Assembly (NCBI GenBank): GCA_963556145.1
Contig: OY744469.1
Coordinates: 3,320,767 to 3,384,766 of the forward strand
DNA: 64,000 nt
Origin: Hygrocybe punicea
Lineage: Eukaryota; Basidiomycota; Agaricomycetes; Agaricales; Hygrophoraceae
Reading direction: 5' to 3'
Shown here: positions 1 to 64,000 of the stretch, piece after piece
How the letters are laid out: every line of letters starts with the position of its first letter
How positions within the stretch are numbered: position 1 is the stretch's first letter
Position numbers and translations under genes: made by a program
The notes under the pieces: generated by a model
What the model was told of the DNA's origin: nothing
Database searches by the model: none
What the model saw: only the letters and a program-made list of their open reading frames with translations

Positions 1-120
1 GAGTCCCAAATACATTAACCAGTCCCAGTACTTGACTGGTAGTTGCCCAGTACTTGACTGGTATTTGACTAGTACTGGTCCAGTAGTTGACCAAGACAAA
101 GTCAGTCAAAACAATGATGT
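1..120. repeat. Short imperfect direct repeats
   Basis: The word CAGTACTTGACTGGTA and shortened forms recur three to four times in about 80 bp. It may be a degenerate edge of the minisatellite that follows. No gene is visible here. Confidence 0.5.
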
Positions 121-129
121 GATTACTTG

Positions 130-1850
130 AGCCACAGGATTGCCTGTGAATTGCCTGGATTTCTGTGGAATTGCTGCAATTCTTTGTGGGATAGTGATCC
201 TGAGCCACAGGATTGCATGTGAATGGCTGGGATTTGTGTGGGATTGCTGCAAATCTTTGTTGTAGTAAACGTGGCCTTTGTAGATGCCAATGGTGTTTTG
301 GCAAGTCCTTTGTCTATGGGGTCAGAACCCAAACACAACTTGTTTGTATGTATATACAAGGAACACTATATACGTACTATATAATATGTATAAAAGGACT
401 GTACTGAAGAAATGGTGAAGTATGAAAAGAAAGGAATGTGAGGAGAGGGAATAAGAAGAGAGGGGAGGGAGGAATAGAAAGGAGAGTAGGAGAATGGGGG
501 ATATAAAGGAAAGTATGAGAATCAGGGTCCACCAGGATATCAATCTCTACATCATCCAATATTGATCCTCAACCGAGCCACTGGATTGCATGTGTATGGC
601 CTGGATTTCTGTGGAATTGCTGTGAATGTTCTGGAGATAGTAATGCTGATCAAGTGGATTGCATGGGAATGGCCTGGATTTTTGTGAAATTGTTGCAATT
701 CATCTTGGGATACAGATCCTGAGCCACTGGATTGCATGTGCATCGCCTGGATTTGTGTGGAATTGCTGTGATTCTTCATTGGATACTAACCATGAGCCAC
801 AGGATTGGTGGTGAATGGCCTGGATTTGTCTGGAATTGCTGCGATTCTTCGTGTGATACTAAGCCTGAGCCACAGGATAGCATGTGCATCGCCTGGATTT
901 CTGTGGAATTGCTGCAATTTACCATGGGATAGAGATCCTGAGGTTCAAGATTGCATGCGCATCGCCTGGATTTGTGTGGAATTGCTGCGATTTACCATGG
1001 GTTAGAGATCCTGAGTTCCAGGATTGCATGCGCATCGCCTGGATTTGTGTGGAATTGCTGCGATTTATGTTGGGGTAGAGATCCTGCGTCACAGGATTGC
1101 AAGCGCATCACCTGGATTTGTGTGGAATTGCTGCGATTTACCATGGGTAGAGATCCTGAGTTCCAGGATTGCATGCGCATCGCCTGGATTTGTGTGGAAT
1201 TGCTGCGATTTATGTTGGGGTAGAGATCCTGCGTCACAGGATTGCAAGCGCATCACCTGGATTTGTGTGGAATTGCTGCGATTTACCATGGGATAGAGAT
1301 GCTGAGCCACTGGATTTCATGCACGTCAGCTGGATTTGTGTGCAATTGCTGCGATTTACCATGCGATAGGGATCCTGAGTCACAGGATTGCATGCGCATC
1401 GCCTGGATTTGTGTGGAATTGCTGCAATTTACATTGGGATAGAGATCCTGAGTCACAGGATAGCATGTGCATTGCCTGCCTTTGTGTGGAAGTGCTGCGA
1501 TTTACCATGGGATAGAGAACCTGAGTCACTGCATTGCATGCACATTACCTGGATTTGTGTGGAAGTGCTGCGATTTAACTTGGGATAGAGATCCTGAGTC
1601 ACAGGATTGCATGTGCATCGTCTGGATTTATGTGGAATTTCTCCAATTCACTTTGGGATAGAGATCATGAGACACTGGATTGCAAGTGCATTGTCAGGAT
1701 CTGTATGGAATTGCTGCAATTCACCTTGGGATACAGATCCTGAGCCACAGGATTGCATGTCCATCGCCTGGATTCATTTGGAAATGCTGCCATTCATCTT
1801 GGCATATAGATCCTGAGCCACGGGACTGCATCCGCATGGCCTGGATTCAC
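130..1850 (+). repeat. 73-bp minisatellite, about 19 units, interrupted once
   Basis: A unit of about 73 bp containing CGCCTGGATTTGTGTGGAAT and GATCCTGAGTCACAGGATTG is repeated head to tail. Two units lie at about 148-270 and roughly 17 more from 573 to 1850. The period shows as near-identical short ORFs starting every 73 bp (732, 805, 951, 1024, 1242, 1388, 1607, 1680). Because 73 is not a multiple of 3, the frame rotates from unit to unit, so these ORFs are not genes. Each unit carries the palindrome ATCCTG-N5-CAGGAT. The units around 950-1300 are the most alike, suggesting recent local duplication. Confidence 0.9.
271..572. other. Non-repeat insert inside the minisatellite, LTR-like
   Basis: This stretch breaks the 73-bp array. 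It starts TGTAGTAAAC, ends near CATCCA, has a TATAAAAGG box near 390 and a purine-rich tract at 425-510. The TG...CA ends and TATA box resemble a small solo LTR, but I find no target duplication, so the class is unproven. Confidence 0.3.
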
Positions 1851-2287
1851 ACCTTGCATCAGATTTTTGACCAGCAACATCGGGAGAACCGATGGGATAA
1901 AGGTCCAATACCAGTGGATGGGCCAAGTTGGGCTGCAATACAATCCAGTCCTATTGGATTGGATGGATGAAAATGGGGTAGGATATTTATTTCCCACTGG
2001 CCCTGGATGGGCCGACATGGTGTGTGCTATTTACTTTCCACTAGCATTGCATGGGTCAACATGTCGTGGAGTATCTTTGGACTGTATACCCTTAGCTGTG
2101 GGTGGTGTGACATGGGGTTCAATATTTTCATTCAGCAGCATAGGCCAGGCCAACATGGGTTGAAACCTTCTGTGTATTAGAGACAATCTAGATTTCCAAA
2201 ACAGAGTCGAGTTGCAATATAGGGAAGTATGGCTGGATTTTCTTAGCATTACTATAATTACTACAAGACCTCAATGGCCAGGGCAAG
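1851..2287. other. Unassigned sequence
   Basis: No recognisable coding region or repeat. It is the flank of the hAT element that starts at 2288. The last eight bases (AGGGCAAG) are one copy of that element's target duplication. Confidence 0.4.
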
Positions 2288-2569
2288 TAGTGTCGCCTCA
2301 GCTAAGGCTAATGGTCAGCTAGTAGCTGTTAGCTTAGCTGAATTTAGCTTAGCTGGGGTCCAGCTAAGCTAAAGGCTAATGACCAGCTAACAGCTACAGC
2401 TACCTCAAAACCTTAGCTGTAGCTGGCAGTTAAGCTGCAGCTAATTACACCTTTCCACAGGTAAGTGTGCCCAAGTACTCAGGTATTTTGTTTTTGCCAT
2501 TTACTTAGATGCATACATATTAATATGTAATAAGACAAAATTCAATTAATCTAATTACTGTTACAGGGG

Positions 2570-2870
2570 GGAGAGAGATGGAAGCGGGAGGAGAGTGGAA
2601 GAAGGAAGAGGGAGGGGAGAGTGGAGGAGGAGAGTGGGAGAAGGGAGGAGAGGAGAGGGAGGGAGGGGGGAGGCAGAGAGGGAGGGGGAAGGGGGAGGGG
2701 GAGAGTGGGAGTGGAAGTGGGAGAGGGGGAGAGGGGGAGAGGGGGAGAGGGGGAGAGGGGGAGAGGGGGAGAGGGGGAGAGGGGGAGAGGGGGAGAGGGG
2801 GAGAGGGGGAGAGGGGGAGAGGGGGAGAGGGGGAGAGGGGGCGGGGACAGTGGGGAGGGGGGGGGACAGG
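2570..2870. repeat. Purine microsatellite, (AGAGGGGG)n core
   Basis: An almost pure G/A tract with a perfect 8-bp repeat AGAGGGGG from about 2722 to 2840. The long ORFs on both strands here are composition artefacts. It lies inside the hAT element at 2288-3574. Confidence 0.9.
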
Positions 2871-2889
2871 GATGGTGGTGGCCACAGCC

Positions 2890-3205
2890 TTGACTATCCT
2901 CGTCCCGTCATCATTGTCCTCGCCATCATCATCCTTGTTGTCATCGTCGTCCTCGTCATTGCCGTCATCATCCTCATCCTCGTCGTCCTCATCCTCGTCG
3001 TCCCCATCCTCATTCTCGTCGTCATTGTCCTTGTGCCTGTCATCCCTGTCATCCTTGTCCCCGTCCTTGTCGTCCTTGTCCCTGGCCTCGTCGTCCTTGT
3101 CTTCGTCATCCTTGTCCTCATCCTCATCATTGCCGTGTCATCCGCGGAGGGTCTTGCCGCCCGTCGTTATTGTCCTCCTCGTCGTCCTCCTCGTCGGTGT
3201 TGTTG
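2890..3205. repeat. Imperfect GTCNTC-type trinucleotide tract
   Basis: Directly beside the purine tract is a degenerate CGTCCTCATC repeat. It gives long Arg/Thr/Met- or Ser-rich ORFs that are not genes. Together the two tracts fill the middle of the hAT element. Confidence 0.8.
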
Positions 3206-3582
3206 GTTTTGGTTGGGTTGTTGGTCAGTCATGACGCGTTCAGAGACGCATGACCGCGTTTGTTGAAGTGTGACCAAGTGACCAAAAAAGTCACATGGTC
3301 TGTGCGCCCTTTGAATCCCTATATAAGGGGCTCAAAATCCCCCGTCGATCCCTTCAAAAATATTAATAGTATTTACTTAGTAATATTAAAGTAATAATAG
3401 TATATTATACATTGTACTAGTATACTATATATATCCTGGCTATGGTTGGCCGTAGCTGATCATAGCCGGCTATGCATGACTAGCAGCTCTGACTAAGGAA
3501 AATTAAGAAATTAGCTTAGCCTTAGCTGAAGCTAACTTGGCCAGCCCGCAGCTAGCTTAGCCACGGCAACACTAAGGGCAAG

Positions 3583-3925
3583 ATCCTGCAGAATTGTAAG
3601 TATGTTACAGCTACCCTGAATTGGTATTTTATTTTATTTTACATGGGGAGATATTCACACTGCATTTCATACCTCTGTCAAAATTGCCCTTAAAAACCTA
3701 ATTATTGCAAGTACATGTCTGAAAAATCCACAATCAAACACTTGTAGGTTGTTTTTCCTGCACCCTTGTGCCAAATGAATGTGAACAAGCAACAGACATG
3801 GATGCAGGTGACAAGGAGACAGGACGTGGCCTAGAACAGGGACACCCCATGACAACAACAACAAGGTAAATGAATGAATGTGACAACAGCGCGAACGGGG
3901 AAGACGTCTGGGTATTCAGATGTGT
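3583..3925. other. Unassigned flank between hAT and Ty3 element
   Basis: No gene or repeat recognised. The last five bases (CTGGC, 3926-3930) are the left target duplication of the next element. Confidence 0.4.
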
Positions 3926-3930
3926 CTGGC

Positions 3931-4487
3931 TGTTAGAGGCGTGCAACTCCGGAAGGATCGGAGTTCTTCGGAGGAGCGGAGACGTCAACTCTTGAAGTAG
4001 GTTCACTACTTCCTTAAGTCGTATTGAGAAGACGTGGACGGAGCGGAGTTAGTCCGGAGTTCCGGACTAAGTACTAAGATAACTAATGAGCTTAAGGGAA
4101 AGCCTTAAGTTTGAGAGTGGGTAAGAAATAAGGAACTCAAGTTGATTTTCTGAACGGAGTTACAGGACATTGTAGTTCTAGTTTATATACTTGGTAAACT
4201 AATTGTCATGTCCTTGGAGACGTGAAGACAATATGAACTCCGGAAAGAGGACCGGAGTTCGGAAGAAAATAAAAGGGATAAAAAGGTTGCTATGTACGGT
4301 GACAAGTAAACAAAGGGGAGGAAGAGAAAAGGAGGTCGGAGTAAACGGAGATGGGGAAGAATAGTATTTAACAAGAGAAGAACAATAACGTACGCGAGAA
4401 GATAAGATAAGATAAGATAAGATAAGTCGGCGGAAAAGTCCGGAGCGGAGTTCGTCGGAATCCGGCGGAGCTGCATGGGATATGACA
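3931..4487 (-). repeat. 3' LTR of the chromovirus
   Basis: 557 bp, identical to 9315-9871 except at four positions. At all four this copy keeps CG where the other has TG or CA. It contains a (GATAA)n run near 4395-4425. Confidence 0.97.
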
Positions 4488-4500
4488 GTATCTCCCCCTT
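4488..4500 (-). other. Polypurine tract of the chromovirus
   Basis: On the minus strand AAGGGGGAGATAC directly abuts the 3' LTR, the expected plus-strand primer position. Confidence 0.7.
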
Positions 4501-4609
4501 AGCGTCGAACCCTTGAGACGCCTGTGGAACAAAGGGAGAACCGCAGCGGAGTTCGAAGCGGAGGGCCTACGGTATAAAACAAACTCCTGGCCAGGAGACA
4601 ACCCAAAAG

Positions 4610-5446
4610 ATGTCGTCCTCGCAATTATCGTCCTCGCAAGAGATAGCCGCGCGCATCAAGGAGATGGAGCGCGAATTCGCCGAAATGAGGGCAAAAGAGG
4701 AGGCAGAAGAACGGAGAAAAGCGGAGGACGAGAGGAAGAAAGCGGAAGAGGAGAGGAGACAGAAGATCCAGGTGGAGGAGGAAATAAAGAAGAAAACGGC
4801 GGCAGAGGAGGAGAAAAAGAAAGTGGAGGCAGCGGAGGAGGGGCCCTCAAGTGCGGAGAAGGGGAAGAGAAAAAGAGACGGGTAAGCAAAGGCACATAAA
4901 TGATAGACCGGAGTTGACTACAGAAGCAGGGCCGTACAATGCAAGGCGTGCGCGGAACGCCGGGAAAACTGCGTGTGGCCCGCGTCCGGAAAGGCGCGGA
5001 GTTGCGATGCATGTAAGAAGAGGAAAGCGCGATGCGAGGTAGATGGTGAAGAGGGTGGAGTGAAGAAGAAAAAGAAAAAGGAGGAAAAGGAGGAATCCGG
5101 ATCGGAGTACCGCGGAGTGGAGCCCGCGGTAAAGAAGCCGCTGACGAGGACGGAGCAGCTTCTTCACAAGCTGCTCCGGGCGACAGAAGAAAACACGGCG
5201 ATGTTGGGACGGGTCGCGGAGGCATGCGAGGGGGTATGGGACACCGTGGAGGATCTCCGCGAACATGCGGCTCAATGGGCCGACCATCTGAGGAACTTAG
5301 AGTTCCTCAGAGATAATTCATACGAGCTCCGGAAGTACACTCCGGAGTCCGAGGACATCGCGCCGGAGGAGACGGAAACGGAGTGGGAAGAGGGGGATTT
5401 TTTGGGGAAAGGAGGAAACCTTGAAAAGAGTCCGCGAAAATCGTAA
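4610..5446 (+). CDS. Antisense accessory gene of the chromovirus: coiled coil plus Zn2Cys6-like cluster
   Basis: Two exons, 4610-4881 and 4930-5446, joined by a 48-bp GT-AG intron (4882-4929) that keeps the frame; about 262 aa. The N-terminal 80 residues are a Lys/Glu coiled coil ending in the basic stretch KGKRKRDG. Right after the intron comes a cysteine array spaced C-X2-C-X6-C-X10-C-X2-C-X6-C, the spacing of a fungal binuclear zinc cluster but with the basic half second. Then follow a Lys-rich stretch, a helical region and an acidic C-terminus. It starts 122 bp inside the 3' LTR and runs opposite to pol, ending 10 bp from the pol stop, so the LTR may supply its promoter. A nuclear DNA- or RNA-binding regulator is a guess. 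No upstream exon was found. Confidence 0.7.
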
Positions 5447-5456
5447 ATAGACAGAA

Positions 5457-8400
5457 TTAATAGGACGGGCCCGGTTTCGAAGGATAAGTGGAATGAAAGT
5501 CCGAAACGAGCTCAGTAGCATGTCCAAGTTCGGAGGCCAAGATCCAAGAAGTTTCTTCGTCAGTGCCTTCGTAGCCCTCCCAACGTACAAGGTACAGTAG
5601 CTTGCAGGCATGACGGCGGTTGTCGATCTTGGAATCGAGTATTTCGGAGATCTCAAACTCCGGTTCTCCGTCGACAACGACCGGAGGAGGCAGAGGTTGG
5701 ACACGGTTAGGAATGGTATTCGGAGTCGCCGGTTCGAGCTGAGAGACATGATAGACCGGGTGAACAGAGCGGAGAACCTCCAGAAGACGGAGGGTATATG
5801 AGTGAGTACCGGCCTTAGCAATAACTTTAAAAGGCCCCAAGTTCTTCTCAGAAAGTTTCTTGGAGGGTCTAGTAGTCCGGAAATGCTCAGCTTTGACGTA
5901 GACGGAATCCGAAACCTTGAAGTCCGGAGGCGGAGCACGCTTCAAGTCCACGTAGTGTTGATAACGTTGTTGTGCCTCAGAGATGGTTTGTCGAAGTTGT
6001 TGATGTAACTCATCGAGGTCCACAGCGAATTTTCGTGCGTGGGCGGAGGAGAGGTCGCGCTCCGGGTGAACAGAAAGGTTAGGGTGGTAACCTTTATTGG
6101 CAAAGAAAGGAGAAACTCCGGTAGTGGCGTTTGGAGCGTTGTTGTAAGCAAATTCCGCAAGAGGAAGGAGGGACGACCAATTATCTTGCTGATAACTGCA
6201 ATAAACGCGGAGATATTGCTCAAGGGTTTGATTGACGCGTTCCGTTTGGCCATCGCCTTCAGGATGATAACCGGAGGTAAAGTGGAGTTTCATGTCGAGG
6301 GCCTTTCCGAGAGACCGGAAAAAATGGGAAACAAATTCCGTGCCTCTATCGGAGGTGACGTGACTAGGAACTCCGTGCTTAGAAAAAACGTGAATAAGGA
6401 AAAGATGTGCGAGTTGGGGGGAAGTAATCGTATCGTAGGTTGGAATAAAGATCCCTTGCTTGGAAAGACGGTCAACCACAACTAGGATGGCCGTAAATCC
6501 TTCGGAGTCCGGAAGTTGTTCGATGAAATCCATGGAAATTGAATTCCATGGTTTCTCCGGAATAGGGAGCTGCTTAAGCAATCTGTAAGGACGATGCCGA
6601 GGGGTTTTGGATCTCGCGCAGGTTGTGCAAGACTTGCAGTAATCACGGACAAAAGTCCGGAGTCCGGGCCAGGTGTATTCCCACCGGATGATTTCGAGAG
6701 TCTTGTTTTGCCCGAAGTGTCCTGCAGTAGGATGATCATGTTTGGAACGCAAAATCCGGAGTCGTAGGTCATTGACATCGGGGACATAGATACGATTATC
6801 GAGGTGTAGAAAACCTAAATCGTCGATAGACCATCGAGGATCTGGGCCGGAGGTGGTACGGGAAACATGTCCGGAGGCAATAGGATCAACCTGTAGTCCG
6901 GAGATGATATCGGAGTGAAGGGAATCGACGTCTATGGTGAATCCGGCACCAAGGACTACATCTTCGAGGGAAGTCGCTCGGAGGGACGAAGCCAATTGTT
7001 CCGGCCCAAAAACAGGGCGGAAATTGTGAGGATTGGCTTTGGCGTAGTCGCTATCTCCCCCTTTAGCGTAGACGTCCCAGCGTCGAGTAAGGGTATCGGG
7101 CTTAGTGCCAAGCTTGCCTGGGCGAAAGCGGATAACAAAGTTGAAGCGGGAAAGGAACTCCGACCAGCGGGCTTGACGGCGGGTAAGTAAGCGGACGGTG
7201 GAGAAGTACTCCAAATTCTTGTGGTCGGTGATAACGTCGACCGGAGTAGCAGTACCTTCCAAATAATGCCGCCAGGCAGTGAAAGCGTCGAAGATGGCAA
7301 GGAGTTCCTTGTCATGGGTATCGTAGTTCAACTCCGAGTCCAAAAGGGTACGAGACCGGAAAGCAACCGGATGAATTTCACCGTCAGGATGGCGTACGGA
7401 GAGAATGGAAGCAACGGCGTAATCGGAAGCATCAGTCTCCACCAGAGTGTCAAACTCGGGTGACCAATGGGAAAGGATTGGAGTGGAAATGAAAGCGGAC
7501 TTCAAGTCATTGAAGGCGGAACGACACTTACCATCGAAATTCCATTGTAACCCTTTACGAGTGAGCCGGGTAAGTGGAATAGTGATGGAGGAATAGTCCG
7601 GAATGAAACGCCGGTGAAAATTGGCGAATCCAAGGAAGGATTGAACATCTTTGATCTTCTGGGGTTCCGGCCAATCCTGGATAGTTTGGACCTTGGCAGG
7701 ATCCATAGAAAGGCCTTGGGGGGAAAGAATGTAACCCAAGTATTCCACCGTGTCAACGCCAAAAGAGCACTTCTCGGCGTTGGCATAGAGGCCGTGTTTC
7801 CGCAGTCGTCGGAGGACCTCGCGGACATGGTCTACATGATCAGCGGGGTCATCGGAATAGATAAGGATGTCGTCAAGGTAAACAATGACAGAGACGTCAA
7901 GGAGGTCGGAAAAAATATCGTTGACGAAGTGTTGGAAAGCCGCCGGGGCGTTAGTAAGACCTTCCGGAATTACCAACCATTCAAACGAGCCATAGCGAGT
8001 GCGGAAAGCTGTTTTCCACTCATCACCTTCGGCAATCCGGACTAAATGGTAGGCGTGTTTAAGGTCGATTTTAGTGTAAATGTGCGCAGTCCGGGGAGCG
8101 TCGAGAAGGTCCGCCGTAAGAGGGATAGGATAGCGGTCCTTCTTCGTGATACGATTGAGTCCTCGGAAATCTACGCAAAGTCGAAGACAGACATTTTTCT
8201 TCCGAGAGAAAAGAATGGGAGCTCCGCAGGGAGAATGGGAGGAGCGGACGAAACCCGCCTGGAGATTCTTGTCAAGGAATTCCCGAAGGGTCTCGAGCTC
8301 TAAGGGTGAAATAGAGTAAATCGGGCCAAAAGGAGGTTTTGCACCATCCTCTAAATTAATTTTGAGGTCGTAAGGACGGTGTTCAGGGAGGTTCCAAGCC

Positions 8401-9074
8401 TTCGTCTTGCTAAAGACGTCAGCGAATTCGTGATACTCTTCAGGGATATTGTGAAGGTCCACGGAGGGTTCGGAGGACTCCGGAGGGCTGTAGCTTGCAG
8501 AGCGACCGGTGGCGTCAGGTAATCGGACTTCCATACGGAAGACCTGAGTGCTGGGTACTTTGCAACCACGCAAAAAGGCTTGAGCGCTGACAAAGGAGAT
8601 GTCAGGCTTCGAAGCGGATGGTGAAGGAGGTTCGGGCGGAATAGACGGAGAGGACGGAGGGGACGGAGGTCGTACTGGAGGGTCCGGAAGTGGTGCCTTG
8701 CTAGGCACCGGAGTCGACAACGGAGGCGCGGAATCAGAAGAACGGAATTTAACGCTATGCTCGATCCAGTCAATCAACGGATTGTATTTGGCAAGCCAGC
8801 TATATCCAAGAACTGCGGAAACAGACAGATCCAACGGAGTGACCAAAAATTCTAAGATTAGAATTTCACCAGTAGTAAAACGGACAGAGATAGATACACA
8901 TTTGTCGATGATTCCACCGGAGGAACCATCAAACAAGCAGAGGCGTTTCGGAGCAGTAGGAAAAATAGGAAGATTGTGAAGGGAACAAAACTCCGGGTCA
9001 ATGAAACAATGCGTCGATCCACAATCCACAAGGGTAACGATAAGCGTAGAAGAATGATAAAGAGAAATCGTCAA
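5457..9074 (-). CDS. pol: Pol polyprotein of the Ty3 chromovirus (PR-RT-RNaseH-IN-chromodomain)
   Basis: Uninterrupted frame of at least 1205 codons, open upstream to about 9216. Visible in order: a retropepsin-like segment with DCGSTHCFID near residue 17; RT with YLDDILIY near residue 400; RNase H (ETDASDYA, THDKELLAI); an H2C2 integrase zinc finger (CKSCTTCARSK) near 785; the integrase core with DFIEQL, TSDRGTEF and GQTERVNQ; and a C-terminal chromodomain (KLLYLVRWEGYEGTDEETSW) at about 1150-1200. Chromodomain integrases of this clade target heterochromatin marks, which fits the surroundings. There is no ATG near the protease; the frame normally continues from Gag, which is missing here. 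Members of this group usually encode Gag-Pol together. Confidence 0.97.
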   Translation of the reverse strand: MTISLYHSSTLIVTLVDCGSTHCFIDPEFCSLHNLPIFPTAPKRLCLFDGSSGGIIDKCVSISVRFTTGEILILEFLVTPLDLSVSAVLGYSWLAKYNPLIDWIEHSVKFRSSDSAPPLSTPVPSKAPLPDPPVRPPSPPSSPSIPPEPPSPSASKPDISFVSAQAFLRGCKVPSTQVFRMEVRLPDATGRSASYSPPESSEPSVDLHNIPEEYHEFADVFSKTKAWNLPEHRPYDLKINLEDGAKPPFGPIYSISPLELETLREFLDKNLQAGFVRSSHSPCGAPILFSRKKNVCLRLCVDFRGLNRITKKDRYPIPLTADLLDAPRTAHIYTKIDLKHAYHLVRIAEGDEWKTAFRTRYGSFEWLVIPEGLTNAPAAFQHFVNDIFSDLLDVSVIVYLDDILIYSDDPADHVDHVREVLRRLRKHGLYANAEKCSFGVDTVEYLGYILSPQGLSMDPAKVQTIQDWPEPQKIKDVQSFLGFANFHRRFIPDYSSITIPLTRLTRKGLQWNFDGKCRSAFNDLKSAFISTPILSHWSPEFDTLVETDASDYAVASILSVRHPDGEIHPVAFRSRTLLDSELNYDTHDKELLAIFDAFTAWRHYLEGTATPVDVITDHKNLEYFSTVRLLTRRQARWSEFLSRFNFVIRFRPGKLGTKPDTLTRRWDVYAKGGDSDYAKANPHNFRPVFGPEQLASSLRATSLEDVVLGAGFTIDVDSLHSDIISGLQVDPIASGHVSRTTSGPDPRWSIDDLGFLHLDNRIYVPDVNDLRLRILRSKHDHPTAGHFGQNKTLEIIRWEYTWPGLRTFVRDYCKSCTTCARSKTPRHRPYRLLKQLPIPEKPWNSISMDFIEQLPDSEGFTAILVVVDRLSKQGIFIPTYDTITSPQLAHLFLIHVFSKHGVPSHVTSDRGTEFVSHFFRSLGKALDMKLHFTSGYHPEGDGQTERVNQTLEQYLRVYCSYQQDNWSSLLPLAEFAYNNAPNATTGVSPFFANKGYHPNLSVHPERDLSSAHARKFAVDLDELHQQLRQTISEAQQRYQHYVDLKRAPPPDFKVSDSVYVKAEHFRTTRPSKKLSEKNLGPFKVIAKAGTHSYTLRLLEVLRSVHPVYHVSQLEPATPNTIPNRVQPLPPPVVVDGEPEFEISEILDSKIDNRRHACKLLYLVRWEGYEGTDEETSWILASELGHATELVSDFHSTYPSKPGPSY

Positions 9075-9281
9075 GGAATCGTTAGAAAGAGCGGACGTGT
9101 TGAGTTTTACTTCCGGTAGCGCACAGTCAGGTTCAACACAGCCTACATCCTGTGCCGGAGTATGCAGACTGCTCTCTATTTTTCCGGTTCCTCTAGAGAA
9201 TCGGAACTAGAGACCGGAGGTGCGGAGGAAGTGGAGGTTCTTCGTTGGGAGAAGCCTTGGAAAGACATGATCAAATGTAAA
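9075..9281 (-). pseudogene. gag stub of the chromovirus
   Basis: An ATG at 9268 opens a 30-codon frame (MSFQGFSQRR..., stop at 9176-9178). The pol frame picks up about 40 codons later in another frame with CVEPDCALPEV. A normal gag is about 1 kb with capsid and a CCHC knuckle; none is present between LTR and protease. This reads as a large internal deletion. It could instead be a defective lineage lacking gag, since the target duplication is intact. Confidence 0.6.
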
Positions 9282-9292
9282 GGGAATACGAC

Positions 9293-9302
9293 TCAAGAGT
9301 TG
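9293..9302 (-). other. Possible self-priming site of the chromovirus
   Basis: TCAAGAGTTG (plus strand) is exactly complementary to CAACTCTTGA at 9370-9379 in the 5' LTR. Elements related to Tf1 and sushi prime reverse transcription with their own RNA 5' end. No tRNA-like TGG primer site follows the LTR. The site is about 13 bp from the LTR rather than adjacent, so this is tentative. Confidence 0.3.
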
Positions 9303-9314
9303 TTCAGAAAATAC

Positions 9315-9871
9315 TGTTAGAGGCATGCAACTCCGGAAGGATTGGAGTTCTTCGGAGGAGCGGAGACGTCAACTCTTGAAGTAGGTTCACTACTTCCTTA
9401 AGTCGTATTGAGAAGACGTGGACGGAGCGGAGTTAGTCCGGAGTTCCGGACTAAGTACTAAGATAACTAATGAGCTTAAGGGAAAGCCTTAAGTTTGAGA
9501 GTGGGTAAGAAATAAGGAACTCAAGTTGATTTTCTGAACGGAGTTACAGGACATTGTAGTTCTAGTTTATATACTTGGTAAACTAATTGTCATGTCCTTG
9601 GAGACGTGAAGACAATATGAACTCCGGAAAGAGGACTGGAGTTCGGAAGAAAATAAAAGGGATAAAAAGGTTGCTATGTACGGTGACAAGTAAACAAAGG
9701 GGAGGAAGAGAAAAGGAGGTCGGAGTAAACGGAGATGGGGAAGAATAGTATTTAACAAGAGAAGAACAATAACGTACGCGAGAAGATAAGATAAGATAAG
9801 ATAAGATAAGTCGGTGGAAAAGTCCGGAGCGGAGTTCGTCGGAATCCGGCGGAGCTGCATGGGATATGACA
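9315..9871 (-). repeat. 5' LTR of the chromovirus
   Basis: 557 bp with TG...CA ends. The minus-strand promoter should lie here. Four CpG-transition differences separate it from the 3' LTR. Confidence 0.97.
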
Positions 9872-10147
9872 CTGGCGTTCATTGTAAGAAGGGTGCATAT
9901 GAAGGGAGGAAATGGTCACTCACCTGAAACGAAGAGATTGACGGATGCAATGTGCTACTGGTATTCAGCCAAGATGCTGAACACCATAGAATCTTCGTCA
10001 TCTCCAGCTTGGAAATCTACAATGCAATGAAATCAGCAATCTCCATGATAAGTGGGCTGAACATCAGGGTGAATGACCAACATACCCTGGATGACCAGTC
10101 CTTCAACTCGAAACCCACTCTTGCTCTCTTCTGCAAAGTCAGCCGAG

Positions 10148-11529
10148 TAGTGTTGCTGAAGTTGGGTTTGGTCTGGTTTTTCACTATTTTTGAAAAACCA
10201 GAACCGGAACCATTGGTTCAGTTTGGCCAAATGCCAAACCGGAACCAGAACCGTGTCAAACGGTTTCACAGCATTCGGTCTGCATTCAAACCCTAAACCA
10301 ACCTCCAAATACCTCGCGCAGGCCAGACACATGTCAATTGACGCAGCTGTCACCCTCACGAGGTAGATGGGGGGGGCGCTCCATCTGTTTTTGCGAGGTT
10401 GGGTTGGGGCCAGGCACTTCCCATGGGCATCCACATGTGCTACCTACCTCGTGAAGAACGGGGACGTGTCAATTGACATGCTCCATCTGTTTTTGCGAGG
10501 TTGGATGGGGCCAGGGACTTTCCATGGGCATCCACACATGCTGATGACCTTGTGAAGAACGGAGATGCGTCAATTGACACGCTCCATCTGTTTTCGCAAG
10601 GTTGGATGGGGCTGGGGACTTCCTATGGGCATCCACGCATCAATTGACATGGCTAGGGCATGTTCGTGAGGTGGGTCTTCATGGTCGCCTCGTCCATTCC
10701 CCTTGTTAGCCGATGTTGTTGGGACTGGATTTGGGGGACGTACCTGGGCCAGTAGGTGGGTGCACCACCCTCCCAGCCTTCAACTCCCCATTGTCGTCGT
10801 CATCATCATCATCATCGTCGTGTTGGTGTTGGTGTTGTAAGTGGTGGTGGAGGTGACAATGGTCGTGATCATCCATGTTTGACGCGGCAGGTGGCTGCTG
10901 CTGCCGGTGTTGCTCTGCTGCTGCTGCCAGTGTTGCTGTTGCTGCTGCTGCTGCTGCAGTTGTGGTTGTGGTTGCGGTTGCGGTTGCGGTTGCTGCTGTT
11001 GCAGTCGCTGTCGCTTGGGGCCATTTGGCCATCGTCGGGGTGGTGGCATTGGTGGTGTTGCCACTGCCGTTGCTGCTGCTGCCACTGCTGCCATTGATTC
11101 ACTTCGACTCGCGCTGGAATGTGAGGGAGGTTGTTGGGTGGAGTTGACCATGGGCGCCTTATTTATGCGGTCAAGGTGGGCCATGGGGGGCTGTTCTATG
11201 TAAGAAAATGTCAGTAAAATATAATATGAAGCCATTACTTACCATGGTTGTTGAGTAACATTAGTGTTGAGTTGAAATTGGGGTGTCGTGCGAGTATGTT
11301 TAAGGTCACATGACCTAAGTTCATGTGACTGCATAGAAAAAAATGTGAAAAATTCAGTATCTAAATGAGTATCTACATAGGTAACTATACATTACGGTTC
11401 GCGGTTTGAACTGCGTTTGAATGCGGTTTGAACCGCATGTCAGTGCCAGAACTGCAAACCGAACCAGCAGTTCAGTTCGCGGTTCAAACTGGGTTCGGAT
11501 CAGTTCCGAACCGAACTTCGGCATCACTA
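10148..11529. mobile_element. Non-autonomous hAT element, 1382 bp
   Basis: Ends are TAGTGTTGCTGAAG on the left and TAGTGATGCCGAAG on the right (reverse-complemented). The 8-bp target duplication is CAGCCGAG (10140-10147) against CAGCCAAG (11530-11537), the single mismatch being CpG to CpA. Subterminal GGTTCGGAAC-like words occur at both ends. The interior has CAG/CTG-type simple repeats (10880-11100) whose ORFs are artefacts. No transposase is present. Confidence 0.85.
10790..11100. repeat. Mixed TGC/TCG trinucleotide simple repeat
   Basis: Runs of GTCGTC, CATCATCAT, TGCTGCTG and GCGGTTGCGGTTG inside the hAT element. They create Gln-, Leu- or Ala-rich ORFs in several frames at once, the sign of a simple repeat rather than a gene. 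Confidence 0.85.
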
Positions 11530-11839
11530 CAGCCAAGAACCTCTTGCGACCTTTCTGATGAATGGTGGAAGTTGTCTTTATGCAGTCTTGAGCTTCAGAT
11601 GAACTTGAACTTGAACCACTGATGAAATTATTGGGCTCAGAACGATGATCAGAACTCAAACCCATCTCCATATCACTCTTTCCCATGCTGCCACTTATGG
11701 CAGGCTGCGTAAGGTTGCCTTGGAAACAATGGATAACATTCAATAAGTATGACAGAGAATCCACATAATGTGTACGGAACGCTTTGCCAAGTGTCAATGG
11801 CCCAGAAAATGGGGTAGAGGGTGGAACTGTACACACCAC

Positions 11840-12736
11840 GACTCGTCTGAATCCTTTGGCACTTCAATGCAGGAACAGCGACTGTTGCTATACTATCTTC
11901 TGGCCCAGAGTGTTTAGACCGGTGACTGTCTCTCGACTGAGTGATTCCCTTGTTCATGGGAGTTTCTATATTAGGTCATGCTAAATAAGGAAATTTATCA
12001 TGTTTGTCTTATTGCTATCTTATCTAGTCCTTGTGCTTGACCAACTGTTCAGAGAATGGCTGCTGCAGATCCTATGTTGCCCACAATGGAACTTGGAATG
12101 ATCAGGAACCTCTCTGGCAACGACTTGACTGCAAAATATCCTCCAATAAATTACCAGCTGAGTGCTTCGGAAACAGAAAGTCCACAAATGCTGTCTCTTG
12201 CTCTATGTGGCCTCAAAGGGCACAAAATTACCTCATGTCTTTCAACTACAGGCTACACTGGCCTTCTTGGCTGGTCAGGACAGCTTTATCAATGCTGGTC
12301 CTTCCAGGGATTGTCGTGAGTTCAAATGGCTTGAAGTACACAGGAGCTAGTTGTGGCTGCATGTGCTGCCTCCCATATTTTTCATTGCTTGCCTGAGCTA
12401 ACAACAGGATCCACTCTATCAGGGATATGATATGAACATATGGGCACAAGGACTCCTGGCTCAGTTTCCTTGGTCATTTCTCCCTGAAGAGGTTATATTC
12501 TGAAGTCCAAGATTTGTCCAGCATTGTGTATCGTCTTGTTCCATTTCTTCTTAGGAGCATCAGGATGAACAGATACAAAGGGATCATTCAAGTGCACAGA
12601 AGATTTCGTGACTATAATGTGAGTCTCAGCCACTGTGAATGTGAATGACTGAGGTATATGTTGAGTTTGAAGCCCTAAAGTAGTCTGGGTTTATTGCAGT
12701 TGCCATGCTCCCAATATAGGAGGGGGCCTTAGCTCA
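11840..12736. other. Unassigned, possibly 3' flank or LTR region of the Copia relic
   Basis: Small ORFs on both strands but no recognisable protein. It lies directly 3' of the minus-strand Copia relic, so it may hold decayed LTR or downstream sequence. I could not find a matching second LTR. Confidence 0.3.
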
Positions 12737-13327
12737 TTATCTTGGTCCTTCTTTCTTGATACTCCCACTCAAGCAAGGTTGTAGTCCCATTGCACATGTG
12801 AATTTCCAGTGTTTGTTGTGCAGGAGTGGTTTCATAAGGATGTCAGCAACCATGTCATTTGTGGAGCACCAATGTATGATACACTCTCCTTTTGCTACCA
12901 GATCATCCCTGATGTAATGGTATGTTCATTGTATATGTTTGGTTTGAGCTCAGAATCGGAATTGTGGATTGTGAGATAGAATAATTGCTGCTTGATTGTC
13001 ACATTTGAGTGCTATGGCCTCCTTCTGGTTGTGTCTGATTTTGTCAAACAATTTGCATAGCCATGCAACATGTTGTCCAGCATTGCTCAGCCAAATGTAT
13101 CTGGATTCCATGAATGATAGTGAAACCATGGATTGGAGCTTGCTTGACCATCCGATGGCACCATGGTTGCTAATAAATATGTACCCTGAGGTGGGGTGAG
13201 ATGTGTCATGGTCACCACTCCAGTTCGCATCTGAATATCTGTGGAAGTCCATGTCCATGTTGACATTGGAGCCATCATAGGCTAGCATGAGGTCTCATGT
13301 GCCTTTCAGGTATCTCAGTGCTCTCTC

Positions 13328-15759
13328 TAGTGTTGCCAAAGTTCAGTTCGGTCTGGTTCCAAAACTTTTTGGTGGAACCGTGAACTGAACTTCGGGTCCG
13401 GTTTGGCGCATGGCCAAACCTGGACCTGGATGACATCAAACCATCTCTCCGGGGGCTCACGCAGGACTCGAGGGAAAGGTCGACTGGATAGGAAGGATGA
13501 ACTGACTACTACATCCGGAAGGCTACTGACTAGGTCAAACCATGGGAACCTGATCACGTGACTGACCAGGCACAACTACTACAAGTGCCCCTCCTCCTCA
13601 TGGTGACGTCCTCGTCACCATACCGCTACTAAAAGAAAACAAAAAGCAAAACAAAACTGACCAAGAAAAAACTCTCCAGTCACGACTCCCAGTCCCTCAC
13701 GATGCCCCGGGCCTTATACGTGAGGCGGGACCATATCGTCCATCGAAGATCAGTGGTGGCAGATGACCAAACTAGACTCTCTCTCAGCTCTCCAAAACTC
13801 CTCAGTCACGACTCCCAGTCCTCCATCTCATGGAGCAGGACCATATCATCCATCAAAAAATGGTGGTGGTAGATGACCAAACTGATCCATAATCATAATG
13901 CAGGTTCTTGGTTCTCGTATTGCAGGTTCTCAGTTCTCGTATTGCAAGTTCTCAGTTCTCATATCGCAGGTTCTCGGTTCGCAGTTCTCGGTCGGTGCTT
14001 GTTTGGTTCTGGTGACTCATTGGGTAACTCGGTTGGGTAGCGTCTGGTATCCAGGTGACAGATCGAGGGCATAGAAAAAATAATGAAACTGAATTGTGGG
14101 GGAAACAGGGACAGAGACAGAGGAAATGAGGGAAAGGAAACTGAGGGAAAGGAAATAGAGAGGAAGGAAACGGAGAGGAAAGGAATCGGGGACAGGAAAC
14201 AGAGAAGGAAATAGAGGGGAAAGCTATGTACTTGGGCGCTAGAGCTGGTGCCAGCGTCAAGGGATCTCTTCGCGTGGGCTCTGGGAAATGGTCGCGAGGG
14301 GTCGCGAGGGCCAGGGAACAAGGCTGGGGTCCTAACAAACGTGCACGAGTGGGGTGGGGTTGCCGGGGTTGTGGGGTGACATGAGACGGCGTTTGGGTTC
14401 CGGATGTGGTGGGAACAGCTCGTTCGGGGTGTTGGTGGGACGCAGAGTGCACTGGAGTGGTAAATGGGTAGGCCGCGAGCTTCATGAGTCGGTCCGGGGC
14501 TGGGTATGTTGGCAGAACGGGGCCGTGCGATGGTGACGTGGCGGGTGGCCTGGGTGTCTGGAAACGACGGCAGGGGCTTGTTTGGTGCAATGGAGGGGAA
14601 CGGGGGTTCCTGGCCAGTGGAACGAGGGCACGGGAGGTCGAATGGGTCCGTGTGAGGCTGGGGTACATGAAAGAATGGGGGTCCAACGGGGGTCCAACGG
14701 GGGGCGCGACGGATCCGTGGTGACCAAAAAGGTCTGGGACCATGAATTTGGGGTGGCGTAGGCGAGCGTGGAGCTCCGGTATGTCAAACGAGGGTCCGTG
14801 GGGTTGGATGAGTGTGGGTTGGGGTGGGGATCCACGGGAGACGGGGTCGCGGAATGCTGACGTGGGAGTTTGCTGGGGTGTCCATAGAGCGGCGGCGGGG
14901 CTCGTTTGGGGCGACGAATGGGAACGGGGGGTTCTGGCCAGCGGAATGAGTGTGCGGGGAGTCGAATGGGTCTGTGTGGGGTTGGGGTGCGCGAAAAATC
15001 GTGGGTCCGATGGTGGTGACGTGGCAGGACGCGGGGCACTTAACTTGGATGGCAACGGGGGTTCGTTTGGGCAGAACCGGAATGCTGGGTCGTTGAGCGT
15101 GAGTGCGGGGGTTTGGGTGAACACGGGTGGAGCCTGGTTACACGAAAAAAATGGGGGGTCAAAAAATGGTGACGTGGCCTGGGGCTTGTGTGTTCAAAGG
15201 GGGTCGCAGCCGGGTTTTTGGGTCAATGGGGGGCGACACAGGGCCTGTTGGACTGACGAGAGCGTCGGGGGGTGACGTGCATGTCTGAATGGCCAGGAGT
15301 AAATGAAAATTGGGGTTGCACGTTGGCATTGTGTTGGGGTTGGGGTGGTGTGCTCACGATGTGGTTGCAGTCAAGTTTCCTGTCACAGATAATATTAGTA
15401 AAGCTAAGAGAAATTACAAGACTTACCAGTGTTCATGAATGCAACATTGAGTCACATTCATTGGCCTTGCATTGCAGTGTTGGTGAAGAAAACCTACGTG
15501 TAATGGTCACATGATACTGTTTACCACAAAAAAGTAAGTAAAGAAATACGAAAAACAAATGAAATAAATACCTTAAAAATATCCGCATTCGTGGTTTGGA
15601 CATGGTTTGGAGCCGTTCAGGAAATCCGGGAGGCCTCAAAACCTGGAACTGAACCCACAGTCCAGTTCAGCACTTGGCTGAACTTAGACTGAACCTAGGG
15701 TTCGGTTCGGGGTTTGAACCGGGTTCAGCTAGGTTCGGAACCAAACTACGGCAACACTA
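13328..15759. mobile_element. Non-autonomous hAT element, 2432 bp
   Basis: Ends TAGTGTTGCCAAAG and, reverse-complemented, TAGTGTTGCCGTAG; perfect 8-bp target duplication GCTCTCTC (13320-13327, 15760-15767). Subterminal GGTTCNGAAC-type words are at both ends. It carries a 89-bp segment (13445-13533) also present in the hAT at 31937-32862. It sits in the Copia relic RNase H region. No transposase; the long Pro-rich frame inside comes from imperfect repeats. Confidence 0.88.
14340..15260. repeat. Imperfect tandem repeat, unit about 0.3 kb
   Basis: Related segments such as CTGGCCAGYGGAAYGAG followed by GGTCGAATGGGTC recur around 14410, 14607 and 14932. They produce a 390-codon Pro/Ser/Thr-rich minus-strand frame that is repeat-derived. 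It lies within the hAT at 13328-15759. Confidence 0.55.
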
Positions 15760-16215
15760 GCTCTCTCAGCCAGACTCCAGTGGCATGCCTTTGGATTTGT
15801 TCTGTATCTCCTGATGTGTGCTAGGTCGGGTCGGGTTCTGAGCATTAGCCACATGAGTGAGCCTATGGTGCTTTGGTATGAGGCCTCTCATTCTCCCATC
15901 CTCATTGACTTGGCTATGGAATTATTTATGGGGTCATCTATGGATGGTTGCACTTTAGGGTCCATGGGTGTGAAGACTGGCTTGCAGTCCTTCATCCTGA
16001 AGTGTTCAAGTACTGTGTTGATGTACTGATGTTGGGACAGGGTTATCATGCATAGTTTGTGGTTTCATTTGATCTGCATTCCTAAGATGTACATTGTCTG
16101 GCTGAGGTCATGCAATTTGTATGCATCCAAGAGTAAGCCCTTCACCCTGTTCATGAGTGTTCAAGATGCAGCTGTGAGGAGTAGGTCATCCACATATATG
16201 CCCCCTCTCTCACCA

Positions 16216-16535
16216 GCACTGTGCCAGTGCTGGAACCACACTGCTGCCAGTACCAGCACCATGCCAGCACCAGCACCAGCACCAATGCCAGCACCAGCAC
16301 CAATGCCGGCACCAGAACTGACACCCACCCCAGTACCAGTACCAGCACCCACACCAACACAGGCACCAGCACTGACACCCACACTACAGCACCAGCACCA
16401 GCACTGACACTAGCACCAACATGGGTACCAGCACCAACACCAACACCAGCACTGACACCAGTACCAGTACCAGTACCAACACGACGCCAACACCAACACC
16501 AGCACCAACACCACAGCACAGCTGGCACTGACACC
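16216..16535. repeat. CCAGCAC-type minisatellite, left part
   Basis: Degenerate hexanucleotide repeat (ACCAGC, ACCAAC, ACTGAC, ACCCAC) replacing the 5' part of the Copia relic. The same repeat resumes at 31878. The two halves look like one array split by the hAT at 16536-31869. Confidence 0.8.
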
Positions 16536-16670
16536 TAAGGTTTAACATGGGTTACCCGAGGGTCTAGATGGCCAGACCCGGGCCCGGACTGGCCTAACCC
16601 GGTCAGAAAGGGTTTGGGTACCAGTTTCACCAGGTTTCATGCCCAGGTTCTCCGGGTTCAAGGACACTGT

Positions 16671-17504
16671 TGATACGGTTTCCACATCTATGACCCCGGA
16701 TAAAGAGATAATAAAAGATGAAAACGTCGCAAAGGTGCGAACGGGACTTGGGACACTCCCGACAATAACTCGATAATGCGCAATAATATGCGCGATCAAA
16801 TAAACAAACACGGAGAGTCGCGAGATAACGCGATATTGCAATGCAGTGATAAACAAGAATCGGAAGGCTTAGCTGGGTGTCCTAGATGACAGTGCGATAT
16901 GCAGCGATGATGCGACGAGACGAGGGTTCTACGCTACGACTTGGGTCGCGAACGCGGAGAGTGCGCAACGAGAAAAGATGCAGATTGGAGTAGGAATGAC
17001 TGGATTTTTAAACTTAAGACACAGACTAGTGGGGAGGGGAGAACTGGGTTCTTGTTCGTTTATTTTCTACTACAGGACATTTTTTATATTCTAAAGGGAT
17101 AGGGGTTTAAGGGTGGATGAGTGAAATAGAAATGCAGCGAAATATTGCATGAAAGTGACGAAACGGGAATGGAATAGTGATGGATTTGAAATAACGGCGA
17201 ATATCACATGAAAGTCGGCAAAAAGACGAAGATAAACCGGATGAATTACATTTCTGGTATCGGACTTGGTGTCCGAACGTGTAGGACGTGTTTAACGGTC
17301 GTGTTTCAGCGTATTGAGACTGGGCTGCGTGGTTAAGATACAGTGAAAATGTCGCAGTCACGCACGCATCGATCGGCGTAAGTCACGCAAGTCGCGGGCG
17401 GCGCGCTGATGTTTCAGATGTACGCGGGACGCAGAAGAGTCGTAGGGAAAATAGAATTGGATCCTATGAGAGATTCCGTGCCCAAAGGGAGAGACTGCAT
17501 ATCA
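16671..17504 (-). repeat. 3' LTR of the second Ty3 element
   Basis: 834 bp, TG...CA. On the minus strand a polypurine tract AAGGAGGAAAAA (17505-17516 on the plus strand) abuts it. Most differences from the other LTR are CpG transitions. Confidence 0.95.
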
Positions 17505-17648
17505 TTTTTCCTCCTTATTGAAATCTTGACTGTCCTCAGTCAATCGCGTGGGCCGTGGGAAAGTCACGTGCGAGTCTGACTTATAAACAGAAGCGACGCA
17601 TCGATGTTTGCTAACCTTTGTCTTCGACCTTCACCACCAATCCGTACG

Positions 17649-18903
17649 ATGACACACCCAATGGCCGAATTCGTCGCCACTGAAGACGCACACGGATGCG
17701 AAACCAGCAGAGGGCGCTGCCAGAGAAGAGTGGATCGCATGGGGACAGGATTTCAAAGAGCTCCTGGTAAGTCATTGCAACTGCGCTAACCTTTTCGCTG
17801 ACTACCTCTGATAAAACAGTACAATTATCTCGAGTTCGAACAAACAACCGGGCCAATAGAGAGTAGTGAGGAAGTCGAGGAGATGCGGAGGGACGCCATC
17901 GCGACATTGGACTTCATAGAGGATGAGAAGGCATTGCAATGGGGCGGGGAGATTTTGCTCCCGAGGTTGCATGCCAAGGCGAAGAAAGCTCGAGAAGACG
18001 CGAGGAAGGTGAAGGAGCAAGCTGGGGTGGAGCAAAGAGCGCATGAAGTTGAGCAGAAGAAGACTTGCGACACCGAGATCGAGCGGACCAGGTTGGCGAA
18101 GGAGGCTGCGGACAGAGCTGCAGAGCAAAAGGAACGCACCAAGGTCCTATACACGCGGTTCCTGCGCAAAGAGATCACATGGGACGAAATGGCGGCAAAG
18201 ATGACGGGGTCGAACAAGGGGGACGGGGGTAGCGAGATGGAAGTGGGCTTGCAGGGGGAAGAGGAGATAGGATTTGAAACAGAATACGAAGGGCAGGGGG
18301 GGCTGTCGAAAAAGCGCAGGAGGGTTGGTCCCGGTAAGGACCTTCGCGATGTCCAAGGCAAGGTAAGCAACTAGTAACGCTTTACCATTCGTTCTGTACT
18401 CATGAGAACTTTGTAGTGCGATCGCTGCCATGCAGCAAGGGCCGCCAACATTGTTTGCCAGTTCGACGAGCAGGATCCACGGTGCAAGAGGTGCCGCGAC
18501 GCGAAGCAGGGATGCTTTTGGAATGGGGTGAACCGGATGGGGGAGAGGAAATGCGGGTGGAGCATGCTGAGGAAGCCAGTTTCCAGCAAAGGTCGCGTGG
18601 ACAAGGGAAAGGCGCGGCAGATAAGGGGAAAGGGAGGGAGAGAAACCAGCCGCCCCCCCAAGGTAAGTCACTAAAACGACAGGGTATCAAACGCGCTGAC
18701 TGATCATCATAGCCTATATTGGTACCCGTCCGCCACGAAGTGTGCTGGTCATGGACATGGAAGCGCACAAACGCGTGTTACGGGAAGAGATCTCGGTGAT
18801 CAAAGAACGGGTCGCGGTGTGGGTGAGAGCGCAGACCGAAATGAGGCGGGAGTTGGCACAGCTGGAGGACGAGGAGGAGGAGTATGGGGAAGGTGAGGAG
18901 TAA
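17649..18903 (+). CDS. Antisense accessory gene of the second Ty3 element: coiled coil and Cys cluster
   Basis: Four exons read as about 17649-17766, 17820-18362, 18417-18662 and 18713-18903 with 50-54 bp GT-AG introns. Exon 1 has EEWIAWGQDFKELL but no in-frame ATG. Exon 2 is a long Lys/Glu coiled coil ending in SKKRRRVGPG, a likely nuclear signal. Exon 3 opens with cysteines spaced C-X2-C-X9-C-X8-C-X2-C-X6-C (CDRCHAARAAN..., CKRCRDAKQGCFW). Exon 4 is a second coiled coil (HKRVLREEISVIKERVAVW) with an acidic tail. A frame slip of one base is needed in exon 3 after the cysteines, so the copy is probably decayed. Architecture and the intron just before the first cysteine match the gene at 4610-5446. 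Confidence 0.6.
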
Positions 18904-19220
18904 ATGGGAGAAGGTGCGAAAACGCGTGCGCACCATCTGCGTTACATATATGTAAGATATTTTCAGTTGTTTTCATATCTGTATAATAAATAACAAGCCT
19001 GCTCTCGAATCGAAAAGAAAGCCACAGGAAGCAGAAGAAACAAATATAAACTTATCTAGGGGAAAGGCTCAGTAGATCATCATCGCCGTAAAACCCCACA
19101 AAGACGAAGTCTTGCGCAACAAAAGTCTCGCTTTTATCGCGACTTGAATCTCGTGCTACAATAAAAGAAAAACAAGGTATAAGCGATAAGTGTAAAAATG
19201 AGAGAAGCATAGAAATTCAG
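18904..19220. other. Short spacer between antisense gene and integrase end
   Basis: About 317 bp between the convergent stops. No gene. It presumably holds the 3' ends of both transcripts. Confidence 0.4.
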
Positions 19221-20700
19221 TCAATCGTCGTCGACATCAGAACCGGGTTCCTGTGCTTCAGGAGGTTCATTGTTCTTGGAAGTGTTTTTGAGTTCGTTTA
19301 GTCGTTGCGTGGGAATATCAAGGAAGCGCGGCGGGAGTGAGATTGAACAGCGAGCAAAATAGGGGACTACTCGAAACGCTGTGATTGGTCGGTGAAAGAC
19401 AGATCCATCAAGTTTGCAGAGAATGTAAGCGCCACCAAAGTTGCGTGAAATAACAATGAGGGGACCAAGATAGCACAGGCGCAATTTCCGGTTTAGCACT
19501 TTCTCTATCTGTGTGTTGCGAATGAGTACTAAGTCACTGCTGTTGAAATTGAAGTTGCGAATCGTCTTCGCGTGTTGCTTTTCGAAACGTTGTGCCGCTT
19601 TTCGTCGCGCATCATAGACTTGCGAGTATATGCGATTAATATCATTGCTACATTTGGGAGTGCGATCGCGCATCACGCGATAAGGTCTGTAGAAGATAGG
19701 ACCGAATCCGGCGGGGGTTGAAGGTATGTTGCTTCTATGATGTTGAGTGGTAATAGGGGATGAGTGCCAGTCGCTGCGAAGTCAGGTGAGCAGCCCATTC
19801 GTCGTCAGATAATGATACGTTCGGCCCAAAATACTGAATACGTCACATTGGCCCATCTAAACTGGTCGCCGTCCGCAGCTTTGAAGAGAGATTGTCAAAC
19901 GTCGTAGTGCAGTCGTTCCACGAGACCGTTTGCATGGGAATTGTAGCCGGAGATGCGAATATGGTTAATGCGGTATCGCTTCAAAAGATAAGTGAGGGAT
20001 TTGATGAGTGTGGGTCCATTGTCTGTAACTATTTCGTGGAGAGAACCCCATCAACAGAGAATATCTTCGAATATCCAATCTCCAATTGTGCGAGCATTTT
20101 CGTTGCGAAGCATTCTGAATTCGGGGTACTGAGTAAGCGAGCAGCATCCTTGGATTATATATTTGTATCCGCTAGATGTCAGCAAGTGCATCGTGTCAAT
20201 GAATATTTTGGCGAAAAGTGGAGCGGGTGTTGCGACGACAGGGGGAATGAGAATCTGACAGGATTGGCGAAGCTGGCAAAGATGACATGTGCGAACGAAC
20301 CAGTGGATATCAGCTTGCATGTGCGGCCACCAGAAGCATTCTGCGATCATAGCACGAGTCGCGTAAAATCCTTTGTGTCCTACTTCGTTGTGGGCTTGTT
20401 GCATAATTGATGTTTGGTGATCGCGTGATATAACTAACTTGTGCACGCCATTCTGGTCTTTGTGCCATAGTCTAGTTCCGTCGAGGAAAAAGTCTGTACA
20501 GTATTGGATGAAGGTTGCATAGTTGGAATCGGCGAGGTCGATCGGGCGCTCTAAGTCACTGAGCCATTTCTTTACTAGGGTTATGCGATCGTCTTCTCTG
20601 CGAGCAGCGTCAGTGCACGGTATGTCGTCGTAGGTAAGCGTAGGATTGGATCCTTCCTCCTCACTGAGATGGTGACTGTCCCCGAGTGCGGCAAAAGCGG
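19221..20700 (-). pseudogene. Integrase region of the second Ty3 element
   Basis: Minus strand. A frame open from about 20690 to 20051 carries the H2C2 finger (HNEVGHKGFYATRAMI then CHLCQLRQ) and the start of the core (IFIDTMHLL). The core continues after a TGA at about 20050 with EIVTDNGPTL and SHANGLVERLH. Further TGA codons fall where Arg is expected (before QSLFKAADG and RRMGCSP). A frameshift leads to the C-terminal frame 19676-19221 (NSSDLVLIRNT, RPITAFRVVPY). The C-terminal type lacks a chromodomain, unlike the element at 3931. Confidence 0.85.
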
Positions 20701-20707
20701 AACAAGA

Positions 20708-22984
20708 TCACAACGAACACAGGGACAGATGAGGAGTATTGATCATATGCGTGAAACCATAGAGGCAGTCGATCCAGTCTTCAGTTTCTTCTACGCTGTC
20801 CTTTTCCGGCGGAGAATCCAGAGGTTGTTGTACACGCCTTGAAAGACCATCCGGGCCATGGTGCGTACCCGGGATGTGGACTATAGTGCAGTGGAAAGTG
20901 AGAATTGTGGCAATCCAGCGGTTAATGCTAGCACTTGGCGCGATGTCTGGGTTGCGTAGCATGTCTGTGATGTAGCGCGCGTCTACTTTGACGACGAGAT
21001 TACGAACGCTGATTAAGTACAGCCGCAGGTCGCAGAGTGCGCGATAAAGACCGAAGATTTCTAGTTTAGGTTGAGAGAAGCGCGACTTGCGATCATTTAG
21101 TGTGATAGAACCAAAGCGGTTGTAGAAACGGCGAGAAGGGTTGTCGGGATCACATTGACAGAGGATGTATCCAACAGCGATGTAGGATGTGTCGACAGCA
21201 AGAATGACCGGCGAATCTGAAGTGTAGTCAATCGGACGAAGCACAGGTGAATCGAGAACGGCTTGTTTCAGGTCTGCCTGAGTGGCGATCTGGTCAGGAC
21301 CAAATTCGAAGGGTGTGTTTTTGCGCGTGAGTTTAACAAGATGATGCGCACGTTGTGCGAAGTTGCAGATAAAGATTCGAAGAACGCCTACTGTGCCAAG
21401 GAACGAATGGACGTCAGACAGGTTGTGACAAGGGCCCCAGTTACGAATCGTGGCGAGTTTCTCTTCGTCGGGTAAACGGCCGTTTGTTGTGCAGCGATGG
21501 CCTACTACTGTGATTTCAGGAGCGCAGAGGGTAGACTTGAAGGCGGAAAAGGTTCCCCCACAGTATTTCATGCATTGGACAATGCGATTAAGCGTAGTGA
21601 AATGTTCCCAGACAAAGCGGCAAATACCCGGGTTTGCAGCGATAGTTTCGTATGAGCCATCGTGTAGGAGATAGGACGATTTAGGGCCATTGACTGGGAC
21701 ATCGTCTATGTAAGGTATCGTCCACTGTGGGATCTTGGGTTGCAGGATGAAAGTAACATTGTCATGGAATATCGGGACTGAATTTGTCCATCCCATAGGT
21801 AGAGTAACAAGTCGCAATGCTCCGAAAGGTGTTTGGAAGGTGGTATAGTCACGCGAGGACTCGGCAATAGGTCGCTCGTCGTATCCGACGTATAAATCAA
21901 AGCAGGCGCCACAGGATCGGCCAGCGAACTGTTCAGCCATGTGTTCAGGGATAGGAGGTACGCCAGAATGCACGATGGTCACTGCATTAAGGGGCTCGAG
22001 ACTGTGAACGATGTGAAGCATTTTACCGCCTTTCTTCAGAACCATAAACCAACGCGAGCGATAGGAGGAGTTCGAGGGTTCGTAGACTTTGGCTTCGATT
22101 TTACGGCAAATATTATTGCATACTTCCTCATAGATACCAGGAGGAATAGGAATGTTGCGCTGGACCCAGGGAGTGTGCGGTAATACGGGGAACTCGACGG
22201 GTGGAAAGAAATCAGTGCGAAATCTTCCGCGCTCGTTGTCGGTCCACACAAAACCTTTCTCTTGTTTGCGTATAAAGTCGTGCATTAGTGCCCGCTCAGC
22301 CGGCCAGAGGAAGTTACCTTCGTGAACTTTGTCGAATGCATCGCGACGTTCCTGCATGTAGCGGTCTGTGGGGATGAAAGGTGGAGGATTCAGATCGAGG
22401 TCAGGAAGTTCGGCAAGCGAATCGCCAGTGATTTTGCGTTTTATATGAAATTTGTCGGGGAGTTCAGCGATGACAGGCTTGACCTTGCGAGCGACGGGCT
22501 TGTAGACTTTCTTTTGAGCGGTGAAAATGCTAGCGAAGTCATCTGATAGTGTAGAAGGAGACGTGGATGAAGCTGAATAGGAAAAGGACAACAAGGGATC
22601 TGGCGATGAAGGAGAAACAGAGGTTGAGCATGCTGGAGTAGACGGGGAACCATTAGGAAAATCGCAGGTGGAAAGATAGACGCGGGGAACTGTAGACGAA
22701 GACGACGAGTTCGCTAAATGGGTATAAGATTCAATGTACGTAGCGTTGGTATGTTCATCATGCACTATTACTAGCGCAATGTCTCCATCATCTAGTGCGC
22801 TCAGTTCCCCTTGTTGATAAAAACCGAGGACGAGTGTAGGGGTACGCCGCGCCATCGTGCTTCGCTTCGAGGGTACATTGGAATTGTCACCAATCTGTTT
22901 GAATTTGGATCGCGTATCGTAATCATCTGGTCTTCGTTGCGGTAATTTTTGACAATGCTTTCCGTAAGTACGTTGAACGGTCAT
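20708..22984 (-). pseudogene. Reverse transcriptase-RNase H of the second Ty3 element
   Basis: A 758-codon frame, with RT sequence ACFDLYVGYDERPIAESSRD, LPMGWTNSVPIFHDNVTF and the catalytic YIDDVPVNGPKS near residue 430. It is followed by the thumb and connection (LPDEEKLATIRNW, DVHSFLGTVGVLR) and RNase H (ILAVDTSYIAVGYIL). It is separated from the protease by a TGA at 22982-22984 where ILLGRPF is expected, and from integrase by a frame change near 20700. The RT frame itself is open. Confidence 0.9.
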
Positions 22985-23450
22985 CCCAGGAGAATATGGT
23001 ACGCGGGGTCACGGATAACATGCATCTGCAGGAAAAGTGTGATGTCGCCAATTTTACAAGGAACATTCTGCGCGAGACCCAGGGACTGATCAATCGAACC
23101 ATTCGCTGACTGCATATTGAGACGAATCGCCGGGTCGTAGGGGAGACTAAACTGATGACAGACATCTTCCGACATTGCAACGATTTGTGAACCAGGGTCA
23201 ATGATGCTACCGACTTGTTCTTGTCCATCGACGAGCAAATTAACGGCGCGTAGAGCGTGCAATTCTTTTGCAACGGTAAGGATTTCAGGAATTTCGCCTG
23301 GCGAGAGACTCAGGAGGTAGGTCTCATATGGGTTGGGAACAATGATGGGTTGCGGTTCAGCGGAGGCATTTTTGCAAGTGTTCTTGCATGACGCAAAAGG
23401 AAGTGGGTCGTCGGTGAAGATGTTAACTTTTACCGGCGATGTGCCAGGAG
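22985..23450 (-). pseudogene. Retropepsin-like protease of the second Ty3 element
   Basis: On the minus strand: LLVDGQEQVGSIIDPGSQIV, then HVIRDPAYHILLG before the TGA stop. The D-P-G-S at the active-site position and the ILLG motif are typical of Ty3 proteases (consensus DSG/DTG, so the middle residue is unusual). An upstream TGA near 23460 appears to replace Trp. Confidence 0.75.
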
Positions 23451-23639
23451 GTTGGACTCACTTGGGCATAATATCATCGCGAAGTTTCGAATGACAGTCC
23501 GGAGAAATTGAGAATAATTCCATTGGTGTGAGCGTGACACAGGGAGCCGCCATAGAGCGCGAGTAAACCTCACTAATAATCTTAGAGTCCTGGATAGGGG
23601 CTTGAGTGCAATATGTGGGTTCTTTATCCTTAGATTGTT

Positions 23640-25400
23640 TTAACGGTGGACCAGCAAAATTACGTTCGTGTGGTACGCGGTTTCCGGTGCGGATGCGAAG
23701 GGATGGATGGGTGGTTCTGTGGTAGGAGCAGGAGTTGCAGGCAAAGGGGCTTGTTGCACGGTTGATTGATCAGGCGCAGGCTGAGCGCATGGACAAGGTA
23801 AACTGGTGGTAGATGGGATGGGTTTGTGCTGATGAGAAATCTCTACACCGTCAAATTTTACCTTTTTAAGCGCGAATAGTTCGCGCTCCAGTTCCTCAAT
23901 GCACAAGACATTGGCGTGAACTGCAGGAGATACGCTATACATCATTTGACTGACATTGTTGGTATTGGTTTGTTGCGTCGCAGCTAATTGACCGGGATTG
24001 CGATGATGCCATTCATCGATGTGCTCCTTCATAGAATTGCCGGGTAATTGGTGCGGACAGAAAGCGCCAGAGGGTAGAACAATTTTCTTGTCAATATTCT
24101 CTCGGATGTGTCCAGCATTGATATATTCAATCACATGTGGGCAGTTTGGCCTAAAGTGACCGGGTAGGTTGCAGAAGTGGCAATTGCCATTCGCCGCTGT
24201 CTCGGACTGAGTCATTCTCATAGGGGGCGTATGAGAAGAGGTATGGGGGCATGGAGCAGAGTTTTTAGATGCATGCGGGTCCATAATTTTATTTACCGCT
24301 TGGACCACAGTATCGATGATGAGTGTGACGTCGTCCTGTTTTATCGAAGAAGACTTGGAAGAGGTCGCGGACATTGGTTTACCTTCTCTAGGTGCATTCG
24401 TGGGACCGGTACCATGAAGAACGAACTGCGCTGCCGCTTGAATTTCATGTAGCGGATAGGGGTCATCGGAAAAGTGATCAGGTAGCTTCAGCTGTAGACA
24501 CTGCGTGACGCGTGTCCAGAGACACTTTTGAAACCCGCGAATGTACGCACGACTTTGCTCAGCTTCAGAGATGCGATTCTTTTCGCAGAGAAATTTCGTG
24601 ATAGTGAGGAATGCGTGATGATAAGCGCCAAGCTCTATGATGTCTGCAATTCCCGACTGATGTTGTTTCTCAACGAGCTTCTCCATATCCGATATGGACC
24701 ATTTCCTTTCGTCTTCTGAACCAGGATAAAGCTTATACACAGCCTTCATGAACTCTTCGTAAGTCGATGCCGGCAAGTACTCGTCGAGCAATTCCCAAAG
24801 TTCGGCGGTGTCTATGTCGAGATAGCACAATGCATATCTCTTTTTGTCAACAGCGTCGACTATTGCGCACGAATCAAATTGGGCCTCGAGCTCATCAAAG
24901 TATTGGTGAAGTTCGTGGGGGTGCTCCGGCAAGAAGCTGGGAGCAGTATTATGACCGTGAGCGGGCATTTGTGGTGGAGTCGCCATGGTTTGAGCTGCGG
25001 GTGGTGGCGTGGGTGGACGCAATGAGGTAGACGATGAGGAGGTGCTCGGTAGAATAGGAATAGAAGAATTGGGAGTGGATGTAGATGGTAAGTTAGAAAG
25101 CGGAACGGAAGAGGGGTCGGAAGTGTGTCGAGATAAAGTACCACTAGCTGGTGTGGGAGATTGTGGATTGTAATCATGCGGAGAATTGTGAAAATCAAGA
25201 GGTGAGCGAGGTGAATGAGAACAAAATTGATGTGAGGTATCGTGTTCGGAATCGGAGGAACTTTCGGTGAGTTCGTCGAGATCGCTGTCGAAGTCGGGGA
25301 TATTCCGAGAGGTCGTTGCACGTTGTTGTGCTTGACGCTGTACTGAGCTATGAGTACAATATCTGTTGGTAGCTATGGTGCTCGCACTAGACGCATTAGT
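23640..25400 (-). CDS. gag: Gag of the second Ty3 element
   Basis: Frame open from a stop near 25400 to 23640. The N-terminal part is Ser/Pro-rich and acidic (NIPDFDSDLDELTESSSDSE); the first in-frame ATG is near 24987 (MATPPQMPAHG). The capsid-like centre has YFDELEAQFDSCAIVD and ELWELLDEYL. A single nucleic-acid-binding knuckle CHFCNLPGHFRPNC (C-X2-C-X4-H-X4-C) lies near residue 280. No stop interrupts it. Translation start is uncertain because the upstream frame lacks ATG. Confidence 0.8.
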   Translation of the reverse strand, partial: TNASSASTIATNRYCTHSSVQRQAQQRATTSRNIPDFDSDLDELTESSSDSEHDTSHQFCSHSPRSPLDFHNSPHDYNPQSPTPASGTLSRHTSDPSSVPLSNLPSTSTPNSSIPILPSTSSSSTSLRPPTPPPAAQTMATPPQMPAHGHNTAPSFLPEHPHELHQYFDELEAQFDSCAIVDAVDKKRYALCYLDIDTAELWELLDEYLPASTYEEFMKAVYKLYPGSEDERKWSISDMEKLVEKQHQSGIADIIELGAYHHAFLTITKFLCEKNRISEAEQSRAYIRGFQKCLWTRVTQCLQLKLPDHFSDDPYPLHEIQAAAQFVLHGTGPTNAPREGKPMSATSSKSSSIKQDDVTLIIDTVVQAVNKIMDPHASKNSAPCPHTSSHTPPMRMTQSETAANGNCHFCNLPGHFRPNCPHVIEYINAGHIRENIDKKIVLPSGAFCPHQLPGNSMKEHIDEWHHRNPGQLAATQQTNTNNVSQMMYSVSPAVHANVLCIEELERELFALKKVKFDGVEISHQHKPIPSTTSLPCPCAQPAPDQSTVQQAPLPATPAPTTEPPIHPFASAPETAYHTNVILLVHR

Positions 25401-25432
25401 CGAAGGAGTGGTTTAGATTTTAAGTCCCCTTG

Positions 25433-25444
25433 CGGTGGGCTCCA
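25433..25444 (-). other. Putative primer binding site of the second Ty3 element
   Basis: On the minus strand TGGAGCCCACCG begins 5 nt after the 5' LTR. The plus-strand sequence to its left (TTTAGATTTTAAGTCCCC) resembles the anticodon and variable arm of a long-armed (Ser or Leu type) tRNA. The site may therefore pair with an internal tRNA segment. This is from recall of tRNA layout only. Confidence 0.3.
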
Positions 25445-25449
25445 GAAAA

Positions 25450-26878
25450 TGATACGGTTTCCACGTCCATGACCCCGGATAAAGAGATAATAAAGGATGA
25501 AAATGTCGCAAAGGTGCGAACGGGACTTGGGACACTCCCAACAATAACTCAATAATGCGCAATAATATGCGCGATCAAATAAACAAACGCAGAGAGTCGC
25601 GAGATAACACGATATCGCAATGCAGTGATAAACAAGAATCGGAAGGCTTAGCTGAGTGTCCTAGATGACAGTGCAATATGCAGCGATGACGCGATGAGAC
25701 GAGGGTTCTACACTATGACTTGGGTTGCGAACGCGGAGAGTGCTGTAGAGGCTCTGGGCCGTCTGGACCCGAATCCTCTTCATATCCCACTTCGTCCCCG
25801 TCCATTCCCATTCATGTATCATCGACTCCACCCGATTCCGGTCCTTTCCATCGATTCCGCTCTGGATTCCGCCTCCGGAATCATTCCTACTCAAGATGCG
25901 ATGTCTCTAACGACCTGGAATCAGTACGTATATAGTTACATATGATATATCTTCATTTCCTGTTACTTAGTACATAGCACCATTCCTCCTATACTCCGCT
26001 CCACTCCTCTACCATCAGTTACAGCCTTCGCTTGTAGTACATAGTTACTACAGCACAGGATCTCTCCCAGTAGTATAAAAGATGTACTCTTATACTACAA
26101 CCATATAGAAAATACAGGTTATCACTCCCCTTCAGTTCTATTTCTTAGTCCTCGCTTCGTATCGTCTCATTAGTATTCGTACTCCACTCCCTTCACTTCC
26201 CCTCTGATCCGGAACCCTGGATTCGGGTTGGATTGACTAGACTACATAGACACTAAACTCCTCTGATCACTTCTTAGCTGATCACCCCTTTTCGTAGATT
26301 CCAATCCGGGTCTACAACCACACTCGCGGTCACAGTGCGCAATGAGAAAAGACGCAGATTGGAGTAGGAATGACTGGATTTTTAAACTTAAGACGCAAAC
26401 TAGTGGGGAGGGGAGAACTGGGTTCTTGTTCGTTTATTTTCTACTACAGGACATTTTTTATATTCTAAAGGGATAGGGGTTTAAGGGTGGATGAGTGAAA
26501 TAGAAATGCAGCGAAATATTGCATGAAAGTGACGAAACGGGAATGGAATAGTGATGGATTTGAAATAACGGCGAATATCACATGAAAGTCGGCCAAAAGA
26601 CGAAGATAAACCGGATGAATTACATTTCTGGTATCGGACTTGGTGTCCAAACGTGTAGGACGTGTTCAACGGTCGTGTTTCAGCATATTGAGACCGGGCT
26701 GCGCAGTTAAGATACAGCGAAAATGTCGCAGTCACACGCGCATCGATCGGCGTAAGTCGTGCAAGTCGCGGGCGGCATGCTGATGTTTCGCATGTACGCG
26801 GGATGCAGACGAGTCGTAGGGAAAATAGAATTGGATTCTATGAGAGATTCCGTGCCCAAAGAGAGAGACTGCATATCA
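25450..26878 (-). repeat. 5' LTR of the second Ty3 element, interrupted
   Basis: 25450-25743 and 26339-26878 together make 834 bp. A solo LTR (25744-26334) with a 4-bp duplication sits inside. Confidence 0.95.
25744..26334 (+). mobile_element. Solo LTR, 591 bp, nested in the Ty3 5' LTR
   Basis: Begins TGTAGAGGCTCTGG and ends GCGGTCACA. The host LTR is broken exactly here with GTGC duplicated (25740-25743, 26335-26338). A TATAAAAG box at 26074-26081 indicates plus orientation. No second LTR or coding sequence is present, as expected after LTR-LTR recombination. Confidence 0.85.
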
Positions 26879-26944
26879 CTGTGCAGGTTTTTATTACACT
26901 GCTGGGTTTATTCATTTGGGGGGGAAAGGTTTACACAATGTATA

Positions 26945-29900
26945 CTACTTGTCCATAATTGAGGTCTCGCTGCTGTCATGCTTGGCATCCTCTTCGGCCC
27001 TCTTTCATTTCAACTGTTTCCCACCAGCGTTGATGTCCTCCATTATGTTCTCAATCGTGATCAATCCATTTCACAGCCAAGATCCCAGGCACAAGTGGGA
27101 CCGAATGCTAGTACCACTAAGACAATTTCAGGAGAAAGAAAGGAGCTGTCATCCCTGTGAGAAGATGCACTCAACAGCTGTTGAAGTAGCTGGCATGCTC
27201 AGGTAATCCAAGGCCATGTGAGATAAATTTGGATAGACAAAGCGATTGTTCTGCCACCACACAAGTGGGTTCGCAACATTCTCAATGGGAGATTGGAGGT
27301 ATTCATCCAAATCACAGGCACAAGACATGGCGGTCATGGAGAGGTTGCCAAAATCAAAGAAGCTGGAATAATTGGACATAGCACTTGGGACTGGGTTGGT
27401 ACCTGTCTCATTCTTGTACCTTAGATTGTACCTGTCACGAACAAGAGTTTCCACTTGCTCAATCCAGTCTTCCTCCCACATTTGTTGATGGAAATATTCC
27501 AACTTCATGCCAGGGTGCAGGACCATTGCAATCTGATAGACCACTGACAAGTCTGTGAGAGAATAGTATCGGTTCATCTTCTTACACACAAGCTTGAGGG
27601 TGGCAACAATACCTGGGTGGTAGGGGGTTTTGGTTTGGGAATTCAGCCCTTTCATGAGCCAATCCATTGCTGGGATGATAGCAGTGATGCTGGCAGAGTC
27701 CTTTGAGAAGAATAGAGTGGCATGTTTGAATTGCTTGAGCACTGTGACAAGCTGGTCCCCAATGACCCATTCATTGTTATCTAACTCGTATTGCCTCATT
27801 TTCATCATCTTGCCTGCAGTGATGGCATCAACTGCAGCCTGGTACTGCTGCACAAAATGCAACATATCATATGTCAAATTCCAATGAGTGAGGACGTTGC
27901 AAGGGATTTTTCGCCACTTGAGTTTGTGTGCCACATAGTACTTGAACCAGATGGGCAATGCAATGGTGGATGAATGGATGATAGCAAAAGAGAGATGGTG
28001 GATCTTGATCACAACCTGGTGGACATCAGTGGTCTCAGCAATGACAGCCTGCTGAGCATTTTTGATCAGCTCAGCCAGCTCATCATGGCGATCATCAATG
28101 TCCTCTTCGCCATTGTCAGCTTCGGCATCATCTTCATCATCTTCATCCTCCTCCTCCTCCCCCTCATCATCCTCGACATTAAGATCCTCAGCATCATCCT
28201 TGGATGGATTGTCACCATTGCAACCAGAGCCGACAGCCGTTTGGAATGCCTGAGAAGGGTCCTTGCAGAGAGCTGCATAGTGTGGTTAAAACAGTGGACA
28301 TGAGCCTCCTCGGTAAAGGAGTTATCATCAGCAGCGAAGGCTGTCATTTGCATGTTGTTTGCTGAGGCATTGTCAGCAGCCATGCTGAGGACTTTGTGCC
28401 TGATACCGAAATCTGTAACTATCTTTTGGAAAACCTTTGCAAGTGTATTCCTAGTGTGGGATTCTGGAACTTCAATGATATCAAGAAGAAAAGAAAACAT
28501 TTCACCATTGCGTTGCAGATGGATGGTCCATGCAACAAAGGCACGATGGTTGGTTAATGTCCATGCATCTGTCACAGAGTGTAAGTGACCGGAATGCTCA
28601 ATCAAGAGCTTCTTGATGTGCTCACAAGACGCCTGGAAGACAAGATTGATATCTCTGTTGATGGTGGTATGGGAGGGAATGGACAAGTACAGGCGACCAG
28701 CAGTGATAAGCTTGATGAATTCTTTGCCAGCGACAATGAAAGAGGGCCTATTGTTCTCGGCAACCCATTTAACGAGACGTGCACTGTGAATGAGGTTAGT
28801 TAGTTACAGACAAAAGGAAAAAAGACATCAGCTTACCGAGCTTTGGTGTTTGTGAGGGAACAATGAGAGAATGTCATGGGCTCTTGTCCTTTGTGAGCAA
28901 ACAAGTCAAAGATAGACTTGTTCTGGCCCTTGGTATTGCCATCCACTGTGGCCTTGACAGCATCTTTGCCAAAGCAGCGCTAGGCAATGACACGGATACA
29001 GGTTACCTTTTTTGGACCCGGGCAAAACCCGTACCCATGACCGCGGGTCTTGGCATACCCACATGTCAGCATCAACACAAACGGACACAACAACCCAGCA
29101 GCAACCGCTTACCAACACCATTTTCAAGTGCCCACCGCCTCCACCTCAACACAAACACCACCAATGGTGTCCCAAACGGCCCCATCCTCGCACAAAACCG
29201 TGTCCCAACATGGAGACGCATCATGCTCCCGCGTCAGCCCCAAACACACCATCCCTGCTGCAAAACGCGTCCAAACATGTCTCAAGTCCCACCCCAGCCC
29301 CAAACCCTGCGCCCATGCAAGAAATCGCGTTCAAACGTGTCCCAGACCACAGTCCCACAACACCCAACAATTTGACGCCCACACAGGCCCCAAAACCCAT
29401 GCCCATGCAACAGAACATGCCCAAACGCACTCCAGACCCCGTTCCCCCCAATTACATGCCCACACGCGCCCACAGCCCAGAATCACGACGCCACCGTCCA
29501 GATGCCGCAACTGCGAATGCCAAGGCTCAATGGCATCGAAACGTGGGCTGATGTGTACGCAAGGTTCGAGACGACAAAGGAGGATGAGAGGAATGGGAGA
29601 ATGGGAGATGGTGCGGGGAACGAGGAGATGGATACGATGGGCGAGAGAATCTCACCCATGAGACCACCCATCGCGTGGCTCCCAGCCCCCCCACTCCTAG
29701 CGTTTGCACAGCGCCACGTGAATTGATGTGCGTGTCAGCAACACGAGGTAGATGTGGGCTGGAACCCGCCGGGTTTCCTGCACGGGTCAATACCCGTACC
29801 CAACCCGCCACTACCCACCATCTACCTGCTGAAAAAAGACCCGTGGGTAGACGGGTATGGGTTGGAGTGGGTCCGGGTCCGGGTCGGCCTCGGGACACCC

Positions 29901-30313
29901 GTGGGTATACCCGTGTCATTGCCTAAGCAGTGCCAGGCATGCTTCATGAGATTTGCAGTGGAATGTTTATCACCTTTGTTGAGGTAGCGCCTAACACTGC
30001 CGAGTGTCGTCTTGCAATGGCGAGCTCCACACAGAAAGAAGTGGAAGGGACAGTTATCAAGCCATTCGATGGTAATGTTGTCCTTGAAGAATGAATAAAT
30101 GGGAGAACGCCATGTTTTCTTCACTGCCTCTGAGGAACATGTTAGCGCGTCAAGGGACTGGTCAGGGAAGCAGATACCAAGCTTTTTTTGGTAGTCTATA
30201 GTACTGCAGAGATCCGAAGTTACCAAAATGGCTTCATCATCAGATTCAACGTAGTGAGGCTGGGTGGGTTCAGCAGGCTCTGCGGAATCTTGAGAGCATG
30301 TGGCACTGGACAT
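26945..30313 (-). pseudogene. hAT transposase
   Basis: ATG at 30313 (MSSATCSQDSAEPAEPTQP). The N-terminal BED-type finger has FLCGARHC and HSTANLMKHAWHC. The frame then crosses the hAT at 28981-29925 (HC then FGKDAVKATVDG when it is removed) and a 53-bp intron at 28784-28836. The RNase H-like catalytic region follows (VTDAWTLTNHRAFVAW, NHTMQLSARTLL). After a one-base frameshift near 28257 the frame has EWVIGDQLVTVLKQF and the C-terminal dimerisation region (WWQNNRFVYPNLSHMALDYL, TAVECIFSQG). The tail holds four TGA codons (27149, 27128, 27071, 27005) at Arg-like positions before a TAG at 26945. It was probably the source enzyme of the surrounding hAT. Confidence 0.85.
28981..29925. mobile_element. 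Non-autonomous hAT element, 945 bp, inside the hAT transposase gene
   Basis: Both ends read TAGGCAATGACACGG. The 8-bp target duplication is AGCAGCGC (28973-28980) against AGCAGTGC (29926-29933), one CpG to TpG change. Subterminal GGGTACGGGT/ACCCGTGGGT words are at both ends. The interior is repetitive and has only spurious ORFs. Confidence 0.87.
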
Positions 30314-30470
30314 GGTGCTCTTCGCTTTGGGAGGGCAAGTCAGTTCAGGGTGTTTGCACAATGGTTTCTCAGGTGGGGGCAGACTTGCCCAATGAGACAG
30401 ATTTTGCAGAGGTTGACTTGGGCATCGGTGGATGAGGGGGATGGTCGATGGTAAGTAACCAAGAGACAAT

Positions 30471-31480
30471 TAGGCAAATGCATGGATTGGGTGGATCAGC
30501 ACGGATCACGGATACGGATCGCCTCAGATACAGGTATGGATCAAGACTTCCCAATCTGTGCACCCTTGTATCCATATCCAGCAATCTGTGGTCCCTATTT
30601 GGGTAGTGTCACAGTACCCACATCACACATGAACATCACCAATGACATTGACCACAACCACAACCACAGCTACAGCAACAACAACGAGAACAGCAACAAC
30701 AATGACGGACAACAATGGGACATGGGGAGAAGGGCAGCGGGAGGGTGGTGCACCCACCCCCCATGGCAGTAGGTAAGTGTTTTTTTTCTTTTTTGTCTTA
30801 GCTATTAATTACACAAATGATGACGACAGCAGTACCAACAACACAAACACCACACACCCGAAGAGGATGACAGGTGGTGAGGATGAGGGTGACAATGGCA
30901 GCCACCACCACCACTATCATGATGACGACAAACTACAGCCCTCCAAATAGGACAACAACAACATCATCATCATCAACAACAATGACCATCACAACCACCA
31001 CAGTGACCACAACCACAACCACTAGCATGACCACTAGCATGACTATGACCATGACCATGACCACAACGGCGACGAAGGCCATGGCCATCCCACCACCAAC
31101 ATACCTCACGGATGCACACTGTCACATCAATCGATGTTGGCACTGCAACCGCAAGGTAACTGGGAGGATGGTGGTATGCCCACCACCTGGTCATGGCCAA
31201 CCCACACCACCATGATGACCGGCCATCACTGCTGCCTCAGCCACCACATGGCTGACCTCTCATTGCACCACGACACATCTGCACTGTGCAGACCTGTCCT
31301 CAGCCTCAGTTACCTCACATGAGCACGCCGCAATGTCAATTGACATTGGGACAGCAAACGCGAGGTAAATACCTGCCATATCTGTGACAATATCCATATC
31401 TGCAGCTCGGATATGGATATTGATGGATATGGATATGGATACCAAATTTGGGACCCATGGATGATCTGTGCAGTTGCCTA
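30471..31480. mobile_element. Non-autonomous hAT element, 1010 bp, upstream of the hAT transposase
   Basis: Ends TAGGCAAATGCATGGAT and, reverse-complemented, TAGGCAACTGCACAGAT. Target duplication GAGACAAT (30463-30470) against GAGACGAT (31481-31488), differing by CpG to CpA. Subterminal GGATACGG and GGATATGGATA words occur. The interior has CAN trinucleotide repeats (30640-31080). It lies in the 5' region of the hAT transposase. Confidence 0.8.
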
Positions 31481-31488
31481 GAGACGAT

Positions 31489-31869
31489 GGATGATTTTTT
31501 TGAGTCCAACGGCCACCGTCAATGGCACTGAGATGAATATAATGAGTGGGAATAAAAAGATTTTTAAAAAATGATGTTGGGCATACCTGTTTCATATGGG
31601 CCAATCAAATGCACCCGATCAGGTCTTATGAGTGTGGTGGTGGAAATAGGGACAGAATTCTGAAATGGAGGCAGGGACAGCAAGTCGAGAGCAGAGTCAG
31701 ACTGTTGACTGAGTCATCAACAGTCACTAGGGAAGTTTGGAAACACCCAGGGACCCACTGGTTTGGGTCGCTGTGTGGTGTGGGTTGTCTATATGGCAAC
31801 CCAGTACCAAGACTGGCCAGACCCAGACCAGTGGGTCCCCAGGTTTACCCAGACCTGTGTTCAACACTA
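31489..31869 (-). other. Remaining 5' end of the autonomous hAT
   Basis: About 380 bp upstream of the transposase, ending in the proposed right TIR. It contains CTGGCCAGACCC and GGTCTGGGT words like those at the left end. No ORF recognised; the promoter should be here. Confidence 0.4.
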
Positions 31870-31877
31870 CCAACACT

Positions 31878-33370
31878 GTGATGGGCACCAGCACCAATGC
31901 CAGCACCAGCACTGACACCCATGCCAGAACCAGTACTAGTGAATGTCATGGGTAACCCATGGGTTTCCCTGGGCTACCTGTACCCAAACCTGTTGAAACC
32001 CGGACCTGCTGCAATGGGTCCCAGTTGACATGGGTTTTCCACCAGGTCTTCCATGGGTTACCAGAATTTGGGTGGGTCACAGGTACATGCCATACCCACA
32101 CCCTGGTGTCATGGGCTGCGCCCCCCCTTGTGACCTCGCAAATGCATTGCCTGTGTAGTTAGTAACAGAAATAGTGTAAAATAGGTACAGAAAACATACA
32201 AAATGCAGCCAGGTGAGTGCACCACTCCCAGCTGCCATTCCCCTCATCTCTCCTGTTGTCATTGTCATTGCATTTGCATGTGCCATTGCCTTGTTCAAGT
32301 TGTTGTTGTTGTTGTTGTTTGTGTTTGTGTGCCATTGCCTTGTTGATTGCATCACGTGACCATGACAACTGTGAAAAAAGTAAGAAAAAAAGAAATAACA
32401 TAAGAAAAAATACCTTGTATGTGCCCACAAGAAACCCATCCACCCACAGCATGGGTGTGGGTACGTCACAGGTCTGAATTTGGTGACCTGTACCCATACC
32501 CGCATTGGAGAGGGAATCTCCTGGTCTCAGAGGGAAGACTCAGGAGGAGTCGCAGCGGTGGAGAGGTACCGAGGTACCTCTCCGGGGGCTCACGCAGGAC
32601 TCGAGGTGGAAGTCGACTGGATAGGAAGGATGAACTGACTACTACATCGGGAACTGCTACTGACTAAGGGACTGGTCACGTGATCTACCACTACAGTGGG
32701 GAGGGGGAAGCAAGGGAAAACCCTAGATGGATGACTAAGCTACAACAGGAAAGGGAATCTACTAGCTAAGGGTCTCCAGGGTCCTAGGAGCTAGCAGCAC
32801 CTGCTGCAGCGTCTACCCACACCCATGACCCACATGGGTTATGCTATCCGTGATGTTCACTAACCAGTACCAGGCTACCAGCACCAACACCAACATTGGC
32901 ACCAGCACTGATGCCCACACTGCAGCACCAGCACCAGCACCAACACTAGCACCAACATGGGTACCAGCACCAATGCCAGCACCAGCACTGACACCAGTGC
33001 CAGCTCCAGTACCAATGCGCCAATGCAGGCACCAACACCACAGCACAGCCAGCACCAACATGGGCACCAGCACCAGTACCAGCACTGACACTGACACTTG
33101 CACCAGTGCCAGTACCCACACCAGCTGCAATGCCAGCACCAGCACCAACGCTGGCACCAGTGCCAATATGGCTGCCAGCACTAGCACCAATGCTGGCACC
33201 AACACTGACATCAGCACCAGCACTGATATCAGTGCTAGCACCAGTGCTGGCACCAACATGGGCATCACAAGCACCAGCACTAGTACCAACACCAGCATCA
33301 GCAGCACCAGCACCAGTGTTACACCAGCACCAGGACCTATACTAGCACAGTACCGGCAGGCACCAGCAGT
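31878..33370. repeat. CCAGCAC-type minisatellite, right part
   Basis: Degenerate ACCAGC/ACCAAC/ACTGAC repeat at 31878-31936 and 32871-33370, broken by the hAT at 31937-32862. Thr/Ser-rich frames on the plus strand and Val/Leu/Gly-rich frames on the minus strand are artefacts. Confidence 0.85.
31937..32862. mobile_element. Non-autonomous hAT element, 926 bp, in the minisatellite
   Basis: Ends TAGTGAATGTCATGGGTA and (reverse-complemented) TAGTGAACATCACGGATA; perfect 8-bp target duplication ACCAGTAC (31929-31936, 32863-32870). The CATGGGTAACCC subterminal word resembles the left end of the autonomous hAT at 16536, so it may be its derivative. It holds an 89-bp segment (32578-32666) shared with the hAT at 13328-15759. 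Confidence 0.87.
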
Positions 33371-33880
33371 GATACTAGTACCAGTCAGTGCGGTGAGAGC
33401 ATAATGAAAGTATTAGCATATCTGCTATTATATATAGGTCATTGTATCAATGCAATTCATTTTATCATAATGAAATGGAATCCTAAATAATAAATAAGCA
33501 ATATAAATGGTGTGTTTGCAGGCTGAGGCAGCAGAATAGACACTCCTACTGTATTGGGGCAGGAAATGGGCCACCCAAGCAAAAGGAAGCAATTGCATGA
33601 GCAGAAATTATCCTTTGAAGGGCTTTATGAGATAGGATGAGAGACAAGTATCTTAGAAAGACAGTACAAGACAGGTAGAATTTTGGGTGAGGTTGACATT
33701 CCGCAACAAATGTTTTTGTGTGATGACTGCTAAAATGAGAATAACCGTGATGTGGGCCACCCGTGGGAACCATAGCTGCTGGCTGGACCTCTACTTCACA
33801 AAGCTATTCTGAATGATTGGGAGCACCGTTGGCCTTGAAACTTTGGAATCGTATCAATAAGTGAGTAATCTATTGGGTCT
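33371..33880. other. Unassigned sequence
   Basis: AT-rich, no recognisable gene or repeat. It separates the minisatellite from the minus-strand frame that follows. Confidence 0.35.
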
Positions 33881-34774
33881 TCAACTATTTGTGGTATGTA
33901 ACTGGACTCCACACCTAGGATTTCGGCACCTTGTTGGACCTGCCTGAGTCTCAACCTCTCCCAATTGCACCATCACTGGCACCTCCATACCCCCATCCTG
34001 CACCTCAAAACCACCCTCCATTACCCCAGGGACCAAACCAACCTCAACTTCAGGACCTACAGCATGCTCTTGGCCACCTTCATTGAGCAGAGCCCCTGGC
34101 CCATCACCCTCAACTGCATCCACACCACCAGACTCCTCAGCCTCGACTTCTCCATTATCCGGACTCTCAAGAGGATGGTTACGCATATGTGGGCATGAGT
34201 GAGGACATATCTGCTCCGGGGGGTGAATCCTCTCATCCTCCGCCACCTCGCGGCGTCCGCGAATCACCCGAACAGGGCGTTGTCGGCGTGACCTGGGGAT
34301 TGGGATCTCTGCCTCACTCTCGGAGTCAGAGTCAGAGCTACTCCCTGATGGCCCAGACACCCCAAACAGCTCAGAACTTGAATCCGAATCATATGCATTA
34401 GTACCAGCACCACCTGCTGCAGCTGTACCTCTTCCTCTCCCACCCCTCCCTCTCGTTCCATCCCTATTGCCAGTAATGTGGCCACGACCATGACCATGGC
34501 CCTGTGCCACCCTTACAGCAGCTGCGGCAGCCTTCTTTACCTCTCGCTCAGCTGCCTTCTTCGCTTTCTTGATCTCTCTCTCATAATCAAGAATATTCTT
34601 CTTCTGGATTCTGAAACACGGGGCCACCTCCTTAAGCATGTCTTTCATCCCACTCTCCCAGTCCTGACGAGCTAGTAAATCCAGGTTCTCGGTGGCTGTC
34701 ATGTGTTGTGCATGTCCTGAGGTAAGTTTACTCTGATTTTTCCTCTTTCCCTTCTCGAAAACTTGCTTTCTCAA
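33881..34774 (-). pseudogene. Possible pogo/CENP-B-like transposase C-terminal fragment
   Basis: 297-codon minus-strand frame, open slightly upstream, with a possible splice acceptor before KQVFEKGKRKN. The segment LTSGHAQHMTATENLDLL followed by ARQDWESGMKDMLKE and a Lys/Glu helix (LDYEREIKKAKKAAERE) resembles, from memory, the tail of DDE-1 transposases common in basidiomycetes. Then come an RG-rich stretch, a Ser/Asp-rich stretch and an acidic tail. No catalytic domain is present, so it is a fragment or an unrelated low-complexity protein. It lies 460 bp downstream of MSC2 on the same strand. Confidence 0.4.
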
Positions 34775-35235
34775 TAAAGAAAAACACGGTATATGTACTT
34801 CTAGCCCTTGAAAAAATGAACAACTTCCTCCCTACAATGTTCTTCATAGGAGCTCATTTGATGCCATAATGTGACAATATCATTTTGAGTGTCAAAAAGC
34901 ACTGGTTTACCCTTTGTTTCATCTATAACTCACCATGCATTAAATATTGTCCAAATGTAATTACAGGAGTAGATAGCCATCAATAATAGTGCAACTTTCC
35001 CTCTATAACCATCTCAATCCATGCAGTACTTCATGAGATACAACATAGAGCACTCAAATTTCTACCAAGTCCATATTTCTTAATTGATTGAAAAAAGCTG
35101 AGTTACTGACAACAATTACCAAGATTATGCAATTCATGACAAATATCTTCGCTTATATAATAGGAAGCAAATGCCTCTCGACTCTTCAAAGAGTTCATCT
35201 AGCCGTGATTATTTCATTGAAATGGGACATTCCCG
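34775..35235. other. Unassigned AT-rich spacer
   Basis: No gene recognised. It includes the 3' region of MSC2. Confidence 0.35.
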
Positions 35236-36781
<1,546 letters not shown>

Positions 36782-36837
36782 CTGCAACGTGAGATTGAGA
36801 TCGGAAACGAGGAATTACATTCACAGGAGACAGACAA

Positions 36838-37056
36838 GGATTTTTTGTGATCAAATAATACACAAATATCCAGTCACATTTTAAAACTATTTGCATTGTT
36901 ATCTCGATTGTGAAAATATTGTGGAAAATATTGTTATCTAAATGTGGCATTCATACAGAAAATAGTGCATACAGAAAATACAATTATTTAGGCTTTTATT
37001 GTTTTCATTATTGTGTACATGTATTCAGAAAAAAGAAAATGACCCAAATATTTAGG
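36838..37056. repeat. Left arm of a 219-bp inverted repeat flanking the nest
   Basis: The reverse complement of this segment matches 62454-62671 at about 85% by eye (shared stretches such as CACAATAATGAAAACAATAA and TGTATGCACTATTTTCTGT). It lies 57 bp upstream of the MSC2 fragment, in what would be an intron. It may be one arm of a long-TIR or foldback element into which the Harbinger element inserted. Confidence 0.75.
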
Positions 37057-37149
37057 TTTTCTGGCTGGATATATGTGGATCTTATTAAGGGTGATCATGT
37101 TGAATTTACAACCTACATATCGGCTTATCCTATCCCAATATGGACAATT

Positions 37150-37171
37150 CCCGCTACCTTTAGGTAGTGGG
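37150..37171 (+). repeat. 5' terminal hairpin and asymmetrical repeat of the Helitron
   Basis: CCCGCTACCT pairs with AGGTAGTGGG across a TT loop, a 10-bp stem with one G-T pair. The outer nine bases are also the 5' member of the asymmetrical inverted repeat whose partner is at 51846-51854. Confidence 0.85.
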
Positions 37172-37331
37172 TCTTATTTAACGATCTGGTTGTGGATCTA
37201 CCGCCAAAAAATAATTTTTCTGTGCATGCTGTGCAAGGCTGTGCTTTTTGGTCCCGAGTCTGCCTCGTGCGCGGTCAGTTGACACACAGGACTCTTGTTC
37301 TGGTTCTCTTCCACCCCGTCCTTCGATACTT

Positions 37332-38086
37332 ATGTCTCTCGTGAACGGAATCCCTGCCAACGTCGCGTACGATTTTTCTTTGCCCACGTCACTTGTTTCT
37401 GCGTCTTTCGTTCATCAGCACCGTCTCCTCGTGTCTGGTGATACTTGCATATTCCCGGTTTCTGTGCCGCTTCTCCATGGCTCTTTCACAACTGTTCTCG
37501 ACCTCCGCATAACGTCTACTCTTACTTCTGCAGATGCTATCCTGGGCATGAACTGGAAGGCCCTGTGTGGAGATGCTGGGATTGATAGTCATGCGATCAG
37601 GCTTTCGCAAATAGAACGTCAAGACGCCGTTCATGATTTTGTATCCAACGCCATGCGTACGCTACATATATCTTTGTTGTGTTACTCTCATTTAGCTCAC
37701 GAGAACATGTTCGAAGATGTTACTCCGCATACAGCGGCTTTACATCCTTCCTTTGATCGTTGTGATTTAAGTACGTCCGTGTTTTCTTACATGATCGTGT
37801 TTTCTTTCAATAAGTATGTTCGTGACTGATCATTTTTAAATAGATCTTTCGCTGAATGCTATGTCAACATCTCCCTCGATTACACGGCCTGACCTAGGTA
37901 AGTTCCTCATTTTTCTCCTTCCGACGTGTTGCTTTCTGTATCATTTTTGTCTCGTTATTTACTCCTTTCTTTATTGTTAAATATTCCTTGTATTTAGCCC
38001 TAGCGCCGCAGCTTTTTACCTCCGCAAATATCACCATGAATCTCCGTGCGTTCAAGGTTTTTTGCTTCCTTATATGCTGCGCCTGA
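37332..38086 (+). pseudogene. Helitron upstream exons with retropepsin-like fold
   Basis: ATG at 37332 (MSLVNGIPANVAYDFSLPTS). Exons 37332-37770, 37844-37897 and from 37998, with introns starting gtacgt and gtaagt. The first exon resembles a retropepsin: a YDFS turn where the catalytic D-S/T-G would be, then LDLRITSTLTSADAILGMNW like the conserved ILG-D/N-W of retroviral-type proteases. The Asp-Ser/Thr-Gly triad is absent, so it is probably not catalytic. The third exon (FTSANITMNLRAFKVF) meets TGA at 38084. It may be the N-terminus of the RepHel polyprotein, disconnected by this stop and the insertion at 38281. Confidence 0.5.
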
Positions 38087-39090
38087 ATGAATACAACAGC
38101 GGCCCCTTTATCGGCTGCCCCTGCTTTTACGCCGTCGTTTTCGAACCTTGCGGTGTTTTGCGTGGGAAGTGTTTGAACAAATCCACACCAAGGGTTTCCG
38201 GAGTGCGTCGTTGATCGGGAAATTACCTTGTTGTCCTTTGGGAACAAGGATTTAGCTCTTCTATAACTCTGGGTTATTCCTGTTGGGTGGTGGGGTTGTG
38301 GTGTGAATCCTATCAAAGGTTAGCTTTGAGGGATACAACAAATACTTGACAATAATATAAGTCAGATGTATGACTTATAGAGGATGAGTGAACAGTGAGG
38401 TCTTCCCTACTGAAGGTAAAGACTTTGAGTGACAAGAGGTATGCGAGAGTATAAGCGAATAATAACTCAAGCAAGTATGAACAGTGTAAGATGAACGAGT
38501 GTACAACAGTCAAGTATACAAGTAGCAAGTATACAATGAGCAGAGGTACAATAGAGATGAGCGATAGATTATGGACGATGGGCGATAGGCGATGGGCGAT
38601 GGGCGAGTGTAACAGTAGATGTCAAACAAAAAGGGAGGTGTGACAAAATACTATGTACAGAATGAATGAACTGAACAATAGGCAAGTAGGATTGATGATC
38701 AAGATATCGGACTTTATTCCGAAGCTTCAAACGCACATTGGCTACTAGTGCAGAATAAAGTACTGGGATATCTTTGGTGATGATCAATAGAACTTGAAAG
38801 AAGATGAATGTGACTGTACTACGTGACAGAACACAAAGAAAATATATCAAACAAGTAATAAGGGAGTATCAATATAACTGCAATTGATATCCTTAAACAA
38901 ATGAATGATGACTTGAACTGCAATTGGTATTTGAAGTACTACTACACAAGTAATACAAACAAACACAGAGGGGTGAATCAGAATCTGGGAGAGGGACTGT
39001 CCTGTGACTGGGCCTGTCAGATTAGGTGACTGAGCCATCTCCAGCAGAAACTGGGCTCTATATATACCTATTCTACAGCAGGAGTCATAC

Positions 39091-39439
39091 TGAGTCATAG
39101 AATGGTATATCAAATGGAGAGCATAGGATATGACTCATAGGGAGTCATATAGAGGAGAGGCATAGGTTTATGACTCATAAGGAGTCATAATGATGAAAGG
39201 CATGGGGGGTTATGACTCATAAGGAGTCATAAGAAAGGAAGGCATGGGTTTGTGACTCATACAGAGTCAATTAATGAGTCACATAGGTATTATAATCAAA
39301 GGAGGGGGCATAATGAGTCAGAAATAGTCATAAGTAGTCATGGGTGGTCATAATGAGTCATGGGGGGTCATGAGTATGTCATAAGGGTCATAATTTGTCA
39401 TGGATAGACCAATGAGTCACATTTGATGGGAGTGAGTCA
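39091..39439. promoter_or_regulatory. Cluster of ten TGA(C/G)TCA motifs
   Basis: TGACTCA or TGAGTCA occurs at 39091, 39131, 39171, 39213, 39253, 39275, 39314, 39354, 39413 and 39433. This is the binding word of Gcn4/AP-1-type bZIP factors. About 40-bp spacing shows they arose by tandem duplication. They lie downstream of the TATA-like box inside the LTR-like insertion. Confidence 0.55.
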
Positions 39440-39578
39440 TGTTGCTGGTCCAATCTTGGGTGTGTGAATCAAAGGCAAGGGCTGTGCCAGGCTATGCTTC
39501 TAGAATCATCTTCCTGAGGCTGTGCTTCTTGATCAATTGATGCCATGCCATGTGTGTATCCTTATCAGTTAAGAAAAA

Positions 39579-39910
39579 GATAAGATCTGGGCTGGGCTGT
39601 ATTTGATCAATTGATATGAAATGTGATGTGCTTCTTGATCAGGGAATGATGGGTGGCATGTGTTATCTCTATGATTGGAGATAAGGATGTGGCTGTGCTT
39701 CTTGTGCTTCTTTGGCCTCTGATAAGATGTTTTGGGGGCCTTATCAGTTAAGATAAGGGTATTCCTTCATTTCTTCTGCATAGATAAGGGTTTTCTTGCA
39801 TGTCCCTTCTGTAGATAAGGGTTTCCTTGCATGTCCCTTGTATAGATAAGGGTTTCATGTATGTCCTATGTGCAGATAAGGATTTCCTGTGTGTCCTATA
39901 TGCAGATAAG
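39579..39910. promoter_or_regulatory. Nine GATAAG motifs, partly a 30-bp tandem repeat
   Basis: GATAAG starts at 39579, 39680, 39721, 39752, 39783, 39813, 39845, 39875 and 39905; from 39721 the spacing is 30-32 bp. Fungal GATA factors bind this word. The repeats end at the proposed right border of the insertion. Confidence 0.5.
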
Positions 39911-40042
39911 GGTATTCCTTTCTACTCCATATGCAGATGGGGGCATTCCAGTATGAATGGTCCTTGTAATGTGATGTGTGCTGTAGGGATGGTGACTAGT
40001 GACAGCATATTGCTATGTTTTGATCCGAATCCTTTTTGGATC

Positions 40043-43000
40043 ATGACAGCGGCACTTGATGTTTCTCAATCAACGAATCCCGTTGCCGATTTAACACGAC
40101 ACGGTCCGTATCTTTTTGATGTTTTTATCTTTCGTCCTTTCTGACGTCTTTTACTTTTAGACTCAAATGATGAGTCTTTATTGCAAAGTTCTATTATAAA
40201 AAATGTTCATCACAATGTTCATCACAATGTTCATCACGATCTTTCAAATAATTTGAATTTTGTGTCTATGCCTTCATCCGAGCTCTCTAATGAATCTCCG
40301 TGTGATTCTCAAGTTCACACTCTTCGAAGTGGTGGTATACATTTTATCAAGGACATTCTGCTTCGAAAATATAGCAGTGGTGTCCGTTGTTCTGCATTCT
40401 CAGATGATTTACTTGCTTTAAGGAGGGCTTTGGCTTTGCATGCCATCGATGTGCATGGGGACTTGAGAGATTGTCAAACTGCATTATTGCATCATATAAT
40501 GACAGGTGCTTGTCTGAATAGTAACATTGACTTGCCGAGCCGAGGGAATCGTTCAAGTAGCTCTGCTTGTCATTGTCTGTCTTCTAGCTTCGCCAATTCA
40601 TGTGAGATGTCAGCTGCTGCTTTTGAAATTGTTTTGTCCTCGGATGCTGTTGAGTTGCCTACATCCGCTTTAATGCACATTGTTGAATCTGTGGGATGTG
40701 ACAAGAAATTTGTGGCTCGCAATTTACGTCGCCAACTAAAATCATATCTTGAGGATAAAAGGAAAGATATATCACATATTTTGGATTTGAGTAATTCTTT
40801 TAATTCTCTTGACAGCATGCTGGATAGCTTTGATTCTTTACCAAAAGCTGCCCTTCAAGCTCAAGCTGCAATGCATCACATTTCATTACCAATTCGCTGT
40901 TCTAAAGATAATATTCGTTCCTTGCTCCTCCAGCATTTGACTGATGGTAATTGTCTTCAACATCAAAACAATGTTGAAGTTGGCTGTTCTAAAATTATTA
41001 CAGACTGTGCCACATCGACTGGTGGTATGGATTCATCCACTCTACAGCTTAAGATTTATGTGCTTGGTTCTATTGTTTACAAATTGTCACTGAAGGATAT
41101 TAAAAAGGTTTTGACTCTTCACAATGTCATTTACAGTGAGAAAGATAGTAAATCAAAGCTTCGGAGAGTGTTAAAAAAGTTTATTAAATATTTAAAGAAA
41201 GGGAAAGATCAAGAAAATCATCAGAAAAAATTAAAAGAGAAAGAGGCTCAAAAGGAGCAACTCAGAGTCGATATATGCAAAAATTGGCCTCAGCTTGTTT
41301 CACCTGATTTAAAAAATAAGATCATAGAGCTTTTTCGATCTGAAACCTCAAAAGAAGCCTTGTCTTCATTCACCTGTGCAGCATGTGGAGAGAACACCTT
41401 GAATAAAGACAAGCATGTGTTTTCTGTTAATGATCTTGATCTCTTACCTCTCCAACGTCCTGACAAACGTGTAGTTGATGGTGTTGTATCTGATTTAGCT
41501 TGGCTTGATCCTCAATGTGTTCCACCTCAATTTCCTTTTTCTGAGGGCCTATTAAATGATTTATTGTTGGATCCAGCTGGTGTGTTTGAAGATGAAAAGG
41601 GAGATGTTTGTCTAAACATTTGTCACTGTTGCCAGACCTCATTACAAAGATCAGAGGTGCCTCCTTTGTCTCTTGCAAATCACAACTTTCTAGGTAAAGT
41701 TCCTGAAGTCCTGCAAGACTTAACAGTTGTTGAAGAAGCAATGATAGCCCGTTGTCGAGCTAAATGTTGGATTATACAATTGAAAGAATCAAATCAAGAT
41801 CTTGTTCTGCCTAATAGCCAACGTGGTTTAAAAGGCCATATTATCATTTATCCACAGCGCCCTTCAGAGATTGCTAAGGTTTTGCCCCCTTCACTTGATG
41901 AAATTTCATCTCCTATTTGTGTCATATTCGTTGGTTCATCCCCACCTTCCTCTGAGTGGCTCCGTGAAAAGGCTAAACCCCTTGCAATCCACATAGAAAA
42001 AGTTCGTGCTGCTCTTATTTGGTTAAAAGAACACAACAGTTTATATAAAGACATTGAAATTAATCATGAGATGTTGGATGCACTTAATGATCATCAAACA
42101 CTGCCTGTTCATATTGAACATGTCCTTCCTAATCATGGCAATGATGCTTTGACTTCAAATTATGATCCTTCATCTTTTCAAGATGCTAATATAAATTCTG
42201 AACATACTGCTGCTTCTTCTGTTCCTTTTCAGAATGTTGTTATCACTGATGTTAATTGTCATGCACCTTCAAATGAACTGCGTGCAGCTGCAGTTCGTCA
42301 TGTTAAAAAGAAAGGAGGGGGTTATGTTGAGATTCCACATGACCCTCTACCTGTTAATGAATTTTGCAACCCTTCTCTATTTCCCATGATTTATCCTACT
42401 CTGTTTCCATATGGAATTGGAGGCTTTGAAAACCAGATGCGTACCAGTTCACTGTCAATGAAAAGACAAGTCAAACATCTATTTAATTTGCATGATCAAC
42501 GATTTCAGGAGCATTACTCTTTTCTTTTTTCTGCATTCAATATAATACAATGGCATAGCATTTTGTTACATTCTAGTTTGAAGGTGAAAAGATCAAATTT
42601 TGAAAGTGTTGCAGCTAACTTCTCATCTGTATCTCCCTTGGCTGTTCATGTTGTATCTGAACGTGTTGCTAATGGTGATTTTACCACTGCCTATAATAGT
42701 GAAGAACGCAAAGTATTGCAACTCATGAAAGAAGTAAATGTGATCACTTCACATGTGGCTGGCTCTGCAGCTTCTCGCCTTCACATGCATAATGAGATTC
42801 GTGCTCTTATGATTGATCAGGGCCTTCCTAGTTTTTATATCACAATTAATCCTGCTGATGTCTTTAATCCTCTTGTCAAGTTCTTGGCAGGTTCTGAAAT
42901 TGACATTGACAATTTGCTACCTGCTGATGTGCCTAATTACTGGGAACAATCTGTTCTGGTTGCAAAAAATCCTGCTGTTGCGGCTAAATTTTTCAACATT

Positions 43001-46000
43001 TACATGAAAGCATTTATATCAAGCATTCTTCGATTTGAAGGTAATAAGACAGATTTAGAAGGCGGCATTTTAGGAGTTGTGAAGGCTTATTATGGCTGTG
43101 TTGAGGCTCAAGGTCGTGGCACACTTCACTGTCACATGATGGTCTGGGTTGAAGGAGGCTTGAATCCAAATGAAATAAAGGACAAGATTTGCAAAGAGAA
43201 AGATTATGAATTTGGAAATAGGCTTCTTAAATTTCTTGATGACACAATTTCTAACAAGATTCCTGATAATCCTAATGTTAATATTGCTGTGCCTTCTTCT
43301 ACTCATCATCCCTGTTCTGTAAGAGGCATTCCCATGGATTCTTCCAATAAAGATGTTGAAAATGCCCACCAAATGGATCTTCACAACATAGTAAAGCAGT
43401 GTCAAGTACATAATCATTCTAGCACATGTTATAAATATTGGAAAGGACCACCTGAGCCCAAAGAGTGCCGGTTCAATCTTGATGCTGCCAATATATGTTT
43501 AAACAGCTCTTTTGATAAAGATACAGGTGAACTTTGTTTACGTTGCCTTAATGGCTTGGTAAATAATTTTAACAGCACAATACTTGAGGCTGTTCGTTGT
43601 AATATGGATATAAAATTTATTGGTTCAGGTCCATCTGCAAAAGCAATATTGTATTACATCACAGATTATATCACAAAATCTCAACTAAAAACTCATGTGG
43701 CATTTGCTGCTTTAGAATTAGCTGTAAACAAGCTAGGTGAATATGATCCTGATGCAGATGATCTTACAATTCGAGCAAAGAAGTTGTTGCAAAAATGTGC
43801 ATACTCAATGATATCTCACCAAGAGCTTTCCGCTCAACAAGTTTGTTCCTATTTGATGGACTATGAAGATCACTTTACCAGCCACAAATTCAATAATTTA
43901 TATTGGACCAGCTTTGAAAGGTTCATTGACCAAGAAGATCCCTCATCTGAGTGTCACACAAATTCAACAGATGCCTTACATGTCCCTCTGGAGAATATTT
44001 CCTGCAATGATAATAATTTAGAAGATCCCTTAAACTTTGATTCTATTGTTAATACAATTCCTGACGATTCAGCTAATGAGGTTACTGTTGTAGTTAACCA
44101 TTGTGGTGAGCTGATAGCCAAAACAAATCAAGTCTTAGATTATCAATTGCGTGATAATAGTTTGTTTAACATATCTGTCTGGGATTTTGTTGCACAAGTG
44201 AAGAAAATATCCAATTCTCAAGAACACAAGGAATCCAATAATGGTAGTGAAGATAATGATGTGGATAGTGATTTTGATGATATTGGAGATATCTTACCAT
44301 CTGGACAAAACTTAGTGTCAAACACATCAGTTCTTACCTCTTTCTCTTCACCAGAAGCTACAATTAAAGCACTTCTAAAGTCTAAAAGTTGTAAACGCCC
44401 AAAAGCAGCATTTTTGCCTAATCATCCTGATTGTACTACACATTTCCTTAGAATATGTTCACCTGTTCACCGTCTTGTGCCCATCCCCATAGGCCCTGCT
44501 ATTCCAAGACGTGATGTTGAAAATGTCAAAGATAGATATTGTCGCTTAATGCTTATTCTCTTTAAACCTTGGCGGCATGCTTCTGATTTACGTGCACAGG
44601 GCCAATCATGGAGAGATGCATTTAATGATTTTTATAATGATTGTCCTGAGTACTTTAAAACTTTAATGGGAAACATGCAAATTCTTCATGAGTGTCGTGA
44701 TAACCGTGATGATCATTTTTCTAAACAAAATAACATTAAAAAAAATAAAGGCAAGTCAAGATCTCTTAATCATTTAACAGGCAATGAAAGAAATGAAGGT
44801 CTGATCTATGAGTCTGACAATGAGGCTGACATACTTGAACATTTGGAATCAATAGATGCTTCACACTCTCAAAATAAATTGAAAAGTTGTCAAGAAGTTT
44901 TATCATGTATTCATTATGCAGAATCGAGTGGAATGTATAATTTAAAGGGACCTCCTCCTTGTTTTAGTGAATCAGGCAATGATTTACAGGAAGTATCTGA
45001 TGTTGATTTAGAATTAGAAAATTTGTGGCGTAAATGTTATGATGAGCATCGAGATCAGTTTAAAAAAATTGCAATGTCATGCCACAAACCCTCTTCCCAG
45101 TCTTTGGCTCCCCACAATGAAGGTTTTGGGGCTTCCTCACTTATCAATGATGGATCTGCATTGCATGAATCTTTAACTTCTAGAAAAAAATTTCATTTAC
45201 CTGTTCTTAGTCAAAGCCTCTTGCCTTTTAATTCTGATCAAGCTGTTAATATTGATGATGTTATTAACAAATTTACTCTAAACACTGAACAAGCCAGAGC
45301 TTTCAAAATTGTTGCTGAACACAGTTTGCTAAACAAGCCAGACCCTTTGCGAATGTTCCTTGGAGGTCCTGGTGGCACAGGAAAGTCTAGAGTTATAAGT
45401 GCACTCAAATTCTTTTTTGAAGAATGGAATCAAAGTCGTCGTTTTCGCCTTGCTTCATACACAGGTGTTGCTGCTAAAAACATATCTGGTATGACCTTGC
45501 ACTCTGCATTGAGCCTTAATCAGAGGCAGAAGAAAGGTTCTCATGGCAAAACACGACGTGATCTTGTAGCTATGTGGGAAGGTGTTGATTACCTGTTCAT
45601 TGATGAAGTTTCCATGCTTGGCTGCCGTTTCCTCTTACGCATAAGTGAAGCTTTAACAGAAGCTAAAGGAAACACTTCAAACTTTGGAGGCATTAATATA
45701 ATATTTGCTGGTGACTTTGCCCAACTTCCCCCTGTATGTGAGACCTGTTTGTTTTCACATGTTAACACAGCAATTTCAGGGAGTAAGCGTGGCCAAGAAG
45801 ATATCCTTGGTAAACTTCTTTGGTTATCAGTGACAACAGTGGTTATTTTAAATGAGAACAAACACCAGAGTGGCATGGGAAATGAGCCTTTCATTAAACT
45901 GTTAGAAAGATTGCGTATTGGAAAATGCAGTGATGAAGATTTTGCTTTATTGAATTCTCGTATTATTGCTAATGCACGCCCTGACTGGTCTGATCCAAAA

Positions 46001-47104
46001 TGGAGAAATGTTCCTATAATTGTGAGTGACAATAATGTAAAGGATGCTTTGAATATAAAAGCTACTGAGGCTTTTGCAAATCATACTGGACAACAACTCC
46101 ATTGGTATTACTCTACAGATCTTAGAGGTGGTACTCCAATTGAAGATCCTTTACTTCTTAATTATTTGGACATGTTACACTCTGGCCAGACATCACAACG
46201 TTTAAGCAAAATACCACTTGTCATAGGAATGCCTGTTATGATATCTCAAAATTTTGATGTTGAATCTGGTATTGTTAATGGTTGCACAGGAATCTTGAAA
46301 AAGATCAGATATCAGTTAGATTCAATAGGTTGCCGACATGCTACTTCTTGTGTTATACAAACACTAGATACCACAGGTAATGTTCTCCCTCATTTATCTG
46401 ACAAACATGTTGTTGCCCTTGAAGACACCATTGATATGAAATTTATTCACCCTTACTCTCACAAAAGTTGCACTATTAAACGTAGACAAATTCCTATCAT
46501 TCCTGCTTTCTCTATGACTGCACACAAAGCACAGGGTCAAACACTTGACAAGGTCATTATTGATCTTCAAAGTTGTAAAGGTATTGAAGCACCTTATGTT
46601 ATGCTTTCTCGTGTCACTTCTCTTGATGGCCTTCTGATACTTAGACCTTTCAATCAAAATAAAATTCAAAATCGCCCTTCAGAAGATATGCGTCGGGAAA
46701 TTAGCCGTCTTAATATACTACGATTACTAACTATCATAGATGTAGGATCTCCTCAGGAAATTGAAACAGCTCATATCGATCTTCTAAGAACAAACTATAA
46801 TTCTTCTCTACATAAAAAAGATTTGCTACCTGAAGCAAATCCTGCTCAGAAACTTCAACACCTTCAAATGGCTAATTTGGAAGCCACGGCTGATGCACTT
46901 ATCACCACCCATACCTCTCCAATTAGACAACGTATCAGACATAGTGCTCACAAGCTGCATATATCAAGCAATAATGACATTGTCAATTCAGACCATATGA
47001 TCGTTGATGTGCCCATTGCCATTTCACAACCTCGGATTAAACGTAGAAGACAGAAAGATATTGATGATAATATTCACAACCAGAAAAGCCGCCGTATCAT
47101 GTAA
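40043..47104 (+). CDS. Helitron RepHel replication initiator-helicase
   Basis: Proposed ATG at 40043, intron 40104-40160 (splicing RH to DSNDESLLQS), then one frame to 47104, about 2330 aa with no stops. N-terminal third: repeated SAP-like helices (LRRALALHAIDVHGDLRDC, ALQAQAAMHHISLPIRC). A Cys-containing segment (FTCAACGENTL, SLANHNFLGKVPEV) resembles the DUF6570 region. Rep domain: EIRALMIDQGLPSFYITINP, the HUH nuclease motif GRGTLHCHMMVW near codon 980 of the long frame, and Tyr residues in YYITDYITKSQ near 1157. Pif1-like helicase: GGPGGTGKSRVISA near 1727, FIDEVSMLG, FAGDFAQLPPV, MTAHKAQGQTLDKV and VMLSRVTSLDGLLI. It nicks and unwinds for rolling-circle-like transposition. Earlier exons may belong to it. 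Confidence 0.93.
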
Positions 47105-49846
47105 TGCATTTATTTATGTAAGTGTTTGTGGTTCTCACAGTCTCGTCCACTGACGAGACTGCTCCCTCAAGCTTCTGAGGTTCGTTACCCTCCCAACAAC
47201 CCGCCACTCCGACCACCTGCAATCTACCCAACATGTGTCCCTCGTTTCCTTGAGATCCTACCAGCCATACTATCTACAAACTTGAATCACCCTGCAGTTC
47301 ACCGCTTTCTCAACGCTACCTGCACCCCCAACCTCACCACCATGCCCACTTCACGAGCCATCTTTGCCCTTGCAGCCTTGTCTCTCGTCTATCACCCAAA
47401 GAGATGCTCCTCTTGAGTAGAGAAAACAGGTAAAAACCACCAACATTGTGCTCAATGTCTTGAGTGCGAGTCCACCTTACGCTCGTCTCATTGCACTCTT
47501 CCACTCACAACACGCATATACACAGGTATCAAACCACAGTCAAGTCACCCATTTCTTGGCTCAGGATCTCAGAAAATCTGAGCATCGTAACAAATCTCCA
47601 CTTTGGCCGGAAAGAGCACTTTGCCACTCTCCAGTAGTACACTCATTGCGCCACATCAAAGTCTCCTTCCTCTAGAATTCTAGAACCCGCACAAATCTAC
47701 GAAAGCAAAAGCAGCAGCAGCAACAGCAGACCCTCTACCACTACCACTGACTCAGGCACAGACCGCCATTGACCCTGTAAACGACGAGGGCCCAGATGCA
47801 CATCCTGCAACCCCTCCACCTGCGAAAAGGCACTGAACCAGCTGTTCCTGTCACACAGCACCATAAGCACCTGCTGAAGTTCCTTCCAACGAGCCTCTGC
47901 TGACTGCAAATGAACAGCAGGATGGATCCCAACAGGAATCGTTTTTAACACCTCCCACTCCCACCAATCAGCTTACAGCCTCGATCCTGAACAGGATATC
48001 CCAGTTTGCTGGACGAGTCTCAAGCAACAAGGATGCATGACCAAGCCTTCCGAATGCAGCAAACCTACAACTACGGCAGTGCTCTCCATTGTGCCTGCCC
48101 GCACTTGTCCGGAGACAGTGTCACAGCGTAGCAATGTGATGTCTGTGTGCCACATACACTCCGGGTCATCTGCATCTACATCTCCGTCAGATCTATCTGG
48201 TGTCACCGTGGTAGATAATAACACTGGGCCCAAAACTTCTACAGACCCGGGTAATGCCTTGGAGAAACAGACCGTCAAGAAAACGAGGAAGGGTGGGGCC
48301 GAACCGACTCCGATGGTGACGACTGGTGTTGTGGGATCTCATGCTAGTACGTGGTTCAGTACGGACAGGTCTATCAAGGAGAGTGCCCAGGCGACAAAGC
48401 TGGTATGATTGATAATACAACCACAACCACGAAAACACACGCTGTGGAGTTGGGGCGTGTCAACCTGCTCCCACACATCTGAGAAAGCGGAAGAGGGCAC
48501 GATGATGTTTCAATTTTGCACGATAATGTATATTTTGGGCACGTATGATGGAACAGGTGAATTCAGTCACTGCAGGCAATGATATAGACTTTATCTCACT
48601 CTCTTTCTCTTTGGTGGATAGGGACTGGCTCCGAACTAGGCCAGATCACCTGTAAGCTACCACACTGCTTGTCTTTGCTTCCTCTAACTATGGCGTTTAA
48701 GTGATCACAAAGTTTTCCCCTTCATCAATCGTCGCCAAATCTTATAATGCAACCCGATGACGCACATCTTTAAGTGCTAGCCTGCTACCCTTCTCTCAAT
48801 GCTCTACTCCAGACTTTGTTGCAATTGCAACTCACTGCTCATGCTTGGGCTGTACGTGCCCAGACCTCTGCCCTTCTAAATATGTTGCTCATGCAGACTC
48901 CAAGCTGCCACTCCGTTCTTTGACATGAGCGGCACTACTCAATCTACCCCTGGATGCCAAATTTGCTGTTAAAAGAAGTCCAACATGCTCGTGCAAGTGG
49001 ATGTGTCATTCACGCAACAGGCCGGCCAAGTCCATCCATCCACAACCGCTGCTGTGCCTCTCTTGCGCAACTGAACCCCTCGAAACATCCCCAGCCGCCT
49101 TGAATACCACTCCCCGGATAAATGTTCGTTTTGTTCATATTCCCCTCAATCTATCCCACTCCAAATATGGTTTTGGATCTTGTCGAAAAAGACACCTACA
49201 GTCTACTTTGCCTTATCGTCATTCTCAACTTGGAAGTTCTTTTTCCATCATAATTATTCTGCTTTGCATTCATTACTTTTCCTTTCTGTTTTGATATCAA
49301 CTCCACTCCATTTGATGCGTTCAACATGCGAGATTCATCTTTTCCCATTTACGACTGCTACAGCTTTTTCCTTACAGTGCCCACGAGGCCCCACGTAACC
49401 TGTTTTGTATACCTCCGTATACTAGCACATACGAAGCATCTGTGTATCTCCACTTAGTAAGCTCAAGCATATTTCGCCCTCTCGATCAGACTCCTACTGC
49501 ACCAAACGTGCAGCTGGTGACTACGACTTCGATGACAACCAGCTTGCCTGTACGTTCCCATCTTACTAGCACTGACTTTGTAATGACCACCAGCCTCTAC
49601 AGGTGCCTGACGTTCGAATCGGTGCCTCTATCATAAATTTAATTGCTGCCGACGTTAATCCATGCCAAGAAACAAAGACTTCACCGTGAAATCAACCGTT
49701 TCACGCCTTGTGTTAGTGTCTGCCATTTCTCAGCCAGATTCCAGATTGATCGCTGCTCCTCTTGCTAAAACAGTCTTCGCTTTCTTACATGTATACAATC
49801 TTTCACAGCATACGTCCTCTCTCTTCAGGAAGTGACCTATATCATC
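47105..49846 (+). other. Helitron interior with degenerate coding traces
   Basis: Several short plus-strand frames (47126-47416, 48037-48408, 49001-49294) are Ser/Thr/Pro-rich and none is recognisable. They may be decayed 5' exons of the accessory gene downstream. No RNA gene or separate element was found. Confidence 0.35.
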
Positions 49847-49940
49847 AATTCAACCATGTATACACCAATGTAAGTTCAAGTTTGCCATTTTCTTCATCAG
49901 GTCCTCTCAATTTGGTGATTAAACTTGTTTTTTTTTTCAG

Positions 49941-51485
49941 CCTCCCAATACGTCACCGCCCCCTTTTCCCGCCCTAACCCTCGGCAAGATCTCCACAGGA
50001 ATGCTCAACACTGTTTCACAGCTCACTGCAAGAGGTTGATCATATTGGTATAGTTCGTCAATGTTGTCCCTCGAACTTTCTTCTGTGGAGCAGTGCACGG
50101 CCTAAACGGAAAAGGTTAGCATCCTCTTCACCTCGCGTGATAAATTCTCCATTTTCATGACCAGTACGAAAACATTCCCCATGTCGTGTTACGAATCTCG
50201 TGTCCTTGAGGGTGTTTACTCCTCTGTCTATGATCAACTCCAAACAATCTCCACACGCACACTCTTTCATGCAACTTACAATGGCGATTTCACTCGCCAA
50301 GTCACCCAACGTGGCAGTTACAAGTATTTCAACACCGACGACTACAAAGAATTCACAACGATTGTGTTTAGACAGGTTTGCAGTTCAATGCTCGGCACAA
50401 ATATGTCTGCCAAAGGCAATCATTATCCTGGGCCTGAAGAAAATGTTTGCCACTTTTCACTTCTTCGCCACCCTGCTCCTAACTATCCTGTAGCCGATCA
50501 CCGATAAAACTCAAATCAAAGATATACTCGTTCTGGCGAAACCTACACTTGCCCCCGATGACTTGGCGCTCCTTTTCGATGACCAGATTGGAACGTTGAA
50601 TGAAATTCGCATCGCTGATGAAATAGAGGAAGAAAGGTTGGATAATGTATATTCGTTTATATGATATATCTTGCAAAGGTTCTTACATTCCATCAGCGAC
50701 CTTTTGTCAAAGAATGGCTTCGGTCTAGCTCCTCTGACCCCAGCAAAGCACTCGACCTCCTCATCATCACCCTCCCTCCTAAATACGCGGTGCGTTCAAA
50801 GTATCATCTTGTTACTTTTCTTTACTTACGTTCCCTTTCTAGATTCCCACCGATATTAAAGTTGAGAAGCCACGCATTACCAAGAAACGTGTTCGTTCCG
50901 TCAATGACGATACGTCCCTTGAGCAGCAAGATTTGAATGTGGAATGTAAACATGATCTTAACTCTGACTCCTCAACCTAACGAGCTACTTCTGACAGCTT
51001 ACCCTGTGTCTGTCGGCACTTATTACCCCCCCAATCTGCTTCCCGATCACCGCGGCGCATGCTTTCAGCATAAAAAAGCCATGCTTGTCCAGCTGGACAT
51101 TCGAGACACCGAGGATGAACTCATCACGCCGTGGAACATGTACGATAAACTTCGGCCGGGTACACTTGTTCTCATAACCGTGAAGCTTGTCGTTTGGCTT
51201 ATCAAGGCTGAATTCAAGGGTGCCAAAGACAAAAAGGTACATCCGATGTTCCATCATTCACAATCCACACTTAATCATAATTAGATTTACCAACTTCTCG
51301 CTGAGAAAATTCGTGTCCTCGCTGACTCCGACGAAGCTATGGAGATCCCTGCTATTCCTTCGTTATCCACTGTACACACAAGCTCCCCTTCCTCCAGCCA
51401 ACAACAAAATGCCACCGAATCCACCACTGATGTTTTCACCACCTTCAGGTCTCCGTCAAAGAAAATGAAGGTCGAACATGTGTAA
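49941..51485 (+). pseudogene. Helitron accessory gene, multi-exon, OB-fold-like C-terminal part
   Basis: Exons read as about 49961-50114, 50165-50444, 50494-50646, 50697-50789, 50843-50945, 50998-51236 and 51285-51485 with introns of 48-54 bp. The 5' part has in-frame stops and one frameshift near 50210 (YENIPHVVLRIS then GVYSSVYDQLQTIST). From 50230 to the stop the frame is clean: RTLFHATYNGDFTRQV, KDILVLAKPTLAPDDLALLF, a basic stretch EKPRITKKRVRS, then KAMLVQLDIRDTEDELITPW, LRPGTLVLITVKLVVW, KKIYQLLAEKIRVL and the tail SPSKKMKVEHV. The beta-strand pattern ending KxYQLxAxxIRVL looks like an OB-fold, as in RPA-type single-strand DNA binding. Plant Helitrons carry RPA-like genes, so a similar role is plausible but unproven. 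Confidence 0.55.
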
Positions 51486-51845
51486 TTGTTTTCGATTCGC
51501 ATCCGTCTTTGCTGTATATCTGTAACATGTTAACGTGACAGTGTAATTGTTTTCTTTGTGTTTCGTGTCTGTCTTTGCTGTGTATCTGTGTAACGCCAAC
51601 AGGCATATAAATAATCTGTAACGTGTAACTGACCTGTATCTTGTTCCTTGATGCTCGCGACCTTCTATTCTTCCTCGAAATCCTTCATGTAGTTGCGGTC
51701 TATGTCTCTATTAAGAAATCGCATCATAGCCTTTCTTCTGAGCCTTACTTCTGTTTCTTGAATGATGACCCATTCAGAGAACTTGAAAGCGATGGCATCA
51801 ATCACAACGATTCGCAAGACGTGTCAACTATGCTGAATAAGCCCT

Positions 51846-51886
51846 GGTAGCGGGCGTTGCCACGAACGTGGCCTTGTTCGACTTAT
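51846..51886 (+). repeat. 3' terminus of the Helitron
   Basis: GGTAGCGGG (51846-51854) is the inverted partner of the 5' end. A hairpin GCCACG-AA-CGTGGC follows at 51859-51872, then 14 bp to the T|T junction with the Copia LTR. Confidence 0.85.
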
Positions 51887-52116
51887 TACATAATATTTCA
51901 TTCATTACATTTTTCGTACGATTCCTTACTCCTCAGTTGTTCCATCATTAACAACTGAGAAGTAAGTGCACACTATTCATTGCTACACACATTCATTAAC
52001 ACATTATCCAGTATCCATTCACTTAGGTAGAGAATAACAATCAGTTGTTCCATCATTAACAACTGAGAATATCCATTCACTTAGAAATATCCCCGATTGG
52101 TTCTATAAACTCAACA
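51887..52116 (+). repeat. Left Copia LTR, 3' portion
   Basis: Continues the LTR begun at 37098-37148. Two copies of a palindrome TCAGTTGTT-N8-AACAACTGA (near 51935 and 52032) and a repeated ATCCATTCACTTAG lie in it. Confidence 0.95.
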
Positions 52117-52130
52117 GGTTATGAGCCCTG
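52117..52130 (+). other. Copia primer binding site complementary to the initiator tRNA-Met anticodon arm
   Basis: GGTTATGAGCCCTG directly follows the LTR. Its complement CAGGGCTCATAACC is the anticodon stem-loop of initiator tRNA-Met, not the 3' CCA end. Drosophila copia primes from such a 5' half-tRNA fragment, so this element probably does too. Confidence 0.8.
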
Positions 52131-55100
52131 AAACCCGAACAATGTTGAGCTCCGCAATCAAGATTGTAAACCTCCCAAAGCTGAAAGATGACGGCTCGAA
52201 TTGGATTACATACAAAGAGAGGATAACCAACACTCTCACCCATAAAGGATTCAGACGACACTTAAACAGGACAGCACGAAAACCAATCGAGATCGAACGC
52301 AGATCCAGAAAGTACTACGTGCCCGGCAGCACAACCGAACTCAAAGACGATGAGATCGACGAATACGAGAAGAAATCGGACGAGTACGCCCAAAAGGAGG
52401 CATCAGTTCGAGAAGTCATCTATGAAACAATCAGTAAATCAACGTTTCTACAGATCAAAAACGAACCATCTGCCTCGCTCGTTTGGGACAAACTAACCTC
52501 CATATTCGAAGGAAAGGGCGACATGGTCCAAATGGACATGCTGAATAAGCTGCAAAACAAAATCTGCCCCGAAGACGGAGACGTCCGATGACACCTCTCA
52601 GACATGCTCGAGAGCAAAGAGGAACTAGCTGGCATGGGAATGTCGTTAACCGACAACCAATTCTCGGCCATGATACGCAATTCCCTACCCCCGAGCTATA
52701 GACCGCTACTCACGGCTATGAGCACCGCCGCTAGACTAGCCGGAAAACCGTTCGAAAGCGCGATCCTCATTCAGGAAGTCAACGAAGAAGCCGACTGACA
52801 GAACGTCGCTCAGAACATGGATCAAGCCGTCGAAAACGCCGCAATGGTCGCCATCCACGGAACCAGAAGAAAAAGCGCAAATCCAAAGGGGAAACCACCC
52901 GGAAAAATCTGCTCTAACTGCAAACGCAAGGGACACCTAGAAAAAGACTGTTACCAACCAGGAGGGGCAAAGGAAGGACAGGCACCATGGCAAAAGAAAA
53001 AGGACCCCAAAGCGGCGAACGTAGTCGAAGATGACGACGATATTGAGGATGTAGCTCTCATTCTCTCCACAGACTTTGATGACGAAACAGAAAACGTCGC
53101 ATTTACCGTTACCTCAGACTTTCAGAGAGAGGCCGAGATCGAAGCTTTATCAGCCTCCTCAGAAGAAATATGTGCCATCATAGATAGCGGTGCATCACGA
53201 CATTTCTGCCCCGATCGCAACAGATTCACCAACTTCGTCCAAATGGAAAATCAACCCGTCAGAGCGGCAGACGGGAGAATACACCAGGCCACCGGGAAAG
53301 GGGAGATAAAACTCCAACTTCCTATGGGAAAGGACGCCAAGCCAACAAATGTCACGATACAAAGCACGATCTACGCACCAAGCCTAGCGTTCATATTGAT
53401 ATCCATCAGCACCCTCAACAGAGCCGGCTACTCCATCCACGTAAAGGACCAAATATGCAGCATAATCAAACCCAATCAGAGAACAGTTGGACGGATACCA
53501 CTGATTCGCGGTCTCTATCGCATAACAACGAACGCAGACCCCGAAGAAGAGCCGGCGTCGGCCAACGTAGCCTCCAAAATCACCACCATCTCGCAACTAC
53601 ACAGAAAAATGGGTCACATAAACCACAATGACCTAAAACAGATGGTCAGAGAGAAAATGGTAGATGGAATAGACTTAGACCTCAGTTCCAAACCCGAATT
53701 CTGCAAGACATGCGTGAAAGCGAAGGCCACATGAAGACCCTTCCCCAAGGAAAGCCACTCCAAAACCAAATCCTACGGAGAAAAGATCGTGACCGACGTA
53801 TGGGGACCAGCTCCAACCCACTCACTAGGGGGACACAGCTACTCCCTCTGCTTCAAGGACCTTCACACCCACGAAGAGCGCATATACTTTATGAAGCACA
53901 AATCCGAGTCCTTCGAAAACTACAAATCCTATGAAGCCTGGGTAAGAATCCAACGCGACACCCCAATAAAAATCCTTGGATCAGATCGCGGTGGCGAATT
54001 CACCAGCAAGAAATTCAAAGCACATACCGACCACGCCGGTACGATTCGACACCTCACAGTCCACGACTCGCCAGCATCGAACGGAAGCGCTGAACGCACC
54101 AACCGCACCCACATGGATTGCGCCAGAGCAATGTTGATAACATCAGACTTACCACAAAACCTATGGGGAGAAGCCAAACTCCACTCAGTTTGGCTACGCA
54201 ACCGCGCTCCCACGCGAACCCTTGATGAAAACAAAACACCATACGAAATGGCAACAGGGAAGAAACCGGACTTGTCCGACCTGCACAAATGGGGTTGCAA
54301 AGCATGGGTAAAACATCTAAACGCCAACAAACTCGAACCCAAATCGGAAGAATGCCATTTTGTAGGCTACGACGACAAATCCAAAGCGTATCGTATCTAC
54401 TGGCCCACGAAATGCAAAGTAAGCATCGAACGCGACGTCTACTTCAACAGAGATGAAGCTACGTCACCTGGGATCGTCCACATTGAGGTGGAGACAGAAC
54501 CATACGCCAATCCACCCAATCCCACAACACCAACAACAAATCAGACCACCAACAACACAAACCCAACTCACCTCGAACCACACAACCCTTCGATCCCGAC
54601 AGATCAACACACAGATGCACAAGATCCACCCACAATGCCTATACACCAAAAACGCCTCAGAAACGACGGACTAGACGAACCAGAACCCAACACTGGCCGC
54701 GGTTATCGACCTAGAAAACCGACAGGCTTCTATAGCAACCTACACAAAGGGAAAGACCCAGAAACGGCCGCAACGTCAGAACTACCCAACGAATACACGG
54801 CAGACGCAACAGAGGTAGAAGACGCGGACATTCCCTTTCAAGACGCTATAGAATACGCCCTGACCGCTGGCGAAACAGAACCAGAAACCATCGAAGAGGC
54901 ACTACAAGGCGCGGAAACAAAACAGTGGTCAGACGCAATTGAAAACGAACTCACCCAAATCGAGAAATTCAAAACATGGGACATCATCGAGGCACCCCCC
55001 GACGCCAACATAACGAAGTGCCGATACACCTTTCGCTACCAACGCAACCCCAATGGCCAAATAGCTAAGTATAAAGCCCGATTAGTAGCAAAAGGATTCA

Positions 55101-56464
55101 CCCAAATCTACGGACTCGACTACTTCGAAACATTCGCCCCAGTAGTCAAACACGCCACACTCCGCGTCCTATTCTCGTTTGCAGCCAACAAAGGATCAGC
55201 GATACATCAGGCGGACATCAAAAACGCGTACCTCAATGCCGAGCTCAAAGAGACCATATACATGGAATTACCGCCACTGTATACCCGTTTCAGAGAGCTC
55301 CCGCGTAATCACCGGACCACCAACTTAATCTGCAAGCTAAACAAAGCACTCTACGGAACCAGGCAAGGCGCCAACAAGTGGTACCGAAAGCTCAAGACCA
55401 CCTTCCTCTCGCTGAACTACAAAGTATGTAGCGCCGACGAAGCAGTATTCTACCTGCTCGAAAACGACGACTACACAATAGTGGCCGCAGCTACCGACGA
55501 CTTCACAATAATCGCAAGCACGATTAAACGCGCCCAGTGAATAAAACAGCAACTCAACGATCACTTCGAGATAGTCGACCTCGGAGAAATCAATTGGTTA
55601 CTAGGCATCCACATCCAGCGCGACATCGCGAGACGCACGATCACACTCGGACAGCAGGCCTACATCGATCGGATAGTCACTAAGATGGGATTACAAGATG
55701 CCAGACTAGTAAACATGCCAATGGAACCTAACGTCGACCTCAGTTACGATTCGCCGGCCGTCTCACCGGAATGTCTAAATCCCTCCGAGATATCCCAGTA
55801 CCGAGAAGCCATCGGATCGCTAATGTACGCGGCAATCGCTACTCGCCCCGATATCGCATATGCAATCTCCACGCTATCGCGATTCATGCAAGCCCCCAGA
55901 TCAACCCACTGGAAAGCCGTCCTAAGAGTGTTCAAATACCTCAAGGGAACCCGCGACTTAAGACTCGTACTAGGAGGAGATCACACAACGTTAATCGGCT
56001 ACTCCGACGCGGACTGGGCTTCTCAAGCGGATCGTTACTCAATATCCGGATACGCCTTCCTTATAGGCGACGGCATCGTCTCATGGAGCAGTAAAAAACA
56101 GCCCATAGTCACCTTATCCAGCACCGAATCCGAATACGTCGCACTCACACATTCGGCAAAGGAGATCATATGGCTACGAAAGTTAATATCCGAAATATTC
56201 GGGAACTTAACTTACCCATCCGAGCTGAACTGCGACAATCAAGGGGCAATAATCCTCTCAAAAGACTCGACCTTTCACATGCGCACGAAGCACATCGACA
56301 CTCGTTTTCATTTCATTCGACAAATCGTCGAACTCCAATACGTTACAATCAATTACTGATACACCGAAAACATGACGGCCGATACATTCACCAAATCCCT
56401 CGCACGTATCAAATTCGAGAAATTCCGAGACCAGCTCGGATTACAACCACCGATTTTCGCTTGA
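52121..56464 (+). pseudogene. Copia gag-pol polyprotein with five TGA stops
   Basis: One frame of 1448 codons from ATG 52121 to TGA 56462, broken only by TGA at 52589, 52796, 53732, 55538 and 56357 with no frameshift. Order: Gag (LKDDGSNWITYKERI); knuckle CSNCKRKGHLEKDC; protease IIDSGASRHFC; GAG-pre-integrase (LHRKMGHINHNDLK, FCKTCVKAKAT); integrase core (VTDVWGPAPTH, GSDRGGEFTSK, SNGSAERTNR); RT (YKARLVAKGFTQIYGLDYFE, AATDDFTIIAS, with TDD where YVDD is usual); RNase H (YSDADWASQ, LSSTESEYVAL); tail ENMTADTFTKSL. Each stop fits Arg CGA changed to TGA. The element is dead unless complemented. Confidence 0.95.
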
Positions 56465-56471
56465 GGAGGGG

Positions 56472-56752
56472 TGTTGAATTTACAACCTACATATCGGCTT
56501 ATCCTATCCCAATATGGACAATTACATAATATTTCATTCATTACATTTTTCGTACGATTCCTTACTCCTCAGTTGTTCCATCATTAACAACTGAGAAGTA
56601 AGTGCACACTATTCATTGCTACACACATTCATTAACACATTATCCAGTATCCATTCACTTAGGTAGAGAATAACAATCAGTTGTTCCATCATTAACAACT
56701 GAGAATATCCATTCACTTAGAAATATCCCCGATTGGTTCTATAAACTCAACA
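56472..56752 (+). repeat. Right Copia LTR
   Basis: 281 bp, intact, TGTTGA...TCAACA. It is the reference that shows exactly where the Helitron entered the left LTR. Confidence 0.97.
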
Positions 56753-56974
56753 GATCACAGTAGGGATTTCGAGGCAGATTTCAAGCAGATTGCGTGCTGG
56801 ATTTCGAGCTTGGGATCGCCCAAATTGAGGATTCAACTTTGACCGTAACTTGAAATCAGCTCGAAATCCCAATTCAGCTGGACCGGCAGGTCATCGGAGC
56901 TCAAAAATTGTGCCTGTTGATGTGCCTGCAAGTCTGAGATAAATACAGGCAGTCAAGATATTGTAATAGAACAG

Positions 56975-59634
56975 ATGCCCAACCGTACTGAATGCCAGCA
57001 GGCTGCTGATGCACTCCACCAAGCCTTCCTAGTCAACTTGATTGCCAACTATGAGACAGAAGCATGGTTATCAGACTCTAGCTCAGGCTCAGACTCAGAC
57101 ATGAGTTCAGACTCTGCTCATTCCTCATCATCCTCTTCTCTCTCATCAGACAGTGATGATGAGCCAACACCTGCTGAAGTTTATGCAGATCTCATGGTAA
57201 ACCTCCATTCCAAACAATATCTCCACGATCGCCAGGATATCAACAAATCCTCTGTCCTATTACACCTAATTCTCAATGGCTACAAATATACATGACCAGA
57301 AATATTCCGCTCCTATTTGCAAATCAACCCTGATTGTTTTGATGATCTGGTAGCCTGTATTCAAGATGATGATGTCTTTCACAACAATTCCAACAATGTT
57401 CAAATGCCTGTGCCAGAGCAGGTTGCTATTGCACTCTATGGCTTTGGACACCATGGCAATGCTGCTAGTGCCATGAAGGTGGCATTACAGTTTGGAATTG
57501 GTTATGGCACTGTGCTTCTGGTGACAACTCGTGTCATGAAAGCAATCTGCTCAGAACAATTTCGTGCATCCTATGTGCAATGGCCTAGTCCACAAGCTAA
57601 AGAGGAGGCAAAGAAGTGGGTGGAAGCTGCTTCTTGTCCAGCATGGCATGATGGCTGGCTAATGGTGGATGGTACCTTGGTGCCTCTATTTCGAAGGCCA
57701 GGATTCTTTGGAAACACCTGGTTTGATCGCAAATCAAATTATTCTTTGAATGTTCAGGTATTTTATTATCTTTTCTGTGTTAGGCTTGGTATGCAATAAC
57801 TTTTCCTTTGTAGCTTATTTCTACTCCAGACCTTCGAATCATTGATTATGAAGTTGGCCTACCTGGAAGTCAGCATGACACTGCTGCCTGGCAAGAAACA
57901 CGTATTCCCCATCAACATATGGTCCTTCTCCAAGATGATGAATGGGTTTGGGCTGACTCTGCATATCCTCTACAGAGATGGTGCCAATCACCATACAAGA
58001 AGTAAGCTTTCTCTCTCCATATGCCATGTACTGCATTTTTTGAGGTGTTATGACAGGCCAGAAAAACTGATACCAGAAAATTCCACCTACAACTACCATC
58101 TTTCTGCTGTATGAATTCTGCTGTACGAATTCGTTCAGAACATTGTGTAGGATTTTTGAAGGGCCAGTGGTCATCTTTGTGTGGATTATGAGTTGCCATC
58201 AACAATGAGAAGGGCATTCAGTTTGCATCATTGTGGATAGTGGCATGCATCAATCTCCATGCATTTGCCATGAACCATGAAGAAGGTCACAAGTTTTCAT
58301 GAGATAAATTTTTTAAACAAGGCAAGAAATATCAAAAGCAGCAAAGAATACTCGAATGCAGATGGTGCAGGGAGCAAAATGAAGCAGGGGGTATACTTGA
58401 AAGAGAAGGAGATGAACAAGAGGACATTGATTTACTTGAAGGTAGGCAATGGCACGGATACGGATAAATCCGTATCCATGGGTATCCATATCCGTGCAGG
58501 TACAGGTACGGATTGGGACTAGTGAGATCCATGGACCCATGGATATGGATACTGCCGGATATGGCAATAGTGACAACTAACTACTTTAGCAGGAACCACC
58601 ACCAGATCGCAACAACAACGAGAACGTGACAACAACATCAACGCAACAGAAGGAGAATGGCCGGGAGGGTGGTGCACCCACCGAACGGCCCAGGTACGTA
58701 CCCCCAACCCAGCCTCTAAGACTCAGGCTTTGGCTAACCCTCCCAACAACCACGCCTCCCAACGACGATGCCTCGCAACAACCGTGCCTCGCAACAACCG
58801 TGCCTCGCAACAACCACGCCTCCCGGACACGCGTCAATGCGTGTTTGTGAGGTCTCCAGCACAGAATACAGGGACAGAAGACTACACAACGACCTCGCAA
58901 ACACGTGCAGACGCGTCGACTGACGCATAGGGCTCACGCGGCGCCCCCACCCCTCGTGAACGAGGTTAACCCGGAGTGTGAAGCCCACCCGAGACACCAC
59001 CTCGCGATCGAGGTTACCTCCAAGTGTGAAGCCCACCAGAGGCCCCCCCGTCTACCTTGTGAGGGTGACGACCACGTCAATTGATGTGTGTCTGGCCCAC
59101 GCGAGGTGTAGGGACCAGTGGGAGGACGCATTCCGGGATGGCGACGCGTCGACTTAGGTGTCGCATCGACAATGACAACGATGGCAACACAGCAACACCG
59201 TCGACACATCAACAACGGCAGTGACGCGTTGACAATGGCAGTGACGCGTCGACAACGGTGGTGGCATGTCGACAATGGCGATGGCGTGACGTGTCGACTT
59301 GGACATGGCGGGACGTTTGTGAGAACAACACTGGGCTGGCAACTGCCCAATGTAATTGTAGTATATACTGTATATTTAGTAGAAAAATAATATCTAGATA
59401 TAATTATAATACAGTACCCATACTCGTACCCATGGATAATCTGTATCCACGGGTAAAGTATCTGTGGGAAAAATCCATGCCTGATGGATACACGGGTACG
59501 GATTTTCACAGATATGGATATGGATCAGAAATTTTATATCCACAGAGTATCCGTGCCATTGCCTACTTGAAGGCAAGCTGATGAGGGAGGAATTCAAGGA
59601 GAAGCAATTTCAGTATATCCGAATGGAAGAATGA
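56975..59634 (+). pseudogene. Harbinger DDE transposase
   Basis: ATG 56975 (MPNRTECQQAADALHQAF), an acidic Ser-rich N-terminus, then VAIALYGFGHHGNAASAMKV and the DDE_Tnp_4 domain. The first catalytic Asp is in GWLMVDGTLVPLFRR; after an intron (57758-57813) follow LPGSQHDTAAW and the second Asp in WVWADSAYPLQRW; after another intron (58002-58056) the Glu region VRIRSEHCVGFLKGQWSSL. Exon 3 runs to 58442 and, beyond a hAT, to 59634. TGA stops at 57293, 58189 and 58300 fit Arg codons, and a 14-bp duplication at 58102-58129 shifts the frame. Dead copy; it once cut at the shared TIRs. Confidence 0.88.
58443..59565. mobile_element. Non-autonomous hAT element, 1123 bp, in the Harbinger transposase
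   Basis: Perfect 19-bp TIRs TAGGCAATGGCACGGATAC and perfect 8-bp duplication CTTGAAGG (58435-58442, 59566-59573). Subterminal GGATAC/GTATCC words. The interior has several imperfect repeats (for example GCAACAACCGTGCCTC and GTCGACAATGGC runs) and no transposase. Same TIR family as 28981-29925 and 30471-31480. Confidence 0.93.
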
Positions 59635-60053
59635 TAGGACATGTCAATGGAATAGAACAGGATCAAATACACTTGGCGATGGCACACCAATCATAGTGGG
59701 CCCAGACATAGGACCACCCCTCCTCAGTCCTTCAAGTTCAATCTGTCTCTCCAGCATCAATCGCTCATGCTGATGTTGCCTTTCAGCCTCATGTTGCTGA
59801 TACTCCATCTTCGCCATCTCCGGATTATTCTTTGCCTGGCTTCTCACTTCAGCCCGTCGAGTTTTTTCTTGCTGCTTGACTTCAGTTATCTTGAGCCTTT
59901 GTATATGATCCTGTGCAGCAAGATCCTGGACATGGTCAACAACAGATTTCTGCTTTGTCCCTAAAACAGCCAGAACTGTAGCTTCTGTTTTGATACCTGG
60001 AGCTGATGTGGACAGGGTCATCAGGCAGCTCAAATGGTGTGGAAGCAGGGATC

Positions 60054-61113
60054 TAGTGTTGCCGAAGTCCAGTTTGGTCTGGTTTTTGGCCTTTTTGGCT
60101 GAACTCAAAACCGGACCCTCAGTTCAGTTCAGTCCTTCTGCTGAACTGGAACCAGAACCGTGTGGGACCATTCCATGCAGTTCGGTCTGCATCTGGATGC
60201 GGTTTGGACCACGAACCATCCTCCTCCACCCTCAAATTTCCTCACAAGCCACAGCGCCACATCAATTGACGTGGGCCTGGGGTTGTGAGGAGTTGGGAGG
60301 GGTGGGGAGGAAGGGGCTGTGTCGCCACTGTTGCTGTGTTGGTGCTGCATTGCTGCTGGTGCTGTTGTTGCTACTGCTGCCGTTGCTGATGTCGCTGCTG
60401 CTGCTGCTGTTGCTGTTGCCGCTGCCACTGTCGCCATGGCTGCTGCTGCTGTTGCTGTTGCCGCTGATGCTGTCACCGTTGCTGCCATTTTCGTTGCAGC
60501 TGTAACTGCTGCCACTGCTGCTGCATCCATGCTCACAGGCATCATGGAGCTGTGGGGGGTAAGTATAGATAACCAATGAAATATAATAAAGACGATGTAC
60601 CTTAGCAGCGGGGGTGGCTGCACCACTCCCTGCTGCATCCTTTTGTTGCTACCATCCGTGGCTCCCATCATGGGCATTGACATGGTTTTGGCATGGGCGC
60701 AGGCAGGCATGGGCATGGGCATGGGCCATGGGGGGCTTCTTTGTGTAAGAAAATGTCAGTAAAGTATGAAATAAACTAATTACTTACCAGTGTTGCTGTT
60801 ATTGTTCATTGCTGTTGTTGTTGATTCGAATCTGTGTGGATTCATGTGTATGTTTAAGGTCACGTGACCCAAGTTCTGGCGAGTTCATACCCAAAATTTA
60901 ATACAAAAATTGAATATTTCAGTATCTACATACAAATGAGTTCACGGTTTGGACCTGGTTCCAAGCCATTCAAAATTTTCTGAAGGGCCCAGAACCCTAC
61001 ACTGGACCTGCAGTTCAGTTCAGCCAAAGTGCTGAACTTAGACTGAACTTAGGGTTCGGTTCGGGGTTTGAACTGGGTTCGGATTGGTTCCGAACTGGAC
61101 TACAGCAACACTA
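60054..61113. mobile_element. Non-autonomous hAT element, 1060 bp, in the Harbinger Myb-like gene
   Basis: Ends TAGTGTTGCCGAAGTCC and (reverse-complemented) TAGTGTTGCTGTAGTCC; perfect 8-bp duplication CAGGGATC (60046-60053, 61114-61121). Subterminal GAACTGGACT and GGTTCGGAAC-like words. TGCTGC-type simple repeats at 60330-60540 give artefact ORFs. Same family as 10148-11529 and 13328-15759. Confidence 0.92.
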
Positions 61114-61649
61114 CAGGGATCGTAGCACTTACATTTCTCAGGAATATCTGATGATACCCAGGATATTTTCGATGCATCATTGTCTGAGTCATCTGAAACA
61201 TCATCCAGTGAGATGGGGCCAGCATGTGCCTGTAAGATGTAAATAAAAGTATCAGATTGAGATGAAACAACATACAACACCATTCCAGTTAAGTACACCA
61301 AGATCGACAGTTGTCTGACTATTGGCAACAGCCAAACGGTTGACAATCAGACTGCTGCCCATCCAACTATGCATACAAAGATACCACGGGAATTTCTGTT
61401 GAATAAGATCTGCACCGGTGCCATTAGAGTGGAACGATAGATACACACATCACTTACCCCACATGTTAGCAAGTTCACTTCCCTCCGTGATTTCATGTTG
61501 GTGATCACTCTCCACTAGCCCTTGCCCAGTAGCACCAAGCTCTTCTCGATGTTCCCAATAACTCTTTTTCAGCCTAATGTCAGAATAAATAATTGGAAAA
61601 CAAGAGAAATCAGTTGGGACAGACGCAGTAATATGGTTCTTGACTACCC

Positions 61650-61715
61650 TAGTGTTGCCTAAAACTGGTTGACCAGGAAAAGCTGATCCTGGTCGACCGG
61701 TTTTAGGCAACACTA
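61650..61715. mobile_element. 66-bp palindromic hAT MITE
   Basis: Starts TAGTGTTGCCTAAAAC and its reverse complement ends it. Two 29-bp arms flank an 8-base loop (AAAGCTGA), with only two mismatches, both CpG against TpG. A perfect 8-bp duplication GACTACCC (61642-61649, 61716-61723) proves transposition. It lies in an exon of the Myb-like gene. Confidence 0.93.
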
Positions 61716-62453
61716 GACTACCCCTTGTAAAGTTGGCAGGTCTTCAGCACAGTACGTAGAGCCTTCAGGGTCGACAAAGAGAGCTTCGGCAACTTGCTTG
61801 TGCAAGTCAGGGAGTGTCAGACCTCTGGTTGATACATTTTCGGCATGGCCTTTGTCAAAGCCAAAGGCTTGCTTGTAGCGGGCCTTGCCCTCAATTATTG
61901 TCAATAATTTATCAGTGAGATAATGGAATTTGAGCTTGGCCCATCTATAAGGAGTATGTCAACTAAACTGAGAGGTAAATGGGCTTCAAACATACTGGAC
62001 AGTGGCCGCCTTCCTCTTTGGCTTTTCTGGCACATTCTCCTTTCCTGGGGCTGCAGGCTTTGACTTTGCAGTCTTCTTTTTGCTGTCAGCAACCCATGCC
62101 ATGATAAGGTGGGCTTTGATGATGTCCTTTTCGGTGGGGGGCATAAGGAGCTGCGAGGCCCGTTCTTGCAAACGGGCTTTTGAGTTTTAACTCCGCCAGC
62201 GGACCTCCAAAATCTAGCTGCCCCGATTTACAGTTGGTGTCCTCGGAGTTGACGAAATCCAAATGAAATCGAGCTCAAAATCAGCTCGAAAACTAGCTGA
62301 AATCCCTACTGTGATCACCCCTATTGTCAGGCAGATCTTCAAGATATTTGGTCTTGAGATAATTCAGGCACAAGCCAGGTCCCGATTATCTGAAGACCAA
62401 ATATTCTAAAATTCTGCCCTCACAATAAAAGCCATAGATATTGGTCTAGAAAT

Positions 62454-62671
62454 CCTAAATATTTGAATCATTATCTCTTTCTAAATACATGTTCACAATA
62501 ATGAAAACAATAAAGGCCTAAATAATTTTAATTTCTGTATGCACTATTTTCTGTGTGAATACCACTTTTAGATAATATTATTTTCTGCAAAAATTTCACA
62601 AGTGAGATAACAACACAAATAGTTTCAAAATGTGACTAGATATCTGCATCTTATTTGATCACAAAACATCC
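62454..62671. repeat. Right arm of the inverted repeat flanking the nest
   Basis: Inverted partner of 36838-37056. The 130 bp between it and the Harbinger right TIR have no counterpart on the left, where only about 27 bp remain. No target duplication was found outside the arms. Confidence 0.75.
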
Positions 62672-64000
62672 TCATCCATCTTGTTACATTTCCAACTCCA
62701 CTTCCAACCCCAATGCCCATTCTGATACCTACCACGATGATTCTGCACTGCACACCTTCCTTTTTCATTTCATTTCAATGTCATTGTTTCTTCATTCAGA
62801 CATCCTTATATTTTCTTGTTCTTGTTCTCTTTTTTTCCCTTTTTCTAGAACAATCCAGACCGACCATGGACACATCCCCATGTGACCTCACTGCACCCGA
62901 ATAGTCTCCTTGCCAACAGACGTCACCGACATTGTCTTTTCCCTTTGATATCTTGTTTACTCTATTCCATGACAAACTGATACACAATGGCTGTACTCCC
63001 GACACAGCTCATTACTGTAATTGTTATTGGCAGCATTGCCATCACCTTCCTGATCGGTTTCTACATTGTCATGATCTATCTTTGGCATAGACGCCCTTCC
63101 GCCATTGATACATCTGACCTCCACCTTGACAATATATCGACATGTAATTGACAATTGCCATTCTTGGATATTTGGTTTCCATATTCATACCCCATACCTA
63201 CCATTATCCTCCCTGACGATCTGATGACATTCCTCACCTGCATGCATGCCCTGAACAATCCTCGATCACAGGACATTTCACTGTTCCCTCCAATCCGACC
63301 ATCGCTGAAGCACATACCTTCAGACTTTGACCATAGACCATACAACTTCCCAATACAGTGAACCGACCCCTATTGTTTATTGTTCGCACGACATCGCTTC
63401 ATTGCAGTACCCGACATCTTATTCCCACAGCTTGTCACTCATGCCATGACTCGAAACCTGGACCCACGTTCATTTATCCTTTTCCATCCATAACCTTGAT
63501 ACCACCCACACTTGTTTACAACAATACCCTTTCTTGGACGAATACTAACATCAGGTGGACTACATTGTTCTACACACAGGACAAGACATCACCCCTTGAT
63601 ACATCATCGACACACACATCATCATCCAGTACAGCTGATGCTGTTTGCATGTCTGACCTCGACTAGCCCACCATCCTAGTTGTTTTCCTTCTGCACATTC
63701 CTTTGTTTTCTTTCATGCCGACCTTGCCGCTACATCCACACCACCTCAAGACATTCCCTTCACCAATCCCACACTGGACGATACCTCTCTTCAACCCAAC
63801 TGTGCAATGCACTTGCTAGACTGTACACTTGCCTGTTACAGCAGGTGTAGACCCTGAATTGGCAATTCTGCTTGTCACATGATCTGATGACAAATCATCC
63901 AAGTCATCCGGACCTCCTCTATCCTTCAATGACACCCGGGCCTCCAGTTGGATCGCGAGAATATCGACATGAGGACATCTCATGACTGCCTCATGGTGAA
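62672..64000. other. Unassigned right flank
   Basis: Moderately AT-rich with short plus-strand ORFs and no recognisable domain. I looked on the minus strand for the missing MSC2 N-terminal exons and did not find them. Confidence 0.35.
62987..63151 (+). CDS. Possible 54-aa single-pass membrane protein
   Basis: ATG at 62987 opens MAVLPTQLITVIVIGSIAIT, then FLIGFYIVMIYLWHRRPSA and a short polar tail, stop TGA at 63149. Residues about 8-32 are strongly hydrophobic and followed by HRR, a normal topology for a type I-like anchor with the tail in the cytosol. There is no homology I recognise, and it could be chance or one exon of a larger gene. Confidence 0.3.
   Translation: MAVLPTQLITVIVIGSIAITFLIGFYIVMIYLWHRRPSAIDTSDLHLDNISTCN

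Follow-up and report, generated by a model that had tools for sequence, protein, structure and literature searches.

A two-exon antisense gene for a predicted zinc-cluster protein in a Ty3 chromovirus of Hygrocybe punicea

The element and its antisense gene

The window, which here means the whole 64,000-nucleotide stretch of Hygrocybe punicea DNA that was analysed, carries on its minus strand an LTR retrotransposon at 3931-9871. Its LTRs are direct repeats of 557 bp with TG...CA ends, the 3' LTR lying on the low-coordinate side (3931-4487) and the 5' LTR on the high-coordinate side (9315-9871). The two differ at 4 of 558 compared positions. On either side of the element stands the 5-bp sequence CTGGC (3926-3930 and 9872-9876), its target-site duplication. 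A polypurine tract, AAGGGGGAGATAC (4488-4501, minus strand), adjoins the 3' LTR and is identical or nearly so in 12 of 14 aligned sequences.

The pol reading frame (5457-9206, minus strand) is open for 1249 codons from stop to stop. From its ATG (5457-8534), Pfam recognises a reverse transcriptase (RT), an RNase H, an integrase, a Tf2-type SH3-like domain and a chromodomain, the last with a Chromo match of 25.8 bits, above the cut-off of 25.1. With its RT, its RNase H, an integrase ending in a chromodomain, LTRs and a short duplication, the element is a Ty3 chromovirus.

The copy in the window lacks about 1.07 kb of gag. The junction of this deletion lies at 9231-9237, where 7 bp are shared at the break. 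The copy is probably non-autonomous, gag being deleted though pol and the antisense gene remain. Elsewhere, 17 copies with both LTRs were found, 16 of about 7.03 kb and one of 5.9 kb. Within each pair, the LTRs show differences at only 0-3 of some 557 positions, and these copies are thus young. One full copy (L011) encodes a Gag with a CCHC knuckle.

Other features were observed in passing. Inside pol, at 7050-7075, the minus strand carries a second polypurine-tract-like sequence, AAAGGGGGAGATA, nearly the same as the tract at 4488-4501; this is possibly a central polypurine tract in a Ty3 chromovirus. One full copy of the family (L019, G000:C8:2214800-2222300) sits in the pol of a second family member, a case of self-nesting. 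Outside the element, the window holds an array of 73-bp direct repeats (128-1873; at least 17 copies, 66-82% alike), an eight-base minisatellite, GAGAGGGG (2720-2840), that adjoins a C/T-rich stretch at 2880-3200, and a minus-strand reading frame (12950-13288) that by eye resembles the RNase H end of a Ty1/copia element.

The plus strand carries a gene between pol and the 3' LTR. Exon 1 (4610-4881) has a conserved start, MSSSQEIAARIK, which in the window's family comes after a short repeat, and continues through a charged coil rich in E, K and R to a basic KRKR. A 48-bp GT-AG intron (4882-4929, GTAAGC...GCAG) separates it from exon 2 (4930-5446), which ends in TAA. Joined, the two exons encode 262 amino acids. 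The gene faces pol, whose stop at 5457 leaves a gap of 10 bp. An earlier sequence-only reading had described just this arrangement, and the coordinates bear it out.

Copies within the family

At least 40 copies of the family exist in the genome (76 candidates, of which 40 were scored). The 48-bp GT...AG intron is kept in all 40. The six-cysteine pattern described below is in frame in 39, one of which (L009) has a stop inside the pattern. The joined frame is open for at least 261 codons in 36, although 10 of these end seven codons early. The remaining four are broken by the nonsense change in L009, by one-base losses in exon 2 of L043 and L044, and by a frameshift in exon 1 of L046. Were the intron retained, translation would stop at codon 92-98 in 39 of the 40.

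The gene, or pieces of it, accompanies all 40 copies of pol among the matches listed. For 37 of these, as judged by eye, it stands at the usual spacing. For the other three, by the same comparison, the gene or its pieces lie 6-15 kb off, as nested insertions would give; for one of the three, pol is seen to be split by a family copy.

Among 39 family copies (the frameshifted L046 being left out), silent variants number 44, replacement variants 61 and nonsense variants 2, against 37.7, 66.9 and 2.4 expected. This does not reach significance within the family alone (P 0.11), in a test that has little power.

Diverged copies in the same genome

When the genome was searched at the protein level, sequences related to exon 2 came up outside the window's family as well. 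Here, 20 further loci were fetched, 5 of the window's family and 15 diverged, the main exon 2 match of the latter being 53-68% identical. The C-terminus of pol lies beside the gene, on the opposite strand, in 19 of the 20; L062 has no pol match.

The intron recurs at the same position in these diverged loci. Thirteen of the 15 keep the GTAAG donor (it is changed in L065, and L064 lacks the region). In eight, the intron is 50 bp long rather than the 48 bp of the window's family, and the KRKRD|G-A junction is nonetheless in frame in every one of them. Only removal of the intron would lead one to expect this. In L059 and L060, which have a 43-bp intron, the junction is broken.

Few of the diverged loci are whole. 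The gene is intact from its conserved start through to its stop in L058 only; L056 and L057 are open, but their start is replaced by ATT. The CpG ratio is 0.32-0.46 in the six diverged copies used below for dN/dS, versus 1.29 in the window, which may be a sign of decay by methylation.

Selection on exon 2

Six of the 15 diverged loci, chosen for an open exon 2, were used to measure selection. Seven of the other nine carry stops, frameshifts or truncations (L054, L061, L063-L067), and two are duplicates (L057, L060). Between the window copy and these six, dN/dS in exon 2 is 0.12-0.20 at a dS of 1.1-1.7; when eight sequences are compared in all 28 pairings, it ranges over 0.07-0.31.

In a control by reading frame, over 21 pairs of seven sequences, the gene's frame has a median of 0.18 (range 0.10-0.29), while the five other frames, over the same pairs, have medians of 0.39, 0.75, 0.90, 1.24 and 1.65. 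For comparison, pol has a dN/dS of 0.07-0.15 in the diverged loci, and of 0.56-0.86, at a dS of 0.03-0.05, in loci of the window's family. Taken together, the values for exon 2 and pol indicate that the antisense protein is constrained in the same way as pol, if somewhat more weakly.

The sequence-only reading had argued from the frame-keeping intron that a real protein was under selection, and had proposed dN/dS across copies as a check. That argument holds: intron and frame are kept in the copies, and dN/dS is low. Loss of the reading frame or of the cysteines in other copies would have spoken against it, and both are conserved. On these sequence comparisons the antisense gene is real; it is coding, its splice frame is kept, and its product has been subject to purifying selection.

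Several other accounts can be set against these results. An accident of a single copy is ruled out by the recurrence of the gene, with its intron, in the family and in the diverged copies.

Alternatively, a sense-strand frame in this stretch might be the true gene and the plus-strand frame its shadow. Sense frames of 189 and 146 amino acids do overlap the gene in the window, a sense frame of 222 codons is open in most full copies, and L048 has one sense frame open across exon 2. Further, it is frame -1 that has the second-lowest median dN/dS, 0.39. The lowest, however, is that of the antisense gene, and apart from L048 none of 9 copies checked (chosen for an open gene frame) has a sense frame open across exon 2. 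This control and this check rule out the sense frame as the true gene, and the probability left to it is close to nil.

It might also be supposed that only the antisense RNA matters and that its reading frame is incidental. Convergent transcripts can form double-stranded RNA, and thereby lead to silencing, as PMC7264820 reports to have been proposed for plant elements. An RNA without a coding role cannot, however, yield frame-specific conservation, kept cysteines and a kept splice frame. As the sole cause it is refuted by dN/dS, and we give it hardly any credence; a role for double-stranded RNA in addition to the protein may exist.

A third account makes the gene one captured from the host and carried along to no advantage of the element. 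Zinc-cluster proteins are a host family in fungi, and the 92.2-Mb host genome has fungal regulators of its own, with 24 Fungal_trans stretches. A passenger would not be expected to show purifying selection between diverged copies, nor to go with pol as constantly as this gene does, both among the matches listed and in all fetched loci but L062. This account is very improbable.

The predicted protein

The cysteines of exon 2 follow the spacing C-X2-C-X6-C-X10-C-X2-C-X6-C (residues 95-126; 4940-5035, plus strand), exactly as the sequence-only reading had claimed. Five of the six cysteine columns are invariant over 10 sequences, and the sixth is kept at 90%. The Zn2Cys6 family (PF00172) has the spacing C-X2-C-X6-C-X5-12-C-X2-C-X6-8-C, and the six cysteines here, with their X10 loop, fall within it.

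The label "Zn2Cys6-like" that was given to the protein on this ground stands in part. The PF00172 score, 12.1 bits for the whole protein and 18.4 for the domain alone, misses the cut-off of 21. The predicted structure speaks for the label: with the predicted cysteine domain, Foldseek returned 27 matches, all 27 of the Zn2Cys6 family and each of them weak. (PDB folds other than zinc clusters are absent from that listing, an absence that proves nothing.) The domain is thus predicted, with weak scores, to fold like a Zn2Cys6 cluster, and it resembles GAL4, PUT3, PPR1, Leu3, HAP1 and Pho7 in its six-cysteine pattern and, as predicted, in its two short helices and its fold.

The order of the halves of the cluster appears to differ from that of the family. 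Here the lysine-rich half comes second, and it is this half that aligns to positions 1-15 of the Pfam profile, in pieces from the window, L048 and L056 (the L058 piece lacks the match). The first half alone gave no Pfam match in the 4 pieces tested. The two halves are apparently swapped relative to the profile.

After the cluster comes a long helix (residues 73-128 of exon 2; 5147-5314, plus strand), predicted by AlphaFold2 with pLDDT block means of 87-97. Of the seven possible heptad registers, the best one places hydrophobic residues at 11 of 16 a/d positions, and the helix is probably a dimerisation coil. The protein ends in an acidic tail (5350-5443, plus strand), which the alignment shows to hold a conserved tryptophan (WEEG) and which has low pLDDT. 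The protein also has basic patches.

This is the layout of GAL4, in which a zinc cluster is followed by a linker, a long helix and an acidic tail. Acidic tails with an aromatic residue are, further, more usual in transcription activators. The protein departs from the fungal Zn2Cys6 regulators in its apparently swapped halves, in its Pfam score, in being encoded by a retroelement, and in having no Fungal_trans match.

Searches brought up few relatives of the protein. A search of 5.8 billion proteins, made also with a 10-row alignment, returned a single homologue, P0001. A scan of viral contigs gave no homologue, and a sequence search of the PDB gave no zinc cluster. A search for hydrophobins gave no signal, but neither did its controls, and its result is therefore uninformative.

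Small basic proteins that bind zinc can bind RNA. The target might then be RNA or Gag particles rather than DNA, with the protein controlling copy number or packaging; the CCHC knuckle of the L011 Gag makes such an antagonist conceivable. Pfam finds, however, no retroviral knuckle in the antisense protein, and the predicted fold matches zinc clusters that all bind DNA, not knuckles. We consider a target of this kind rather improbable.

The promoter region and a candidate operator

Upstream of the gene, 30 bp before its ATG, stands a TATA box (TATAAAA, 4573-4579, plus strand). Between it and the ATG lies a palindrome, CTCCTGGCCAGGAG (4584-4597, plus strand), which occurs once in the window and is a candidate operator. 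Both are kept. Of 14 other loci inspected, 13 have them at the corresponding position, as do 11 of the 12 diverged ones among these; in L054 the upstream sequence is unrelated. The 14 come from the 20 fetched loci, with L049, L051, L052, L057, L060 and L064 outside the count.

In other families the palindrome is CTCCTGGACCAGGAG or close to it; the 13 loci have CTCCTGG-A-CCAGGAG or a near-variant, and its length is 14-15 bp. Its right arm is invariant in the promoter alignment, whose loci were chosen by the palindrome itself. From its sequence, the antisense gene thus seems to be served by a promoter of its own, inside the internal region of the element. A palindrome within the gene's own core promoter suggests negative autoregulation.

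A second candidate target is CGGAG. It occurs 15 times in the LTR against 1.5 expected, 46 times in pol against 11, and 17 times in the gene against 4.1, the expectation being taken from 200 approximate dinucleotide shuffles. Its density is 12-27 per kb in the LTR, the gene and pol, versus about 1 per kb elsewhere in the window. Because the enrichment runs throughout the element, CGGAG is not established as a specific operator of the LTR.

The same features bear on a different nuclear role. The protein might bind DNA or chromatin in order to guide the pre-integration complex into the nucleus or toward particular sites, beside the chromodomain of the integrase. Basic patches and a zinc cluster would suit this, and PMC7264820 records that nuclear roles of such a kind have been suggested for plant antisense proteins. 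Against it, the gene seems to have a promoter of its own, outside gag-pol, and the tail is of the type noted above as commoner in activators. Guidance of this kind is unlikely, if less so than a target in RNA or Gag.

Comparison with known systems

Antisense genes between pol and the 3' LTR are already known, from Grande, RIRE2, Retand, PvRetro13 and Boty (PMC7264820, PMC11963269). The maize Grande gene23, RIRE2 and the Retand antisense frames share this place, by the account in PMC7264820, which credits gene23 with its own promoter and a nuclear protein and reports the function of the plant genes as unknown. The TRP28 protein of Retand is predicted to bind DNA (PMC11963269). The domains of the plant elements are different ones. 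Retand does not belong to the chromoviruses, and the main text of PMC11963269 nowhere uses the word "intron".

A fungal case is brtn, an antisense gene of the Boty-like elements of Botrytis cinerea, which are fungal LTR elements with a chromodomain. A review places it between pol and the 3' LTR (PMC7264820), and it is also named in PMC8365987 and PMC4227169. The likeness drawn here is one of strand, reviewed position and type of element.

A likely parallel in mode of action comes from a retrovirus. The gene for HBZ of HTLV-1 is likewise antisense and spliced, it stands at the 3' end of its LTR-bearing element, and its nuclear product resembles a transcription factor; by the account in PMC10186651, HBZ lowers transcription from the 5' LTR, and HTLV-2, -3 and -4 have APH proteins. 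HBZ differs in being a bZIP protein whose gene starts in the LTR, whereas here a zinc cluster is encoded behind a TATA box in the internal region. No homology is claimed.

A zinc-cluster antisense gene in a retrotransposon appeared in none of the titles and abstracts searched, which cover subscription journals thinly. The papers on the Tcn1 and Laccaria elements do not use the words "antisense", "additional ORF" or "zinc" in their main text. Thus, what was not found described is not an antisense gene at such a place, but the zinc cluster and the intron in one.

A model for the function of the antisense protein

The explanation that we favor, with a confidence a little better than even, is that the element encodes a nuclear, dimeric, DNA-binding regulator, most likely of its own transcription. 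Here, an antisense mRNA would start at the TATA promoter that separates exon 1 from the polypurine tract and would run toward pol, and its intron of 48-50 bp would be spliced out. An antisense gene can keep its intron because splicing of the sense genomic RNA is blind to it. Retrotransposition would copy the sense RNA, in which the antisense splice sites do not read, and the intron would persist.

In the translated protein, the charged coil at the N-terminus, the basic patches and the acidic tail would accompany the predicted Zn2Cys6-type cluster and long helix, an arrangement like that of dimeric zinc-cluster regulators of transcription in fungi. This protein would enter the nucleus, dimerise, and bind the DNA of the element, perhaps at the palindrome in its gene's own core promoter or at the CGGAG-rich LTR. 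There it would activate or repress, tuning transcription of gag-pol and of its own gene in trans, over all copies. The sequence-only reading had proposed that such a protein could control transcription, silencing or targeting, and we infer that it may do so.

A narrower version of the same model is more tentative, and is doubtful in its full detail. In it, the protein would be an antisense factor in the manner of HBZ, built on a cluster with swapped halves, that represses its own core promoter through the palindrome and acts in trans on the CGGAG-rich LTRs of every copy, with the result that the antisense gene of one element would set the activity of the whole family.

Whether retrotransposons encode regulators of their own transcription is an old question, which becomes directly testable here. 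The system offers a DNA-binding fold that is recognisable from prediction, together with a clear splice, measured selection, a promoter that has been kept, and a family that is young and rich in nearly identical copies. If the halves are indeed swapped, nature would also have provided a test of how the Zn2Cys6 fold, with its pseudo-symmetry, reads DNA.
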